The notes beneath the pieces are model-generated. The model made no database searches. It was not told the origin of the DNA and saw nothing but the letters and a program-made list of their open reading frames with translations. A DNA stretch of 50,989 bases from Bdellovibrio sp. Lineage in GTDB: Bacteria > Bdellovibrionota > Bdellovibrionia > Bdellovibrionales > Bdellovibrionaceae. Of the stretch, positions 1 through 50,989 are shown in pieces (the stretch's first letter is position 1; the number at the start of each line of letters is the position of its first letter). The stretch spans positions 1 through 50,989 of the forward strand of contig JABWCO010000006.1 of NCBI GenBank assembly GCA_013360185.1, given 5' to 3'. A program made the position numbers and the translations under genes.

Positions 1-159
1 TTTCGTTTCTTCACTTTGCCCCAACAACCACATCACCAGAAAGAAGGCCATTAAAGCCGTCATAAAATCCGCAAGAGCCACCTTCCAGGAGCCCCCGTGA
101 CCACCGCCGGCTACGACGGTGATTTTTTTTATGACGATTGTCGGTTTCTTTTCAGCCAT
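1..159 (-). CDS. motB: MotB, flagellar stator protein (N-terminal part only)
   Basis: Only the first 53 codons are in the window; the rest runs off the left edge. The visible part has a short basic cytoplasmic start, a Gly/His-rich turn (GGGHGG) and then the single membrane helix with the motif [16 protein letters not shown]. The Asp in this motif (residue 31) is the proton- or ion-carrying residue of MotB-family stators. The C-terminal OmpA-like peptidoglycan-binding domain would lie outside. The gene starts 23 bases after the end of motA, so the two are almost certainly co-transcribed as the usual stator operon. Bdellovibrio genomes carry several motAB pairs (family knowledge), and which one this is cannot be told here. 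Confidence 0.93.
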
Positions 160-182
160 TATCGATTTCCTTGATAATTAAA

Positions 183-1049
183 TTACGCTGCCTTTTTAAT
201 CTCTTTTGTCGCTTTATCTATTTCAGCAAAGGTCGGTCTTTCCTCTGGCATGATCGAACGACGTGCGAACTCGACACACACAATTGGAGGTGCCCCACGT
301 TGCAAAGCGATCAATGCCGCCTTAATACACTGAAGGTAACGACCTTCCGCTTCGATATCAGCAGACATTTTTGTCGCCACCGGTTCAATCAAACCGTAGG
401 CGCAGAAAACCCCTAACATCGTTCCGACCAGGGCATGGGCCACCGAGGCACCGATAACTTCAGTACCTTCACTTAATTTACTCATTGTTTTAACGATACC
501 TAGAACGGCGGCAACAATCCCTAGCCCCGGGAATCCCCCGGCTACCGCTGCAACAGCATGTTGCGCCAAATGTTCTTCGGCGTGAATACCTTTAATGTCA
601 GCATCTAAAAGATCATCCACATCATAAGGGGACAACTCTGCCGACAAAGTTACCTTCATCGTGTCGCAAAGAAAATCGACAGCATGATGGTTTTTCATAA
701 ATCCAGGATACGCTTTAAAGATGTCACTCTTTTCAGGCTCCTCAATATGCTTCTCAACGCCTTGCGGTCCTTCCTTGCGGAACAACTGAAAAAGTTGGAA
801 AAGCATTTGCAAAAGTTCGGTATAGTCCGCTTTTTGCGGTCCTTTGGCAGTCAAAGCTTTTATTCCCAACTTCATACCCATCTTTACGATCTTCATGGGG
901 TTACCAAGGACGTATGCGCCGAAGGCCGCACCACCGATGATTAAAAGTTCTGCTATCGCCGCATCAATGATAACGCCCATATGGCCACCGGTAGCAGCAA
1001 AGGTACCGAAGACCGCAACGAATACTATGATAATGCCTACAAAACCCAT
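183..1049 (-). CDS. motA: MotA, flagellar motor stator protein
   Basis: MotA is the four-helix membrane subunit that couples ion flow to rotation of the flagellar motor. The 288-residue product has the normal family length and layout: helix 1 at about residues 2-21, helix 2 at about 30-50, a long charged cytoplasmic loop with the conserved stretch FRKEGPQGVEKH (the Arg/Glu pair that contacts FliG), then helices 3 and 4. The two functional prolines are visible in GGFPGLG and in GLIEPV. The start gives the expected MotA N-terminus (MGFVGIIIVF). It is followed directly by motB and is divergent from dsbD across about 100 bases. Confidence 0.95.
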   Translation of the reverse strand: MGFVGIIIVFVAVFGTFAATGGHMGVIIDAAIAELLIIGGAAFGAYVLGNPMKIVKMGMKLGIKALTAKGPQKADYTELLQMLFQLFQLFRKEGPQGVEKHIEEPEKSDIFKAYPGFMKNHHAVDFLCDTMKVTLSAELSPYDVDDLLDADIKGIHAEEHLAQHAVAAVAGGFPGLGIVAAVLGIVKTMSKLSEGTEVIGASVAHALVGTMLGVFCAYGLIEPVATKMSADIEAEGRYLQCIKAALIALQRGAPPIVCVEFARRSIMPEERPTFAEIDKATKEIKKAA

Positions 1050-1071
1050 AAGATATAACCTCGCAGTTTCT

Positions 1072-1099
1072 CTATCGGTGCGAAGTGTGTTAATATTGA
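1072..1099 (-). promoter_or_regulatory. candidate FliA (sigma-28) promoter for motAB
   Basis: On the minus strand upstream of motA an ACCGATAG box (1072-1079) matches six of eight positions of the sigma-28 -10 consensus GCCGATAA. A weak TCAATATT box (1092-1099) lies 12 bases upstream in the -35 position. The start of transcription would fall about 15-20 bases before the motA start codon. fliA is in this window, so the assignment is plausible, but the -35 match is poor and chance is possible. Confidence 0.3.
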
Positions 1100-1152
1100 G
1101 TCATTCGCAAATAAACTTGCCCATAGTCGAGAGTGGGTCTAAGAGGAAAAAT

Positions 1153-2958
1153 ATGAAACGCATCAGGCAAAGTCTGCAACTCTTACTGCTTATCTTGATC
1201 CTCAGTCCTAAGTCGTGGTCTGGGGCAAATCCAAATGACACCGATCCCCTTCTTGCACAGACCCAAGTCGTACCCTATGAATGGAGTCCCGGCCAGGGCG
1301 GCAACATTCAAATAAAAATGCAACTGCCCGCAGGCTACCACGCATATGAAGATCAATTCCGCGTGGTCATCTTAGAACCGGATGGCTTTCAAGTCGCGCC
1401 CTTTAAGATCGAACCTCTAAAGAAGTGGTACGATAAATTTTCAAAGAAGGAACGCACCGGCGTTGAAAATGAAGCCGTGCTTTCCGCGCATATTGAAGCG
1501 CCAACACGTTTTCTAAAACAACACGAACAAATGAAAGTCGAACTCACCTATCAAGCTTGTTCAGATCAGTTTTGTCTTTTCCCAACGACAAAAACTTTGA
1601 CGGTGCCGATCATGGTAACAATGGTCGAAGGACAGCCGCGCGTTGAAAACATGCCGGAAGCCAGCGTGTCGTCACCTTCCAGTTTTTTTGACACCGCAAA
1701 TTTCAATAAATATTTGGGCTCTAGTTTATTCGCGGGATTGATTTTTGTTTTCTTTGCGGGAATCTTCACAAGTTTCACACCATGTATCTTTCCGATGATT
1801 CCCATCACACTGGCCGTCTTAGGCAATCATTCTAACGAGCGCAGCCGTTTAATGAATTTCATCACCAGCTGTGTGTATGTTTTAGGAATCGCAACCACTT
1901 ATTCCTTGTTAGGCCTCGCGGCGGCTTCAAGTGGGGGTGTGTTCGGAGCCACTCTGGGGAACCCTTATGTGCTCAGTGCGATTTGTGTGATTTTCTTAGC
2001 CATGGCTCTGAGTATGTATGGCCTTTACGAATTCCAGGTACCCGCATTTATTCGCAATCGCCTGGGCACCGGAAAACAAAAACAAGGGTTGGGCGGCGCT
2101 TACTTAACGGGATTGTTCGCCGGCATCGTCGCCAGCCCCTGTGTCGGCCCTGTGTTGGTGGCAATTCTAACTTATGTCGCGTCGACTCAGAATAAACTTT
2201 TAGGCCTCCTCTATCTGTTCACTTACGCTTTGGGTTTAGGTTTGATCTTCATTGCTCTTGGACTTTCGAACCAGTTGGTAAAAGCTTTACCCCGCTCAGG
2301 CGCGTGGATGAATTTTTTCAAATTTATTTTAGGCACTTTAATGTTAAGTGGGTTTTATTATTACCTCGACATCTTATTGCCGGACCGCTGGTTTGATGCT
2401 GCTTTAGGAGTCGGTCTAATTATTCTAGCAAGCGTTTACGGTGCGTTTCTTCCGGCTAAGGGCCGTGCCGCTCTGGCACACATCCGCAAAGGCTTGATGC
2501 AAGCGGTTTTGATCGTGGGCTTTGGCTCCGTGGCGGTCGCTTTTTTTGAATTGCGCCCATTCATTCGCAATAACATGGTCAGTGAACACAGCCTGAATCA
2601 AATTAAGAACATCAACTGGCAGCCTTACAGTGAGGCCGCTTTGGCCCAAGCTAGCAAAGACGGCAAACCCGTCATCATTGATTTCTGGGCCGATTGGTGC
2701 GTGGCTTGTCATGAATTAGAAGATCATACTTTCTCAGATTCACGTGTGCGTGCGATGGCCGAAAGTTTTGTGCTGTTAAAATTCGACGCAACCAAGGACA
2801 GTTCTGAACTTCGTAATTTAAAAAAGAAATTTAATATTCAAGGGTTGCCAACAGTGGTGTTTATTAACCAGCACGGCGTGTGGATTGATGCCTTGACGCT
2901 GACTCAGTTTGAAAAGCCCGACGCGTTCTTAAAGAGAATGGAAAAAGGGGCGCAATAA
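1153..2958 (+). CDS. dsbD: DsbD, thiol:disulfide interchange protein
   Basis: DsbD moves reducing power from cytoplasmic thioredoxin across the inner membrane to periplasmic partners. The 601-residue protein has all three parts. After a signal peptide comes a periplasmic N-domain with a Cys pair in QACSDQFC. Then comes the eight-helix membrane domain, with its redox cysteines in SFTPCIFPM (C211) and ASPCVGPV (C330). Last is a thioredoxin domain with WCVAC (C516, C519). An in-frame start far upstream (844) is rejected because it would run antisense through motA. The ATG at 1153 follows an AGAGGA ribosome site and yields a proper signal peptide. The stop codon overlaps the next start by one base (TAATG). 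Confidence 0.94.
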   Translation: MKRIRQSLQLLLLILILSPKSWSGANPNDTDPLLAQTQVVPYEWSPGQGGNIQIKMQLPAGYHAYEDQFRVVILEPDGFQVAPFKIEPLKKWYDKFSKKERTGVENEAVLSAHIEAPTRFLKQHEQMKVELTYQACSDQFCLFPTTKTLTVPIMVTMVEGQPRVENMPEASVSSPSSFFDTANFNKYLGSSLFAGLIFVFFAGIFTSFTPCIFPMIPITLAVLGNHSNERSRLMNFITSCVYVLGIATTYSLLGLAAASSGGVFGATLGNPYVLSAICVIFLAMALSMYGLYEFQVPAFIRNRLGTGKQKQGLGGAYLTGLFAGIVASPCVGPVLVAILTYVASTQNKLLGLLYLFTYALGLGLIFIALGLSNQLVKALPRSGAWMNFFKFILGTLMLSGFYYYLDILLPDRWFDAALGVGLIILASVYGAFLPAKGRAALAHIRKGLMQAVLIVGFGSVAVAFFELRPFIRNNMVSEHSLNQIKNINWQPYSEAALAQASKDGKPVIIDFWADWCVACHELEDHTFSDSRVRAMAESFVLLKFDATKDSSELRNLKKKFNIQGLPTVVFINQHGVWIDALTLTQFEKPDAFLKRMEKGAQ

Positions 2959-3773
2959 TGAACGTCTTCTTTATTCACGGAGGCCCCGGATTTAACTCTG
3001 AACCCGATCGTGTGGCTCTTCAGGGAGCGCTAAGACAGCAAGGCATTAGCGGCACTTTTTGGGATGAACCTTCGCGTCTGAGGCCGCAGGGCACTGCCTT
3101 CTTGCAAGACAACGCTTACTCACTGTGGCTTGAGGATTTGCACAGAGCGCTGACTCAGGCCGGCCCCAGCTTGGTCGTGGCATCATCTTTTGGTGCGAAA
3201 GGTTTGCTTGATCTTCTGCACTTATATCCTGACACAGAAGTCGCTCAGATTTTGATGATTGCACCGACGCTAAACATGGGTGCCGTTTTTAAACGTATGA
3301 TGCACATATCTGAAAAAGACCTAAGCTCTTCTGCCCCCGCTACGGCCCAGCGCCTACGCGAATGCCGTGAAGGCAGTAAAAGTTTTTGGGATCCCCTAAT
3401 GCAAGAAGGCTTGGGACTGGTTTGGCAAAATCCAAACCTATTAACCCATTATTTTACTGACGACAAGGCCTTGAGATTGTGGGTCGGAGTGGGTGCTGAT
3501 CCTCGCTTTGGCATCGACATGGAATCGCAAATTGCAGTGCTAGCGGACTTGGCCCGCCTGCGATTGCCCGCATTGGCGCATCCCTTAGACAAACCCGTCC
3601 TGGTTTTAACGGGCTCTTCAGATCCCGTATTTAACCAAGACGAAGTGAGCTCAGAACTCAAATCGATCTTCAGCAATGTGGCCTTTGAAAACTGGTCGGG
3701 CTGTGGCCACATGCCACAACTGGAAAGGCCCGTTGATTTCGTCCACCTATTGAAACGCCTGCTGCCTAACTAA
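2958..3773 (+). CDS. alpha/beta hydrolase
   Basis: A 271-residue alpha/beta-hydrolase-fold enzyme of unknown substrate. It opens with a strand and the oxyanion-hole motif FIHGGPGF. The nucleophile elbow is VVASSFGAKG, a variant of GxSxG with Ser77 as the likely nucleophile. The acid is probably in LTGSSDPVF and the catalytic His in GCGHMPQLERP near the C-terminus. There is no signal peptide, so it acts in the cytoplasm. It is translationally coupled to dsbD (start overlaps its stop) and its 3' end overlaps the convergent E1-like gene by 8 bases. HGGPG also occurs in prolyl aminopeptidases, but the rest does not look like that family. Confidence 0.8.
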   Translation: MNVFFIHGGPGFNSEPDRVALQGALRQQGISGTFWDEPSRLRPQGTAFLQDNAYSLWLEDLHRALTQAGPSLVVASSFGAKGLLDLLHLYPDTEVAQILMIAPTLNMGAVFKRMMHISEKDLSSSAPATAQRLRECREGSKSFWDPLMQEGLGLVWQNPNLLTHYFTDDKALRLWVGVGADPRFGIDMESQIAVLADLARLRLPALAHPLDKPVLVLTGSSDPVFNQDEVSSELKSIFSNVAFENWSGCGHMPQLERPVDFVHLLKRLLPN

Positions 3774-4665
3774 GGCGGCGAACATAGCCGCGCAACTTGA
3801 AACGCAATGGTATGCTTTTAAGCCAAGACACCAGGCGCTCCAGGCGCGTATAGCGATAGCTGCTTAAATCCAAATGCCACCCCGAAATCAATTCTCCAGT
3901 TCCGGCAAATTTTAGCAACGCTGGCACAATCACAGCAGAAAGTGCATCCGACGTGCAACCCATTTGGGGTGCGAAATCTATTTTCTGCTCAAACATATCG
4001 ATCAATAAACTGACACAATCATTTGGAACGATACTAAACGGATACAACGCAAAAATAGCAGCTAAAGGATTTTTAGCAGCCAGTGCCGCGTGCTCTCGGC
4101 CATTCAGAATTGCCAAGTGGCCACCACGATAGTCATAACTACAACCCCATTGCAGGTAGCCCAAATCGAGACCACTCAAGACGGGCTTTTTATAACTGTG
4201 ACACTTTTGATGCAAAAGAATTTTCGCTTTAATCCCTGACTGAGTCGTGACATCAACGGCATCAAAAACAAAGTCAGCCCACTCGACAAAGCGATCAACA
4301 TTCTGCGGAGTGATACCTTCTTCGCTGACTAAGACCTCAACATAGGGATTGATACTTCTGATTTCCTTGGCATGAAAAGCCGCCTTATTTTCGCCGAGAT
4401 TTTCCAAGCGCACATGTTGGCGGTTCATGTTGTTCAGTTCATAACTTCCATTATCAGCTAAGGCAAAATGTTGAACGCCCACGCGAGCTAAGGACTCAAT
4501 ACACGCGCCACCTGTGCTGCCACAACCGGCAATGAGGACCCGTACCTTAGCTACTTTTTTTTGCAAATCCTCAGAAACAAAATGAAAATTGCGACGTGTA
4601 AGCTCGGCATAAAAAGAAACCGGGTCCGAAGACTTCAGAGTGTGTACAGCTTGAATCATAAACAT
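3766..4665 (-). CDS. stand-alone E1/ThiF-like adenylyltransferase
   Basis: A 299-residue protein with the NAD/ATP-binding fold of the ThiF/MoeB/E1 family. The glycine-rich loop is VLIAGCGSTGG (residues 43-53), followed by an acidic strand end (ALADNGSYELNNMNRQ) matching the D-x(n)-N-x-x-R-Q signature that binds ATP-Mg and primes the adenylation site. A second Asp lies in FVFDAVDVTT. The paired CxxC zinc motifs of MoeB and ThiF are not seen. These enzymes adenylate the C-terminal glycine of a small ubiquitin-like protein or a peptide. No such partner, rhodanese or JAB peptidase is next to it. TcdA-type tRNA dehydratases are another possibility, but the C-terminal half does not resemble them. 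Substrate unknown. Confidence 0.78.
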   Translation of the reverse strand: MFMIQAVHTLKSSDPVSFYAELTRRNFHFVSEDLQKKVAKVRVLIAGCGSTGGACIESLARVGVQHFALADNGSYELNNMNRQHVRLENLGENKAAFHAKEIRSINPYVEVLVSEEGITPQNVDRFVEWADFVFDAVDVTTQSGIKAKILLHQKCHSYKKPVLSGLDLGYLQWGCSYDYRGGHLAILNGREHAALAAKNPLAAIFALYPFSIVPNDCVSLLIDMFEQKIDFAPQMGCTSDALSAVIVPALLKFAGTGELISGWHLDLSSYRYTRLERLVSWLKSIPLRFKLRGYVRRLS

Positions 4666-4767
4666 TCTCCAATTTGTACAAGATAATTTGGAGCATCAGG
4701 AATCACAAGGACGAACTTAAAATAGACAGATAAAAGTTTATAGGTCTATCGAAAGGTCTGGGATCGG

Positions 4768-4792
4768 GGCATCTCTCGTTGCAAGAGATGCC
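4768..4792 (-). terminator. 9-bp hairpin downstream of the coiled-coil gene
   Basis: GGCATCTCT pairs perfectly with AGAGATGCC across a 7-base loop. It sits about 20 bases past the stop of the minus-strand coiled-coil gene. There is no clear T-run on either strand, so it may be a weak terminator or an RNA-processing or mRNA 3'-end stem. Confidence 0.4.
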
Positions 4793-4810
4793 ACAGGACG
4801 AAATTTAAAA

Positions 4811-5314
4811 CTACATGCGCTTTAAGCGCGCGATTTCCATTTTTGCATCATTCAAGGCTGTTTGCGCGGTGATCATTTGCGCTTCCTTTTCGGCCAAAAG
4901 CTTTTGCAAATGGTTCATGCGCACTTCAAAACTTTTGATCACGTTATTATGGCGATCGACCATTTCTTGCACTTTCAAATCAACCGCTTTGCGTTCATTC
5001 ACACGCTGAGACAGCAAGGCCATTTTCTGCCCCGCCTCTAACGCCAAGCCGTTGTGACTTTGCTCAAGACGAGTCAAAAGATGACTTTGCTTTTCAAATT
5101 TAATGTTCGAAGTTTTAATCAGCTCATTCACAGTGCTGACAATTTTGTTAAGCTGTTCAGCCAAGTTATGATTTTGCGATTTAAGTTCGAAAATCTGGCG
5201 ATCTGTGTTCAAGTAATTTGCATTATTTGCGCCCAGGCTCGGGTGCGACTCCAGAACGGAACTTTTGACGACTTTCTTTTCACCAAATAGTTCAGGATTC
5301 AGTTCTTTATTCAT
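4811..5314 (-). CDS. coiled-coil protein, function unknown
   Basis: A 167-residue, highly charged, soluble protein. No enzyme motif, signal peptide or membrane helix is visible. After about 40 polar residues (including VLESHPSLGANN) the sequence becomes a long heptad-rich coiled coil from about residue 42 to the end (LKSQNHNLAEQLNKIVSTVN, LQKLLAEKEAQM). It ends in a basic patch, RLKRM. It resembles in style the coiled-coil protein at 19058-20062, but no clear sequence match was seen by eye. It is divergent from the gene at 5422. A structural or scaffold role is only a guess. Confidence 0.72.
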   Translation of the reverse strand: MNKELNPELFGEKKVVKSSVLESHPSLGANNANYLNTDRQIFELKSQNHNLAEQLNKIVSTVNELIKTSNIKFEKQSHLLTRLEQSHNGLALEAGQKMALLSQRVNERKAVDLKVQEMVDRHNNVIKSFEVRMNHLQKLLAEKEAQMITAQTALNDAKMEIARLKRM

Positions 5315-5421
5315 GTGAGGCCCCTCCTAGGACTTTCCAAAAATTCTGCATTACCTATCATATTTTCTCTGGACTAAAATTTCAAATGTTCATACTTTAT
5401 GCGCGCAGGAAGGAGACCGCT

Positions 5422-6471
5422 GTGCTAAAAGTTGGACAATTACTAAAATTTGTTTCGGACTTAAACCCTCAAAATACACCCACACGCCTGTCTTTTTATA
5501 ATTTTCTGCGCGGCTTCCCACACCCTGATGACGCCCTAACCCCTGAATTAATTGAGACATTCTTCAATTACTGTATGGATTACCCGCATTGGGCTTCCAA
5601 CAAGGCTCAGCTCGGTCACGAAGTGCATTTTTTGTTGGAAAACTTTAATAGCTTTTACCAACAAAAGTTCGATTTAAGTCCCATTCTTTTCCCGCAAAAG
5701 TTACAGCTTTTGGAAATAGAACACTTTTCCGACTTAATTGACGCAGTGAGTGCGTACATTAAGACTCTGTGCGGCGAAAAAGACAAATTTCGCGTCCTGC
5801 CAGATCAAAACAAGCGGGTCATCGCGATCATCATGCGTGAAGACAAGGGGCTTGAAGTTCGCTGCTTTGATCGCAAGTTTACAATCCGTAAAGGCCTCCT
5901 AGAACCCCTGCGCAACGACTTGGTTCTGTACTACACGCCTGAGCTGGAATTAAGCAGTCACCATACACACAAGATAGAAGTATCTCCCTATATCACCGCT
6001 CAGTTCCGCATTTTGGGCGACAAGATCACTGGGTCTTTGCTGAGAGGTTATGTCTTCCAAAAACTGCAGGAGTTCAAAAACGAACCCTTGCATGAGCAAA
6101 CACGCGTTTTGTTCCCCATCAAACGTTTGGAGCAATTCTTTGTCGACCGTCGTACCGATCCTTATTATCAGGAGTTAGTCAGCCAGCTAGAGCGTACCTG
6201 TGCCCTGATTCAACAAGGTGATGCCGAAGCGGTGAAATGGTCCTCCATGGTTCTGAGCAAATCTGAGAATGCACTAGATAATATTTTCCTAGGGGATAAA
6301 TTGATGACTCTCCTCGTACGTGACCTCCGTCACGCGATTACGGAGAGCAATCGCAAGAATATCTCCTCTTCCGGACTGACTAATGATATGTTGTCTGCTC
6401 AACACCTACCTGAGGCAGATGAAGAATGTCTGAAAATAACTCCACTCAAAGAGTTCGACTTAACAAATTAA
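5422..6471 (+). CDS. hypothetical protein, possibly a helical scaffold
   Basis: A 349-residue soluble protein that I do not recognise. The GTG at 5422 is preferred over the in-frame ATG at 5386 because a strong ribosome site (AGGAAGGAGA) lies just before it. The product starts MLKVGQLLKFVSDL. Visible blocks are an N-terminal helical part with many aromatic residues (LSFYNFLRGFPHPDD), a mid-protein beta-like stretch (KRVIAIIMREDKGLEVRCFD) and a C-terminal helical part with a Cys-containing repeat-like segment (LERTCALIQQGDAEAV). There is no signal peptide. The 3' end overlaps the pseudouridine synthase gene by 46 bases, suggesting co-translation with it. Confidence 0.75.
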   Translation: MLKVGQLLKFVSDLNPQNTPTRLSFYNFLRGFPHPDDALTPELIETFFNYCMDYPHWASNKAQLGHEVHFLLENFNSFYQQKFDLSPILFPQKLQLLEIEHFSDLIDAVSAYIKTLCGEKDKFRVLPDQNKRVIAIIMREDKGLEVRCFDRKFTIRKGLLEPLRNDLVLYYTPELELSSHHTHKIEVSPYITAQFRILGDKITGSLLRGYVFQKLQEFKNEPLHEQTRVLFPIKRLEQFFVDRRTDPYYQELVSQLERTCALIQQGDAEAVKWSSMVLSKSENALDNIFLGDKLMTLLVRDLRHAITESNRKNISSSGLTNDMLSAQHLPEADEECLKITPLKEFDLTN

Positions 6472-7286
6472 TCGCAGACAGTGGCTTGGCTTCCCGTCGA
6501 CATGCAGACCGCATGATCGAAGAGGGCGCAGTCACTGTAAATGGCAAGCGCGTTTACGAACTTGGCATCAAAGTAGACCCCCAAGCTGACAGAATATTGG
6601 TTGAGGGCAAACCATTACGCAAACCTCTTACCCAAAAACTTTATCTTGTGATGAATAAGCCGAAAGGCGTTCTAACAACCATGGATGACCCACACGATCG
6701 TCCTACGATCGCGCACTATCTTGAAGGCGTTCCTTCGCGCGTGTTCCCGGTTGGTCGTCTGGATTGGGATTCTGAGGGCCTGCTGCTTCTAACTAACGAT
6801 GGCGATTTCGCCAACAAAGTGATGCATCCCAAAGCTGAAGTCACAAAAACTTATCTTGTGAAACTAGATGGCCAACCACAGCCGTTCCAAATCGAAAAGC
6901 TGAAAAAAGGTGTAGCCATTGTCGGCGGTCGCGTTTCTGCCCGTCACGTTGAAAAAATCAAAAAATCTGGCGACAACAAGTCTGACAAGTACGAATGGTA
7001 CAAAATCGTGATCACTGAAGGTAAGAACCGTCAGATCCGTCAGATGTTCGCAAAAATTGGCTTCGACGTTTTAAAACTGCAACGTGTAGCCATCGGACGT
7101 CTGCGCCTAGGTGCTTTAAAAACGGGCGAACTTGTTTACATCAATGATGTTGCGGTTGAACGTGTTTTCCTTCCGGATGATCCAGATGACGTTAAAACAA
7201 AACGCACTTACAAAGGCCGTGCTCCATCGGCTAAGAAAACAGCTAAGCCAGCTTCGCGTGTTAAAGTAAAAAAACCGCGAAAGTAA
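6426..7286 (+). CDS. rluB: RluB/RsuA-family pseudouridine synthase
   Basis: Converts a uridine in rRNA to pseudouridine; the closest fit is RluB, which modifies 23S rRNA helix 89. The 286 residues contain an S4 RNA-binding domain at about 9-55 (RLNKLIADSGLASRRHADRM) followed by the catalytic domain. The active Asp is D113 in the signature PVGRLDWDSEGLLLLTNDG. Other family blocks are LVMNKPKGVLTT and EGKNRQIRQMF. A basic tail of about 35 residues rich in Lys (residues 250-286) extends past the core, as is common in bacterial RluB. The start lies inside the preceding gene. RsuA or RluE specificity cannot be fully excluded. Confidence 0.87.
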   Translation: MSENNSTQRVRLNKLIADSGLASRRHADRMIEEGAVTVNGKRVYELGIKVDPQADRILVEGKPLRKPLTQKLYLVMNKPKGVLTTMDDPHDRPTIAHYLEGVPSRVFPVGRLDWDSEGLLLLTNDGDFANKVMHPKAEVTKTYLVKLDGQPQPFQIEKLKKGVAIVGGRVSARHVEKIKKSGDNKSDKYEWYKIVITEGKNRQIRQMFAKIGFDVLKLQRVAIGRLRLGALKTGELVYINDVAVERVFLPDDPDDVKTKRTYKGRAPSAKKTAKPASRVKVKKPRK

Positions 7287-7292
7287 TTGCAC

Positions 7293-8186
7293 ATGCCTAA
7301 AATCAGCCCACGCTTACGAGGAACTATTGAAATTTCCATTGCAAGCATGGGCTTTGGTTTTTTAGGCATCTTTGGCAAGTGGGCTTTTGCCTCTGGCTTG
7401 TCGGTAGGCGAGTTTCTTTCTTACCGCTTTGCCTTAGCCGGCCTGCTTTTATGGATTGCCTTGCTGCTCTTTAAACCTAATCTGGTCAAACTCACTAAAA
7501 AACAAATCTTCACCGCCGCTCTTTTAGGGATCTTCGGTTACGGGTTCTTTGCGACACTTTACTTTGAAGCCATCGACGGCCTGAGTGTAACCTTGGCAGC
7601 ACTCTTGCTTTATACGTATCCCTTTTGGATAAATATTTTTTCGCATTTTTTCACTCATGATAAAATCTCCCGCAAAGAAGCTCTGTATTTAGTAACAGCC
7701 TCCACCGGCCTAGTTCTGTTATTATGGGGGCATATTGAAGTTAAAAATATCTGGGCCATTGCTGCTGGCTTAGGCTCTGCGATTAGTTACGCGATCTATG
7801 TTTTACTGTCAGGCAAGCTACAGAAGACAGTCCACTCTGTTTCATCAGCTCTTTACGTCATCACCTTTGCCGCCCTGGCCTTGATTCTTTTTCATCGCCC
7901 CGACTTTTCACAAATTCACAACCTCACTGCTTTTCAGACTTCAACTATTTTGGGTATCGCCTTAGTTTGCACGGTTTTGCCTTTAAGCCTGGAGTTGGCG
8001 GCTCTGCAAAAATTAAAAAGTACTGAAGTGGCGTTGCTCATGATGATTGAGCCTTTAACTGCCGCCGCCATGGGAGCTTGGCTTTTTAAGGAAAGCTTAA
8101 GCGCCCGACAACTTATTGGTGTCGTCATCGTTGTGGCATCATTGATTGCCAATACTCTAGCTAAAAAAACAACTCGTCTGGACTAA
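7293..8186 (+). CDS. EamA/DMT-superfamily transporter
   Basis: A 297-residue inner-membrane protein with ten predicted helices arranged as two EamA repeats, the normal size for drug/metabolite exporters. The first repeat has the family's aromatic/glycine block (FGFLGIFGKWAFASGLS) and the loop YRFALAGLLLW. The second repeat ends with LLMMIEPLTAAAMGAWLFKE, the conserved E-P-hydrophobic segment found before the last two helices. The substrate is unknown (amino acids and small metabolites are usual). The ATG at 7293 is chosen over a TTG six bases earlier. It follows the pseudouridine synthase by 6 bases and is probably in the same transcript. Confidence 0.87.
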   Translation: MPKISPRLRGTIEISIASMGFGFLGIFGKWAFASGLSVGEFLSYRFALAGLLLWIALLLFKPNLVKLTKKQIFTAALLGIFGYGFFATLYFEAIDGLSVTLAALLLYTYPFWINIFSHFFTHDKISRKEALYLVTASTGLVLLLWGHIEVKNIWAIAAGLGSAISYAIYVLLSGKLQKTVHSVSSALYVITFAALALILFHRPDFSQIHNLTAFQTSTILGIALVCTVLPLSLELAALQKLKSTEVALLMMIEPLTAAAMGAWLFKESLSARQLIGVVIVVASLIANTLAKKTTRLD

Positions 8187-8221
8187 AATACCAGCCCCCT
8201 CGGACACTAAATACAACCAAT

Positions 8222-8365
8222 TGAATCTAGGCGAAGTCCCCAAAACGCCCGTCCCGAAGGCGTGCTAGGCAGGAGCAGTCCAGAAAGATAATTCTTGGAC
8301 CAAGGACGGGACTTAAAATCCCATTAGCGACGGCTTCAACCTAGGGCTTTGCGAAAGCACTTTTT
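8222..8365 (+). ncRNA. candidate structured small RNA
   Basis: The gap between the exporter and the next secreted-protein gene can fold into a nested structure. CTAGG (8227-8231) pairs with CCTAG (8340-8344). GAAG (8233-8236) pairs with CTTC (8334-8337). CCCGTCC (8248-8254) pairs with GGACGGG (8304-8310). Inside are two small hairpins: TGCT/AGCA (8263-8277) and GTCC-GAA/TTC-GGAC (8278-8300). The 3' strand has an alternative GGGA/TCCC hairpin around CTTAAAA. A terminator follows directly. A closing stem, large bulge and terminal stem are reminiscent of 6S RNA, but the terminal region branches, so I do not assign a family. A leader riboswitch for the next gene is the alternative. Confidence 0.5.
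8346..8365 (+). terminator. Rho-independent terminator of the structured RNA
   Basis: GCTTT-GCG-AAAGC hairpin (8346-8358) followed by AC and five T residues (8361-8365). It sits immediately after the closing stem of the structured RNA and 80 bases before the next start codon, which favours a free-standing RNA (or attenuation) over a simple leader. Confidence 0.55.
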
Positions 8366-8444
8366 AAGAAGACAGGGTTCGCGACTAAAGTTTCAAAATA
8401 AGACAGCCGATAACCTTCATAGTAAAACCATGGAAAGGTTTTTT

Positions 8445-9092
8445 ATGATGAAGATATTTATCTTTGCTCTTTTAACTGGAATGACTCTTCAATCCAGTGC
8501 GGCCGAACCCATCGTCGTCGATGTGCGCCGTAATATCACTCTGGCCGAGGACGATCCCGTCTATAAAGACTTCTATATAAATGCGGACGCCAGCTTAGGC
8601 TTAAAAAAGAACATGGTTGTCACAGCTGTGCGCAAAATTAATATTCGCGATGCCAGTGGTGCTAGTGCCGTCGGTGAAATTCTGGTGCCGGTGGGTCAAT
8701 TAAAAATTATCGCAGTTTATGATCGCGTCGCCGTGGCGCGGGAATACTCACTACTATCGCGTGACGATCTGCCGATGTTAGAACAAATCGGTATTATGAC
8801 CGGCGATCGTATTGATACCAAAGGTTCATTTATTGATAACAGCAAACCAAAGCCAAAACGCAAAGTGGCCGAAGAAACAAGCACTCTGCCAGGAACTACC
8901 GTCGCTGTCGCAATGATTCCGGCATCAACCACGACCCTAGCGGCCCCCCCGGCACCAGCAACCGCCGCGGTCCCTGTAGAAAGTGCAGACCAAAAAGCCA
9001 ATACCATGCTTAAGGCTCCAGCAGCACGTGCCACAGCTGGGGAAACGCTTGAAAAAACAGCGGATTCGGGTGACAACACTCTTCATGAGTGA
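8445..9092 (+). CDS. secreted protein with low-complexity tail, unknown
   Basis: A 215-residue periplasmic protein. A signal peptide of about 20 residues (MMKIFIFALLTGMTLQSSAA) is followed by a compact beta-rich domain to about residue 130, which includes LGLKKNMVVTAVRKINIRD and VPVGQLKIIAVYDRVAVARE. This pattern resembles the C-terminal beta domain of flagellar/pilus accessory proteins such as FlgT, but the match is only by style. The last 80 residues are rich in Ala, Pro and Thr and probably disordered. The ATG at 8445 is preferred because AAAGG lies six bases before it and the signal peptide begins there. The last 8 bases overlap prmA. Confidence 0.7.
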   Translation: MMKIFIFALLTGMTLQSSAAEPIVVDVRRNITLAEDDPVYKDFYINADASLGLKKNMVVTAVRKINIRDASGASAVGEILVPVGQLKIIAVYDRVAVAREYSLLSRDDLPMLEQIGIMTGDRIDTKGSFIDNSKPKPKRKVAEETSTLPGTTVAVAMIPASTTTLAAPPAPATAAVPVESADQKANTMLKAPAARATAGETLEKTADSGDNTLHE

Positions 9093-9981
9093 CAATTCTT
9101 ATTTTCGTATTCGCCTAAGCCAAGTTCCTGCGGACCTTGAAGACATCATCACCACACATTGTTTCGAATCTGGAGCCTCAGGAGTCACTGAGGCTTTGGC
9201 ATTTGCACAACCCGATCTAACTTATGATCCGCAGTTGTTGCATGTGCGCACCCACGAAATGGATGTGTTTTTTCCAGAAACTCCAAACAAAGCTTTCTTC
9301 GAAGGCTTGCAACAGCAAAGCCCCAGCATCAAATGGAGCATCTACGAAGAAGAAAATAAAGACTGGTTAGAAGAGTGGAAAAAAGGTTTTAAACCTTTTA
9401 AACTTGTTGGCGATTTCTGGGTTGTTCCCTCATGGCTACAACCCCCTGCTGAGTGCAAACATGCCATCTATATAGATCCAGGCATGGCTTTCGGAACAGG
9501 AACCCACGCAACGACTCAGATGATGGCGTTCTTTATTCACAAACTTACACAAAAAAACAGTCACCAAGTTGCTGACTGGGCGATGCTTGATGTCGGCACC
9601 GGCACTGCGATTCTCGCGATGCTGGCACAAATGAGTGGCATGGGCTTAGTCACTGGAATCGAAATTGATCCGGAAGCTCGTCGCGTGGCTCGTGAAAATG
9701 TTAAACTAAATAAGCTTCCACAAATCAGTATTCCAGAGACACAATTAGAAGACATCCGCGATCAATATGACGTCGTTGTAGCTAACATCATTGATGGCGT
9801 TTTGATCAATCTGAAAAAAGATCTTTTACGCGTGCTTAAGCCCGGCGGACATATTTTACTAACGGGAATCTTAGAAGAGCGTGACAATCACTTTTTTGAA
9901 AAATTCATGGAAGACTCTGGTCTGACCGTCATCCGCCGCCTTGAAAAAGATGAATGGGTCGGCTATTGGGCGCAATCATGA
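9085..9981 (+). CDS. prmA: PrmA, ribosomal protein L11 methyltransferase
   Basis: Trimethylates ribosomal protein L11. The 298-residue product has the small N-terminal recognition domain and the SAM-binding catalytic domain. The diagnostic PrmA block PGMAFGTGTHATTQM is followed by the SAM motif LDVGTGTAILAMLA, an acidic ribose-binding end (TGIEIDPEA) and VVANIIDGVLINL, which takes the place of the NPP-like motif (NI in PrmA). The start ATG at 9085 gives the typical N-terminus (MSDNSYFRIRL). It overlaps the upstream secreted-protein gene by 8 bases and the next gene, rsmE, by 4 bases. Confidence 0.93.
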   Translation: MSDNSYFRIRLSQVPADLEDIITTHCFESGASGVTEALAFAQPDLTYDPQLLHVRTHEMDVFFPETPNKAFFEGLQQQSPSIKWSIYEEENKDWLEEWKKGFKPFKLVGDFWVVPSWLQPPAECKHAIYIDPGMAFGTGTHATTQMMAFFIHKLTQKNSHQVADWAMLDVGTGTAILAMLAQMSGMGLVTGIEIDPEARRVARENVKLNKLPQISIPETQLEDIRDQYDVVVANIIDGVLINLKKDLLRVLKPGGHILLTGILEERDNHFFEKFMEDSGLTVIRRLEKDEWVGYWAQS

Positions 9982-10739
9982 GACGCTATTGGATAGAAAA
10001 AAAAGACATCTTTCAAGATCAGGTCAATTTCACTGGGGACGTCTTTCATCATATCTTTGATGTCTGCCGCCAAGCTGAAGGCTCTAAGTTTGAAGTTCTG
10101 ACCGAGGATAGCAAAGCCTATTTCGTTCAGGTCACTCAAGTTTCTAAGAAAACAGCCCACGCGCAAATTCTGGAAGAACGAGTTATTCCTCCGATCAAAG
10201 AACCCCGCGTGCACATCTTGCTTTCCGTATCGCGCTTCCCGGTCATGGATGCGATCATGGAAAAAGCCGTTGAAATGGGCGTTGCAAGCATTCAGCCCTT
10301 CTTTTCGGAATATAGTTTCTTACGCAAAGGCGACAAGCTGTCTGACAATAAGTTTGAACGCTGGGAAAAGATCGTGCGCTCCGCGACCCAACAATCAGGC
10401 CGCGGCGACTTAATGAAAATCCATGATCCTATTACCTTTGATAAAATCACAGGTTTGATTAACCAAAAACCAGACTCTGTGGGTCTATTTGCTTATGAGG
10501 GTCCGTCGACTCTAAGCATCAAGAGCTTTGTCAGCAAAGCGAAATCTCAACACCCTCAAGGGATCAAAGACCTGTGGATTATCGTCGGGAGCGAAGGTGG
10601 ATTTTCCACGACGGAAGTCCAGCAGTTTCAAAACCTAGGCCTTGATCCAGTGACCCTGGGGCCCCAAGTTTTGCGAGTTGAAACGGCTTGCATGGCCTTA
10701 GTATCAGTCCTAAAGTATGACTTTGATCTGATGTGTTGA
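9978..10739 (+). CDS. rsmE: RsmE, 16S rRNA m3U1498 methyltransferase
   Basis: SPOUT-class enzyme that methylates N3 of U1498 in 16S rRNA. At 253 residues it has normal length. The N-terminal PUA-like RNA-binding part contains FTGDVFHHIFDVCR. The knotted C-terminal domain carries the family signatures MEKAVEMGVASIQPFFSEYS, SATQQSGRG and WIIVGSEGGFSTTEV, and the end LGPQVLRVETACMALVSVL, which forms the trefoil knot and SAM site. The ATG overlaps the prmA stop codon (ATGA). prmA-rsmE is a common bacterial pairing, which supports both calls. Confidence 0.93.
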   Translation: MRRYWIEKKDIFQDQVNFTGDVFHHIFDVCRQAEGSKFEVLTEDSKAYFVQVTQVSKKTAHAQILEERVIPPIKEPRVHILLSVSRFPVMDAIMEKAVEMGVASIQPFFSEYSFLRKGDKLSDNKFERWEKIVRSATQQSGRGDLMKIHDPITFDKITGLINQKPDSVGLFAYEGPSTLSIKSFVSKAKSQHPQGIKDLWIIVGSEGGFSTTEVQQFQNLGLDPVTLGPQVLRVETACMALVSVLKYDFDLMC

Positions 10740-10750
10740 AAGGAGAAGGA

Positions 10751-11533
10751 ATGGATCCCTTCGAAGAATTTGAATTTAAGCCACTCACGGATGGTCTAGG
10801 TTTCCACAAAAAGAAAGCAGCGACAACGCCTGCGACTAAAGACGAGACCAAGGCACCGGCATTTTCACACAATCTGCTTAAAGACCAAGGCTTGGAACTG
10901 ATCGAAGAAACATCGACAGATCCATTGCGTCCGCCGTTACCACGCAAAAAAACGTCCACTCAGCTTCCTCAAACACCAGGCTCATTGACTGAAGTGGGTG
11001 GCGACGGTTCTGCCGCTGTTGATGAAATCCTTAAGACGTTACAAAAAAATCGCCGCTTGGATTTTGACAATTCCAAACAAAAAATTTCTCAGACAAAAAC
11101 TAAAGAGGAATTCAAAAAAACGACGTGGAGTTTCTCTGCAGCTCTTTTGGATGGCATGTTAGTTCTGGCTTCAAGCCTGCTGTGCATGATCATTCTTTTG
11201 GTCGTGACTCGCGTGGACCTGATTGGCAACTTAAGCCGCCCTGATGCCTACGGAATGATTTACCTTTCAACTTTATCGTTGTTCGGTGGCGTCGCTTTTA
11301 TTTATTTAACCTTGAATCGCATTTTCTTGGGCTATACGCCGGGCGAGTGGGCTTTTGATCAACGTATCGGTCGCCCCGAAGAGCTGAACAAGGCCTCTTA
11401 TTCTTTGAAAGTGATGGCTCGTTCCGCGTTAGTCGTGACTACAGGGTTTATCGTATTCCCAGTTCTGTCCATTCTGTTTAACAAAGATTTAGCTGGCTCT
11501 ATCACCGGAGCTCAACTTTACAAAAAGGCGTAA
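10751..11533 (+). CDS. RDD-family membrane protein
   Basis: A 260-residue protein with a 130-residue polar, mostly disordered N-terminal half (MDPFEEFEFKPL, then Lys/Thr/Pro-rich) and a three-helix membrane domain. The membrane part starts with FSAALLDGMLVLASSLL, where the Asp sits in helix 1 as in RDD domains. It contains the loop LGYTPGEWAFDQRIG, the family's GxTPGK-like block. In RDD proteins that position is usually a Lys; here it is Glu. Function of the family is not settled; transport and ion homeostasis have been suggested. The ATG at 10751 follows AAAGGAGAAGGA. It lies 11 bases after rsmE and 5 bases before the next gene. Confidence 0.68.
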   Translation: MDPFEEFEFKPLTDGLGFHKKKAATTPATKDETKAPAFSHNLLKDQGLELIEETSTDPLRPPLPRKKTSTQLPQTPGSLTEVGGDGSAAVDEILKTLQKNRRLDFDNSKQKISQTKTKEEFKKTTWSFSAALLDGMLVLASSLLCMIILLVVTRVDLIGNLSRPDAYGMIYLSTLSLFGGVAFIYLTLNRIFLGYTPGEWAFDQRIGRPEELNKASYSLKVMARSALVVTTGFIVFPVLSILFNKDLAGSITGAQLYKKA

Positions 11534-11538
11534 GGTGC

Positions 11539-12006
11539 ATGGGGCAAGTTCGCACGTTTGATAATATTGAAGCGGCCTTAGCCCCGTTACGCTCTCAAGG
11601 TAAAAAAATCGTTTTCACAAATGGTGTCTTTGACCTTTTGCATGTGGGCCACGTTCGCTACCTGCAAGAAGCTCGCTCTTTAGGGGACGCGTTGGTCGTG
11701 GGTGTCAATGCCGATGCCAGTGTGAAGCGCCTTAAGGGCCCAACCCGCCCCATTCAAAATGAATCCGATCGTGCAGAAATTCTTGCCGCTTTAGGCGCTG
11801 TCAACTTCACGGTTATTTTCACAGATGATACGCCAGCAACTTTAATTGAAAAAGTTCGTCCAGATATTTTAGTTAAAGGTGGTGACTGGAAAGTTGAACA
11901 AATTGTCGGTGGAACATTTGTTCAATCCTATGGTGGCCAAGTGATGTCACTGCAGTTTATCGATGGCAAGTCGACGACTAAGATCATTGAAAAATCACAA
12001 AAATAA
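11539..12006 (+). CDS. rfaE2: RfaE2-type heptose-1-phosphate adenylyltransferase
   Basis: A 155-residue nucleotidyltransferase that makes ADP-D-glycero-beta-D-manno-heptose for LPS inner core. The cytidylyltransferase-like motif FTNGVFDLLHVGHVRYL (with HxGH) is near the N-terminus. The block NADASVKRLKGPTRPIQNE, then LVKGGDW and DGKSTTKIIEK, match the C-terminal domain of HldE/RfaE. The kinase half (RfaE1) is not fused and not in the window, so this organism uses the split form. The gene is last in the 8445-12006 co-directional run and converges on the gene at 12029. Confidence 0.9.
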   Translation: MGQVRTFDNIEAALAPLRSQGKKIVFTNGVFDLLHVGHVRYLQEARSLGDALVVGVNADASVKRLKGPTRPIQNESDRAEILAALGAVNFTVIFTDDTPATLIEKVRPDILVKGGDWKVEQIVGGTFVQSYGGQVMSLQFIDGKSTTKIIEKSQK

Positions 12007-12028
12007 AATTCTTAAGAAAATTTTGAAA

Positions 12029-12763
12029 TCAGAAACGATAGCCGATTTTACCGCTATACACAGAATCTTTATAACGATCGATTTGTAAGGCAATAAACAC
12101 TTTCGAAATATCTACGCTGATCCCAAACACTGAGTGACCTTCTAAAATGTCTTCTTCGTAGGTTTCTTGTGTGTCCGTGATCCCGTCGACACCGCCGATA
12201 AACTTACCAATGGCGCGTGTCTGACCCACACCCGCGTAAACGGCCACGTTATCCATGGCAACCGTAGCCAAAATATCTAATCCCAGAGTCGTGATATTGA
12301 TAAGGTTCGCAAAGTTGGCTCCCCCACCATAAACCATGGCCGTGAATGACAACGGAAAGAAAGACAATTCATAAAAGCCCCAGCGAATTTGCGCTCCATA
12401 ACTCTGCATCTTTTCAGCTTGTCCAAAGGGAGTAAAGTAGGCATGCATATCGACGTTATAATAAAGGCCTTTCCCAAATGTCAGAGTGTAATAATTGTAT
12501 TCACCTTTATCGGTGGTTTTACTGCCCAAACTGGCTAAATCTTCGACGGGAATAAACTCGGAAGCCACACCCAACTCAATACCTGTATAGCCGCCCAGGG
12601 GATAAGGATTGTCTAATACTTTAGCGGCCGAACCGAAACCTAAAATTTGCAGCGCCCTTTGTCGATCCTCTTTGCTCAAATTGCGTGGCAAAGCTGTTTC
12701 GGCATGCACGTAAGCATTTGAAAAGATCATGCATAAAATGCAAATAAGGCGAAGAAACTTCAT
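12029..12763 (-). CDS. outer-membrane beta-barrel-like protein
   Basis: A 244-residue exported protein. The ATG at 12763 starts a signal peptide (MKFLRLICILCMIFSNAYVHA). The mature part alternates polar and hydrophobic residues with frequent aromatic residues (YNYYTLTFGKGLYYNVDMHA, QIRWGFYELSFF) and ends in GKIGYRF. A terminal Phe preceded by alternating residues is the BAM recognition signature of outer-membrane barrels. About 8-10 strands would fit. The first 40 mature residues (LSKEDRQRALQILGFGSAAK) are helical and may plug or precede the barrel. It starts 37 bases after the upstream gene stops, so the two are probably co-transcribed. Specific function unknown. Confidence 0.72.
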   Translation of the reverse strand: MKFLRLICILCMIFSNAYVHAETALPRNLSKEDRQRALQILGFGSAAKVLDNPYPLGGYTGIELGVASEFIPVEDLASLGSKTTDKGEYNYYTLTFGKGLYYNVDMHAYFTPFGQAEKMQSYGAQIRWGFYELSFFPLSFTAMVYGGGANFANLINITTLGLDILATVAMDNVAVYAGVGQTRAIGKFIGGVDGITDTQETYEEDILEGHSVFGISVDISKVFIALQIDRYKDSVYSGKIGYRF

Positions 12764-12800
12764 CGCCTTATTCTTGTCAAAATTTGTAATGCTGTCCAGC

Positions 12801-13868
12801 CTAAAGAGCCGCAACATTCGTTTGAATTTGACTCAAAGCTGTATTCGCAAGACCCGCAATCGCAGGATCAGAACTTAACGCCAATTGCTGGAAGATTGGG
12901 ATAAACTTCGCATATCCAGACACTGAGTTCGTTTGCACATCACCACGCGCGTTGCGAGGATCTGTATTCAAATTCACACCCGACATCGCATTTTTGTGGC
13001 CCAGTAAAACCACTTCCATTGCAGCTTCAACAACGTTTGAATTCGAGCTTTTCAAAGCCGCAGCTAAAATCGGCAAACGAGGTGTAACCGCATAAGTAAG
13101 CAGATAAGCGTGCGCTTGCGGTTGCACATCTTTCGCCAACTGATCATAGTACTCTGCCGTCAAAGAGAAGCTCTTTACATTATAAACGGCTCTTACTGCT
13201 GCCAAACCCAAAAGTTGCACCTCCGACTTATTGTTGCGGTAAAGATCCGTTACAATAGTATAGAAAGCTTGATCATCGATATCTTTTGCTTCGTACGCTT
13301 GCAATAACTTAGCGACATTTTCTTTCGTTGGTTGGGCGGCTAACAAAGCTCTCCATTGAGCACCACTCATGTCGTTTTTATCTTGAAGTGTTGTGGGGTT
13401 CTTGTTGTTTGCACCAGTTTCATTGTATGCCACCTGACCAGTGCCACCGAAAGATCCGCCAGAAAGCTCTGCTTCAGCAGACCATTTTTTTTCGTCAACG
13501 CCACCAACAACAGCCACTTCGACCTTTTTCTTCGCATTTTTGTCGTCTTTTTTAGCTATTTTTTTGGGCTCAGTCTTTTTTGCCGCGACGGATTTTGCCG
13601 GAGTCGCTTTGGCAACTTCAGCGGCTTTCTTGTCATCAGCCTTTTTCTTAACAAATGGATTTTTGTAAGTGCGTGAAATTTCCCGGTCCCCTAGGCTGAA
13701 TAAGGCAGCCAGGAAGGAGTTCTTAGGACGTGGCATTTCATAAATAATTTCTTGAATTTCCGTCACCGCATTTTGCACAGGAGTTTTAAACAGATATCCC
13801 AGGCCCACCACTAATAAAAGTGAAAGACTTAAAATCGAGATTTCAATTTTCTTATCTGAGAAGTTCAT
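12801..13868 (-). CDS. inner-membrane-anchored protein with Lys/Ala linker and helical C-domain
   Basis: A 355-residue protein. An AGGAGG ribosome site lies just before the ATG at 13868. It has one membrane helix at about residues 10-27 (ISILSLSLLLVVGLGYLF), then an IxE-rich segment and the block MPRPKNSFLAALFSLGDRE. A Lys/Ala/Glu-rich linker follows (about 75-125). The C-terminal 190 residues are helical and look like HEAT-type repeats (LLGLAAVRAVYNVKSFSLTA, NVVEAAMEVVLLGHKNAMSG). This topology suggests a periplasmic protein-interaction domain held off the inner membrane by a flexible linker. I do not recognise a family. It precedes the barrel protein in the same direction, so a shared envelope role is inferred. 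Confidence 0.7.
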   Translation of the reverse strand: MNFSDKKIEISILSLSLLLVVGLGYLFKTPVQNAVTEIQEIIYEMPRPKNSFLAALFSLGDREISRTYKNPFVKKKADDKKAAEVAKATPAKSVAAKKTEPKKIAKKDDKNAKKKVEVAVVGGVDEKKWSAEAELSGGSFGGTGQVAYNETGANNKNPTTLQDKNDMSGAQWRALLAAQPTKENVAKLLQAYEAKDIDDQAFYTIVTDLYRNNKSEVQLLGLAAVRAVYNVKSFSLTAEYYDQLAKDVQPQAHAYLLTYAVTPRLPILAAALKSSNSNVVEAAMEVVLLGHKNAMSGVNLNTDPRNARGDVQTNSVSGYAKFIPIFQQLALSSDPAIAGLANTALSQIQTNVAAL

Positions 13869-14038
13869 AAAGACCTCCTGTTTCCTACCTTCCTCTAGAG
13901 CAGCGCTTGTGCCACTCGAGACAGGGCTATACGAGACTTGGCATAGCTCAGAGTGAGACAGAGACAAAAGTGCGTCCCTGCCTGTCTAAACACCTAACAG
14001 GGATTGCCAGAAACTCTCGATTTGAGACAGAAAGGGGG

Positions 14039-14422
14039 TTAAATCCCCTGCGCTCCGCCAGGACAAAACCCCGGGCGAGGCCCAATAGATGGGAATTGGC
14101 GACACGTATCTGGCCGTTTTTCATAGACGGTACACAGCCGTGTTTTTGAGTCTAAAAAGAAACAATCACGATTGGCTTTTTGCGAAAGCATAAAGAATTC
14201 TGTGCCTTGACGGTAAGACACAATATAACCCTCTTTGATTAGACGCTTGGAGAGTTTTTTAATGGAGCCTGCAGCTTCATCCTCACTGCATAACTCAAGG
14301 CGGATCAAGTCCGCCAATTTGACTTCAACCGGCATCGTACAACAACCGCCCCAACAGCCTTTGCACATATCAGTTTTATAGGATTTCCATGTCGATGGAC
14401 GATCAATATCGGGGCGTTTCAT
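14039..14422 (-). CDS. YkgJ-family CxxCxxxCC cluster protein
   Basis: A 127-residue cytoplasmic protein with a metal-binding cysteine cluster at the N-terminus (C20, C23, C27, C28 in MCKGCWGGCC) and a second group near the C-terminus (RDCFFLD, RLCTVYEKRPDTCRQFP, GFCPGG). This is the YkgJ/UPF0153 family, thought to bind zinc or an iron-sulfur cluster. The family block YEKRPDTCRQFPS is clear. The ATG at 14422 is preferred over a TTG two codons earlier. It begins 13 bases after the polysaccharide deacetylase stop, so it is probably the last gene of that transcript, though a functional link to polysaccharide is not evident. Confidence 0.83.
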   Translation of the reverse strand: MKRPDIDRPSTWKSYKTDMCKGCWGGCCTMPVEVKLADLIRLELCSEDEAAGSIKKLSKRLIKEGYIVSYRQGTEFFMLSQKANRDCFFLDSKTRLCTVYEKRPDTCRQFPSIGPRPGFCPGGAQGI

Positions 14423-14435
14423 GGGCAACGATTTA

Positions 14436-15572
14436 CTACGGGAGCTTCTTTTTCACAAGCTTGCTGTTGTAGCGAATATTCATGTCAGCCGGTTGCAGCA
14501 AAACAACGCTATAACCACGCGAATAAAGCTCTGCTAGGAATTGTGGCAGCACTTCCGCAGTTCGGCGTTGGATATCATGGAACAACACAATGCCGCGACC
14601 ACGAGCTTCAATCTGCGCCAAGGTATTACTGATCAATTTTTCGTTAGTTTGCGCTTTCCAGTCTTCGCTGTCGATTGACCAAAGAAACTCCCCTGTCGAA
14701 TTCGTTTTTAAGAAATTTTTAAGCTCGGGAGAAGCTTCGCCATAGGGAAAACGAAAAAATGGATCCACCCAACCTAAGGTGTCGTAAACGGCTTGGTGGC
14801 CACCGCGAATTTCGACCGCAGCTTGGTCAAATGACAAAACTTGGCCATTGGTTTTCTGACAAGCCCGAGAAGTTCCCAAACAGGCATGGGTAATGGAGTG
14901 ACTTCCAATAGAATGTCCATCGGCCGCCACTTTCTTTAGAATTTCCGGATTGGAACGAACGCTTTTAGCTAAAGAAAAGAAAATCGCCTTGGCATTCACC
15001 GCACGCAAAGCCTGCAAGATAGTTTCAGTGTAACGCTCACTTGGGCCGTCATCGAAAGTTAAAATCACTTCCTTACGGGCCACATCTCCCGTAACAGCAA
15101 AGTATCCGTTCGTGGTATCGCGTTTTTGCACGTTCAGAGGAAACTGAAAGTGAGCTTTTTGTAAAGACTGTTGGGGAGCCAGAACTTCCGCTGCCGGTCG
15201 CTGCGACACATAGAACTCTTCAATTTTCTCAAGCAATTGCCCCTTGCACGTATAAATAACTATCGCATTCTTTTCTGCATGGATCTCGTTATCAAATATA
15301 CTCAAGGCTTCGCCATCCAAGGCCGCAAGCTCTTTACAAACTCGTTCTTGCAAGGACGCCTTCTTTTCAGGACTGCTCGCGGCATCTTTGCGCCATTGCT
15401 CAAATAAAAGCTCTGGATGAGAATCTGACTTTTCCCACTCAATCAAGGACTTCGCATTTTTATTGTCGGTGACGGCTTGATGAATTGAATGATCCACACC
15501 GCCATTGCTACAAGCAACTACAAGCGTTGCTGCGAGAACATTTACACCTAAGAACAAACTTGCCTTCAACAT
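14436..15572 (-). CDS. polysaccharide deacetylase lipoprotein (NodB domain)
   Basis: A 378-residue predicted lipoprotein: the signal ends LVVAC with Cys21 as the lipidated residue. The first ~150 mature residues have no recognised domain. The C-terminal half is a NodB/CE4 deacetylase. Its motifs are LTFDDGPSE (catalytic Asp and metal Asp), IGSHSITH (the two metal His), RFPYGEAS, an Asp/Trp motif (LWSIDSEDWK) and VLFHDIQ (catalytic His). CE4 enzymes remove N-acetyl groups from GlcNAc polymers or peptidoglycan. Predatory bdellovibrios use such enzymes to mark the prey wall (known for other family members). The neighbours here are exopolysaccharide genes, which instead favour a capsule or biofilm polymer. 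It follows the Wzz-like gene by 11 bases. Confidence 0.87.
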   Translation of the reverse strand: MLKASLFLGVNVLAATLVVACSNGGVDHSIHQAVTDNKNAKSLIEWEKSDSHPELLFEQWRKDAASSPEKKASLQERVCKELAALDGEALSIFDNEIHAEKNAIVIYTCKGQLLEKIEEFYVSQRPAAEVLAPQQSLQKAHFQFPLNVQKRDTTNGYFAVTGDVARKEVILTFDDGPSERYTETILQALRAVNAKAIFFSLAKSVRSNPEILKKVAADGHSIGSHSITHACLGTSRACQKTNGQVLSFDQAAVEIRGGHQAVYDTLGWVDPFFRFPYGEASPELKNFLKTNSTGEFLWSIDSEDWKAQTNEKLISNTLAQIEARGRGIVLFHDIQRRTAEVLPQFLAELYSRGYSVVLLQPADMNIRYNSKLVKKKLP

Positions 15573-15583
15573 CACACACTTAC

Positions 15584-17002
15584 CTATTGAGTTGCGTCCG
15601 TCCCTTGGCTGACATTTAAGACATTCCAAGAGGGACTTTTGGGGTCATCGGACTTGTCATTATCTTTTGCCGCGTCCGGTTTTTTTAGACTAAATTTAAT
15701 TTTCGAGTTTTCAATAATCACTCGTGGATCCGTCGAGTGGTGATCAAAAATCACCAAATTGCGCGAAGCTTGTGCTGTGACCACATTGGGATTCCACAGA
15801 TATCTAAAATAGATAATTAAAGATCCCGCAAACTGACTCAACAATATGGACAACAGGCCTAAACTCAACAAACCGATTTGCGGAACCGTGGTGTCCCAGC
15901 GAGCGCTTTCTAAAACTTCAAAGCGCGAATCAATTGAAATTTTCTGCGCTTCAAGTTTACCCAAAGAGGCACTGAGCTCCTTGTACCGCGCAAACTCTAA
16001 CTCAGACTTCTTTTTTAAGTCCTCAACCATTTGTTCGGCAACCGGGAAAGCCTTCACTTCTTTTTTAAGACGCTGAATCGAGGCCTGCACCTGTCCCAGC
16101 TTTTCTGCCAACATATTGTTTTCTATTTTCAAGGCCTCGATTTTTCCACCGACGCCATACAATGCACTTTCACGTTGGCCGGTACGACCTTTTTCCAAAT
16201 ATTGAATGGCCTTTTTGTTTTCAGCCATCTTTAATTTAATTTCATTGGAACGCACCAACAGATCTGAAACGTAATCGCCCATCTTTTCTTTGGATGCTAA
16301 CGGTAGGACATTTTCATCTTTACCCTGCAGATCCGCCAGACGTTTGCTAATATCCACAAGCTTTAAATCCGCTTCGTCTTTCTGTTTGGTCATGAAGCTT
16401 TCAACACGGCCGATTTCTTCAAGTTCGCGCTTTTTCAAAGTTTCAGCTGCCAGCTCTGACACGGTATTGGAAAGAAATAACGACATCGCCTTTATCGGAG
16501 TGACCGCGGACACCTTTATTTCGAAGTCCGAATCCAACTGAATCTTTGTCCACTTATCCAGACGATTTAAAAGCTCATTTGTCACTTCGGGTTTTTCAAG
16601 ATCTTTAAGGTAGTTATTCAGTAAAATCTCAAAGCCCCGACGTTCTTCCATAGTTATCAGTGGGCTATTCCCACGCGTTTGCAAACGACTTAAAAGAGCC
16701 TCATAAAACTCACGAGTTTTTAAGTATTCTATATGCTTGGAAAGAACGCTGCTGCCTTTTTTGGATTCCTGTACAGACTTGGACATGCCAAAAAATTGAT
16801 TCGAAAATGCCTGCATCGTCGAATTTTGCGAGTCATTAATAACTATTGTTGAAGAGGCGACAAAAGGAATTTTCACGACATAAATCAAGATGCTCAACGC
16901 AAATAAGCCCGCCGTAAAAACGACAAACATACGCCAATGAGACAGATACAATTTAATAATTTCGCCGACAGTTAGCTCCGGCTCAATATGCTGATCACTC
17001 AT
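15584..17002 (-). CDS. Wzz/GumC-type polysaccharide co-polymerase
   Basis: A 472-residue inner-membrane protein that would control chain length and export of a polysaccharide. The Wzz domain begins at about residue 10 (LTVGEIIKLYLSHWRMFVVF). Helix 1 spans about 25-45 and is followed by the beta element ASSTIVINDS. A long periplasmic coiled coil runs from about 170 to 370 (ELEEIGRVESFMTKQKDEAD). Helix 2 is at about 385-405 (IGLLSLGLLSILLSQFAGS). A cytoplasmic tail of about 60 residues lacks the Walker motifs and Tyr cluster of a BY-kinase. The ATG at 17002 is chosen for the direct Wzz-like start. It lies between the deacetylase and the polymerase/ligase gene. Confidence 0.83.
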   Translation of the reverse strand: MSDQHIEPELTVGEIIKLYLSHWRMFVVFTAGLFALSILIYVVKIPFVASSTIVINDSQNSTMQAFSNQFFGMSKSVQESKKGSSVLSKHIEYLKTREFYEALLSRLQTRGNSPLITMEERRGFEILLNNYLKDLEKPEVTNELLNRLDKWTKIQLDSDFEIKVSAVTPIKAMSLFLSNTVSELAAETLKKRELEEIGRVESFMTKQKDEADLKLVDISKRLADLQGKDENVLPLASKEKMGDYVSDLLVRSNEIKLKMAENKKAIQYLEKGRTGQRESALYGVGGKIEALKIENNMLAEKLGQVQASIQRLKKEVKAFPVAEQMVEDLKKKSELEFARYKELSASLGKLEAQKISIDSRFEVLESARWDTTVPQIGLLSLGLLSILLSQFAGSLIIYFRYLWNPNVVTAQASRNLVIFDHHSTDPRVIIENSKIKFSLKKPDAAKDNDKSDDPKSPSWNVLNVSQGTDATQ

Positions 17003-17108
17003 AGTCCCACCCTTACAGTCCAAGATGAATAACCTTAAGCATTGGTTGTGCCACCGTTTTTTAGGCTTGGCTTGTGTTAAATCTGTAATGAGCGTTAAGC
17101 ATTTGAAA

Positions 17109-18404
17109 TTACTTCAGAGCTGTTCGGTCATTTGACAGTGTCGCAGCCGATGCGGCCACGAACCCGAAGACCATCCAATAGAGCCGGTCGGCCATACCAC
17201 CAAGAGAAAGATGCACGTGATAAATAACTAAAATAGGAATGTGAGCTAACAGGTAAATGGCGATCTGTCTTTTCGCAACGTCTTGAGCTTTCAACGACTT
17301 CAGGGCAGCAACAATCATAAAGATCAAGCCCACAACGCTTAAGACCACCAAAGGCCACCCACCGATGACGCCTGCAGAAATAAAAATATTATGGGGATCC
17401 TTCATCGCATTGTAATTGGCAACGTCGACCTCGCCGCCAGAAGCAAACTTGGATAACAGACCATGCCCTAACCAAGGCTCCTGCAGAAATATTTGACTGC
17501 CGCGCTGAACTTCTTCCCAGCGAGACGCCACCCCATCCTGAGCTTCACGGCCGCCTAACGAACTTTGTCCCGTGGCCAGTCCGCGCGTAAACTCATAAAT
17601 ATCAGCTCCAAAAAACAGGCTCACAGTCACGATCAATGACAAAAATAAAAACTTAAAAATACGTCCTTCGTTGGTGACCGTTCGATGCAAAACCATCGTC
17701 ACGACAAACGCCATCAATGCGGCTCCCGCCGACGAACGAGTCCCCGTAAGAACAATCGCAAAGAAGCTCGCACACAAAATTAGGAGGCTCCAAATCTTAT
17801 GTTGCGCTTTTGCTTCTCGCAAAAAGGTACCCAGAGAAAAAACAAAGGCCACCGTTGCACAAGTTACCATGTGGGGAATGTGCTTAAAGACTCCGACGAA
17901 ACGTCCCCCCTTGAAAACGGAACTTCCAGCTAGGACAAACAACAGGAGCGAAATTAAAACTAGTACGCCGGACCAACGCTGCACAAACTTTAAAAAGTCT
18001 GGGGCGGGCCACAGGCTGGGAATCAAAACTCCATAAACCATCATCATAAAGAGCGAGGCGCATAAAGCCCCAATTTGCATAAACGCCGATTCGCCCGAAT
18101 TGACATAATGAATCTGCAGCAAGGTCTGCGTCGTCAAAATCAAAACCAACAAAAATATAAACAGCTTATAAAAACCACTGAGGTGATTGCGTACGCGTAC
18201 TTTCAACCACAACAAAGCCAAGGGCGTTCCAAACAGAATACACAGAAAAAGGTTCATAAAGGGATGCAACCCCTTTTGATAGATCAAAAAGGCAAAACTT
18301 GCCGGAATCGGCAACAAACTGCCCAATGAAATTTTTGAAATAAAGAGCATCGCGACCAGCGCTTTTATTAAAAATAAAATGCGTCCGTCGCGTGCCTGCA
18401 GCAT
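17109..18404 (-). CDS. O-antigen ligase/polymerase-like membrane protein (Wzy/WaaL)
   Basis: A 431-residue inner-membrane protein with 10-12 helices. The Wzy_C block is visible: an arginine pair (GTRSSAGAALMAF), then a large periplasmic loop with SRWEEVQRGSQIFLQEPWLG, GHGLLSKFASGG and the signature KDPHNIFISAGVIGG, whose His is part of the active site in WaaL/Wzy proteins. Such enzymes polymerise or ligate lipid-linked glycans. Polymerase versus ligase cannot be told by sequence alone; the adjacent Wzz-like protein favours a polymerase. The start codon overlaps the stop of the SLBB gene upstream (TAATG), so they are translationally coupled. Confidence 0.83.
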   Translation of the reverse strand: MLQARDGRILFLIKALVAMLFISKISLGSLLPIPASFAFLIYQKGLHPFMNLFLCILFGTPLALLWLKVRVRNHLSGFYKLFIFLLVLILTTQTLLQIHYVNSGESAFMQIGALCASLFMMMVYGVLIPSLWPAPDFLKFVQRWSGVLVLISLLLFVLAGSSVFKGGRFVGVFKHIPHMVTCATVAFVFSLGTFLREAKAQHKIWSLLILCASFFAIVLTGTRSSAGAALMAFVVTMVLHRTVTNEGRIFKFLFLSLIVTVSLFFGADIYEFTRGLATGQSSLGGREAQDGVASRWEEVQRGSQIFLQEPWLGHGLLSKFASGGEVDVANYNAMKDPHNIFISAGVIGGWPLVVLSVVGLIFMIVAALKSLKAQDVAKRQIAIYLLAHIPILVIYHVHLSLGGMADRLYWMVFGFVAASAATLSNDRTALK

Positions 18405-18958
18405 TACTTCTTTTCCGCGTTTTTATCGATTAATACGGCCGTTAAAACAATTCCAAGCACAATTGAAACAATCGTGATATTTCGAGACGCTTCCGAACTA
18501 ATCCAAGGAGTTCGCGGTGGCACATAGACAAAGTCATCTTGCTGCAATTTTAAATTCTTGCCGCCGCCATATTTGATTATTTTTTCAGCATCTACCTCGT
18601 AAGCGCCTTGATACTCATTAATCGCTTTGGATTTTATTTCAGACCAGGATTTCGGTTCCATTTTGCGGACTAAAACCTCTGAAAGATCGCCACCATTTGT
18701 GGTTCCCCCCGCTAAAGTCAGCAGCTTTAAAAGATCGGTATTAGCCGGGATATAATAGATACCGGGTTTATTGACGGCTCCCAACAATTGCACACCAATA
18801 AGGGACTCTTTAGGTGAAGAGCGGAAAATATACTCTGAAGATTGCTGAGGTGGTTTAATGTCACTTAGCAGACCCACTTCTTGTGCGTGCACACTTTGCG
18901 CACAAGTAATTGAAAAAATCACAGCCATTACCAGACGCAAAAATCTAAAAAGTACCAT
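18404..18958 (-). CDS. SLBB-domain protein of polysaccharide export
   Basis: A 184-residue exported protein with a signal peptide (MVLFRFLRLVMAVIFSITCA, cut after HAQ). It has one SLBB beta-grasp domain (LLGAVNKPGIYYIPANTDLL, LLTLAGGTTNGGDL), a segment KLQQDDFVYVPP, and a C-terminal membrane helix (ITIVSIVLGIVLTAVLI). The SLBB domain and the VYVPP ending are those of Wza-type export proteins, but the N-terminal polysaccharide-export (PES) domain is missing and the protein is half the usual length. It could be a periplasmic adapter that meets an outer-membrane channel encoded elsewhere. It is the first gene of the cluster and is divergent from the coiled-coil gene at 19058. Confidence 0.78.
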   Translation of the reverse strand: MVLFRFLRLVMAVIFSITCAQSVHAQEVGLLSDIKPPQQSSEYIFRSSPKESLIGVQLLGAVNKPGIYYIPANTDLLKLLTLAGGTTNGGDLSEVLVRKMEPKSWSEIKSKAINEYQGAYEVDAEKIIKYGGGKNLKLQQDDFVYVPPRTPWISSEASRNITIVSIVLGIVLTAVLIDKNAEKK

Positions 18959-19057
18959 TTAAAATCCTCCTACAAAAAGACTCACATACTGGACCTAAAT
19001 CGAGAGCGTCATAGGGTCAATGAATTTCGATGACTTGACTTCCGTCTATGCCTCACA

Positions 19058-20062
19058 ATGAAGTCTATGACGAACTCGGTTCCTGAGCACGAAAAACTTT
19101 TTGATGAGATCTGCAACAAACTGAACGAGCTAAGTACGCAAGGCCAGGGTGAGGACTCCGTTCCTGCTCAACCTAAGTATGAACAAATGCAAGTTCAAAT
19201 GAAGAAGTTCCACACCGAGCTCAAAGGCTCGCAAGAGGAACTCTTAGAAAAGATCAAAAGCCTAGAAAACGTTTCTTACGGTCCAGAAACAGTGGATGTC
19301 CAATCCCGTCAACTGGTCGAGCAACTAAGTGCTGAAAGAGCTAACAATACGAAGCTCAGTGCCGACTTGGCTCGCTCCTTAGAATTAAGCCTGCAACTGC
19401 AACTCGAAATCCAAGGTCTGAAAGCCCGCGCGATGCAGATGCAAAGCGAAGAGAAGAAATACAGCCAGGCACTTTTTGAACGTTGCAAAGCTTTACAGCG
19501 AGAATACGAATTAAGCCAAGCTCTGAAAGAAGAGCTTACGGTAGAACTCACCAAAGCAAAATCGGCGTTTGCCAAAGAACAAGAACTTTGGGAAGAGCAG
19601 CGGGAGCAATTCCAGGGCGAAATCCAAGCCTTGAAAACCGACAAGTTGCAACTGCAACAAGAAGGTGAAGAGTTGCGTAACACAATCACAGAGCGCGACA
19701 ACACAATTGCTTCTTTAAATGAGGAAATCGAAAAGATTTCTGCTTCCTTTAACGAAGTCGAATCGTCGGCACATACTCAAGGCGATGTACTAAAAAACCT
19801 CATGTCGGTAGCTGAAAATAAAATCATCGACATGAAGTTGGCTTTGGATAAGAAGGCTTTAGAGGCGCAAGACTATTACAGCCACTTGCAACAAGCCTTG
19901 ACCCAGCTAGGCGTCTTAAAACACGAAAATGCCGCGCTTAAAGAGTACGCGGCAAAATTAAACTTGTACCACCAACAAGCGCAGCACGCCCAAATGGCGG
20001 CAGCGCAAATGGCACAAGTGACCAACCAAGCCCCTCAACAACAAGTCGCTGTAACTACTTAA
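19058..20062 (+). CDS. long coiled-coil protein
   Basis: A 334-residue soluble protein almost wholly made of heptads rich in Glu, Gln, Lys and Leu (QVQMKKFHTELKGSQEELLE, LARSLELSLQLQLEIQGLKA, EEGELRNTITERDNTIASL-type repeats). It ends in a Gln/Ala/His-rich tail (AQHAQMAAAQMAQVTNQAPQ). No signal peptide, membrane segment or enzyme motif is visible. Intermediate-filament-like or polar-organising coiled coils of this kind are common in bdellovibrios, but no family assignment is possible by eye. The start may be the ATG at 19058 or the one at 19067. The last 8 bases overlap the convergent small lipoprotein gene. Confidence 0.8.
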   Translation: MKSMTNSVPEHEKLFDEICNKLNELSTQGQGEDSVPAQPKYEQMQVQMKKFHTELKGSQEELLEKIKSLENVSYGPETVDVQSRQLVEQLSAERANNTKLSADLARSLELSLQLQLEIQGLKARAMQMQSEEKKYSQALFERCKALQREYELSQALKEELTVELTKAKSAFAKEQELWEEQREQFQGEIQALKTDKLQLQQEGEELRNTITERDNTIASLNEEIEKISASFNEVESSAHTQGDVLKNLMSVAENKIIDMKLALDKKALEAQDYYSHLQQALTQLGVLKHENAALKEYAAKLNLYHQQAQHAQMAAAQMAQVTNQAPQQQVAVTT

Positions 20063-20195
20063 TTGACGTTTCAATTTCAGCCTGGGAGACAATAACTCCC
20101 CAGGTTGATTGTTCGTAGCCAAGATTGCTACACGAAACAACGATCAACAAAGATCCAAATGCTATCATACGAAACAAGCCATTTAAAACATTCAT
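20055..20195 (-). CDS. small lipoprotein (46 aa)
   Basis: A short gene that is easily missed. The ATG at 20193-20195 follows a good ribosome site (AGGGAG, six bases away). The 46-residue product has a basic start (MNVLNGLFRM), a hydrophobic core (IAFGSLLIVV) and a lipobox ending in Cys22 (VVSC). The mature peptide is only about 25 residues (SNLGYEQSTWGVI...). No family is recognised. Its end overlaps the coiled-coil gene. A hairpin inside it (CCTGGGAG / CTCCCCAGG, 20080-20104) could also end the plus-strand transcript. The rest of the gap to 20388 shows no other clear gene. Confidence 0.6.
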   Translation of the reverse strand: MNVLNGLFRMIAFGSLLIVVSCSNLGYEQSTWGVIVSQAEIETSIK

Positions 20196-20388
20196 GATAA
20201 ACTCCCTGAACGTGGCCCGAACATATCAACGTTAGATTGTTTTTTTCGATGCCTATTTCATCCCTGTGAAAAGAATAAAATCAAAGTGCCATTTCTAGGC
20301 CCCGAGCAAAAAATCTGACAGCAATAAGTTCATGGTAGGTTCCCATTTTTGTTTTGTGGCCGCGTAGTCTGTTTGCTAACCTTACGCT

Positions 20389-21678
20389 ATGTCGAACGAT
20401 AGTTTTCTTTCCATAGATTTCGGAACCAGCAACTCCCTTGTCGGGGCTTTTCACAAGGGCCAGCGTTATGAAGCGCTCGCGATTGCCCCCCATGCAAGTG
20501 ATGCGACCTTGATGCGCACATTGCTGTACTTTCCTAATCCAGATTTATGCTTTTATGGGTCCGAGGCTATTGAAAAATACATCGAAGAAGATATGGAAGG
20601 TCGGTTGTTTCGATCTTTTAAATCCCACCTGCCCAATCAAAATTATTTAGGAACGGTCTTAGATAATCGCATTTTAACCTTAGAAAACTTAGTCGGTGTA
20701 TTTCTTCTGGAACTCAAAAAACGGGCAGAAAAAGTATTGGGCACAAACGTAGATCGCGCCGTGATTGGCAGGCCCGCACGATATTCGATGGATCCTGTGG
20801 CCGACGGCTTTGCTTTGCATCGCATGGAAAAAGCGGCAGCCTTTGCTGGCTTTAAAGAAGTCCAATTTGTTCCGGAACCCTTAGCCGCCGCTTTTGACTA
20901 TCGCCGAACGCTTCAAAGTGAAAAGGTCGTGTTAATTGGCGACTTCGGCGGTGGAACTTCAGATTTTACCTTGATTCGCCTTCGTCCCGAAAACTTTTCC
21001 AAAGAAGACGTGCTGGCGATCGACGGCTGTCCACTTGCTGGTGACGCCTTAGACAGCGTCTTTATGAGCCACAAACTGAACGAATATTTTGGCGCCAAGT
21101 CACGCTATCGTCTGCCCATGAGCAACAATGTCCTAACCATGCCTGTGGGAATCACGCAAAGACTGAATCACCCTGCGCACATCGTCCATTTAAAAGAAAA
21201 AGACACCTACGAGTTCATTCGCGAAGTTCGTAAAAGTTCCCTGACGGGCAAAGATGCCGCGGCGATAGAACGCCTGTTTGTTTTAATAGAAGACCAACAA
21301 ATTTTTCCGTTTTTTGAAAAAATCGAAGCCACTAAACGGACCTTGTCAGCCCAAGATCAGGCCGTATTTAACTTTGACTATCCTGATTTAGAAATTACCG
21401 AAACCTTTACGTTGCCGCAGTTTATAGACTGGGCAAGTAACACCAAAGAAAAAATCTTTGCGGCCCTTGATGAGTGCCTTGTCTCTGCGAACATAAAACC
21501 TGAACAAGTGGATTTGGTCTGCTTAACTGGTGGCACGGCCAAGGTGCCATTTATTCAGGAAGAGTTCGCGCGTCGCTTTGGCCAAGAGCGTTTACAAACT
21601 CAAGCTCACTTCCACTCAGTTTTATCGGGACTGACGGAGTCCGCAGGCTTCTGGGCCCACGGACAACAAGTCGTGTAA
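20389..21678 (+). CDS. YegD-like Hsp70-family ATPase
   Basis: A 429-residue protein with the actin/Hsp70 ATPase fold and no substrate-binding domain, matching the YegD group in length. Phosphate-1 motif LSIDFGTSNSLVG (about residues 7-19) binds ATP. The block VPEPLAAAFDYRR and phosphate-2 GDFGGGTSDFTLIR follow, and the adenosine motif is VCLTGGTAKVPFIQEEF. An insert in the middle carries an unusual segment (LFVLIEDQQIFPFFEKIEAT). YegD-like proteins are uncharacterised chaperone-like ATPases. No DnaJ or GrpE is next to it. It converges on the rlmI-type gene, with 9 bases between the two stops. Confidence 0.83.
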   Translation: MSNDSFLSIDFGTSNSLVGAFHKGQRYEALAIAPHASDATLMRTLLYFPNPDLCFYGSEAIEKYIEEDMEGRLFRSFKSHLPNQNYLGTVLDNRILTLENLVGVFLLELKKRAEKVLGTNVDRAVIGRPARYSMDPVADGFALHRMEKAAAFAGFKEVQFVPEPLAAAFDYRRTLQSEKVVLIGDFGGGTSDFTLIRLRPENFSKEDVLAIDGCPLAGDALDSVFMSHKLNEYFGAKSRYRLPMSNNVLTMPVGITQRLNHPAHIVHLKEKDTYEFIREVRKSSLTGKDAAAIERLFVLIEDQQIFPFFEKIEATKRTLSAQDQAVFNFDYPDLEITETFTLPQFIDWASNTKEKIFAALDECLVSANIKPEQVDLVCLTGGTAKVPFIQEEFARRFGQERLQTQAHFHSVLSGLTESAGFWAHGQQVV

Positions 21679-21687
21679 AGCACGCTC

Positions 21688-22992
21688 CTACAAAACGTAG
21701 TGGACGTACATTTTTAAGTAAAAACCTTCAGGGAATTGCATCAGCGTCGGATGGTCCGCGGCATGGCCACCGCGCAAAACACTGCGCACCTCTGAAAAGT
21801 TACGCAACGAAGCTTTACGAATTGCATCGCGGAATTCTTCTTCTTCAAGCAAACCAGAACAAGAACAAGAGGCCACAAAGCCATTGTTTTTAACCACACG
21901 AAACGCATGGGTGTTCATTTTTAAGTACGCATGCTTACCAATAGGAATATCTTTTTTTGATTTAATAAATGCCGGTGGATCGGCAATAACAATATCATAA
22001 TTCGCACTTGGCAACTCGCCTAAGCCAGTCGACACATCCATTTCATGCACGATGACCTGGGCCCCTTCACGCTCGGCATTTTTCTTTGCAAAAGCCAATG
22101 CCGTCTTTGAAACGTCAACTAAGGACACCTCAACCTCAAAGCCCAAGCTTTTTAATGCTCGAGTTATTTGTGTCGACCAGTGCCCGACATAACAACACAA
22201 ATCCAAAACACGAATTTTGCGTTTAGGTTGCGACAACGCCCAGTTTTTATAAAGTTCGACAGCCAAATGAATGTTGTGAGTTTGATCCAAGAAGAAACCC
22301 GTCTTTTGACCTTCCTTCAGGTCACAGCTCATGGACACGACACCTTCATCGTCGGCGGCATTCAGTAAGATTTCGATGTCAGATAAATCCATACCTGACA
22401 GATCTTTCACAGTTTTTGGCTCTTCGACGTTAAGGCCTTCTAACTTTCTAATACCGACGTCGTTACGAATGACAACCGCAGTCTGTTCCCAGCCGTACTC
22501 AGAAATTCCTTGGGCCTTCGCTTTTTCGACCAACCCTTTAAAGAACAATTCTATATCTTTTAAGGCTTCATTCATTCCCGCAGTAACTAACTGGGCGGCA
22601 AAGACTTGCCCTTGTTGTCCGTTTTGTCTGACGACGTAATAGTCTAAAACCAGACCTGGAATGTAATCTGATTCACCAAATGCCAGGCGAAAACTGCCAC
22701 GAAAACCAGCGGCCTTGCGCACCTTCCAAGAGTTTAAAACTTTTTGCTGTAAGAAATCGTATCCCGTCGGCGCTTGCTCTTGGGGATTAAAACTTAAAGC
22801 GCGAAACGCGATCAGAGAGTGCGGATTGCCATAACCACGGGCCAAGAACTGACCTTTGGCGTCTTGCAATTCGACCGGGGTTCCGGGTGGCAAACCTTTC
22901 GGGCTCACGGAAAGTTCATTTGAAAAGACCCAGGGGTGTCCACTGCGAATTCTTTTATCAGCACCTTGACGAAGTCTCCAAACGGTCATCAT
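21688..22992 (-). CDS. rlmI: RlmI-type 23S rRNA m5C methyltransferase
   Basis: A 434-residue SAM-dependent enzyme with an N-terminal PUA domain (VWRLRQGADKRIRSGHPWVF, the diagnostic HPWVF block). An EEHVD-like central part follows (DYYVVRQNGQQGQVFAAQL), with a C-terminal Rossmann fold. The SAM motif is VLDLCCYVGHWS, the acidic end is VSLVDVSKTAL, and the catalytic-loop motif IADPPAFIKSKKD is typical. The second cysteine motif SCSCSGLL near the C-terminus fits the RlmI/RlmK group (the RlmI product is m5C1962 in 23S rRNA). The start may be either of two adjacent ATGs. It is the last gene of a tight minus-strand operon with 3 bases to the gene before it. Confidence 0.87.
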   Translation of the reverse strand: MMTVWRLRQGADKRIRSGHPWVFSNELSVSPKGLPPGTPVELQDAKGQFLARGYGNPHSLIAFRALSFNPQEQAPTGYDFLQQKVLNSWKVRKAAGFRGSFRLAFGESDYIPGLVLDYYVVRQNGQQGQVFAAQLVTAGMNEALKDIELFFKGLVEKAKAQGISEYGWEQTAVVIRNDVGIRKLEGLNVEEPKTVKDLSGMDLSDIEILLNAADDEGVVSMSCDLKEGQKTGFFLDQTHNIHLAVELYKNWALSQPKRKIRVLDLCCYVGHWSTQITRALKSLGFEVEVSLVDVSKTALAFAKKNAEREGAQVIVHEMDVSTGLGELPSANYDIVIADPPAFIKSKKDIPIGKHAYLKMNTHAFRVVKNNGFVASCSCSGLLEEEEFRDAIRKASLRNFSEVRSVLRGGHAADHPTLMQFPEGFYLKMYVHYVL

Positions 22993-22995
22993 GAA

Positions 22996-24099
22996 TTACT
23001 CACCTTCAACTGCAAAGACGATCAGCTCTGTGTCGTCTTTTTTAGAAAAATTATTATCACTCATTACCAATAACGTCTTACGTCCGTCAGGTAAAATCGG
23101 TCCCCAGGAAAGAGCTTCAAAGTTTTGCACCTTTTTACCAGGGCGCTCTTTATTTAAATCTGTTTCAAAATCGATAATCTTGGTTTTTTCAGCCCCTAAG
23201 AACTTGGCTTCCGAAAGCTTATCAAAGGACATGACATTGCTCGCCTTACTTAGATCCGCCAAATACAAGGTCACCGTCTGCGATAAAACATTCTTTTGCG
23301 ACAGGCGCACGCCTCTTTCCATCACGATCAGTTTGCTTTCAGAAACGGCTAGAATTTCAGAGACTCCTCGAAAGACCTCAAAGCCCTGGTCTGTATTTTT
23401 TAAATCATCAATACGATAGGCGTACTCTGCGGACACACGAAAGTCTTCTTTGCCTTTATCATCATACTTTAAAATCCGAATCCAACGGCCAGAGGACTCC
23501 AAGCTTGAGGACTCATCTTGTGATAAGGGCGCTTCAATCGCAGCAAAAAGAACTTTACCCTCTGAAAATGAGGTTAAACTTTCGAAAGCTAAATTGTTCT
23601 GCACACCCTTTTTTTGCTGACCCACTTTTTCTGGCAAAAACTTGGCTGGGATAGGCAGGTCGGACTTCCATATCCCGGTCGCACTTAAAATCGCAAGGCG
23701 GGGCATTTCTCGTGGCTTAGCATTGCCGCTGCCTTCTGAAGAGAAAATAAAATTTGTCCCACCTAAGGGCGCAAAACCTTCTGGATCTAGACTCTCTTTT
23801 TTTCCATCTTCTAGGGGAAAGTGACTTAAAAAGTGAACAGCGTTTGGCTTTAATTCCACCTTATTTTTATCAATTGTAAGTCCGAACGAAAAGAAACGCG
23901 GCTCACCCATGCGCCCCTTATCATCAGATAAGGCATAAAGATTATTGCCCTGCCAGACGATACCCGAAAGGCCGCCGATGATTGCTTTCTTATATTGGAA
24001 TCCCGCTGTAAGAGACGCTTCCGCCACATAGTGCAACTTGAATGCATGGGCAGAACCAACCCCTAAAATAAGAAAAAGAAAGCACCAGCGAGCTAACAT
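22996..24099 (-). CDS. secreted phytase-like esterase domain protein
   Basis: A 367-residue exported protein with a signal peptide (MLARWCFLFLILGVGSAHA). The mature part matches the esterase-like domain of phytase family: GGLSGIVWQGNNLYALSDDK at the first blade, DPEGFAPLGGTNFIFSSEGS in the middle, FEALSWGPILPDGRKTLLVM and SDNNFS near the end. These blocks form a beta-propeller with acidic calcium/substrate residues. Substrates are mostly unknown, and a phosphomonoesterase role is only possible. It starts 4 bases after the Rieske oxygenase gene. Confidence 0.8.
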   Translation of the reverse strand: MLARWCFLFLILGVGSAHAFKLHYVAEASLTAGFQYKKAIIGGLSGIVWQGNNLYALSDDKGRMGEPRFFSFGLTIDKNKVELKPNAVHFLSHFPLEDGKKESLDPEGFAPLGGTNFIFSSEGSGNAKPREMPRLAILSATGIWKSDLPIPAKFLPEKVGQQKKGVQNNLAFESLTSFSEGKVLFAAIEAPLSQDESSSLESSGRWIRILKYDDKGKEDFRVSAEYAYRIDDLKNTDQGFEVFRGVSEILAVSESKLIVMERGVRLSQKNVLSQTVTLYLADLSKASNVMSFDKLSEAKFLGAEKTKIIDFETDLNKERPGKKVQNFEALSWGPILPDGRKTLLVMSDNNFSKKDDTELIVFAVEGE

Positions 24100-24103
24100 G
24101 GCG

Positions 24104-25144
24104 CTAGCTTCTCCAGCGCAGTTCGGTTTCTTTCACCGGGTGCTGGAACGCACGCTGTTCCTGCAAGTGATCGTGGTATTCTGTTTTTAAGGCATAGTAC
24201 CACTTCGCCTGAGTGTCCGCGTCTTTGATCAACATCAAGCTCGGATCGTATTTTAGCCCCTCTTGTTGTTTGGTCACCGCATCCATGTCTTGGCCTAGGA
24301 AGTTTTTCGAAAACAAGTGCAACGCGGGCTTGATCAGGCTGATCCACGGAATGTCCCAGTAAGCTAACTGAGTCACTCGTGTGTTCATCTCATCGACCGG
24401 AGTCAACGCCGTGTAAGAATAGAAATTTCTCGAACCGACTTCAATGTGCTCCACACGCACGCATGGCAAAGTGAAGGTAATTTCTGTCGTGGGTGCCCCA
24501 CCCAAAATTTTATAAGCTTTAGAATTCTTTGAGGGCTGATGGCGGACCATCTGAAATCCATATTCCACAGGCGCGAACTTTTTCTTTTTCTCGAGCATGG
24601 TTTTTTCTGAACGCCAGAACCAGCTTTTGTGCACGTAAGGACCGTGAGCGGGATCCATTAAACCGATCACAGCGTGATCTACGTGACAAGGGAAGTTGAC
24701 GACATAAGTCAGTTTTGGCTTTACCGTCGCAGGGAATGCTTTCATCACCGGAATAGCCGGCGCCTTGGTCATGTCATAGTCTTTGTCGCCAATGAAAATC
24801 CAAATCAAGCCTTGTGCTTCATGCACTGGATAGGCGCGGACTTTGATTTTATTGGGATTTAAATCTTGGCCGGGACACAGCGAAGGGATCTCTGTGCACA
24901 TACCCGTTCCGTCAAATTTCCAACCATGGTACGGACACTCGATGGTGTCTTCTACGACCCGGCCATAACTTAATGGGATGCCACGGTGGGGACAGATATC
25001 CCGAACTGCAGACACTTTTCCTTGAGTATTACGAAAGAACACAATGGGTTCGTTCATGATTTTACGCGCTTGGGTTTTACCGATGGCCAATTCTTCGCTG
25101 GGAAGTCCGACATACCATACGTTTTTTAGAAATCCGCTGAACAT
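24104..25144 (-). CDS. Rieske-type aromatic/sterol-like oxygenase, alpha subunit
   Basis: A 346-residue non-heme iron oxygenase. The N-terminal Rieske domain binds a 2Fe-2S cluster through C51-P-H53 and C70-P-Y-H73. The C-terminal catalytic domain shows the mononuclear iron site pattern in NFPCHVDHAVIGLMDPAHG, with His residues and the bridging Asp. The N-terminus (FLKNVWYVGLPSEEL) is typical of the vanillate demethylase/pheophorbide oxygenase branch. The reductase partner is not in the window. The substrate cannot be told; aromatic acids, choline-like compounds, sterols and chlorophyll breakdown products all occur in this branch. No aromatic-degradation genes are adjacent: it sits between folD and a phytase-like gene, with 4-15 base gaps. 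Confidence 0.87.
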   Translation of the reverse strand: MFSGFLKNVWYVGLPSEELAIGKTQARKIMNEPIVFFRNTQGKVSAVRDICPHRGIPLSYGRVVEDTIECPYHGWKFDGTGMCTEIPSLCPGQDLNPNKIKVRAYPVHEAQGLIWIFIGDKDYDMTKAPAIPVMKAFPATVKPKLTYVVNFPCHVDHAVIGLMDPAHGPYVHKSWFWRSEKTMLEKKKKFAPVEYGFQMVRHQPSKNSKAYKILGGAPTTEITFTLPCVRVEHIEVGSRNFYSYTALTPVDEMNTRVTQLAYWDIPWISLIKPALHLFSKNFLGQDMDAVTKQQEGLKYDPSLMLIKDADTQAKWYYALKTEYHDHLQEQRAFQHPVKETELRWRS

Positions 25145-25159
25145 TTAAAATCCTCTAAA

Positions 25160-26023
25160 CTATGTCTTGTGCAGACCCGCTTTTTGTTCGGCAAGCCAGC
25201 ATGTGTTCTGCAAAAGTGTTGCGATAGTCATCGGGCCGACGCCACCAGGAACCGGAGTCGCTGCCTTTGCCCACCCTTGCAGTTCTTCGAAGCGCACGTC
25301 ACCACACAGTTTGCCGTTAGGTCCATCGCGATGGATACCCACATCGATGATGATCGCACCTTGTTTAAAGTCCTCTTTACCTAACATACGAGCTTTACCA
25401 GCGGCAACGACAACTAGGTCTGCGGCCCGGGTGTAGGATGATAAATTCACGGTTTTTGAATGACAGATTGTCACGGTCGCATTGGCAGCGTTAAGCATCA
25501 GAGCCATTGGCTTACCGACGATATTACTGCGGCCTACGACCACCACCTTAAGACCTTCTACGGAAAGCCCATAATGACGAAGAATTGTCATAACCCCTGC
25601 AGGTGTGCACGGATTCACCAAAGGATTTCCGGCTAAAAGATGCCCCATGGACATGTAAGTCAGTCCGTCAGCGTCTTTGCTTTCTGAAATTAACTTTAAA
25701 ACTTCTTCAGCACATAAATGTTTAGGCAAAGGAAACTGCACCAGAATGCCATCGACTAAAGGATCACTATTCAATTTGCGAATTTTCTCATTGAGTTCTT
25801 GCTGCGAAACTTGGACTGGCAAAGCATGAATGGTGGAGGTCATCCCAACAGCCTCACACGCCAGCTTTTTGTTTTTTACATAGACTTGACTGGCGCTGTC
25901 TTCACCAACTATGACAACTGACAGATGAGGAGCCCGGCCGTTTTTTTCCTTAAAGCTTGCTACGCGAGGAACCAGGGTTGCGCGCACTTCTTTGGCCACG
26001 TCTTTACCGTTAAGAATGAGCAT
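25160..26023 (-). CDS. folD: FolD, methylene-THF dehydrogenase/cyclohydrolase
   Basis: Interconverts 5,10-methylene-, methenyl- and 10-formyl-tetrahydrofolate for purine and formyl-Met synthesis. The 287 residues include the catalytic segment VYVKNKKLACEAVGM, whose first Lys is the cyclohydrolase/dehydrogenase residue. They also include DGILVQFPLPKHL, DADGLTYMSMG, the NADP loop VVVGRSNIVGKPMA and the C-terminal block PVPGGVGPMTIATLL, which are the usual FolD signatures. The ATG at 26023 is preferred because GGGGAGG lies just upstream, giving MLILNGKDVAKEVR. It is the first gene of the operon that runs to rlmI. Confidence 0.95.
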   Translation of the reverse strand: MLILNGKDVAKEVRATLVPRVASFKEKNGRAPHLSVVIVGEDSASQVYVKNKKLACEAVGMTSTIHALPVQVSQQELNEKIRKLNSDPLVDGILVQFPLPKHLCAEEVLKLISESKDADGLTYMSMGHLLAGNPLVNPCTPAGVMTILRHYGLSVEGLKVVVVGRSNIVGKPMALMLNAANATVTICHSKTVNLSSYTRAADLVVVAAGKARMLGKEDFKQGAIIIDVGIHRDGPNGKLCGDVRFEELQGWAKAATPVPGGVGPMTIATLLQNTCWLAEQKAGLHKT

Positions 26024-26201
26024 CGGACCTCCCCTTTTTATAAAGACAAATCTCACTTATTTGTTCAAGAAATTCAATAGTTTAATCAGTCTTAACAGAG
26101 AACTAAAAACTCTAGTCACGCAAGCTAATACCCTATTTTATTCTTGCTTCAAAGCCCCCGTCCGTTGTACAAACCCTTTAAAACATTAGGGGATTTAAAT
26201 A

Positions 26202-26489
26202 ATGGCTGAAAAAGTAAAACTCTCAAAAGACGGCAGTTCCATCGACTTCGTTCAATCTGACAGCCTTCCAACGTCCCTAAAAAAGTTCCGCCAAAGTCCT
26301 GAAATCGAAGGGTTTTACCGCTTTATCTTTGAAAATGACCTGCAAAAGGAAGCCTTCGAAATTTTAGACAGAATTATCATCCTTCGTAAGGCCAAAAAAG
26401 CCGGCGCGAAAAAAGAAGCTGCTGCCGCTGCAAAAGAAGAAAAAGCAGCCGCAAAAAAAGAAGCTTCTGCTAAAGGTAAAAAGAAGTAA
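26202..26489 (+). CDS. small basic protein with Lys/Ala-rich tail
   Basis: A 95-residue protein. The first 60 residues are a folded-looking domain (SIDFVQSDSLPTSLKKFRQS, FYRFIFENDLQKEAFEILDR). The last 33 residues are almost only Lys, Ala and Glu, like histone H1-type tails found in bacterial nucleoid proteins. A good ribosome site (AGGGGAT) precedes the ATG. It has its own strong terminator, so it is probably a single-gene transcript. DNA or RNA binding is an inference from composition only. Confidence 0.75.
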   Translation: MAEKVKLSKDGSSIDFVQSDSLPTSLKKFRQSPEIEGFYRFIFENDLQKEAFEILDRIIILRKAKKAGAKKEAAAAAKEEKAAAKKEASAKGKKK

Positions 26490-26495
26490 GCACAC

Positions 26496-26525
26496 GAAGT
26501 CCGGACCTCCGGACTTCTTTTTTTT
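26496..26525 (+). terminator. strong Rho-independent terminator
   Basis: GAAGTCCGG / CCGGACTTC stem (26496-26517) with a short loop, followed by eight T residues. It directly follows the small basic protein gene and separates it from the Tad-like locus. Confidence 0.9.
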
Positions 26526-26585
26526 GTTTAATCCGCATCGGCGCCAAGTTCCAAATTTGCTTTCGCTCCTGCCTAAGGAGAATCT

Positions 26586-26858
26586 ATGAAAGCAAAATCC
26601 ACTTTAAAAAATAACAAAGGCCAAGGCCTGATTGAATATCTAGTTATCGTTGCGATCGTCGCCGTTGGCAGCATTGCCGTGATCAAAACTGTCGGCGCAA
26701 ATTTAAACGTCAAGTTTGCGACCGTCGCCAACGCCTTAGGCGGTAAAGAAACTCGGGCCATCAAAGCGCACGAAGTCACCGAAAGCATGTATAAAAAAAG
26801 AGACTTCAGCGACTTTTTTGAGGGCTCAGTCAATCCGTCGAAATCCGACAAAAATTAA
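26586..26858 (+). CDS. Flp-type pilin (Tad pilus major subunit candidate)
   Basis: A 90-residue prepilin. A short basic leader ends at Gly12, and the sequence that follows (QGLIEYLVIVAIVAVGSIA) has the Flp signature with Glu at +5 and Tyr at +6, so cleavage by a TadV/CpaA-type peptidase after G12 is expected. The hydrophobic helix runs to about residue 33. The mature polar tail is about 50 residues, longer than in classic Flp pilins (total 50-70), with a Ser/Lys-rich end. The strong ribosome site AAGGAG lies just before the ATG. It opens the first half of the Tad-like locus. Confidence 0.87.
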   Translation: MKAKSTLKNNKGQGLIEYLVIVAIVAVGSIAVIKTVGANLNVKFATVANALGGKETRAIKAHEVTESMYKKRDFSDFFEGSVNPSKSDKN

Positions 26859-26859
26859 T

Positions 26860-27204
26860 ATGAATATCAGGTCACGCCAGCGCGGCCAGGGCTCCGTCGA
26901 AGGCGTCTTGGCGCTGCCCTTGATTTTTTGTTTTATCACAGCTCTGGGGGCACTTGTTTATCGCGGCACCGTTTACTGCTTTGCCGACTATCATCTGCAT
27001 GAAGCTTTGATTTGCTTAGACAGCGCCTCGGTCTACGAATGCGAGCAAGAACTTTCAGCGCGCCTAAAGAAGGTTTTGCTCTTCAAAGAACAAACAGAAC
27101 TTTTTTTGCGTAAAGGCACTTCTCAATTTTCCGGGAAAATTGCCATCGATTTTTCCAGTCCTCCGAAAATGCACCTGCGCCAGATACGCGAGAGGCTGCT
27201 ATGA
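26860..27204 (+). CDS. TadE-like pseudopilin
   Basis: A 114-residue protein with a prepilin-like start: MNIRSRQRG followed by QGSVEGVLALPLIFCFITAL, so Gly9 is followed by Glu at +5 as in Tad pseudopilins, and a hydrophobic helix comes next. The mature part has three Cys (YCFADY, LICLDSA, YECEQEL) and is otherwise charged. The ATG at 26860 is one base after the pilin stop. TadE/TadF proteins are minor components that start or stabilise Flp fibres. It overlaps the next gene by 4 bases. Confidence 0.75.
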   Translation: MNIRSRQRGQGSVEGVLALPLIFCFITALGALVYRGTVYCFADYHLHEALICLDSASVYECEQELSARLKKVLLFKEQTELFLRKGTSQFSGKIAIDFSSPPKMHLRQIRERLL

Positions 27205-27938
27205 ACCACCTTAAGAGCGAAAAAGGGTTTGCATTGGCTATGATTATGGCATTGCTCCCGGTTTTTGTCGTCGGCCTAATCATTCTGTTTTCAGTCGTTA
27301 ATGTCACGCAAACCGATTTATCTGTAAAACACGTCTGCCGAAAAGAGGGCCTGACTGCGCAAAAACGCGTGGCGCCTCTATTAACGTCACTTTTGAATTT
27401 AAATCCGTTAGCGCGGTCCCTTAGGCTTCAACTGCTGGCAGCTCAGGCTGCGCGTGCTCTTGCTATCGCACAACAAAACTGGTTGCTCGTGGACAAGCAA
27501 ACCAAAAAAATTAATGAGCTCATGCAAAAGCGTAAGGAGCTCGATATTCGCCAAAAACAAATTATCCAGCAAAGCAATTTAATCCTAGCGTTCCATCACT
27601 CGGCGACCCGCACCCGCCTTCGTCAGACTTTGCAATCAAGATCTGACGTCCTCATGAGTTTACAGATGCGCGCCTTCAACGGCAAAGCCCCAAAACTCGC
27701 GGTCCGTCCGGACGACTCGGACATTGCTCCGCCCTACAGCCCCCAGGAAGACTTTGAGCACAAACAGTCTTTGGCCCATGAATGGCAATACCGTCTTTCC
27801 GTGCGTCGACCGTTTTCACTCTTCGTCAGTAACGAATTCGACTTTAAAAAATCCTGTGCCGTCACTTTAGTGAAGGAAAATTCAAAATGGCAACCAACCG
27901 TCAGCAAGGGCAAATTCTCTTGGAAGTCTGCGTGGTGA
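27201..27938 (+). CDS. TadG-like Tad locus protein
   Basis: A 245-residue protein with a start reminiscent of TadG (SEKGFALAMIMALLPVFVVG, a GFA-type N-terminus followed by a hydrophobic helix). It lacks the Glu at +5, so it is probably an uncleaved membrane anchor. The rest is a helical periplasmic part rich in Gln, Arg and Lys (LRLQLLAAQAARALAIAQQN, KRKELDIRQKQIIQQSN) with a beta-like end. There is no von Willebrand domain as in full TadG. Overlaps of 4 bases with the upstream gene and 52 bases with the next indicate tight coupling. Confidence 0.65.
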   Translation: MNHLKSEKGFALAMIMALLPVFVVGLIILFSVVNVTQTDLSVKHVCRKEGLTAQKRVAPLLTSLLNLNPLARSLRLQLLAAQAARALAIAQQNWLLVDKQTKKINELMQKRKELDIRQKQIIQQSNLILAFHHSATRTRLRQTLQSRSDVLMSLQMRAFNGKAPKLAVRPDDSDIAPPYSPQEDFEHKQSLAHEWQYRLSVRRPFSLFVSNEFDFKKSCAVTLVKENSKWQPTVSKGKFSWKSAW

Positions 27939-28069
27939 GCTTCTTTTTAGCTTTGGTCGCGTTTGCCGCGATCGGGCACTTAGAAGAAATAAAACCCGCA
28001 CAACAAAAATACAAATTCACAAAGGATCCGACCCATGTACAAAAAATATCTGCAAAAAATAAAAAGTAA
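27887..28069 (+). CDS. small prepilin-like protein (60 aa)
   Basis: A 60-residue product that begins MATNRQQG and continues QILLEVCVVSFFLALVAFAA, with Gly8 followed by Glu at +5, the third prepilin-type site in this locus. The mature tail is only about 30 residues and basic. It overlaps the upstream gene by 52 bases and the next by 35 bases in different frames. The motif fits the neighbours too well for chance, but the size is small and expression should be shown. Confidence 0.65.
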   Translation: MATNRQQGQILLEVCVVSFFLALVAFAAIGHLEEIKPAQQKYKFTKDPTHVQKISAKNKK

Positions 28070-28517
28070 TCCGCTTGTTTTGGGCTTTGTTGTTCTGGGT
28101 TTCATTTCTTATTTTTCAACCAGGGAAACACCCCCGCCAGCAATGGAAAATGAGACTCTTTTGCCGGCACCTCGTTCCGTCGATACTTTTATTCCAGTCG
28201 GGTTCACCCTAGTACCGATTGAGATCGCCAATGCGGAATCGCTGGCCTCTCTTGTCGGCGAACAAGGTGGCGTGGTTGATTTATATCTGGCTTCCAATGA
28301 CAAACAAAAAGGCGGATTGAAAGTTGGCAGTCGTTTAAAGCTTTTAAGAGCTCCCCTCAACCCTCAACAATATGCCGTATTAGTTAAAGACGACGAGGGT
28401 TCTAAGCTCTTAGGTTTCACCGGTCCTTTTATTGCCGTTGTGCAAAATCCCAACACCAAGGGATCTGAACTAACTTCCGCTTTAAAAAACCACGTGCGCG
28501 TGGAATACCAAAATTAG
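28035..28517 (+). CDS. CpaB/RcpC-like Tad assembly protein
   Basis: A 160-residue protein with an N-terminal membrane helix (NPLVLGFVVLGFISYFS) and a periplasmic part. The segment FIPVGFTLVPIEIANAESLA and the following GGVVDLYLASND with GGLKVGSRLKLL resemble the SAF/RcpC beta domain of CpaB, which stabilises the secretin and pilus base. It is shorter than usual (250-300 residues) and lacks the second half. The position after the pilin and TadE/G genes fits this role. Confidence 0.65.
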   Translation: MYKKYLQKIKSNPLVLGFVVLGFISYFSTRETPPPAMENETLLPAPRSVDTFIPVGFTLVPIEIANAESLASLVGEQGGVVDLYLASNDKQKGGLKVGSRLKLLRAPLNPQQYAVLVKDDEGSKLLGFTGPFIAVVQNPNTKGSELTSALKNHVRVEYQN

Positions 28518-28526
28518 GAGCTTGAT

Positions 28527-29399
28527 ATGAGATCTCTTTTTGCCGTCATCGTGACATTTCTGACTGTGTCCGCCCAGGCCCAAAGCATCGTTATCCGCGC
28601 ATCGGGCTCGTCGCCCGCGAAATTCAACGACTTTATGCGGTCGCGATCTGACGCAACCTCCTTTATAGACCATACACAATGGCACTTACAAAAAAACACC
28701 CTACAGGAAGATAAACTTTTTCAACTGGCCGACCTGAATAATCAAAACAGCTCTGCGGCTTTGCAACTGATAAAACAGATTCAAAGTGAAGCTCCGTTGA
28801 CCTTAACAAGTCTGCGTTATGTGCGCGATCTTACCGATCGGCTTTTGGAGCAAAAAAATTCCACCGCAGTCCAGTTAGAGCTGTTACACACATACTGTAA
28901 AGCCGCCGCCTTGCTGAACGAGGGCCCTGCGCTTAGAAGCTGTGCCTCGCAGGTCGTATCGCTAAAACAAATTGCCAAAAAATTTCCCACGGCTGAAAAA
29001 GTACTGGTGGAATCACTAAGTTTTGCCTGGGACGACAACCTGGCTCTGTCTCCGAAAACAGCCTACCAATGGACATTATTGTCAAATGCGCACACTCCGG
29101 TCCACTTTTTTGGAACATTTGATCAGTTGATAAATCAACATTTCGCTTTTGAAAATTTAATCGAAGGTTCCTGCGATGGTTTTTCTTCGAATGTCCAAGA
29201 TTTTGAAGCTGGCAATCGCGGTGTTGTCTTTTTTAATGACACTTGCTTACGCAAAATTACCACCGCCTCCGATAAAGGCTCGTGGATTGAAGAAAATAAA
29301 CCTCTGCTTTACACCGCGGGCGCGATCATTTTAGGAAGTCTTATTGTCGCTTCGGCAAAAGGCAAACGTCTCGACTGGAGCAAAACAGCCTTAAAGTAA
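28527..29399 (+). CDS. secreted, C-terminally anchored protein of the Tad locus
   Basis: A 290-residue protein with a signal peptide (MRSLFAVIVTFLTVSAQAQ) and a C-terminal membrane helix (PLLYTAGAIILGSLIVASA) followed by a basic tail. The middle is helical with four or more Cys (LLHTYCKAAALL, LRSCASQVV, IEGSCDGFS, NDTCLRK), which could form disulfides. TPR-like helices are possible (VQLELLHTYCKAAALLNEGP). No family is recognised. It follows the CpaB-like gene by 9 bases and ends the first half of the Tad locus, overlapping the convergent amidohydrolase gene by 9 bases. Confidence 0.72.
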   Translation: MRSLFAVIVTFLTVSAQAQSIVIRASGSSPAKFNDFMRSRSDATSFIDHTQWHLQKNTLQEDKLFQLADLNNQNSSAALQLIKQIQSEAPLTLTSLRYVRDLTDRLLEQKNSTAVQLELLHTYCKAAALLNEGPALRSCASQVVSLKQIAKKFPTAEKVLVESLSFAWDDNLALSPKTAYQWTLLSNAHTPVHFFGTFDQLINQHFAFENLIEGSCDGFSSNVQDFEAGNRGVVFFNDTCLRKITTASDKGSWIEENKPLLYTAGAIILGSLIVASAKGKRLDWSKTALK

Positions 29400-30650
29400 G
29401 AGCTTCGTTCCAGCGAAAACGACCTCTTTGATTTTATCCTCTTCGATAACAGTATAAGAATCCATAAACCCAGCATCCGGATGCGAATGGGCGACAGCGA
29501 GGTCGCCATTAAATTTACGGATCCCCGCTTGCACACTTTTTTCTAAAGCTTCTTTGTTACGCAAAAATGAAGGCGGTTCGACTGGACTGTCACAACCAAA
29601 AGAAATCGGAATTTGTGCAAGCCTTAACGCTTCCCAGGGGAAGACGTATTTATAAAGATCACCTAATTTATCTTCAAGCCACACCTTATCACTTAGCCAA
29701 TGGCAAGGCTGCATGTGACAGCGCACATGCAAAGGCTTCATCATTTGAATAGTTTCGGGTCTGAGAAGTTGCGCATGTTCGATATTTAAACGACCGACCG
29801 AGCCTTTGGCTGACACTTTTCTGGCCAGATCTACAATCTGATGAGCAGCTTCATCACCGATAGTGTGCACGGAAAAATCTAAGCCTGCTGCCCACGTTCG
29901 TTTAAGAACTTCTTCAATGTCCGCAAGGTCCCACAAGGGAGTCCCTCTCGGGCCATCGCCTTTGCCATTGTAGGGCTTTGAAAGATACGCCGTTTGAGAG
30001 CCCAAAGAGCCGTCGTAAAAGACCTTTACACCTTTCATGCGCACATAAGGCGTTTCAGTTTTTTTTGCGCGCACGCATAAATCTAAAATGCTCTCGAAGT
30101 CGTTAAGGTCATGGGATGTCACATTTTCTTCAATAGCCAGAGTCAGCTCTTTTGCCTCTGATAGCGACACCAGATTATGCCACAAAGATTCTGTGCAGGA
30201 CATGTCCCTTACGTGCGTAAAGCCCGATTTATTGAAAACCCGGCAGGCTGTCAGAATATGCCCACGCTGTTGCTCGTGAGTATAATCCGGCAAACGGTCC
30301 CAGGCTTGGAGATGTTCTTTTTCCATTAGGACACCGGTTTCCGAAGCAAAACCTAAATATTGTAAAGCCTTTGAATTGACCCAACAACGATGACCATCCA
30401 TACGCGCGAAAAAAACGGGATGGTCGGGAAAAATAAGATCTAAGATTTTTTTATGCGGAGGTTCTGGCCATGCGGTTTCGTTCCAACCGAACCCCATCAA
30501 CCACTCACCACGATAATACGAACTCTTGAGAGGAATTTTCGCCACGTCGCTGGCACTTTTTAGTTCACCTAAAGCAAGGCCCCCAGCGAATTCTCCGGTC
30601 GCAATAAAGTGAGTGTGGCTGTCGTAAAGACGAGGGATTTTTAAAAGCAT
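29391..30650 (-). CDS. YtcJ-like amidohydrolase
   Basis: A 419-residue metal-dependent hydrolase of the amidohydrolase superfamily. The N-terminal HxH metal motif is unusually early (D-S-H12-T-H14), because the family's usual N-terminal beta domain is absent. Further blocks are the Lys/Asp region (GVKVFYDGSLGSQTA), the His segment SVHTIGDEA, NIEHAQLL, and SFGCDSPVEPPSF with the catalytic Asp. This fits the YtcJ/LAF3 group, which often hydrolyses amides of unknown nature. Its ribosome site lies inside a hairpin (see the terminator entry). The 3' end overlaps the Tad-locus gene. Confidence 0.85.
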   Translation of the reverse strand: MLLKIPRLYDSHTHFIATGEFAGGLALGELKSASDVAKIPLKSSYYRGEWLMGFGWNETAWPEPPHKKILDLIFPDHPVFFARMDGHRCWVNSKALQYLGFASETGVLMEKEHLQAWDRLPDYTHEQQRGHILTACRVFNKSGFTHVRDMSCTESLWHNLVSLSEAKELTLAIEENVTSHDLNDFESILDLCVRAKKTETPYVRMKGVKVFYDGSLGSQTAYLSKPYNGKGDGPRGTPLWDLADIEEVLKRTWAAGLDFSVHTIGDEAAHQIVDLARKVSAKGSVGRLNIEHAQLLRPETIQMMKPLHVRCHMQPCHWLSDKVWLEDKLGDLYKYVFPWEALRLAQIPISFGCDSPVEPPSFLRNKEALEKSVQAGIRKFNGDLAVAHSHPDAGFMDSYTVIEEDKIKEVVFAGTKLLL

Positions 30651-30652
30651 AA

Positions 30653-30676
30653 GGCCCTCTGTTTTAGCAGAGGGCC
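30653..30676 (-). terminator. hairpin next to the amidohydrolase start
   Basis: GGCCCTCTG pairs perfectly with CAGAGGGCC over a 6-base loop (TTTTAG). On the minus strand the stem ends 2 bases before the amidohydrolase ATG, so it covers the likely ribosome site (AGAGGGCC). It may end the transcript of the Met/Gly repeat gene upstream (stop at 30704), with a weak T-rich stretch after it, or it may block translation of the amidohydrolase, or both. Confidence 0.6.
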
Positions 30677-30703
30677 CATTTAAATTTAACTAAATAATGT
30701 GAA

Positions 30704-32662
30704 TTATCGCGCGGCCGGGATTGGCGCTGTGCCAGTGCCCGTTCCGACTCCACCCGGCAAAGGTGTAATTCCTGTGCCCGTCCCAATTCCGATACTGCCG
30801 CCAATTGAGCCACCAATGTAGCTGCCGCCTCCGTATTGGATTTGCTGAATGCGATATAACAAACCATAAAGCTCTTGCTGTAAGCTCGCCACTGCTTGCT
30901 GTTTTTGCATTTGCTGTTGCATATAGGTTTGCTGTTGCTGCATGTACATTTGGTATTGTTGCATTTGCATTTGCATCATTTGTTGTTGCATTTGCATTGA
31001 GCCTAGGCCCCCGGCCATTCCGCCCATCATCGGCATACCCATTCCGCCCATCGGCATTCCCATGCCCATACCACCCATAGGCATTCCCATGCCGCCCATC
31101 ATTGGCATTCCCATGCCGCCGCCCATCAAGCCACCAAGAGCTCCGCCCATGGGCATTCCCATGCCGCCCATCATTGGCATTCCCATTCCACCATTCATCA
31201 GGCCACCAAGAGCACCGCCCATTGGCATACCCATTCCGCCCATTGGCATACCCATTCCGCCCATTGGCATTCCCATGCCCATACCACCCATGGGCATTCC
31301 CATGCCGCCCATCATTGGCATTCCCATTCCGCCACTCATTAGGCCGCCAAGAGCGCCGCCCATTGGCATACCCATTCCACCCATCGGCATTCCCATGCCC
31401 ATGCCGCCCATACCACCCATGCCGTATGGACCATTCATTCCCCAAGGACCCATGCCTGGAAGATAAATTCCGCCGCCTAAGCCGCCACCAAGACCGCCAA
31501 GACCTGCCATGCCATAGGGATTGCCCCACATGCCATTTCCATTCATGCCACCATAAGGACCGGCCATACCATAAGGACCACCATTGTTGCCTGCGCAACC
31601 GAAAGCCCCCGCACCAATACCACCGCTCATGGAGCCGTAAATACCGCTGCCGCCGCCAACCATTTGACCAATGCCCGTGCCGATAGCCCCAAGACCGTAA
31701 CCATATCCCATTGCTGCGTATGGATTTGTCTCCCAACCATTTTGAGCGTTGTAACCAGCGATCATTTTATTCGTTTGATAACCCATGACTAAAGAAGCCA
31801 AGCCAAGTCCTACGTTACCTGCAACAGAGCCCCAGTCAGTTTCGGGTTTACGATATTGGTAACCCGCACCTTGTGCGATACAACCTACGCAAACGCCACC
31901 CTCAAGCTGAGCTTCGCGCGCTTCACGTTGTTGTTCTCTGCGCTCTTCCGCAAGACTTTTGCGTGAGTCTTTGATGTTATCTTTTGCTTGGCGAACTGCA
32001 TTTTCTAAAGATTCAATTTCAGATTGGAGTCTTCCAGATTGAGTATATTTGTTGCGGTATTCGATCAAACCCGTTTTACAATCTTGGGCCGTTGCACGCC
32101 CTTTAGACGGCTGACGATAATCTGCGCCGTCACACACCGCGCCGCTTACGGCACCAGGCTTGTTCGGATCGCAAAGATTTTTCCATTGTTCAAGACTGAA
32201 ACCTGTAATCGTTTTACCATTCGACGGTGTCCCATCGGATTTTGTAGGAACAACGGACTTACCGCCTTCGGACACTTGCGATACGGAATCTTTTGGATCC
32301 ACCGCCAGCGCTGCATAGTCCGTACACTTTGTCGTGTTTTCAATGTGATCGAACATGAAAGAAGTAAACTCTTCACGCACCACACCTTCGACATTTTTAC
32401 GAGCCTTATTGAGGTCGTTCGTCAGTCTTCTTTTTTCAGATTTTTTTTCGCGAATTTGTCGTTGCGCCTCAGAGATCGCCTCTTGCGCTTCTTTGATGTC
32501 ATCCAAATGACTGCTAGAGCCTTCGGCCGCCGCATATGGGTAAGGACATGCTTGCATACCACCGTAAATTCCGGCTCCCCACATTCCTGATTGGGCTTGA
32601 GCACCTACTGCAAAACCAGTCACCAATGTGAAGAGAGTTGCAATGCGCATCGAAATTCTCAT
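30704..32662 (-). CDS. secreted Met/Gly repeat protein with coiled-coil head
   Basis: A 652-residue exported protein of a kind I do not recognise. A signal peptide (MRISMRIATLFTLVTGFAVG) ends near AQAQ. Residues ~50-90 and ~210-245 are strongly charged coiled coils (EAISEAQRQIREKKSEKRRL, SLAEERREQQREAREAQLE). They flank a Cys-containing globular part (NLCDPNKP, AVCDGAD, QDCKTG). A CVGC pair follows. Residues ~280-400 are Gly/Tyr/Asn-rich. Residues ~400-550 are nearly pure Gly, Met and Pro repeats built from GGMGMPM. A Gln/Met-rich coiled segment (about 555-610) and a Gly/Thr tail ending PIPAAR close the protein. A strong ribosome site AGGAGAT precedes the ATG. The gene sits inside the split Tad locus and is divergent from the kinase at 32877. 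Confidence 0.8.
   Translation of the reverse strand: MRISMRIATLFTLVTGFAVGAQAQSGMWGAGIYGGMQACPYPYAAAEGSSSHLDDIKEAQEAISEAQRQIREKKSEKRRLTNDLNKARKNVEGVVREEFTSFMFDHIENTTKCTDYAALAVDPKDSVSQVSEGGKSVVPTKSDGTPSNGKTITGFSLEQWKNLCDPNKPGAVSGAVCDGADYRQPSKGRATAQDCKTGLIEYRNKYTQSGRLQSEIESLENAVRQAKDNIKDSRKSLAEERREQQREAREAQLEGGVCVGCIAQGAGYQYRKPETDWGSVAGNVGLGLASLVMGYQTNKMIAGYNAQNGWETNPYAAMGYGYGLGAIGTGIGQMVGGGSGIYGSMSGGIGAGAFGCAGNNGGPYGMAGPYGGMNGNGMWGNPYGMAGLGGLGGGLGGGIYLPGMGPWGMNGPYGMGGMGGMGMGMPMGGMGMPMGGALGGLMSGGMGMPMMGGMGMPMGGMGMGMPMGGMGMPMGGMGMPMGGALGGLMNGGMGMPMMGGMGMPMGGALGGLMGGGMGMPMMGGMGMPMGGMGMGMPMGGMGMPMMGGMAGGLGSMQMQQQMMQMQMQQYQMYMQQQQTYMQQQMQKQQAVASLQQELYGLLYRIQQIQYGGGSYIGGSIGGSIGIGTGTGITPLPGGVGTGTGTAPIPAAR
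31010..31460. repeat. in-frame Gly-Met-Pro codon repeat array
   Basis: The DNA is a run of near-identical short units encoding GGMGMPM on the minus strand. There are larger blocks: a GGALGGLM unit followed by xGGMGMPMMGGMGMPM occurs three times, starting near residues 437, 483 and 507. Unit spacing differs (about 46 and 24 residues), as expected from slippage or unequal crossover. Long open frames on both strands in this region are a side effect of the repeats. Confidence 0.9.
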
Positions 32663-32876
32663 ACTCGATCTCCTGAAAAGGATAAAAAAATTCTTCTTAT
32701 CGTATTAATTATCGTCAGGAGAGGTCGCAGACTTGACTCATTTCTGAGCAAAACTGTGGAAACGTTATGAAACTGGACCAGAGCCCAGTCCTTATTCCCT
32801 GTCATCCTCCATGACAACAAGTAGACCCGCGCAAAATACTTTGCACGGACCTATCTCAAATTCTACACTACCTAAT

Positions 32877-33983
32877 ATGACTAAGCACACAATTCTTTGC
32901 GTTGATGATGAAATTGATAACGTCGATGCCTTGGAACGACTGTTCCGCAAGCAGTTCACAGTACTAAAGGCGACCTCAGGTAAAGAGGCGCTAGACATCC
33001 TGGCCAAAAATCCAGGCCCTGTTTCGCTAATTATCACCGATCAAAGAATGCCAGAAATGACTGGTGTAGAGTTTTTAGAAAAAACTTTGAACTCTCATCC
33101 TGATACAGTTCGCATTTTATTAACGGGTTACACCGATCTCGAATCCGTGATCATGGCCGTCAACAAAGGACAAATCTTTCGTTACCTGACGAAACCTTGG
33201 GATCCAGTGGACTTGGGCAATACCGTTGAACGCGCGGTCGAGCATTATAATCTGGGCCAAGAGCTAAAGAAAAAGAACGCGGACTTGGCAAAAGCCCTAG
33301 ATGAATTAAAAAGTTTAGATGTCGCCAAATCAAATTTTATGATTTTGATCAATCACGAGTTGAAAACTCCGCTGACTTCAATTTTAAGTTTTTCATCGTT
33401 GTTGGCCGAATCCAATTTAAACGACGAAGACAAATTGATGGTGAATCGTATTTCTAAAAGTGCAGATAAGTTAAAAAACCTAGTAGATGACGTCTTGCTG
33501 GTTGTCCGGGCTGAAACTAATCAATTAAAAATTGAAAAACAAAGCGTCGCTTTCAACCAATTTGACGAGGGCCTAGGCAAAGACGTCACTGACTTAATAA
33601 ATAAAAAACAGCAGCGCCTTACGAGTAAACTTGAACCCTTAAACGTGCAAGCTGATGTACGTTTAATTAAGCAAGTCGTGCAACGCCTGATTCATAACGC
33701 CGCCAAGTTTGGAGACGAGGCCAGTGAGATTCAACTAGAAAGTTTACGCAGTGGGAACTGCCTGCGCTTTTTAGTTTCGAACAAAGGACCGCAATTGCCC
33801 GCTTCGGTTATCAGCAAAATCACTAAGCCATTTTATATTGATGAAGATGTGATGCACCACTCTAGTGGGACCGGTCTTGGGCTTACGATCTGTCAGTCGA
33901 TTTTAAAGTCCCATCAGTCGCAATTGCAGTTTAAAAACACCGACCAAGGGGTGATGGTGTTCTTCGAGTTACCGCTCGGCTGA
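32877..33983 (+). CDS. soluble response-regulator/histidine-kinase hybrid
   Basis: A 368-residue cytoplasmic signalling protein. The receiver domain (about 1-125) has the acidic pair (VDDE), the phospho-accepting D55 (LIITDQRMPEMTG), Thr in LLTGYTD and Lys106 (TKPWDP). A short coiled linker leads to a HisKA domain with H160 (MILINHELKTPLTSIL) and an ATPase domain. In the ATPase the N-box is RLIHNAAKFG and the G2 box is SSGTGLGLTI. The G1 box, normally DxGxG, reads SNKGPQLP: the key Asp is missing. It has no membrane or sensor domain, so it is driven by phosphotransfer from another kinase. The ATG at 32877 gives the usual receiver start (MTKHTILCVDDE). It is divergent from the Met/Gly gene. 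Confidence 0.85.
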   Translation: MTKHTILCVDDEIDNVDALERLFRKQFTVLKATSGKEALDILAKNPGPVSLIITDQRMPEMTGVEFLEKTLNSHPDTVRILLTGYTDLESVIMAVNKGQIFRYLTKPWDPVDLGNTVERAVEHYNLGQELKKKNADLAKALDELKSLDVAKSNFMILINHELKTPLTSILSFSSLLAESNLNDEDKLMVNRISKSADKLKNLVDDVLLVVRAETNQLKIEKQSVAFNQFDEGLGKDVTDLINKKQQRLTSKLEPLNVQADVRLIKQVVQRLIHNAAKFGDEASEIQLESLRSGNCLRFLVSNKGPQLPASVISKITKPFYIDEDVMHHSSGTGLGLTICQSILKSHQSQLQFKNTDQGVMVFFELPLG

Positions 33984-34058
33984 TTTTGTCCGGAATCCGG
34001 TCCTAAGATTCCTTTAAAACTAGCTGAACGCCGCATGGGTTTTGCTTTCATCCCTCGC

Positions 34059-35357
34059 ATGAAAAACTTTATTCTTTTCTCCATTTTTATTTCATCTTTA
34101 AGCTTCGCAAATCCGAACAATCTGACCTTACCTTTGGGCACCTCGCAACGGCTGCCCTTAAAAGGAGAGTCTTCGGTGTGGATCCAAGATCGCGAGATCC
34201 TGAAAGCCGAAGTGCAAGGCACCTATTTAGTTATTCGCGGATCTCGCGAAGGCAAAACTCTTTTAAAAGTCGGCGCCAATTCATACTCAATCCAAGTGCT
34301 GCATCCGGCAAAGACCGACTCATTGGAGGACTTGCAACGAGAGCTTAAAAACTTAGTCGGGCTATCAAGCCGTGTCGCAGAAGGTGATCTGTTAATTCAG
34401 GGCCGACTATATCGGATGAAGGATTGGGCGCGCCTTGCAGAGGTCGCACGTGCCCGCGAATTTAGTTACCAAATGCGTGCCGAGCTGTCCGTAAGCCTGC
34501 AGGAAGAGGCTCAAGAATATTTTCAAGATCTTTTTGCTAATGCGAAACTGCCGCCGCAAACAATCATCTTTCAACCGTCCCCAGAAATTCGCGTGAATAC
34601 TGCAGATTTGCTCTTTAAAAAATATCAGCAACTGCTTAAGCCCTTTGGCATTTCGGTTCTTAAGGACGAAAACAGTTTGGACATTGCCCCGACAGTTAAA
34701 GTACAAATCACCGTGGTTGAAATCAAGCGCACTTTCAGCCTGAAATATGGCTTAGACTGGTCGAAGAGTTATTCAGCCCAAGTCATAGACGCAAATAAAA
34801 CTTCACCACTGGATCTGCCCTTTGATGTCCATGCGATGGAGTCCAGCGGACAGGGGAAAATCCTAGCCAGTCCCAACATCCTATGTCGCAGTGGGAAGGA
34901 AGCCGAGTTTTTAGCCGGCGGAGAATTCCCAATCAAGATAGTGGGCTACCGAACCCAAGATCTTGTATGGAAACGCTATGGAATTTTGCTGAAAGTAAAA
35001 CCCAAAGCCGATGCGGCTGGTCGCATAAGTCTTTCCATCGATACTGAGATCACGACTCTGGATCAGGGCATGGCCGTTGATAACATTCCGGGCTTATTGA
35101 CGAATCGAGTTTCAAGTCACTTTGATTTGACTCGACCCCAAACGATTGCGCTGTCAGGTCTGTTGAAAAGTGAAGACGGTGAAAGCTCTTCGGGATTGCC
35201 CTTCCTTTCTCGCCTTCCCATTTTAGGGGCTTTATTTTCAAGCAAAGACTTCCGTGAACACCGCTCTGAACTGGTCATCTTTGTTCGCCCGACAATTTTG
35301 CCAGAAGGCGACAACGGCGAAAGTATCGGTCATCTCAAAGGCAAGGAGAGAATCTAA
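34059..35357 (+). CDS. cpaC: CpaC/RcpA-type Tad secretin
   Basis: Forms the outer-membrane channel of Flp/Tad pili. The 432-residue protein has a signal peptide (MKNFILFSIFISSLSFA) and the pilus-formation N-domain (LTLPLGTSQRLPLKGESSVW). BON-like segments follow at about 95-165. The secretin domain begins at about 220 (VKVQITVVEIKRTFSLKYGL). Core signatures are ILASPNILCRSGKEAEFLAG, GGEFPIKI, YGILLKVKP, and the end SRLPILGALFSSKDFREHRS with VIFVRPTI. The ATG at 34059 is chosen because it begins the signal peptide. Its stop codon overlaps the ATPase start by one base. Confidence 0.87.
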   Translation: MKNFILFSIFISSLSFANPNNLTLPLGTSQRLPLKGESSVWIQDREILKAEVQGTYLVIRGSREGKTLLKVGANSYSIQVLHPAKTDSLEDLQRELKNLVGLSSRVAEGDLLIQGRLYRMKDWARLAEVARAREFSYQMRAELSVSLQEEAQEYFQDLFANAKLPPQTIIFQPSPEIRVNTADLLFKKYQQLLKPFGISVLKDENSLDIAPTVKVQITVVEIKRTFSLKYGLDWSKSYSAQVIDANKTSPLDLPFDVHAMESSGQGKILASPNILCRSGKEAEFLAGGEFPIKIVGYRTQDLVWKRYGILLKVKPKADAAGRISLSIDTEITTLDQGMAVDNIPGLLTNRVSSHFDLTRPQTIALSGLLKSEDGESSSGLPFLSRLPILGALFSSKDFREHRSELVIFVRPTILPEGDNGESIGHLKGKERI

Positions 35358-36466
35358 TGCTAGACGCAAAAAGAATTTATGAGCAAATCCAAAGCGACAT
35401 CCAGCAAATACCTCTGAACGAATTTCTTTTATCACCCGAAGAAGAAAATAATTTACGTTCGCAAAAAGTCGCAGGGATTATCAACAAAAACTTACAAAAC
35501 GTCGACGTTTCCGTAAAAGCACGAGTGCAAAATGAACTGTCATCATGCGGTCCTCTCTGCGAACTTTTAGAAAACGAACAAATCACCGAGATTCTGGTCA
35601 ACACTCCGAACTCGATATGGTTTGAAATGAATGGTCGACTGCAGCGCCACCCCGATAGCTTTTTTTCGGAATTGAGCTTTCGCAACTGCTTGGATCGCAT
35701 GTGCCATGAAGCTGATGCTCATATAACCATCGAACATCCCACAGCTGATGGGAGCTTCCGCGAATTTCGCTTTAGCTTAGTCGGTGCAGAACTGACCCAC
35801 GAGTTCCCTCATTTTTCTTTGCGCCGTCATCCTAAAAATCCTTGGACGTTTCATCGCCTGCAACAAAAAAACTGGTGTACAGAATCTGATTTACTTTTCT
35901 TCGGCAAACTGATCGAAGAACGTAAAAATTTTTTGGTCATTGGCGCCACAGGTGTAGGCAAAACGTCGGTCCTAAATTCATTCTTAAATCTGTTGCCGGA
36001 AAATGAACGGGTTGTTGTCATCGAAGACACCTCAGAAATTGTTTTACCGAACAGCGCAAGCACGAAACTTTTAACTCGTGAAGATCCGCAGGGCGTGTTA
36101 CCCAGCGTCGACCAAGGACAGTTGGTCAAAAGATCTTTGCGTTTGCGACCTGATCGTTTGGTGATGGGTGAAATCCGCGGCGCCGAAGCTAAAGACTTTT
36201 TAATGTCCTTAGCCACCGGTCACGCCGGCAGTTTTGGCACTTTACACGCCCAAGATGCCGGCCAGGCCCTGATCCGCTTAGAGATGCTTATACAAATGGG
36301 AGCCCCGCAATGGAGTCTGACCGCCATTCGTCGCTTGATTCAGTTATCTTTAGACTATGTGATCGTAGCCGGCAAAAACTCTCACGGACAACGCTCCTTT
36401 AAAGGGGCCTATCGCATTTGCTCTTTAGAAGAACACGGCTTCTTAATTGAGCCCGCGACTTTCTGA
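35357..36466 (+). CDS. cpaF: CpaF/TadA-type secretion ATPase
   Basis: Powers assembly (and in some species retraction) of the Tad pilus. The 369-residue product has the N-terminal segment NEQITEILVNTPNSIWFEM-like family block, the Walker A GATGVGKTS (from about residue 197), the Asp box VVVIEDTSEI, Walker B RLVMGEIRG and the His box SLATGHAGSFGTLHAQ. It lacks a long N-terminal extension and is shorter than most CpaF (about 450). The membrane platform proteins TadB and TadC do not follow, unlike in standard tad operons. The 3' end overlaps the convergent rhomboid gene by 24 bases. Confidence 0.87.
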   Translation: MLDAKRIYEQIQSDIQQIPLNEFLLSPEEENNLRSQKVAGIINKNLQNVDVSVKARVQNELSSCGPLCELLENEQITEILVNTPNSIWFEMNGRLQRHPDSFFSELSFRNCLDRMCHEADAHITIEHPTADGSFREFRFSLVGAELTHEFPHFSLRRHPKNPWTFHRLQQKNWCTESDLLFFGKLIEERKNFLVIGATGVGKTSVLNSFLNLLPENERVVVIEDTSEIVLPNSASTKLLTREDPQGVLPSVDQGQLVKRSLRLRPDRLVMGEIRGAEAKDFLMSLATGHAGSFGTLHAQDAGQALIRLEMLIQMGAPQWSLTAIRRLIQLSLDYVIVAGKNSHGQRSFKGAYRICSLEEHGFLIEPATF

Positions 36467-37138
36467 TTGTTCAGGTGTAGGTAACGGTAGGTCAGGCTCT
36501 TCGGGAACTATTTCAGTTACGATCGCGGCCGTGAATTGATCGCGCTTCAGGCGATAATAAATCGCCGCAAAGAACAAGCCGACAACAAACCCCACTAAAT
36601 GCGCGCGGTAACTGACCTGTGGGTCAAAAGCCGTTGATGGCATGAAAACTCCCAGAGCGACGCCGATCGCCCTAAGTGTCCGCTGAGTGTAGCTGCGCTG
36701 TTTATCAACAAAAAGATACAACAGCAGCCACGTCGCTCCCATCCAATACACCACCCCCGAAACGCCGATCAGATTGACGTCAGGACGATAGGATTGCAGA
36801 ACGATGGCGTTGGTAATGCCGCCACAGAAGATTGCTGCCACAGGAAAAACTAAAACTCCGTAATAACCGGAAAGAAAATAGCCCATCACAAATAGTAAAA
36901 GAGAATTAGAAAGAAGATGACCCATGTCTGCGTGTGCAAAAAGGGTTGTCCATAAACGCCAGTACTCACCTTGAGTGAAAACAGTGTTGTAAGATGCCGA
37001 CATCCATGCGGATGCATGAAAAAAATCGCGCCAATAAAAAATACTGCCGACCAACATTAAGAACACGGTCCATGCCGCGACGATACCACCACGATCATGA
37101 GGCCTGCGGGTCAACCACGTAGAACGAATGACCTCCAT
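36443..37138 (-). CDS. rhomboid-family intramembrane serine protease
   Basis: A 231-residue membrane protein with six or seven helices. The catalytic pair is Ser127 in IGVSGVVYW and His180 in YRAHLVGFVVG. The rhomboid L1-loop signature is WRLWTTLFAHADMGHLLSN, with the family's WR and HxxxN positions. The ATG at 37138 follows GGAGG-like bases (AGGAGGCCCT). A 25-residue acidic, Pro-rich tail extends into the cytoplasm. Rhomboids cut membrane-anchored proteins, and substrates here are unknown. It converges on the Tad ATPase gene. Confidence 0.88.
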   Translation of the reverse strand: MEVIRSTWLTRRPHDRGGIVAAWTVFLMLVGSIFYWRDFFHASAWMSASYNTVFTQGEYWRLWTTLFAHADMGHLLSNSLLLFVMGYFLSGYYGVLVFPVAAIFCGGITNAIVLQSYRPDVNLIGVSGVVYWMGATWLLLYLFVDKQRSYTQRTLRAIGVALGVFMPSTAFDPQVSYRAHLVGFVVGLFFAAIYYRLKRDQFTAAIVTEIVPEEPDLPLPTPEQSESRGLN

Positions 37139-37179
37139 AGGGCCTCCTGCGCTATACAATGAGGCCTAGCAGACTATTG

Positions 37180-37584
37180 TCAAGCCTTCGGGGTCACAGG
37201 ATCTTGGGGTTTTAATTCTCTTTCGACAAAGAAAAGGCCTTCGTTACTCTCAGTTTTCTTAAGAGTTTCCTCAGACTTAGGAATATTTTCTTCGCGTGCC
37301 AATTCTTTTGGATCGGTGAAGAATTTCTCATTCAACTCTTGAATGACCTTCAACTTTTTAGCCTCTGCGGGTTGCTTATAAACAGGTGTCATTTCCGGTT
37401 CTGGGAATTGTCCTGTTTGGCGAAGCTCTTCAAGTTCTTTGCTCAGAGTAATTCGATCCCCTAGCGAGTTCTTGCCCATGGGACGACCCAACAAGGGAGC
37501 CCCGGGACGCGCCGGTTGAGAAACCGAAATATCGGCCACTTTCGTGCGAGCACTTGCCGGGATAATTCCGCTGATCTTTTCCAT
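37180..37584 (-). CDS. small polar protein, unknown
   Basis: A 134-residue, mostly disordered cytoplasmic protein rich in Glu, Lys and Pro. There is no signal peptide or membrane segment. The first 45 residues are basic with an uncommon pattern (SGIIPASARTKVADISVSQP, RPGAPLLGRPMG). The rest is acidic and helical (KELEELRQTGQF, LKVIQELNEKFF). The ATG at 37584 is chosen for the strong GGAGG ribosome site, which lies in the loop of a 5-bp hairpin. Small flagellar or motor linker proteins look similar, but no family is claimed. Confidence 0.65.
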   Translation of the reverse strand: MEKISGIIPASARTKVADISVSQPARPGAPLLGRPMGKNSLGDRITLSKELEELRQTGQFPEPEMTPVYKQPAEAKKLKVIQELNEKFFTDPKELAREENIPKSEETLKKTESNEGLFFVERELKPQDPVTPKA

Positions 37585-37586
37585 TC

Positions 37587-37600
37587 CACACCTCCGTGTG
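37587..37600 (-). promoter_or_regulatory. hairpin presenting a ribosome binding site
   Basis: On the minus strand CACAC-GGAG-GTGTG forms a 5-bp stem with the Shine-Dalgarno core GGAG as a tetraloop, 2 bases before the ATG at 37584. This layout could tune ribosome access. Confidence 0.45.
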
Positions 37601-37642
37601 TTCATTAAGAAAGCCATCCATAGCCTTCTATTACACGTATCG

Positions 37643-37659
37643 GTTTGAAACGTTCAAAC
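37643..37659. promoter_or_regulatory. perfect inverted repeat, operator-like
   Basis: GTTTGAA-ACG-TTCAAAC is a perfect 7-bp inverted repeat with a 3-base spacer, about 60 bases upstream of the gene starting at 37584 and 27 bases past the DUF1266 gene stop. It has no T-run, so it fits a repressor or activator site better than a terminator. Confidence 0.4.
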
Positions 37660-37685
37660 TTGAGACAATTCTTCGCGAACTGGTA

Positions 37686-38456
37686 TTACGTCCAGGCGAA
37701 AAACTGCCAGGGGCTGGCAGGATGGCCGAGAAGTTTTTCGCAGATGGCTTTTACGTTGGGATCAGCGTTGCCTGACCAGAACGTGCGGCCGATTAAAAAA
37801 CTTTGTGAGAAATCCATCCACGAATCAAAGCGGCCTTCGATCAAAGGGGCGATTTTTAAAACTTCAGCCCAAGCTTCGTTGTCGGTCAAATATCCTGAGA
37901 TAAAACTTAAGCGAATTAGATGAATATAACGAGCCATATCCCAAGCAAGGATCCCCGGCTCTTTAAGATATTTATGAGTATTCTGTAACCATGTCGCTAG
38001 CTTGCGATAGTCTTCATCGCTCATTTGCAAATCTTGAGCGTTGACGAAATCAAAGGAAAAAATTTGTTTAAACTTTTCCATCGCTTGGTAATCGATTGCG
38101 CCCTCAGAAGGGAGAGTATTTCTTAAGACATTAAACTTCGTACGATGACCTTGGGTGCGGATATGATCCAGATTTTTTAAGGTCGACTCTTTATCAACGA
38201 CTTCCCAAAATTCCTCTAAGATACCGATGCAGTCAGGTTTGATTTCGGGACTGTAATTCATGTCCAGGCGAAAAAAGTATTCTCCGACTTCGTCAAGAAT
38301 CTGTTCGCGAATTTCTGGTGGCAGCTCCTGCCCGTCTATCAAATCAGACCCGACCACTTGAAACAGCTCATCAAGAGCCTGATTTTCTTCGACAAATACG
38401 GCACCCAGGCTCATGAGTTTTCTTTCTAAATCTGTTTCGGGAAGAATACGCTGCAT
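37686..38456 (-). CDS. DUF1266-domain protein
   Basis: A 256-residue soluble protein. The C-terminal half matches the DUF1266 domain, with ILAWDMARYIHLIRLSFISG as the WDxxR block, YLTDNEAWAEVLKIAP and GRFDSWMDFSQSFLIGRTFW. In this family, functions are unknown; some members are linked to secretion or toxins. The N-terminal 100 residues are acidic and helical (ETDLERKLMSLGAVFVEENQ). The ATG at 38456 is preferred over a start 24 bases upstream. It is divergent from the gene at 38522. Confidence 0.78.
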   Translation of the reverse strand: MQRILPETDLERKLMSLGAVFVEENQALDELFQVVGSDLIDGQELPPEIREQILDEVGEYFFRLDMNYSPEIKPDCIGILEEFWEVVDKESTLKNLDHIRTQGHRTKFNVLRNTLPSEGAIDYQAMEKFKQIFSFDFVNAQDLQMSDEDYRKLATWLQNTHKYLKEPGILAWDMARYIHLIRLSFISGYLTDNEAWAEVLKIAPLIEGRFDSWMDFSQSFLIGRTFWSGNADPNVKAICEKLLGHPASPWQFFAWT

Positions 38457-38521
38457 GGGGGCACCTCTGACTCTATTCAATTACGTTTCGTTTTTCTTTT
38501 CAAGGTGATAGATTACCCGTG

Positions 38522-39187
38522 ATGTTGAAAAAGCTCTTATTAAGCCTTGCTGCCGTTTTTTTAATTCTATTGGGATCTTTGATTCTGCTGATGGGTTATG
38601 TCTTTAACAATCCAGACTCTGTATTTAAAGCTTTTAACTCTGTTACGGAAAAGATCATGCAGGGCCAAGCTTACGAGGAAAATGAAGAATTCTTTTTGCA
38701 AGGAATTGAGAACTTAAACATCTCTTCGCGCAGTGTGGATGTGAATATTAAAATATATCCAGGCAATACTTTGAAAGTTTCTTTGCACGGCAAGGTGCCG
38801 CGCTATGAATCTGGACGCTTTATTTCGCAAGCCGCAGAATCTGACAACTTACATTTATCTTTCCGGGAACCCATCGCAAGCAGCTGGGTGCAAATCAATG
38901 TAAACGGCCAAGAGACGACACAAGAATCTGATTCCAACCTCAGCGCCGACGTCTATGTTCCACAGTCATTCAAAGGAAACTTGCTTGTTACGACTCAGCA
39001 AGGGGATGTGCGCCTGCAGGTTGCTAAAAACTTGCTCTACGAATGGGATCTGCAATCAGAATCAGGTAAAATTGAAAACTCTTTGGGTGAAAATGAAAAA
39101 CCCACTTCCGAAATCAATCCTGCAGAAGTGGGTCATATAAAAATTCATACTCAGCAGGGCTCTATTTTTGTAGAGCCTGCACCTTAG
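38522..39187 (+). CDS. membrane-anchored DUF4097-like beta-helix protein
   Basis: A 221-residue protein with an N-terminal membrane helix (LLLSLAAVFLILLGSLILLM) and a periplasmic beta-solenoid-like part. The repeats LNISSRSVDVNIKIYPGN, FKGNLLVTTQQGDVRLQV, GKIENSLGEN and IKIHTQQGSIFVEPAP match the DUF4097 style (repeated V/I-x-G-D/S units). Such proteins are often putative adhesins or envelope-stress components. The ATG at 38522 is two bases from a GTG alternative. It overlaps the convergent aspS gene by 4 bases. Confidence 0.7.
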   Translation: MLKKLLLSLAAVFLILLGSLILLMGYVFNNPDSVFKAFNSVTEKIMQGQAYEENEEFFLQGIENLNISSRSVDVNIKIYPGNTLKVSLHGKVPRYESGRFISQAAESDNLHLSFREPIASSWVQINVNGQETTQESDSNLSADVYVPQSFKGNLLVTTQQGDVRLQVAKNLLYEWDLQSESGKIENSLGENEKPTSEINPAEVGHIKIHTQQGSIFVEPAP

Positions 39188-40998
39188 CTTTTCTTCATGT
39201 CTTCTAAGTTCTTTTCGGCCAGAGGGCTTAATCGCACACCGACTTCCGCCAACTGATCGCGATTCACTTCGCTTGGGCAGTCTGCCATCAAATCCGAAGC
39301 TTTTGCCGTCTTAGGGAAAGCAATCACTTCACGAATTGCATCAGTCCCGCAAAGAAGCATCACCAAGCGATCCATGCCCCAGGCGATACCGCCGTGTGGA
39401 GGCGCACCGAACTTCAAAGCATCCAACAAGAATCCAAATTTAGCTTCTTGTTGCTCTTTGTTCATACCAAGCAGACGGAACATCGCTTGTTGCAATTCCG
39501 TGCGGTAAATACGAATACTTCCGCCACCCATTTCATAGCCGTTGCAGACTAAGTCATAAGCTTTGGCCAACATCTTGCCGTAAGAAGCTTCATTGCCATC
39601 GATTAGATCCTGCATGAACTCATCTTTTGGTGATGTAAACGGATGATGTCTTGATACCCAGCGCTTTTCTTCTGGCGAATACTCAAAGGCCGGGAAGTCA
39701 ACGACCCACAAGAAGTTGTCTTTTGAAGTGTCGATCAAATTCAGTTCTTTACCCAAGTGATTGCGCAAAGTCGAAAGTGATGCGCAAGCTGTTTCAAAAT
39801 CATCAGCAACAATCAAAGCACAGTCACCGTTTTGAGCACCCACGGCTTTGAACATCTCTGCCAATTTTTCAGGGCTAAAGAATTTAGAAACTGGCGAGGT
39901 CAAAGAACCATCCGCTTCAGACTTAATCCAAACTAAACCCTTAGCGCCAGCACGTTTGGCCATATCAGTGAGCTTATCAAATTGACCGCGTGAATAGCTG
40001 CCGCCCTTAGGTACAGCAATACCGCGCACGATTCCTTCACGAGACAAAACGTCGTCAAAAACTTTGAAGCCTGAGCCTGTCACGATGGATTTTAAGTCTT
40101 TGATTTCCATGCCAAAGCGCGTGTCAGGTTTGTCATTACCATAGCGATCCATGGCTTCTTGGAAGGACATACGTGGAATTTTTCCAACTTCCACACCTTT
40201 GATTTCTTTCCAAACCAAACGCAAAAGCCTTTCGTTCATTTCCATGATGTCTTCTTGATCGATAAAGGACATTTCCATATCGATTTGCGAAAACTCTGGC
40301 TGACGGTCCGCACGCAAGTCTTCGTCACGGAAGCAACGAGCAATTTGGAAATATCTGTCATAACCAGAAACCATCAACAACTGTTTTAGAATCTGTGGCG
40401 ACTGTGGCAAAGCATAGAAAGTCCCAGGATTCACACGGGAAGGCACAAGATAGTCACGCGCCCCTTCTGGAGTCGATTTAAACAAAATTGGAGTTTCGAC
40501 TTCAACAAAACCATTTTCCGACAAGAAACCACGGACCAATTGCGCCACTTTGTGACGAACCATCAGATGCTTCGTCAAACGCGGCGAACGCAAATCCAAA
40601 TAGCGATATTTCAAACGTAAAGTTTCATTAACGTTATCATCATTTACTTGGAATGGAGGTACGGCTGCCTCATTTAAAATTTCACAACGACTGGCTTCGA
40701 TTTCAATCGCCCCAGTTGCAATTTTAGCATTTTTCATCCCATCAGGACGCGCGCGCACGAAACCTTCGATCGCCAAAACAAATTCACCACGCAGATTTTT
40801 TGCAGCTGAAGTTTCAGACTTATTCGGGTCCAAAACAACTTGAACGATTCCTTCACGGTCACGAAGATCGATAAAGACAAGACTGCCATGGTCTCGGCGA
40901 ACGTCGACCCAACCCATTAAGACAACTTTTTGTCCAACTTGAGACTCACCTAGACTTCCGCAATAATGTGTTCTTTTAAGATCTTTTACAAACTTCAT
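39184..40998 (-). CDS. aspS: AspS, aspartyl-tRNA synthetase
   Basis: Charges tRNA-Asp. The 604-residue product has the bacterial-type layout: an anticodon-binding OB fold (GQKVVLMGWVDVRRDHGSL), class II motif 1 (SENGFVEVETPILFKSTPEG), motif 2 (FQIARCFRDEDLRADRQPEF), the bacterial GAD insert (about 290-420) and motif 3 (HGGIAWGMDRLVMLL). Whether it also charges tRNA-Asn cannot be decided by eye. Upstream, on the plus side, lies a region with duplicated terminator-like hairpins and short palindromes. Confidence 0.96.
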   Translation of the reverse strand: MKFVKDLKRTHYCGSLGESQVGQKVVLMGWVDVRRDHGSLVFIDLRDREGIVQVVLDPNKSETSAAKNLRGEFVLAIEGFVRARPDGMKNAKIATGAIEIEASRCEILNEAAVPPFQVNDDNVNETLRLKYRYLDLRSPRLTKHLMVRHKVAQLVRGFLSENGFVEVETPILFKSTPEGARDYLVPSRVNPGTFYALPQSPQILKQLLMVSGYDRYFQIARCFRDEDLRADRQPEFSQIDMEMSFIDQEDIMEMNERLLRLVWKEIKGVEVGKIPRMSFQEAMDRYGNDKPDTRFGMEIKDLKSIVTGSGFKVFDDVLSREGIVRGIAVPKGGSYSRGQFDKLTDMAKRAGAKGLVWIKSEADGSLTSPVSKFFSPEKLAEMFKAVGAQNGDCALIVADDFETACASLSTLRNHLGKELNLIDTSKDNFLWVVDFPAFEYSPEEKRWVSRHHPFTSPKDEFMQDLIDGNEASYGKMLAKAYDLVCNGYEMGGGSIRIYRTELQQAMFRLLGMNKEQQEAKFGFLLDALKFGAPPHGGIAWGMDRLVMLLCGTDAIREVIAFPKTAKASDLMADCPSEVNRDQLAEVGVRLSPLAEKNLEDMKKS

Positions 40999-41016
40999 AA
41001 CCCATACCTTTTCTTA

Positions 41017-41029
41017 GTCACAGAGTGAC
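41017..41029. promoter_or_regulatory. short inverted repeat upstream of aspS
   Basis: GTCAC-AGA-GTGAC, a perfect 5-bp inverted repeat 19 bases before the aspS start codon, next to a second imperfect palindrome (CACAATGTGTG). It may be a regulator site or a leader-RNA stem. Confidence 0.3.
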
Positions 41030-41047
41030 ACAATGTGTGAACACAGT

Positions 41048-41159
41048 CAAAAAAATCCCAGGAGGGGATTTTTTCGCGCAAGCCCGGAGGGTCGAGGGCA
41101 GGAAGCCCGAGACAAAAAAATCCCAGGATCGGATTACTTCGCGCAAGCCCGGAGGGTCG
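41048..41159. repeat. 65-bp tandem duplication with terminator-like hairpins
   Basis: Two copies of the same ~47-base element begin at 41048 and 41113. Each has an A-run, TCCCAGG, a GGATT arm, then GCGCAAGCCCGGAGGGTCG (shared fully). In copy 1 the arms AAAATCCC and GGGATTTT pair and are followed by a T-run, so it can act as a terminator on either strand; copy 2 is degraded (5-bp stem) but keeps the T-run on the minus strand. It lies between two divergent genes, aspS and the one at 41240, where terminators are not expected. Confidence 0.75.
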
Positions 41160-41239
41160 CAGTACTTTGATCTTTCCTCCGAAGGTGTGTCGGATATATA
41201 CTCTAGTGATTCTTGAACTACGACGAAGGGAATTGCGCA

Positions 41240-41545
41240 ATGCCGAAATTTACGATTGACCATCAAAGCTCGCACAACGCGGAAGAAGCTTACAAAAGAA
41301 TCAAAGAGTTCCTTGCCAATGATCAGGACATTCGACGCTTCGATCCAAAGCTACAATGCACTTTTGACGATGGTGCTAAGTGTGCGGCCATGAAGGGCAG
41401 TCAATTTAAAGCCGACATGGCGGTTTCTAACGCGGGGTCTGGCAGCAAAGTGTCTGTCACGGTGGATCTGCCATTGATGCTGACGCCGTTCAAAGGTAAA
41501 GTCCAAGAAACTCTGCAAAAGAAACTGGCAAAGTACCTGGGCTAA
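41240..41545 (+). CDS. PHA-granule-region family small protein
   Basis: A 101-residue cytoplasmic protein that fits the polyhydroxyalkanoic acid system protein family (PHA_gran_rgn): SSHNAEEAYKRIKEFLAND near the start and the end VTVDLPLMLTPFKGKVQETL with a basic tail KKLAKYLG. The family's role is not defined. The ATG at 41240 follows GAAGGGA. It lies 9 bases before the RpoH-like gene and is probably co-transcribed with it. Confidence 0.78.
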   Translation: MPKFTIDHQSSHNAEEAYKRIKEFLANDQDIRRFDPKLQCTFDDGAKCAAMKGSQFKADMAVSNAGSGSKVSVTVDLPLMLTPFKGKVQETLQKKLAKYLG

Positions 41546-41554
41546 AAATTCGAT

Positions 41555-42682
41555 ATGGCAAAAACCAAAGCAAAAACCTCCGCAACCAAAAAGACGCCTG
41601 CTACAAAAGGAGCTCCTAAAAAAGCTGCTGCGAGCAAAGCTGCGTCGGCAAAAGCGAAGGTTGTGCCCAAAAGTGTTGTTGCCGAAATCGTTGATGATCA
41701 GGCTCAAGAAGCTGTTCATCATACACAGGGGAGTGAGGCTGAAAAAGCTTATGCTATTCACTCCCCGACAGATACTGAAGAATTCGACATTCCTGAAAGT
41801 ACAGACCCGTCCAAAGCCTTAGCCTTAGATAACTCCAAGGCATTGACGTCATCTGATCCGTTGGTGATGTACTTGAATGAAATCCGTCGCTATAAAGTTT
41901 TAAGCAAAGAAGAAGAAACAAAGCTTGCGCAAAAGTATTTTGAATCCAAAGATCCCGAAGCCGCGCAAGCTTTGGTGAAAGCCAATTTACGCTTTGTCGT
42001 AAAAGTTGCGGCCGAGTACTCTAAATTTGGTTCAAAAATGATCGACCTTATTCAGGAAGGCAATGTCGGCCTGATGCACGCCGTGCGAGAGTTTAACCCG
42101 TACAAAGGGGCTCGTCTTATTACGTACGCGGTGTGGTGGATTCGCGGTTATATCCAAGAATATCTGATGCGACAGTATTCCATGGTGCGCATCGGAACAA
42201 CGCAAAACCAACGCAAACTTTTTTATCAGCTGCAAAAAGAAAAAGATGCTTTAGATGCTATGGGTATTGAACCAAACGCGGCCCTGATTGGCAGTCGCTT
42301 GGGAATTCCCGAGGACGAAGTTCGTGACATGGCCATGCGTATGTCAGGTCGTGATATGAGTTTAGATCGTCCACTGGGCGAAAACTCTGATGTCAGCTTG
42401 GGCGATATTCAACGCAATGTGAACGATCAGCCCTTGGATGAAGCGCTGGCACACGAAGAAGAACTAGATCAGCTTAAAAAAGCTATTGCCGAACTGCGCC
42501 CTGAACTCTCTGCCCGTGAGTTGATTATTTTAGACGAGCGCATTTTGAATGATGAACCCCTGACCTTGCAAGAGATCGGCGAAAAACACGGCATCACCCG
42601 AGAAGCTGTTCGCCAAATGGAAGCTCGCGTGATGAAAAAAATCAGAGCAAAAATGGGCGACGAACAAGAAAGCGAAGATTAA
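41555..42682 (+). CDS. rpoH: RpoH-type sigma factor with Lys/Ala-rich N-terminus
   Basis: A 375-residue sigma-70 family protein. Residues 1-55 are Lys/Ala-rich and then acidic, with no similarity to a sigma domain. Sigma region 1.2 begins at about 105 (PLVMYLNEIRRYKVLSKEEE). Region 2 has VKANLRFVVKVAAEY, DLIQEGNVGLMHAV and the -10-binding TYAVWWIRGYIQEYLM. The RpoH-box-like segment is GTTQNQRKLFYQLQKEKDAL, and region 4 ends with the helix-turn-helix LQEIGEKHGITREAVRQME. This fits heat-shock sigma factors. Bdellovibrio genomes carry more than one (family knowledge). It converges on fliA with a shared terminator. Confidence 0.85.
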   Translation: MAKTKAKTSATKKTPATKGAPKKAAASKAASAKAKVVPKSVVAEIVDDQAQEAVHHTQGSEAEKAYAIHSPTDTEEFDIPESTDPSKALALDNSKALTSSDPLVMYLNEIRRYKVLSKEEETKLAQKYFESKDPEAAQALVKANLRFVVKVAAEYSKFGSKMIDLIQEGNVGLMHAVREFNPYKGARLITYAVWWIRGYIQEYLMRQYSMVRIGTTQNQRKLFYQLQKEKDALDAMGIEPNAALIGSRLGIPEDEVRDMAMRMSGRDMSLDRPLGENSDVSLGDIQRNVNDQPLDEALAHEEELDQLKKAIAELRPELSARELIILDERILNDEPLTLQEIGEKHGITREAVRQMEARVMKKIRAKMGDEQESED

Positions 42683-42689
42683 AATAAAA

Positions 42690-42713
42690 AACCCATACTT
42701 TTCAGCATGGGTT
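42690..42713 (-). terminator. bidirectional terminator between rpoH and fliA
   Basis: AACCCAT pairs with ATGGGTT across a 10-base loop. On the minus strand a T-rich run follows (TTTTTATTTTA), so it is a good terminator for fliA; on the plus strand it can stop the rpoH transcript more weakly. Confidence 0.7.
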
Positions 42714-42738
42714 CCTTCAATTAATAGTTTACAAAAAC

Positions 42739-43524
42739 TTAGGCTACTTCTAATTCTCCAGCACCGATTGTTGCTGCGAGTTTTGCACGAAGGCGTGTGA
42801 CCGCTTGTGCATGCAGTTGCGACACCCGAGATTCCGTGACACGTAAAACTTGTCCAATTTCTTTTAGATTTAAATCTTCATAGTAATATAACGAAAGAAC
42901 CAAGCGTTGTCTTTCTGGCAATTCTTCAATTGCTTGCGCGACAACTTCTTTGATGTTCTTAACATTGAGTTGATTGAAAGGAGAGTTCGTGCGTGAGCCT
43001 TCCAAGATATCCATGATTGATTTTTTATCTGTGTTACTAAATGTCGTCGCCTGGTCGATAGGCAACAAGCTAACCGGACGCACTTGGTTCACCAGATCGT
43101 GAAATTCATCGATGGAAACATTTAAAGTTTTAGCAACTTCTTCATCCGTTGGGGAACGGCCTAAGTCAGCTTCCAATTGAACCATAGTTTTATCTAATAA
43201 TTTTGCTTTATCACGAATTGAGCGCGGCACCCAGTCTTGGGCTCGTAACTCATCAAGAATTGCTCCACGAATACGGAACTCAGCGTAAGTTTTAAATTTA
43301 TTGTCACGTGATGAGTCGTATTTATCAATAGCATCCATCAAGCCGATGACTCCTGCAGAAATCAAGTCATCCAATTCAATATTTGAAGGCAAACGTACGG
43401 CGATCTTCTGCGCAATAAACTTAATCAACGGCGCGTACTCACGAATCACATCGTCTTTCTTGTCGGCAGCAAGCTTACGAGGCTCATCTTTGTACTTCTT
43501 TAACAATGCCGCATTTTTTGCCAT
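42739..43524 (-). CDS. fliA: FliA/WhiG-family flagellar sigma factor
   Basis: Sigma-28, which directs RNA polymerase to late flagellar promoters. The 261-residue protein has region 2 (PLIKFIAQKIAVRLPSN, DDLISAGVIGLMDAIDKYD), FKTYAEFRIRGAILDELR with the -10 contact, the region 3 signature DWVPRSIRDKA, and region 4 (LPERQRLVLSLYYYEDLNLK, EIGQVLRVTESRVSQLHAQA). These are clear FliA hallmarks. It is the last gene of the flagellar operon read from the right, about 110 bases after flhG. Confidence 0.94.
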   Translation of the reverse strand: MAKNAALLKKYKDEPRKLAADKKDDVIREYAPLIKFIAQKIAVRLPSNIELDDLISAGVIGLMDAIDKYDSSRDNKFKTYAEFRIRGAILDELRAQDWVPRSIRDKAKLLDKTMVQLEADLGRSPTDEEVAKTLNVSIDEFHDLVNQVRPVSLLPIDQATTFSNTDKKSIMDILEGSRTNSPFNQLNVKNIKEVVAQAIEELPERQRLVLSLYYYEDLNLKEIGQVLRVTESRVSQLHAQAVTRLRAKLAATIGAGELEVA

Positions 43525-43632
43525 ATTTTTCCCTCTTGAAATAATATTATCAAACCGAAGTCAGAGCTGAAAGTCCAAATCCGAACTCACCACCAAAATC
43601 CAAGACCAAGGCAGGAGCTTTCCCCAGCCTGG

Positions 43633-44463
43633 CTATGCGAATCCAACGACTTGGTCCCAGAACATTTGCATACCGCCGGCTGTTTCGATTTGCTTCGAAG
43701 ACTTCTCGATTTGTGCACAAACTTGACGGATGGCTTTTGCAGATTCGGACCCCACATCATGTCTCACAATAAGACGCTGCATTTGTGTTGCTTTTCTTAA
43801 AACCGCATCGTTAGGAATTGAGCCCCAATAATCCAGACCAATGTACAGAAACTTATTCACGACATCGTTGAAGCGTTGGTACAAGCCCAAACCCTCTTGT
43901 TCGTCACGAACTTGGTTACAGATGATCGAAAAGTGGTTCACCTTGTAATTGCGATTCAGAACTTTTATTAAAGCATACGCATCCGCAAAACTCGCGGGAT
44001 CTGGCGTGATCACAACGGAAACTGTTTGGGCTGCTGAGTTTAGAAACAAAACATTTTCAGCAATTCCTGGTGCTGTATCAATTAACAAGTAATCAAATCC
44101 TAATGGCAAAGAACTTACGGCTTCAACCATCGCGCGGCGCTCAAAGTGATTTAAGTGATTAAACTCTACCACCCCACTGCCACCAGGAATTAGGTGCACA
44201 TCCTTAGAGACTTCCACCAGGATGTCCTTCATTTCTTTACGTCCCCCCAGAATGTCGTGGATGTTGCCATGAGTTTTCACACCGAAAAGAATATCTACGT
44301 TGGCCATGCCTAGGTCGCCGTCTAAAATTAAAACTTTTTTCCCGCGTTGGGCTAGGGTCAAAGCCAAGTTAGCGACCAGAGTGGTCTTCCCCACCCCACC
44401 CTTACCAGAGGTGATACTGATCGTGCGCGTGCGATGCATATTGAATGAGTTTAAATTTCTCAT
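43633..44463 (-). CDS. flhG: FlhG/FleN, MinD-like ATPase for flagellar number
   Basis: A 276-residue ParA/MinD-family ATPase that limits flagellar number with FlhF. The deviant Walker A is SGKGGVGKTT (residues 19-28) and the switch motif is LILDGDLGMANVDILFG. Walker B is YLLIDTAPG. The membrane-targeting region is less clear, and the DQAxxLR motif that activates FlhF is not seen at the N-terminus. The start overlaps the flhF stop by 4 bases. A weak stem (43606-43632) follows its stop. Confidence 0.92.
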   Translation of the reverse strand: MRNLNSFNMHRTRTISITSGKGGVGKTTLVANLALTLAQRGKKVLILDGDLGMANVDILFGVKTHGNIHDILGGRKEMKDILVEVSKDVHLIPGGSGVVEFNHLNHFERRAMVEAVSSLPLGFDYLLIDTAPGIAENVLFLNSAAQTVSVVITPDPASFADAYALIKVLNRNYKVNHFSIICNQVRDEQEGLGLYQRFNDVVNKFLYIGLDYWGSIPNDAVLRKATQMQRLIVRHDVGSESAKAIRQVCAQIEKSSKQIETAGGMQMFWDQVVGFA

Positions 44464-45902
44464 ACGGCCTCTGAGTCTTGGTGCTTAAGTTTGGTAATTT
44501 TAAAAATCAAATCTAGCAGACGCTCTTTGGTGGCGAATTCAAAGTCTTCGGGCACGCGTGGGCCAATGCCGAAGGAGTGTAATGGCACATCAAAGCGCTT
44601 CATAAAATTATAAATCGTCCCATGCTGAGTGGATTCATCCAAAGAGGTGAAGATCACATCTTTATAGCCAAGCACTGAATAACGGCGACCGAGCTCTGTC
44701 GCATCACTGTCTTTGGCATTCGTCGATAGACACAAGTGCACATTCGGATTTAGGGCAGCTGGTGGTAACAAGCTCTTCAGCATTTGGATTTCTTCGTTGC
44801 TCTTTAAGCTTAAACCTGTGTAGTCAACAAGCACACAGTCGACGTTGGCAAGATAACGCATCAGATTTGTCCAATCGTTCTGTGTGCGTATAACAGAGAA
44901 TGGAACGTTTAGGATTTGCGCATATATTTTCATTTGATCAGCGGCACCCACTTTGAAAGTGTCTGTCGTGAAAAGGGCGATTTTTTTACCCTCACGCACC
45001 ACCATTTGGCTGGCCATTTTAATAAGGGCCGAAGTTTTTCCTGCACCGGCAGGGCCCACAAAACAATGAATTTTTCCAGCGGTTGGATTGTGCGAAACCT
45101 TTGTTGAATCTAGTACATAACGAGCCACCCAAGCTTCAATCAAAGAACGATTCTTCAGCTTTAGGGTCGGCAAGGTCTCTTGAGCTTTAGTTAAAATTTC
45201 GCCTGCGATTTCTGGCGCCATTCCTGCGGTTGTGAGCTTTTCGAAAACAAAGCTAAGATCATAAGTGATACCGTAATCCGCTCCTGGATGTGTACCGACA
45301 AAATTTTGGGGCATCTGTTGGAACTGAGAAATGACTTGTTTTAGGCCTTCGATTTGACTCTTCAGGGCCATGATTTCATTGGATTCAACGGACGCCTTGG
45401 GTCTTGCGGCCACTGGAACCGGCGCAGCTGCCGGAGTTGTCACCCGCTTCACTGTTCCGCGCACCATGTCTTCTTGTTCCTGAAAAGCGTTTAATGCTCT
45501 TTGTGCGGCAGAGCGAACGCGCTCTTCCGACATTTGCTTTTGTTTGGCTAAAGCTGATTCATCTTCGATTTCGATATAACGACGTTGTGTGATCGCAGCT
45601 GGCGCTTGTGTCTTTTGCACATGTTTTTCCACCATCTTAGTGATCAGCTCTTTTTGTTGTCTGGCTGGGCTTTTCAGGAATTTTTCGCGATCTGCTTCAC
45701 GCAGTCTTGATTCTGCAAATTTTTTCTTTTGCAAAGTTTCATCTGATACCGCTGCGGTGATTTCAACACTGCCTTCGCCGACAAGACCGAAGCTTTTGTT
45801 ATTATCCCGTGCAGACAGAATGATCGCATCAGGACCCATCTGGGTCTTGACCATCTCAAGCGCTTCCTTCATCGTTCTGGCTTCAAATTTCTTAACCTGC
45901 AT
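44460..45902 (-). CDS. flhF: FlhF, SRP-like GTPase for flagellar placement
   Basis: A 480-residue GTPase that sets the polar site of flagellar assembly. The B domain (residues 1-210) starts with the FlhF signature KKFEARTMKEALEMVKTQMG and is Ala/Pro-rich afterward. The NG domain starts at about 215, with G1 CFVGPAGAGKTSALIK (about 281-296), the Asp of G3 in CVLVDYTG (the usual DTxG reads DYTG) and G4 region LSTNAKDSDATE. It overlaps flhA by 11 bases and flhG by 4. Confidence 0.93.
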   Translation of the reverse strand: MQVKKFEARTMKEALEMVKTQMGPDAIILSARDNNKSFGLVGEGSVEITAAVSDETLQKKKFAESRLREADREKFLKSPARQQKELITKMVEKHVQKTQAPAAITQRRYIEIEDESALAKQKQMSEERVRSAAQRALNAFQEQEDMVRGTVKRVTTPAAAPVPVAARPKASVESNEIMALKSQIEGLKQVISQFQQMPQNFVGTHPGADYGITYDLSFVFEKLTTAGMAPEIAGEILTKAQETLPTLKLKNRSLIEAWVARYVLDSTKVSHNPTAGKIHCFVGPAGAGKTSALIKMASQMVVREGKKIALFTTDTFKVGAADQMKIYAQILNVPFSVIRTQNDWTNLMRYLANVDCVLVDYTGLSLKSNEEIQMLKSLLPPAALNPNVHLCLSTNAKDSDATELGRRYSVLGYKDVIFTSLDESTQHGTIYNFMKRFDVPLHSFGIGPRVPEDFEFATKERLLDLIFKITKLKHQDSEAV

Positions 45903-47991
45903 GGCTCATCTCCACAAGTGCAACTGATTGAACATCCGCATCTGAAGTTAATTCGTTGTGCGAAAGAACTACTAGCTGAGGAATAAAACGAGACGTTAAT
46001 TTATAAATATGACGACGCGAGGTCGGGCTGGTCAGCAAAATTGGCTGACTAGCAATTTCCGGATGGTCTTCAACTGCGCGAGCGATCTCATTGATCAAAC
46101 GATGCGCGGTATTTGGATCCATCACCAATTGAACCCCTTGTTCTGTTTGTAGCAAAGAGTTCGCAATGGTTTCTTCAATGACTGGATGCAAAGTCATAAC
46201 GGGGATATTGCCTTGATCTGTTGTGTACTTCGCGGTGATTCCGCGAGCCAAGCCACGACGAACTTGTTCAGTCAGAACCTCAGTATCTTTCGTGCGAGGT
46301 GCTTCATCAGCCAGCGTTTCAAAAATCGTTAAGAGGTTACGGATTGATACTTGTTCTTTAAGAAGACTTTGCAGAACCCGCACGACGGAGCCCAAAGGCA
46401 ACATGTCTGGGATAAGTTCTTCAACCACCTTAGGATGGGATTTTTTGAAGTTTTCAATCAGCGTCGCAGCTTCTTGACGGCCCAACAGCTCATGCGCATG
46501 CGCACGAATGATCTCGGTCAAATGAGTGGCCATCACAGTTGGCAGATCCACGACTGTGTAACCTGCGATCTCCGCATCTTCTTTACGAACTGGCGAAATC
46601 CACAATGCGTCTAAGCCGAAAGCAGGCTCTTTGGTCGCAATACCATCGATACGCTCTGCCACATTACCTGGATCCATAGCCAACATGGATTCTGGACGAA
46701 GAGTGCCGCCGCCCACGCGATTTCCTTTAATTAACACACGGTATTCACCCGGCGCTAACTGCAAATTGTCGCGAATGTGAATGCTTGGCACGACGATTCC
46801 CAGATCCAAAGCAAATTGTTTTCGGATACTGACGATACGCTCTAGCAAGTCACCACTTTGATCGGACTCAACGATATTGATAAGTCCGTAACCCACTTCA
46901 AGTTCGACCATATCCAGAGGCAACATGGACTCGATATTTTCTTTTTTCGGAGCGGACAACGCAGCATCTGAGCTTCTTTTTTCACTTTCGGTCTTCTCGA
47001 TACGAGCTTTGGTAATAATCCACGCAGTCCCACACAATAACCCGCCCATCAAAAGAAACGGTAACGTTGGTAAACCCGGGACGAGTCCCATAAGAATCAA
47101 GACGCCACCAGAAATCATAACCGCACGGGGTTTCACGAAAAGCTGACTGGTGACCTCTTCACCTACGTCTTTATCTGAATTTGAAGTACGCGTAACAATG
47201 ATACCGGCCGCGGTCGAAATTACTAGCGCCGGAATTTGTGCTAACAGACCGTCACCGATTGTTAACATCGTATAGAACTTAGCAGCCGTACCGACATCCA
47301 AACCTTTTTGAATCACACCGATAGCTAAACCACCCAGAATGTTGATCATCGTAATAATGATCCCGGCAATAGCGTCTCCGCGAACGAACTTCGAGGCACC
47401 GTCCATCGCTCCGTAAAAGTCCGCTTCACCTTCAATTTGCTTACGACGTTTGCGCGCCTCGGCTTCGGTGATATGACCTGAATTTAATTCGGCATCAATC
47501 GACATCTGCTTACCGGGCATGGCATCTAATGTGAAACGAGCCGCAACTTCGGCCACGCGCCCCGAACCCTTTGTGATGACCATGAAGTTAATGACCATCA
47601 AGATGATGAACATCACAAAACCGATCACATAGTTTCCACCGACAACGAAATTGGCGAAGGACGCAATGACCTCGCCCGCTGCCTTTTCACCTTCATGTCC
47701 GTGAGTTAGGATCAAACGAGTCGTTGCGACGTTTAAGGACAGACGGAACAACGTCGTCATTAAGAGTAATGAAGGAAATGACGTAAAATCTAACGCCCGG
47801 TCCGTATAGATGCTGACCAAAAGAATCAAAATGCTGATCGCCAACGATACCGTCAGTGATATATCCAACATAAAAGGTGGAAGTGGAATAATCATGACTG
47901 CTAAAACCGCAAGCAAACCGAAAGCAATCAGCAAATCGGTATTGCGGGTGATTTTGTCAAAGCGCTTTAAGAATTGAAATACATCATCCAT
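45892..47991 (-). CDS. flhA: FlhA, flagellar export gate protein
   Basis: The 699-residue protein has eight N-terminal helices and a cytoplasmic domain that docks export chaperones. The FHIPEP-family block (about residues 140-165) reads RVAEVAARFTLDAMPGKQMS with IDAELNSG. The cytoplasmic domain begins at about 345 (MVELEVGYGLINIV) and has PAFGLDALWISPV and RGLARGITAKYTT. The length matches the family. The start overlaps the flhB stop by one base. Confidence 0.96.
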   Translation of the reverse strand: MDDVFQFLKRFDKITRNTDLLIAFGLLAVLAVMIIPLPPFMLDISLTVSLAISILILLVSIYTDRALDFTSFPSLLLMTTLFRLSLNVATTRLILTHGHEGEKAAGEVIASFANFVVGGNYVIGFVMFIILMVINFMVITKGSGRVAEVAARFTLDAMPGKQMSIDAELNSGHITEAEARKRRKQIEGEADFYGAMDGASKFVRGDAIAGIIITMINILGGLAIGVIQKGLDVGTAAKFYTMLTIGDGLLAQIPALVISTAAGIIVTRTSNSDKDVGEEVTSQLFVKPRAVMISGGVLILMGLVPGLPTLPFLLMGGLLCGTAWIITKARIEKTESEKRSSDAALSAPKKENIESMLPLDMVELEVGYGLINIVESDQSGDLLERIVSIRKQFALDLGIVVPSIHIRDNLQLAPGEYRVLIKGNRVGGGTLRPESMLAMDPGNVAERIDGIATKEPAFGLDALWISPVRKEDAEIAGYTVVDLPTVMATHLTEIIRAHAHELLGRQEAATLIENFKKSHPKVVEELIPDMLPLGSVVRVLQSLLKEQVSIRNLLTIFETLADEAPRTKDTEVLTEQVRRGLARGITAKYTTDQGNIPVMTLHPVIEETIANSLLQTEQGVQLVMDPNTAHRLINEIARAVEDHPEIASQPILLTSPTSRRHIYKLTSRFIPQLVVLSHNELTSDADVQSVALVEMSHAG

Positions 47992-49052
47992 TATTTTTTC
48001 TTCCTACGTAGGCGATAAACGTACGAAAGCACTTCCGCAACAGCGACGAAGAGCTCTCTGGGGATTACTTGACCAATTTTTAAGGTTTTAAAGATTGTGC
48101 GAGCGAGCGGTTTATTTTCAACAATGGGAATATTGTGTTCCCGCCCGATCTCTTTGATTTTTTCTGCGACGTGGTCAGCCCCCATCGCAATCAACTGAGG
48201 CGCTGGCAAATTGTCCGAATATTTTAAAACCACGGCAATGTGGGTTGGATTGGTAATAATCACATCCCCTTTTGGCACCTCAGCCATCATCCGCTTACTG
48301 GCCATTTCCCGTTGAATACGACGAATACGCGACTTGATCATCGGATCACCTTCGCGTTGCTTGTGCTCTTCTTTGACCTCTTGTTTGGTCATCATCATTT
48401 TCTTTTCAAGATCCCAGCGCTGATAAAAATAGTCTGCTAAGGCAATGACCAACATCACAGCACCTACGCCACCCATCAGCTTGACCACCACGGTGCCTAA
48501 GTACATCAGAATTTGTTCAATGGAATACGTGAGCATGTAAGGAACCTGCTGAACCTCACCACGCAAAAGGAAATAAAGAACGATTCCCACTGCGGCCATT
48601 TTAAGAATTGATTTTAAAGCTTCAACGATTGCGCGCAAACTGAAGATACGCTTAAAGCCTTCTACGGGACTGACCTTTTCAAAGTTCGGGGAAAGCGCAT
48701 CTTCGATCTGCAAAAATCCCACTTGCGCAATAGAGGTCGCTGCGCCAATTACGCCAGCCATTGCAACCACAGGAGCCATCAGGATCAACGCTTTTTCCGC
48801 ACAGAAACGCAGGGCATCTGTGAAGTTGCCTTCACGAACCAAAACAACCATGTGCGCACCGAATGTATATTGAAAAACTTCGAACATGTTTTTGAAAAAG
48901 AAACGGCCCAAAACATACACGCACCCAGCCGCCGCAAGTAAAGTTACTGCGGACGCCAGTTCTTTCGTATGTGCAACGTTTCCTTTTTTGCGAAACTCTT
49001 CCCGTCTCGCGTCCGTTGCTTCTTCGGTCTTCTCGCCGTTATCTTCAGCCAT
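47991..49052 (-). CDS. flhB: FlhB, flagellar export switch protein
   Basis: A 353-residue protein with four helices and a cytoplasmic autocleavage domain. The Asn-Pro-Thr-His site is in GDVIITNPTHIAVVLKY (Asn at about residue 270), the conserved self-cutting point that switches substrate class. The start MAEDNGEKTEEATDARREEF is typical. It ends in a basic tail RLRRKKK. It lies about 60 bases after fliR. Confidence 0.96.
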   Translation of the reverse strand: MAEDNGEKTEEATDARREEFRKKGNVAHTKELASAVTLLAAAGCVYVLGRFFFKNMFEVFQYTFGAHMVVLVREGNFTDALRFCAEKALILMAPVVAMAGVIGAATSIAQVGFLQIEDALSPNFEKVSPVEGFKRIFSLRAIVEALKSILKMAAVGIVLYFLLRGEVQQVPYMLTYSIEQILMYLGTVVVKLMGGVGAVMLVIALADYFYQRWDLEKKMMMTKQEVKEEHKQREGDPMIKSRIRRIQREMASKRMMAEVPKGDVIITNPTHIAVVLKYSDNLPAPQLIAMGADHVAEKIKEIGREHNIPIVENKPLARTIFKTLKIGQVIPRELFVAVAEVLSYVYRLRRKKK

Positions 49053-49113
49053 CCAGTTCCTTCCTAGAACTTAAAAGCGTGGCCCTGACTTGCTGTCAGA
49101 GCAGGGACCCTTG

Positions 49114-49893
49114 CTACAATTGTTTCATTACCGTCATCAGTTTACTAGCCGTGATTTCCACTAGACCATTCATTTCCAACACCAGTAATGGTAAACAAAT
49201 AAATACTACGGCCATTCCCAACATGATGGTCACTGGCATACTCGTGACCAGGACGTTGATCTGGGGCACCGCTCTTCCTAAAATCCCCATCGCGAGATTT
49301 ACTAATAAAATTGTTACAAGAACAGGCGCGCACATCTTAATTGCCATGACAAAAACTTCTGTCCCATAGGCAGCCATTTCTGCGAAGGGACCGACTTTCA
49401 AGGACAAAACACTGACGGGAACCAGTTCATAGCTCTGCGCAATGGCCGACAACAACATGTGGTGCCCGTTGATTGCTAAAAAAACTAATGTTCCTAAAGT
49501 GGAATAGAATTGATCAATCGAGTTCCCGTTACTGCCCATCATCGGGTTGTACATTTGTGATGCACTCAATCCCACGGACATAGAAACCAAGTCCCCCGTC
49601 ATTGTGACGATAAAAAAGAACAGACGGGTTAAAAATCCCAACGACAAACCTACAATCAATTCGCGCACCGCCAAGCTAATGATTTCATTGGAAATTAGAT
49701 CGTAATTGACGTTGCCGACTTTAACGATCGGGAACAATAGTAAGCTGATAACCACCGAGAGCAAAACTTTCACAGGTGTAGATAAAGTGGGGGAGCCAAA
49801 AATAGCCGAAGACACGATGAAGGCAATCATGCGCAGAAGAATCAGCGCAAAAAGCAAAATTTGAGCCTCGGTCATCGCACTCCAGTTTATCAA
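49114..49893 (-). CDS. fliR: FliR, flagellar export gate protein
   Basis: A 259-residue inner-membrane protein with six or more helices, part of the FliPQR pore. The family block LGFLTRLFFFIVTMTGDLVS, then MSVGLSASQMYNPMMGSNGN, is clear. The start may be the TTG at 49893, which has GGGAG upstream right after the fliQ stop, or the ATG at 49875 (MTEAQILLFAL). The two differ only by six residues. It lies 2 bases after fliQ. Confidence 0.93.
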   Translation of the reverse strand: MINWSAMTEAQILLFALILLRMIAFIVSSAIFGSPTLSTPVKVLLSVVISLLLFPIVKVGNVNYDLISNEIISLAVRELIVGLSLGFLTRLFFFIVTMTGDLVSMSVGLSASQMYNPMMGSNGNSIDQFYSTLGTLVFLAINGHHMLLSAIAQSYELVPVSVLSLKVGPFAEMAAYGTEVFVMAIKMCAPVLVTILLVNLAMGILGRAVPQINVLVTSMPVTIMLGMAVVFICLPLLVLEMNGLVEITASKLMTVMKQL

Positions 49894-49895
49894 TT

Positions 49896-50168
49896 TTACT
49901 CCCTAACCATCACTGCGATATTTTCGAATAAGTTAACCGTATAAGAGCTCATCACATCCATCATCCATGGCCCAGCTAAAACAAAAACTAAAGCAACGAC
50001 GATCATTTTTGGAATGAACGTCAGTGTCGCTTCATTGATTTGCGTTAGGGCTTGGAAAACACTGACGGCTAAACCCACAACCAAGGTGCTAATCAATAGC
50101 GGTGCCGCGAGCATTGCCGTTGTTCTTAAAGCGTCTTGACCTAACTGGATTACAAGTTGCTCAGTCAT
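49896..50168 (-). CDS. fliQ: FliQ, flagellar export gate protein
   Basis: A 90-residue two-helix protein of the export gate. The sequence LGQDALRTTAMLAAPLLIST followed by VGLAVSVFQALTQINEATLT and FIPKMIVVALVF is a full match to FliQ. It lies 8 bases after fliP. Confidence 0.95.
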   Translation of the reverse strand: MTEQLVIQLGQDALRTTAMLAAPLLISTLVVGLAVSVFQALTQINEATLTFIPKMIVVALVFVLAGPWMMDVMSSYTVNLFENIAVMVRE

Positions 50169-50176
50169 CTTTCACC

Positions 50177-50455
50177 TCACCCGAAACTTTTGACCATAGA
50201 GCCAATAAGTAGGCCCCAACCATCGACCAAAACAAAAACCATAATTTTAAATGGTAAGGAGATAACTACAGGTGGAAGCATCATCATCCCCATCGCCATC
50301 AAAACGCTGGCAGCGACAATATCGATGACTAAGAAGGGAAGGAAGATAATGAAACCAATCATAAAAGCTGTTTTTAATTCTGAAACCACAAAGGCCGGGA
50401 CTAAAACCATCGTGGACACATCTGCACGAGTTTTTGGTTTTTCAACTTTTGAAAG
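50177..50455 (-). CDS. fliP: FliP, flagellar export gate protein (C-terminal ~92 residues)
   Basis: Only the C-terminal third is present. It contains [14 protein letters not shown], then [40 protein letters not shown] and [16 protein letters not shown], all strong FliP blocks. Upstream of about 50455 the frame no longer reads as FliP (HLLSPKLTQ in place of the expected helix and a different base composition), so the gene is cut by the junction described in the findings. The GTG at 50419 is an internal Val codon and not the true start. Confidence 0.9.
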
Positions 50456-50456
50456 T

Positions 50457-50989
50457 TTTAATTGCGTTAGTTTTGGTGAAAGCAGGTGGGATCAAGGTTT
50501 GCTCTCAGATTTTATTCATATGGAAGGTACTGGTGGCAGTGGAACAGTTCAGGAACCATATGTTTCTGGTTGTACTAAAGTATCAGCAACATTCCCATCT
50601 TATGGTATGGGCTATTCTATTGTTGATGCTCAGTATCATGGTATTCTTCGTATTGCATGGCAAAATATGGTTGTTGGAGATCCGCTCACTTCACTAAGAG
50701 CAATTACGGTAAGTAATCAAGTAGACAGTGCGTGGCAGTTAGTGAGCGTTCCAGTAGGATTGAACGATTATAGCAAAGCTGTGGTATTTCCAACTGCTGC
50801 TGCAAATATTTATAGGTACGTGCAGGGAACAGGTTATGTGAATACTACAACACTTGCGAACGGACCTGGATACTGGACAAAATTTAATTACAACCAAACT
50901 CTAACTCATTCTGGATTAATTATTGACACACTGAGCATTGGGATTTCAACTGGATGGAATATTATTGGTTCACTTTCTTATAATGTTGT
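50457..50989 (+). CDS. fragment of a secreted repeat protein from a different organism
   Basis: In one plus-strand frame (codons starting at positions divisible by 3) the end of the window is open throughout. It reads [18 protein letters not shown], then [66 protein letters not shown] and [13 protein letters not shown]. The W-x-L-V-S-V-P-V, FPTA, GYW-x-KF and GWN-I-IGS pattern is typical of secreted proteins of Ignavibacteria and other Bacteroidota/Chlorobi that carry a C-terminal sorting signal. Codon use is AT-rich, unlike the rest of the window. Both ends are missing. Most likely it is foreign sequence joined by assembly error. Confidence 0.72.

Follow-up and report, generated by a model that had tools for sequence, protein, structure and literature searches.

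The stretch of Bdellovibrio DNA analysed here (the window, 50,989 nucleotides) carries, within a second Tad pilus region, a gene for a Gly/Met/Pro repeat protein that we call MGM. The genes and features discussed below are as follows, with the strand given in brackets.

26586..26858 (+), Flp pilin (flp3-like, GQGLIEY; Flp_Fap E of 4.4e-7, just under the cut-off)
26854..28517 (+), TadE-like, TadG-like, small pilin-like and CpaB-like genes (N-terminal motifs recognised by eye; no Pfam match)
29391..30650 (-), amidohydrolase (Amidohydro_3), codirectional neighbour of MGM
30704..32662 (-), MGM coding sequence, 652 aa, intact frame
30707..30832 (-), uncharged C-terminal tail of MGM, its last residue the near-invariant Arg652
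30833..31012 (-), Gln/Met-rich helix of MGM, residues 551-610, QQQMMQMQMQQ ... LQQELYGLLYRIQQ
31013..31432 (-), GGMGMPM repeat domain of MGM, residues 411-550
31433..31867 (-), Gly-rich hydrophobic stretch of MGM, residues 266-410, with Cys356 and a conserved PGMGPWGMNG motif
31868..32593 (-), Cys-rich head of MGM, a predicted helical hairpin, residues 24-265, with seven of the eight conserved Cys and the invariant H106
32594..32662 (-), signal peptide of MGM, residues 1-23, cleavage placed by eye between AQA and Q
32710..32736 (-), FliA (sigma-28)-like promoter element TCAAG-N16-ACGATA
32811..33983 (+), response regulator-histidine kinase, divergent from MGM; conserved start probably near 32877
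34035..35357 (+), CpaC/RcpA-type secretin
35357..36466 (+), TadA-type ATPase
42739..43524 (-), FliA sigma-28 gene (TIGR02479 over the cut-off)

No RNA families or tRNAs were found in the window. The ATG start codon of MGM is preceded by a conserved RBS-like sequence, CAGGAGAT. An earlier note made from the DNA alone had described the product as a signal-peptide protein with two charged coiled coils, a CVGC pair and about 150 residues of GGMGMPM units between Gly/Tyr/Asn-rich and Gln/Met-rich flanks, and most of this description held. The N-terminus is signal-peptide-like, and its residue A21 is invariant in 15 relatives; charged helical stretches lie at about residues 52-120 and 190-255, the Cys pair is C258-V-G-C261, and the two flanks occupy residues 321-410 and 551-600, respectively. 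The repeat is real, but its pure part spans 140 residues. No transmembrane anchor was detected in MGM, as no 19-residue window exceeded 1.06 on the Kyte-Doolittle scale.

The 140 residues of the repeat domain comprise 61 G, 52 M and 14 P, amounting to 91% Gly/Met/Pro. Ten perfect GGMGMPM heptads were counted, whereas in 2000 shuffled versions of the domain the most frequent heptad reached at most eight copies (mean 2.2). These ten heptads carry seven different codings, so the run is not the product of fresh slippage; the unit has been kept at the protein level while synonymous sites changed. Furthermore, D, E, K and R are all absent from residues 321-586, a feature that the first reading had missed.

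Searches of Pfam, NCBIfam and PHROGs returned no match for MGM and only weak coiled-coil matches in its relatives, and a search of PDB sequences with a profile of the head yielded coiled-coil noise (E of at least 0.02), in agreement with the earlier statement that no described family has this build. Matches to MGM were found in 49 of 60 relatives by whole-genome search. The profile of the head recovered the family in 33 of the 37 genomes listed for the order, while the 107 genomes from elsewhere in the phylum gave no match. General absence of the gene from related genomes, which the earlier note had named as evidence against its reading, was not observed; almost all members of the genus and family have it. 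Where the sequence search was negative, the chromosomal slot often holds a diverged copy of the MGM build (G043, G046, G050 and G055), and two genomes (G041 and G048) have lost the gene. MGM is a real, order-wide and unnamed family of unusual design, restricted to the order of Bdellovibrio. In G057, the slot (P0002; L164 9398-11194) holds a 598-aa exported Cys-containing protein that is Pro/Tyr-rich, has no Gly repeat and ends in Phe.

A paralogue, B, with the same head and little repeat is encoded in the same genome (G000:C188, locus L059). It is present in most genomes of the genus, beside other genes and far from the Tad genes. Identity between MGM and its own B copy was 36-45% over residues 24-262 and rose to 73-82% over residues 262-350 (high-identity segment, window 31580-31880 versus L059 8850-10442). 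The B copies of G005 and G019 cluster with the Tad-slot (A) copies of their own genomes. The segment identities and the tree of the N-terminal half indicate that A and B copies exchange sequence by gene conversion. A gene resembling those of L,D-transpeptidases lies convergent to paralogue B in the three genomes inspected (L059 8850-12044; L081; L071), and an OmpR-type regulator and a histidine kinase also adjoin B in L059 and L071.

The promoter-like element upstream of MGM matches the attack-phase FliA consensus of Bdellovibrio, TTAAG-N16-CCGATA (PMC3627812), at 9 of 11 positions with identical spacing. A TCAAGT-N13-TGACGAT block is conserved in the divergent intergenic region; its exact form occurs at the same place in 24 other genomes, in none of the B loci and once in its own genome. 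A looser pattern gave 27 matches across the genome, compared to 5 in reversed controls, and these include FliL, a FlaG-like gene and flp1, the last of which belongs to the main Tad locus and is FliA-dependent in HD100 (PMC5430801). Members of the HD100-like clade have a weaker -10 element (ACGAAG). Because the MGM element resembles the attack-phase consensus, attack-phase expression is predicted, with FliA as the predicted sigma factor for MGM. Among relatives the exact element is conserved more strictly than a FliA site would require, and it may hold a second regulatory signal. About 10 kb from MGM, window positions 42739-47991 encode FliA, a MinD/FlhG-like ATPase, an SRP54-type (FlhF-like) GTPase and an FlhA-type protein. 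The open main texts of papers make no mention of the probable HD100 locus tags of MGM, nor was an experiment on MGM found in them.

The earlier note had placed the gene inside the Tad pilus locus. MGM is indeed flanked by Flp/pilin-like genes (26.6-28.5 kb) and by the secretin and TadA genes (34.0-36.5 kb), and it lies between such genes in most genomes of the order. However, the locus is a second, minimal one that lacks TadB, TadC and TadV, MGM is read from the other strand under a promoter of its own, divergent from the response regulator-histidine kinase, and the link is not strict: G041 and G048 have the Tad genes without MGM, and in G053 MGM is not adjacent to CpaC/TadA. The genes flp1 and another TadA gene are located on contig C151 of the same genome. 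This arrangement agrees with the published layout in HD100, where flp3 is bd3297, bd3306/bd3307 are pilQ- and cpaF-like, and the main Tad locus is bd0109-bd0119 (PMC5430801, PMC3818213). MGM could be a Tad accessory, namely a sheath, a tip-associated adhesin or a secretin-associated protein of the second Tad pilus. Its position would fit such a role, as would the variable tip proteins borne by the Tad pili of predators (PMC12075869) and the FliA control of flp1. The whole chromosomal region is syntenic, so co-occurrence of MGM and the secretin is only loosely informative. The signal peptide is of the Sec type without a prepilin motif, and MGM is therefore not a minor pilin. In addition, paralogue B has no Tad genes nearby, and in HD100 the flp3 gene of the second locus is silent and does not respond to FliA (PMC5430801). 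Taken with the strand and the incomplete linkage, these points make a Tad accessory rather doubtful.

Nearly every copy retains eight Cys (39, 113, 164, 177, 195, 258, 261 and 356) and H106. In the AlphaFold2 prediction, the head consists of two long antiparallel helices with a Cys-rich cap closing them; when the head was modelled alone, these helices were mostly above 90 pLDDT (overall pLDDT 76.5, pTM 0.63). The Gly-rich parts were predicted to be disordered, which may partly reflect the shallow alignment of 16 sequences, and the Q/M-rich helix near the C-terminus had a pLDDT of about 60. Structure searches of the full model and the head alone gave best E values of 0.29 and 0.13, respectively, with Foldseek, and generic coiled coils with VIA (Z of 9.3, rmsd 6.5, 131 aligned for the full model; Z of 9.9, rmsd 12.2, 162 aligned for the head), and matches in a viral structure library had E values of at least 0.1. 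The modelled fold is like that of many coiled-coil hairpins and points to no one family. At the other end, Arg is the last residue in 54 of 61 family members, compared to 13 of 480 neighbouring proteins, and most of the non-Arg C-termini belong to cut or disrupted copies. The terminal Arg closes a 40-60 residue uncharged Gly/Thr/Pro tail. It is possible that this Arg is a sorting or attachment signal.

Two such ends would also suit a periplasmic spacer or scaffold, attached through the head on one side and the C-terminal Arg on the other, that ties inner envelope parts to the outer membrane. The near-invariant Arg, the coiled-coil ends around a flexible middle and the L,D-transpeptidase gene convergent with paralogue B would be consistent with this. 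However, MGM contains no peptidoglycan-binding or lipoprotein motif, its tail is unusually hydrophobic for a spacer, and Arg is not the known acceptor of L,D-transpeptidases. A spacer therefore appears unlikely.

When the tail was compared in relatives, GGMGMPM was found not to be conserved: the same slot carries MMGMPM, MMGAYPGAMV, GFAGMPGMA, GLGG, GGYAGY or NGGFGGNGGFPG in other lineages, and tail length (140-350 residues) and Met content (3-36%) vary widely. Charge does not; 29 copies with clean boundaries had 0 to 2 charged residues in the tail, a count that leaves out L041, L042, L052 and L064, whose tail boundaries start too early. Gly makes up 23-54% of the tail, together with M, A, L, F or Y. 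The median of 2P+G was 0.55 in Tad-slot copies, near and not clearly above the elastomer range, and lower, at 0.36, in paralogue B. What is conserved across the order is the architecture rather than GGMGMPM, comprising the eight-Cys head, the Gly-rich stretch bearing PGMGPWGMNG, the uncharged low-complexity tail, the Q/M helix and the C-terminal Arg. The dense Met of this copy reads as a local variant of a wider conserved property, a long uncharged Gly-rich tail.

This variation bears directly on the suggestion that the methionines bind Cu(I) or Ag(I) or soak up oxidants. The 52 Met within 140 residues would suit such a sink, and Met-rich periplasmic peptides for oxidant or metal use are known in other bacteria. 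However, in some orthologous tails of the same slot Met drops to 3-7% and its place is taken by Leu, Ala, Tyr or Phe, and this replacement in several lineages disfavours a Met-specific copper or oxidant role; what is conserved is the uncharged Gly-rich character. Moreover, no MsrP-, MsrA- or copper-type gene was present among the scanned neighbours, and the single PMSR-type MsrA gene (PMSR being the family searched genome-wide) lies on another contig. Neither the metal-binding nor the oxidant version of the suggestion held up, and we regard a methionine sink as very improbable. Neutral expansion of a low-complexity stretch whose sequence has no function would account for the quick turnover of the repeat in sequence and length, but it is just as improbable in view of the synonymous variation among units that keep their protein sequence, the near absence of charged residues across the order and the retained flanking motifs.

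The reading that we favour, tentatively and at somewhat less than an even chance, is that MGM is a structural protein made in the attack phase, exported and self-associating, whose tail is elastin- or silk-like. Hydrophobic chains high in Pro and Gly self-assemble as elastomers, and their assembled state is hydrated and disordered (PMC5703643). The uncharged Gly/Pro/soft-hydrophobic chain and the folded ends of MGM match this composition, which suggests elastomer-type self-assembly. Its repeats are Gly/Pro-rich, uncharged and hydrophobic like those of elastin and silk, by composition; neither Pfam and NCBIfam searches with MGM nor the head profile run against PDB sequences revealed a homologous elastomer or silk, low-complexity matching being weak evidence. 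The favoured reading draws on the architecture kept under a changing repeat, the eight Cys, the modelled hairpin with its disordered tail, the tail composition, the units retained despite synonymous change, the lack of a transmembrane-like segment and the FliA-like element. The weaker -10 element of the HD100-like clade, the shallow alignment, the 2P+G values and the G057 slot protein count against it. Of the functions put forward in the earlier note, a flexible, self-associating layer remains the preferred one.

Under this structural reading, the head, probably stabilised by disulfides, and the Gln/Met-rich helix near the C-terminus would serve as association ends. The long low-complexity chain between them, uncharged and composed of Gly, Pro and soft hydrophobic residues, would be free to drift in its exact repeat. 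Many copies, presumably exported through the Sec-type signal peptide, may then self-associate via this chain and the coiled coils, building up a cohesive but flexible layer or thread on the cell surface or within the envelope. Transcription of the FliA type would assign MGM to the hunting phase, and a compliant adhesive or mechanical layer beside the Tad machinery could help to hold prey.

A bolder form of this structural reading would be a lineage-specific bacterial elastomer or glue. Disulfide-headed, elastin-like Gly/Met/Pro chains would form an attack-phase surface material beside a Tad-type machine, with a repeat that drifts while staying uncharged and Gly-rich and a C-terminal Arg that acts as an unrecognised sorting or attachment signal. 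We consider this form somewhat unlikely. Prey attachment is reported to persist when the type IVb (Flp) pilins are deleted, the same is stated for type IVa pilin, and other adhesion proteins have been suggested (PMC5430801). Being order-wide, predicted to be expressed in the attack phase and probably exported, with an adhesive- or elastomer-like tail, MGM is a concrete candidate for this gap. If the material reading is true, MGM would be a natural bacterial elastin-like polymer, and its orthologues would constitute a ready variant library of constant design. In addition, a sorting signal of a new kind could come to light through the C-terminal Arg.

Several known systems resemble MGM in part. 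Met-rich periplasmic oxidant scavengers of the MrpX type are exported, have a Met-dense repeat and pair with MsrP, whereas the Met density of MGM is not conserved and its scanned neighbours include no Msr gene. The minor-pilin Tip complexes of Tad systems (KilL/M/N, TadEFG; PMC12075869) are likewise variable exported proteins encoded beside Tad genes in predators. They are, however, prepilin-processed pilins with a hydrophobic alpha1 helix, as opposed to MGM, which has a Sec signal and in whose sequence a class III prepilin signal (G/A-XXXX-E) with hydrophobic alpha1 is absent. The hit-locus proteins Bd0108 and Bd0109 (PMC3818213, PMC4267844) are also exported Bdellovibrio proteins encoded beside Tad genes, and Bd0108 is disordered. 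They differ from MGM in locus and sequence, Bd0108 having about 100 aa and Bd0109 being an Rhs/YD-repeat protein. MGM was rejected as a hit-locus protein of the Bd0109 kind, and YD repeats (PF05593) were not found in it with Pfam. The low-complexity proteins of barnacle cement (PMC5099703) share with MGM a secreted, Gly-rich, low-complexity structural design and a possible adhesive use, but they are polar Ser/Gly proteins with basic interblocks, as opposed to the uncharged Met/Gly/Pro tail of MGM. Elastin, elastin-like polypeptides (VPGVG) and Gly-rich silks differ from MGM in that it is bacterial, without sequence homology to them, has an eight-Cys helical head and, in this copy, uses Met for Val. 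The likeness is one of composition and covers uncharged Gly/Pro and soft-hydrophobic repeats, low complexity, predicted disorder, and folded or cross-linkable ends.
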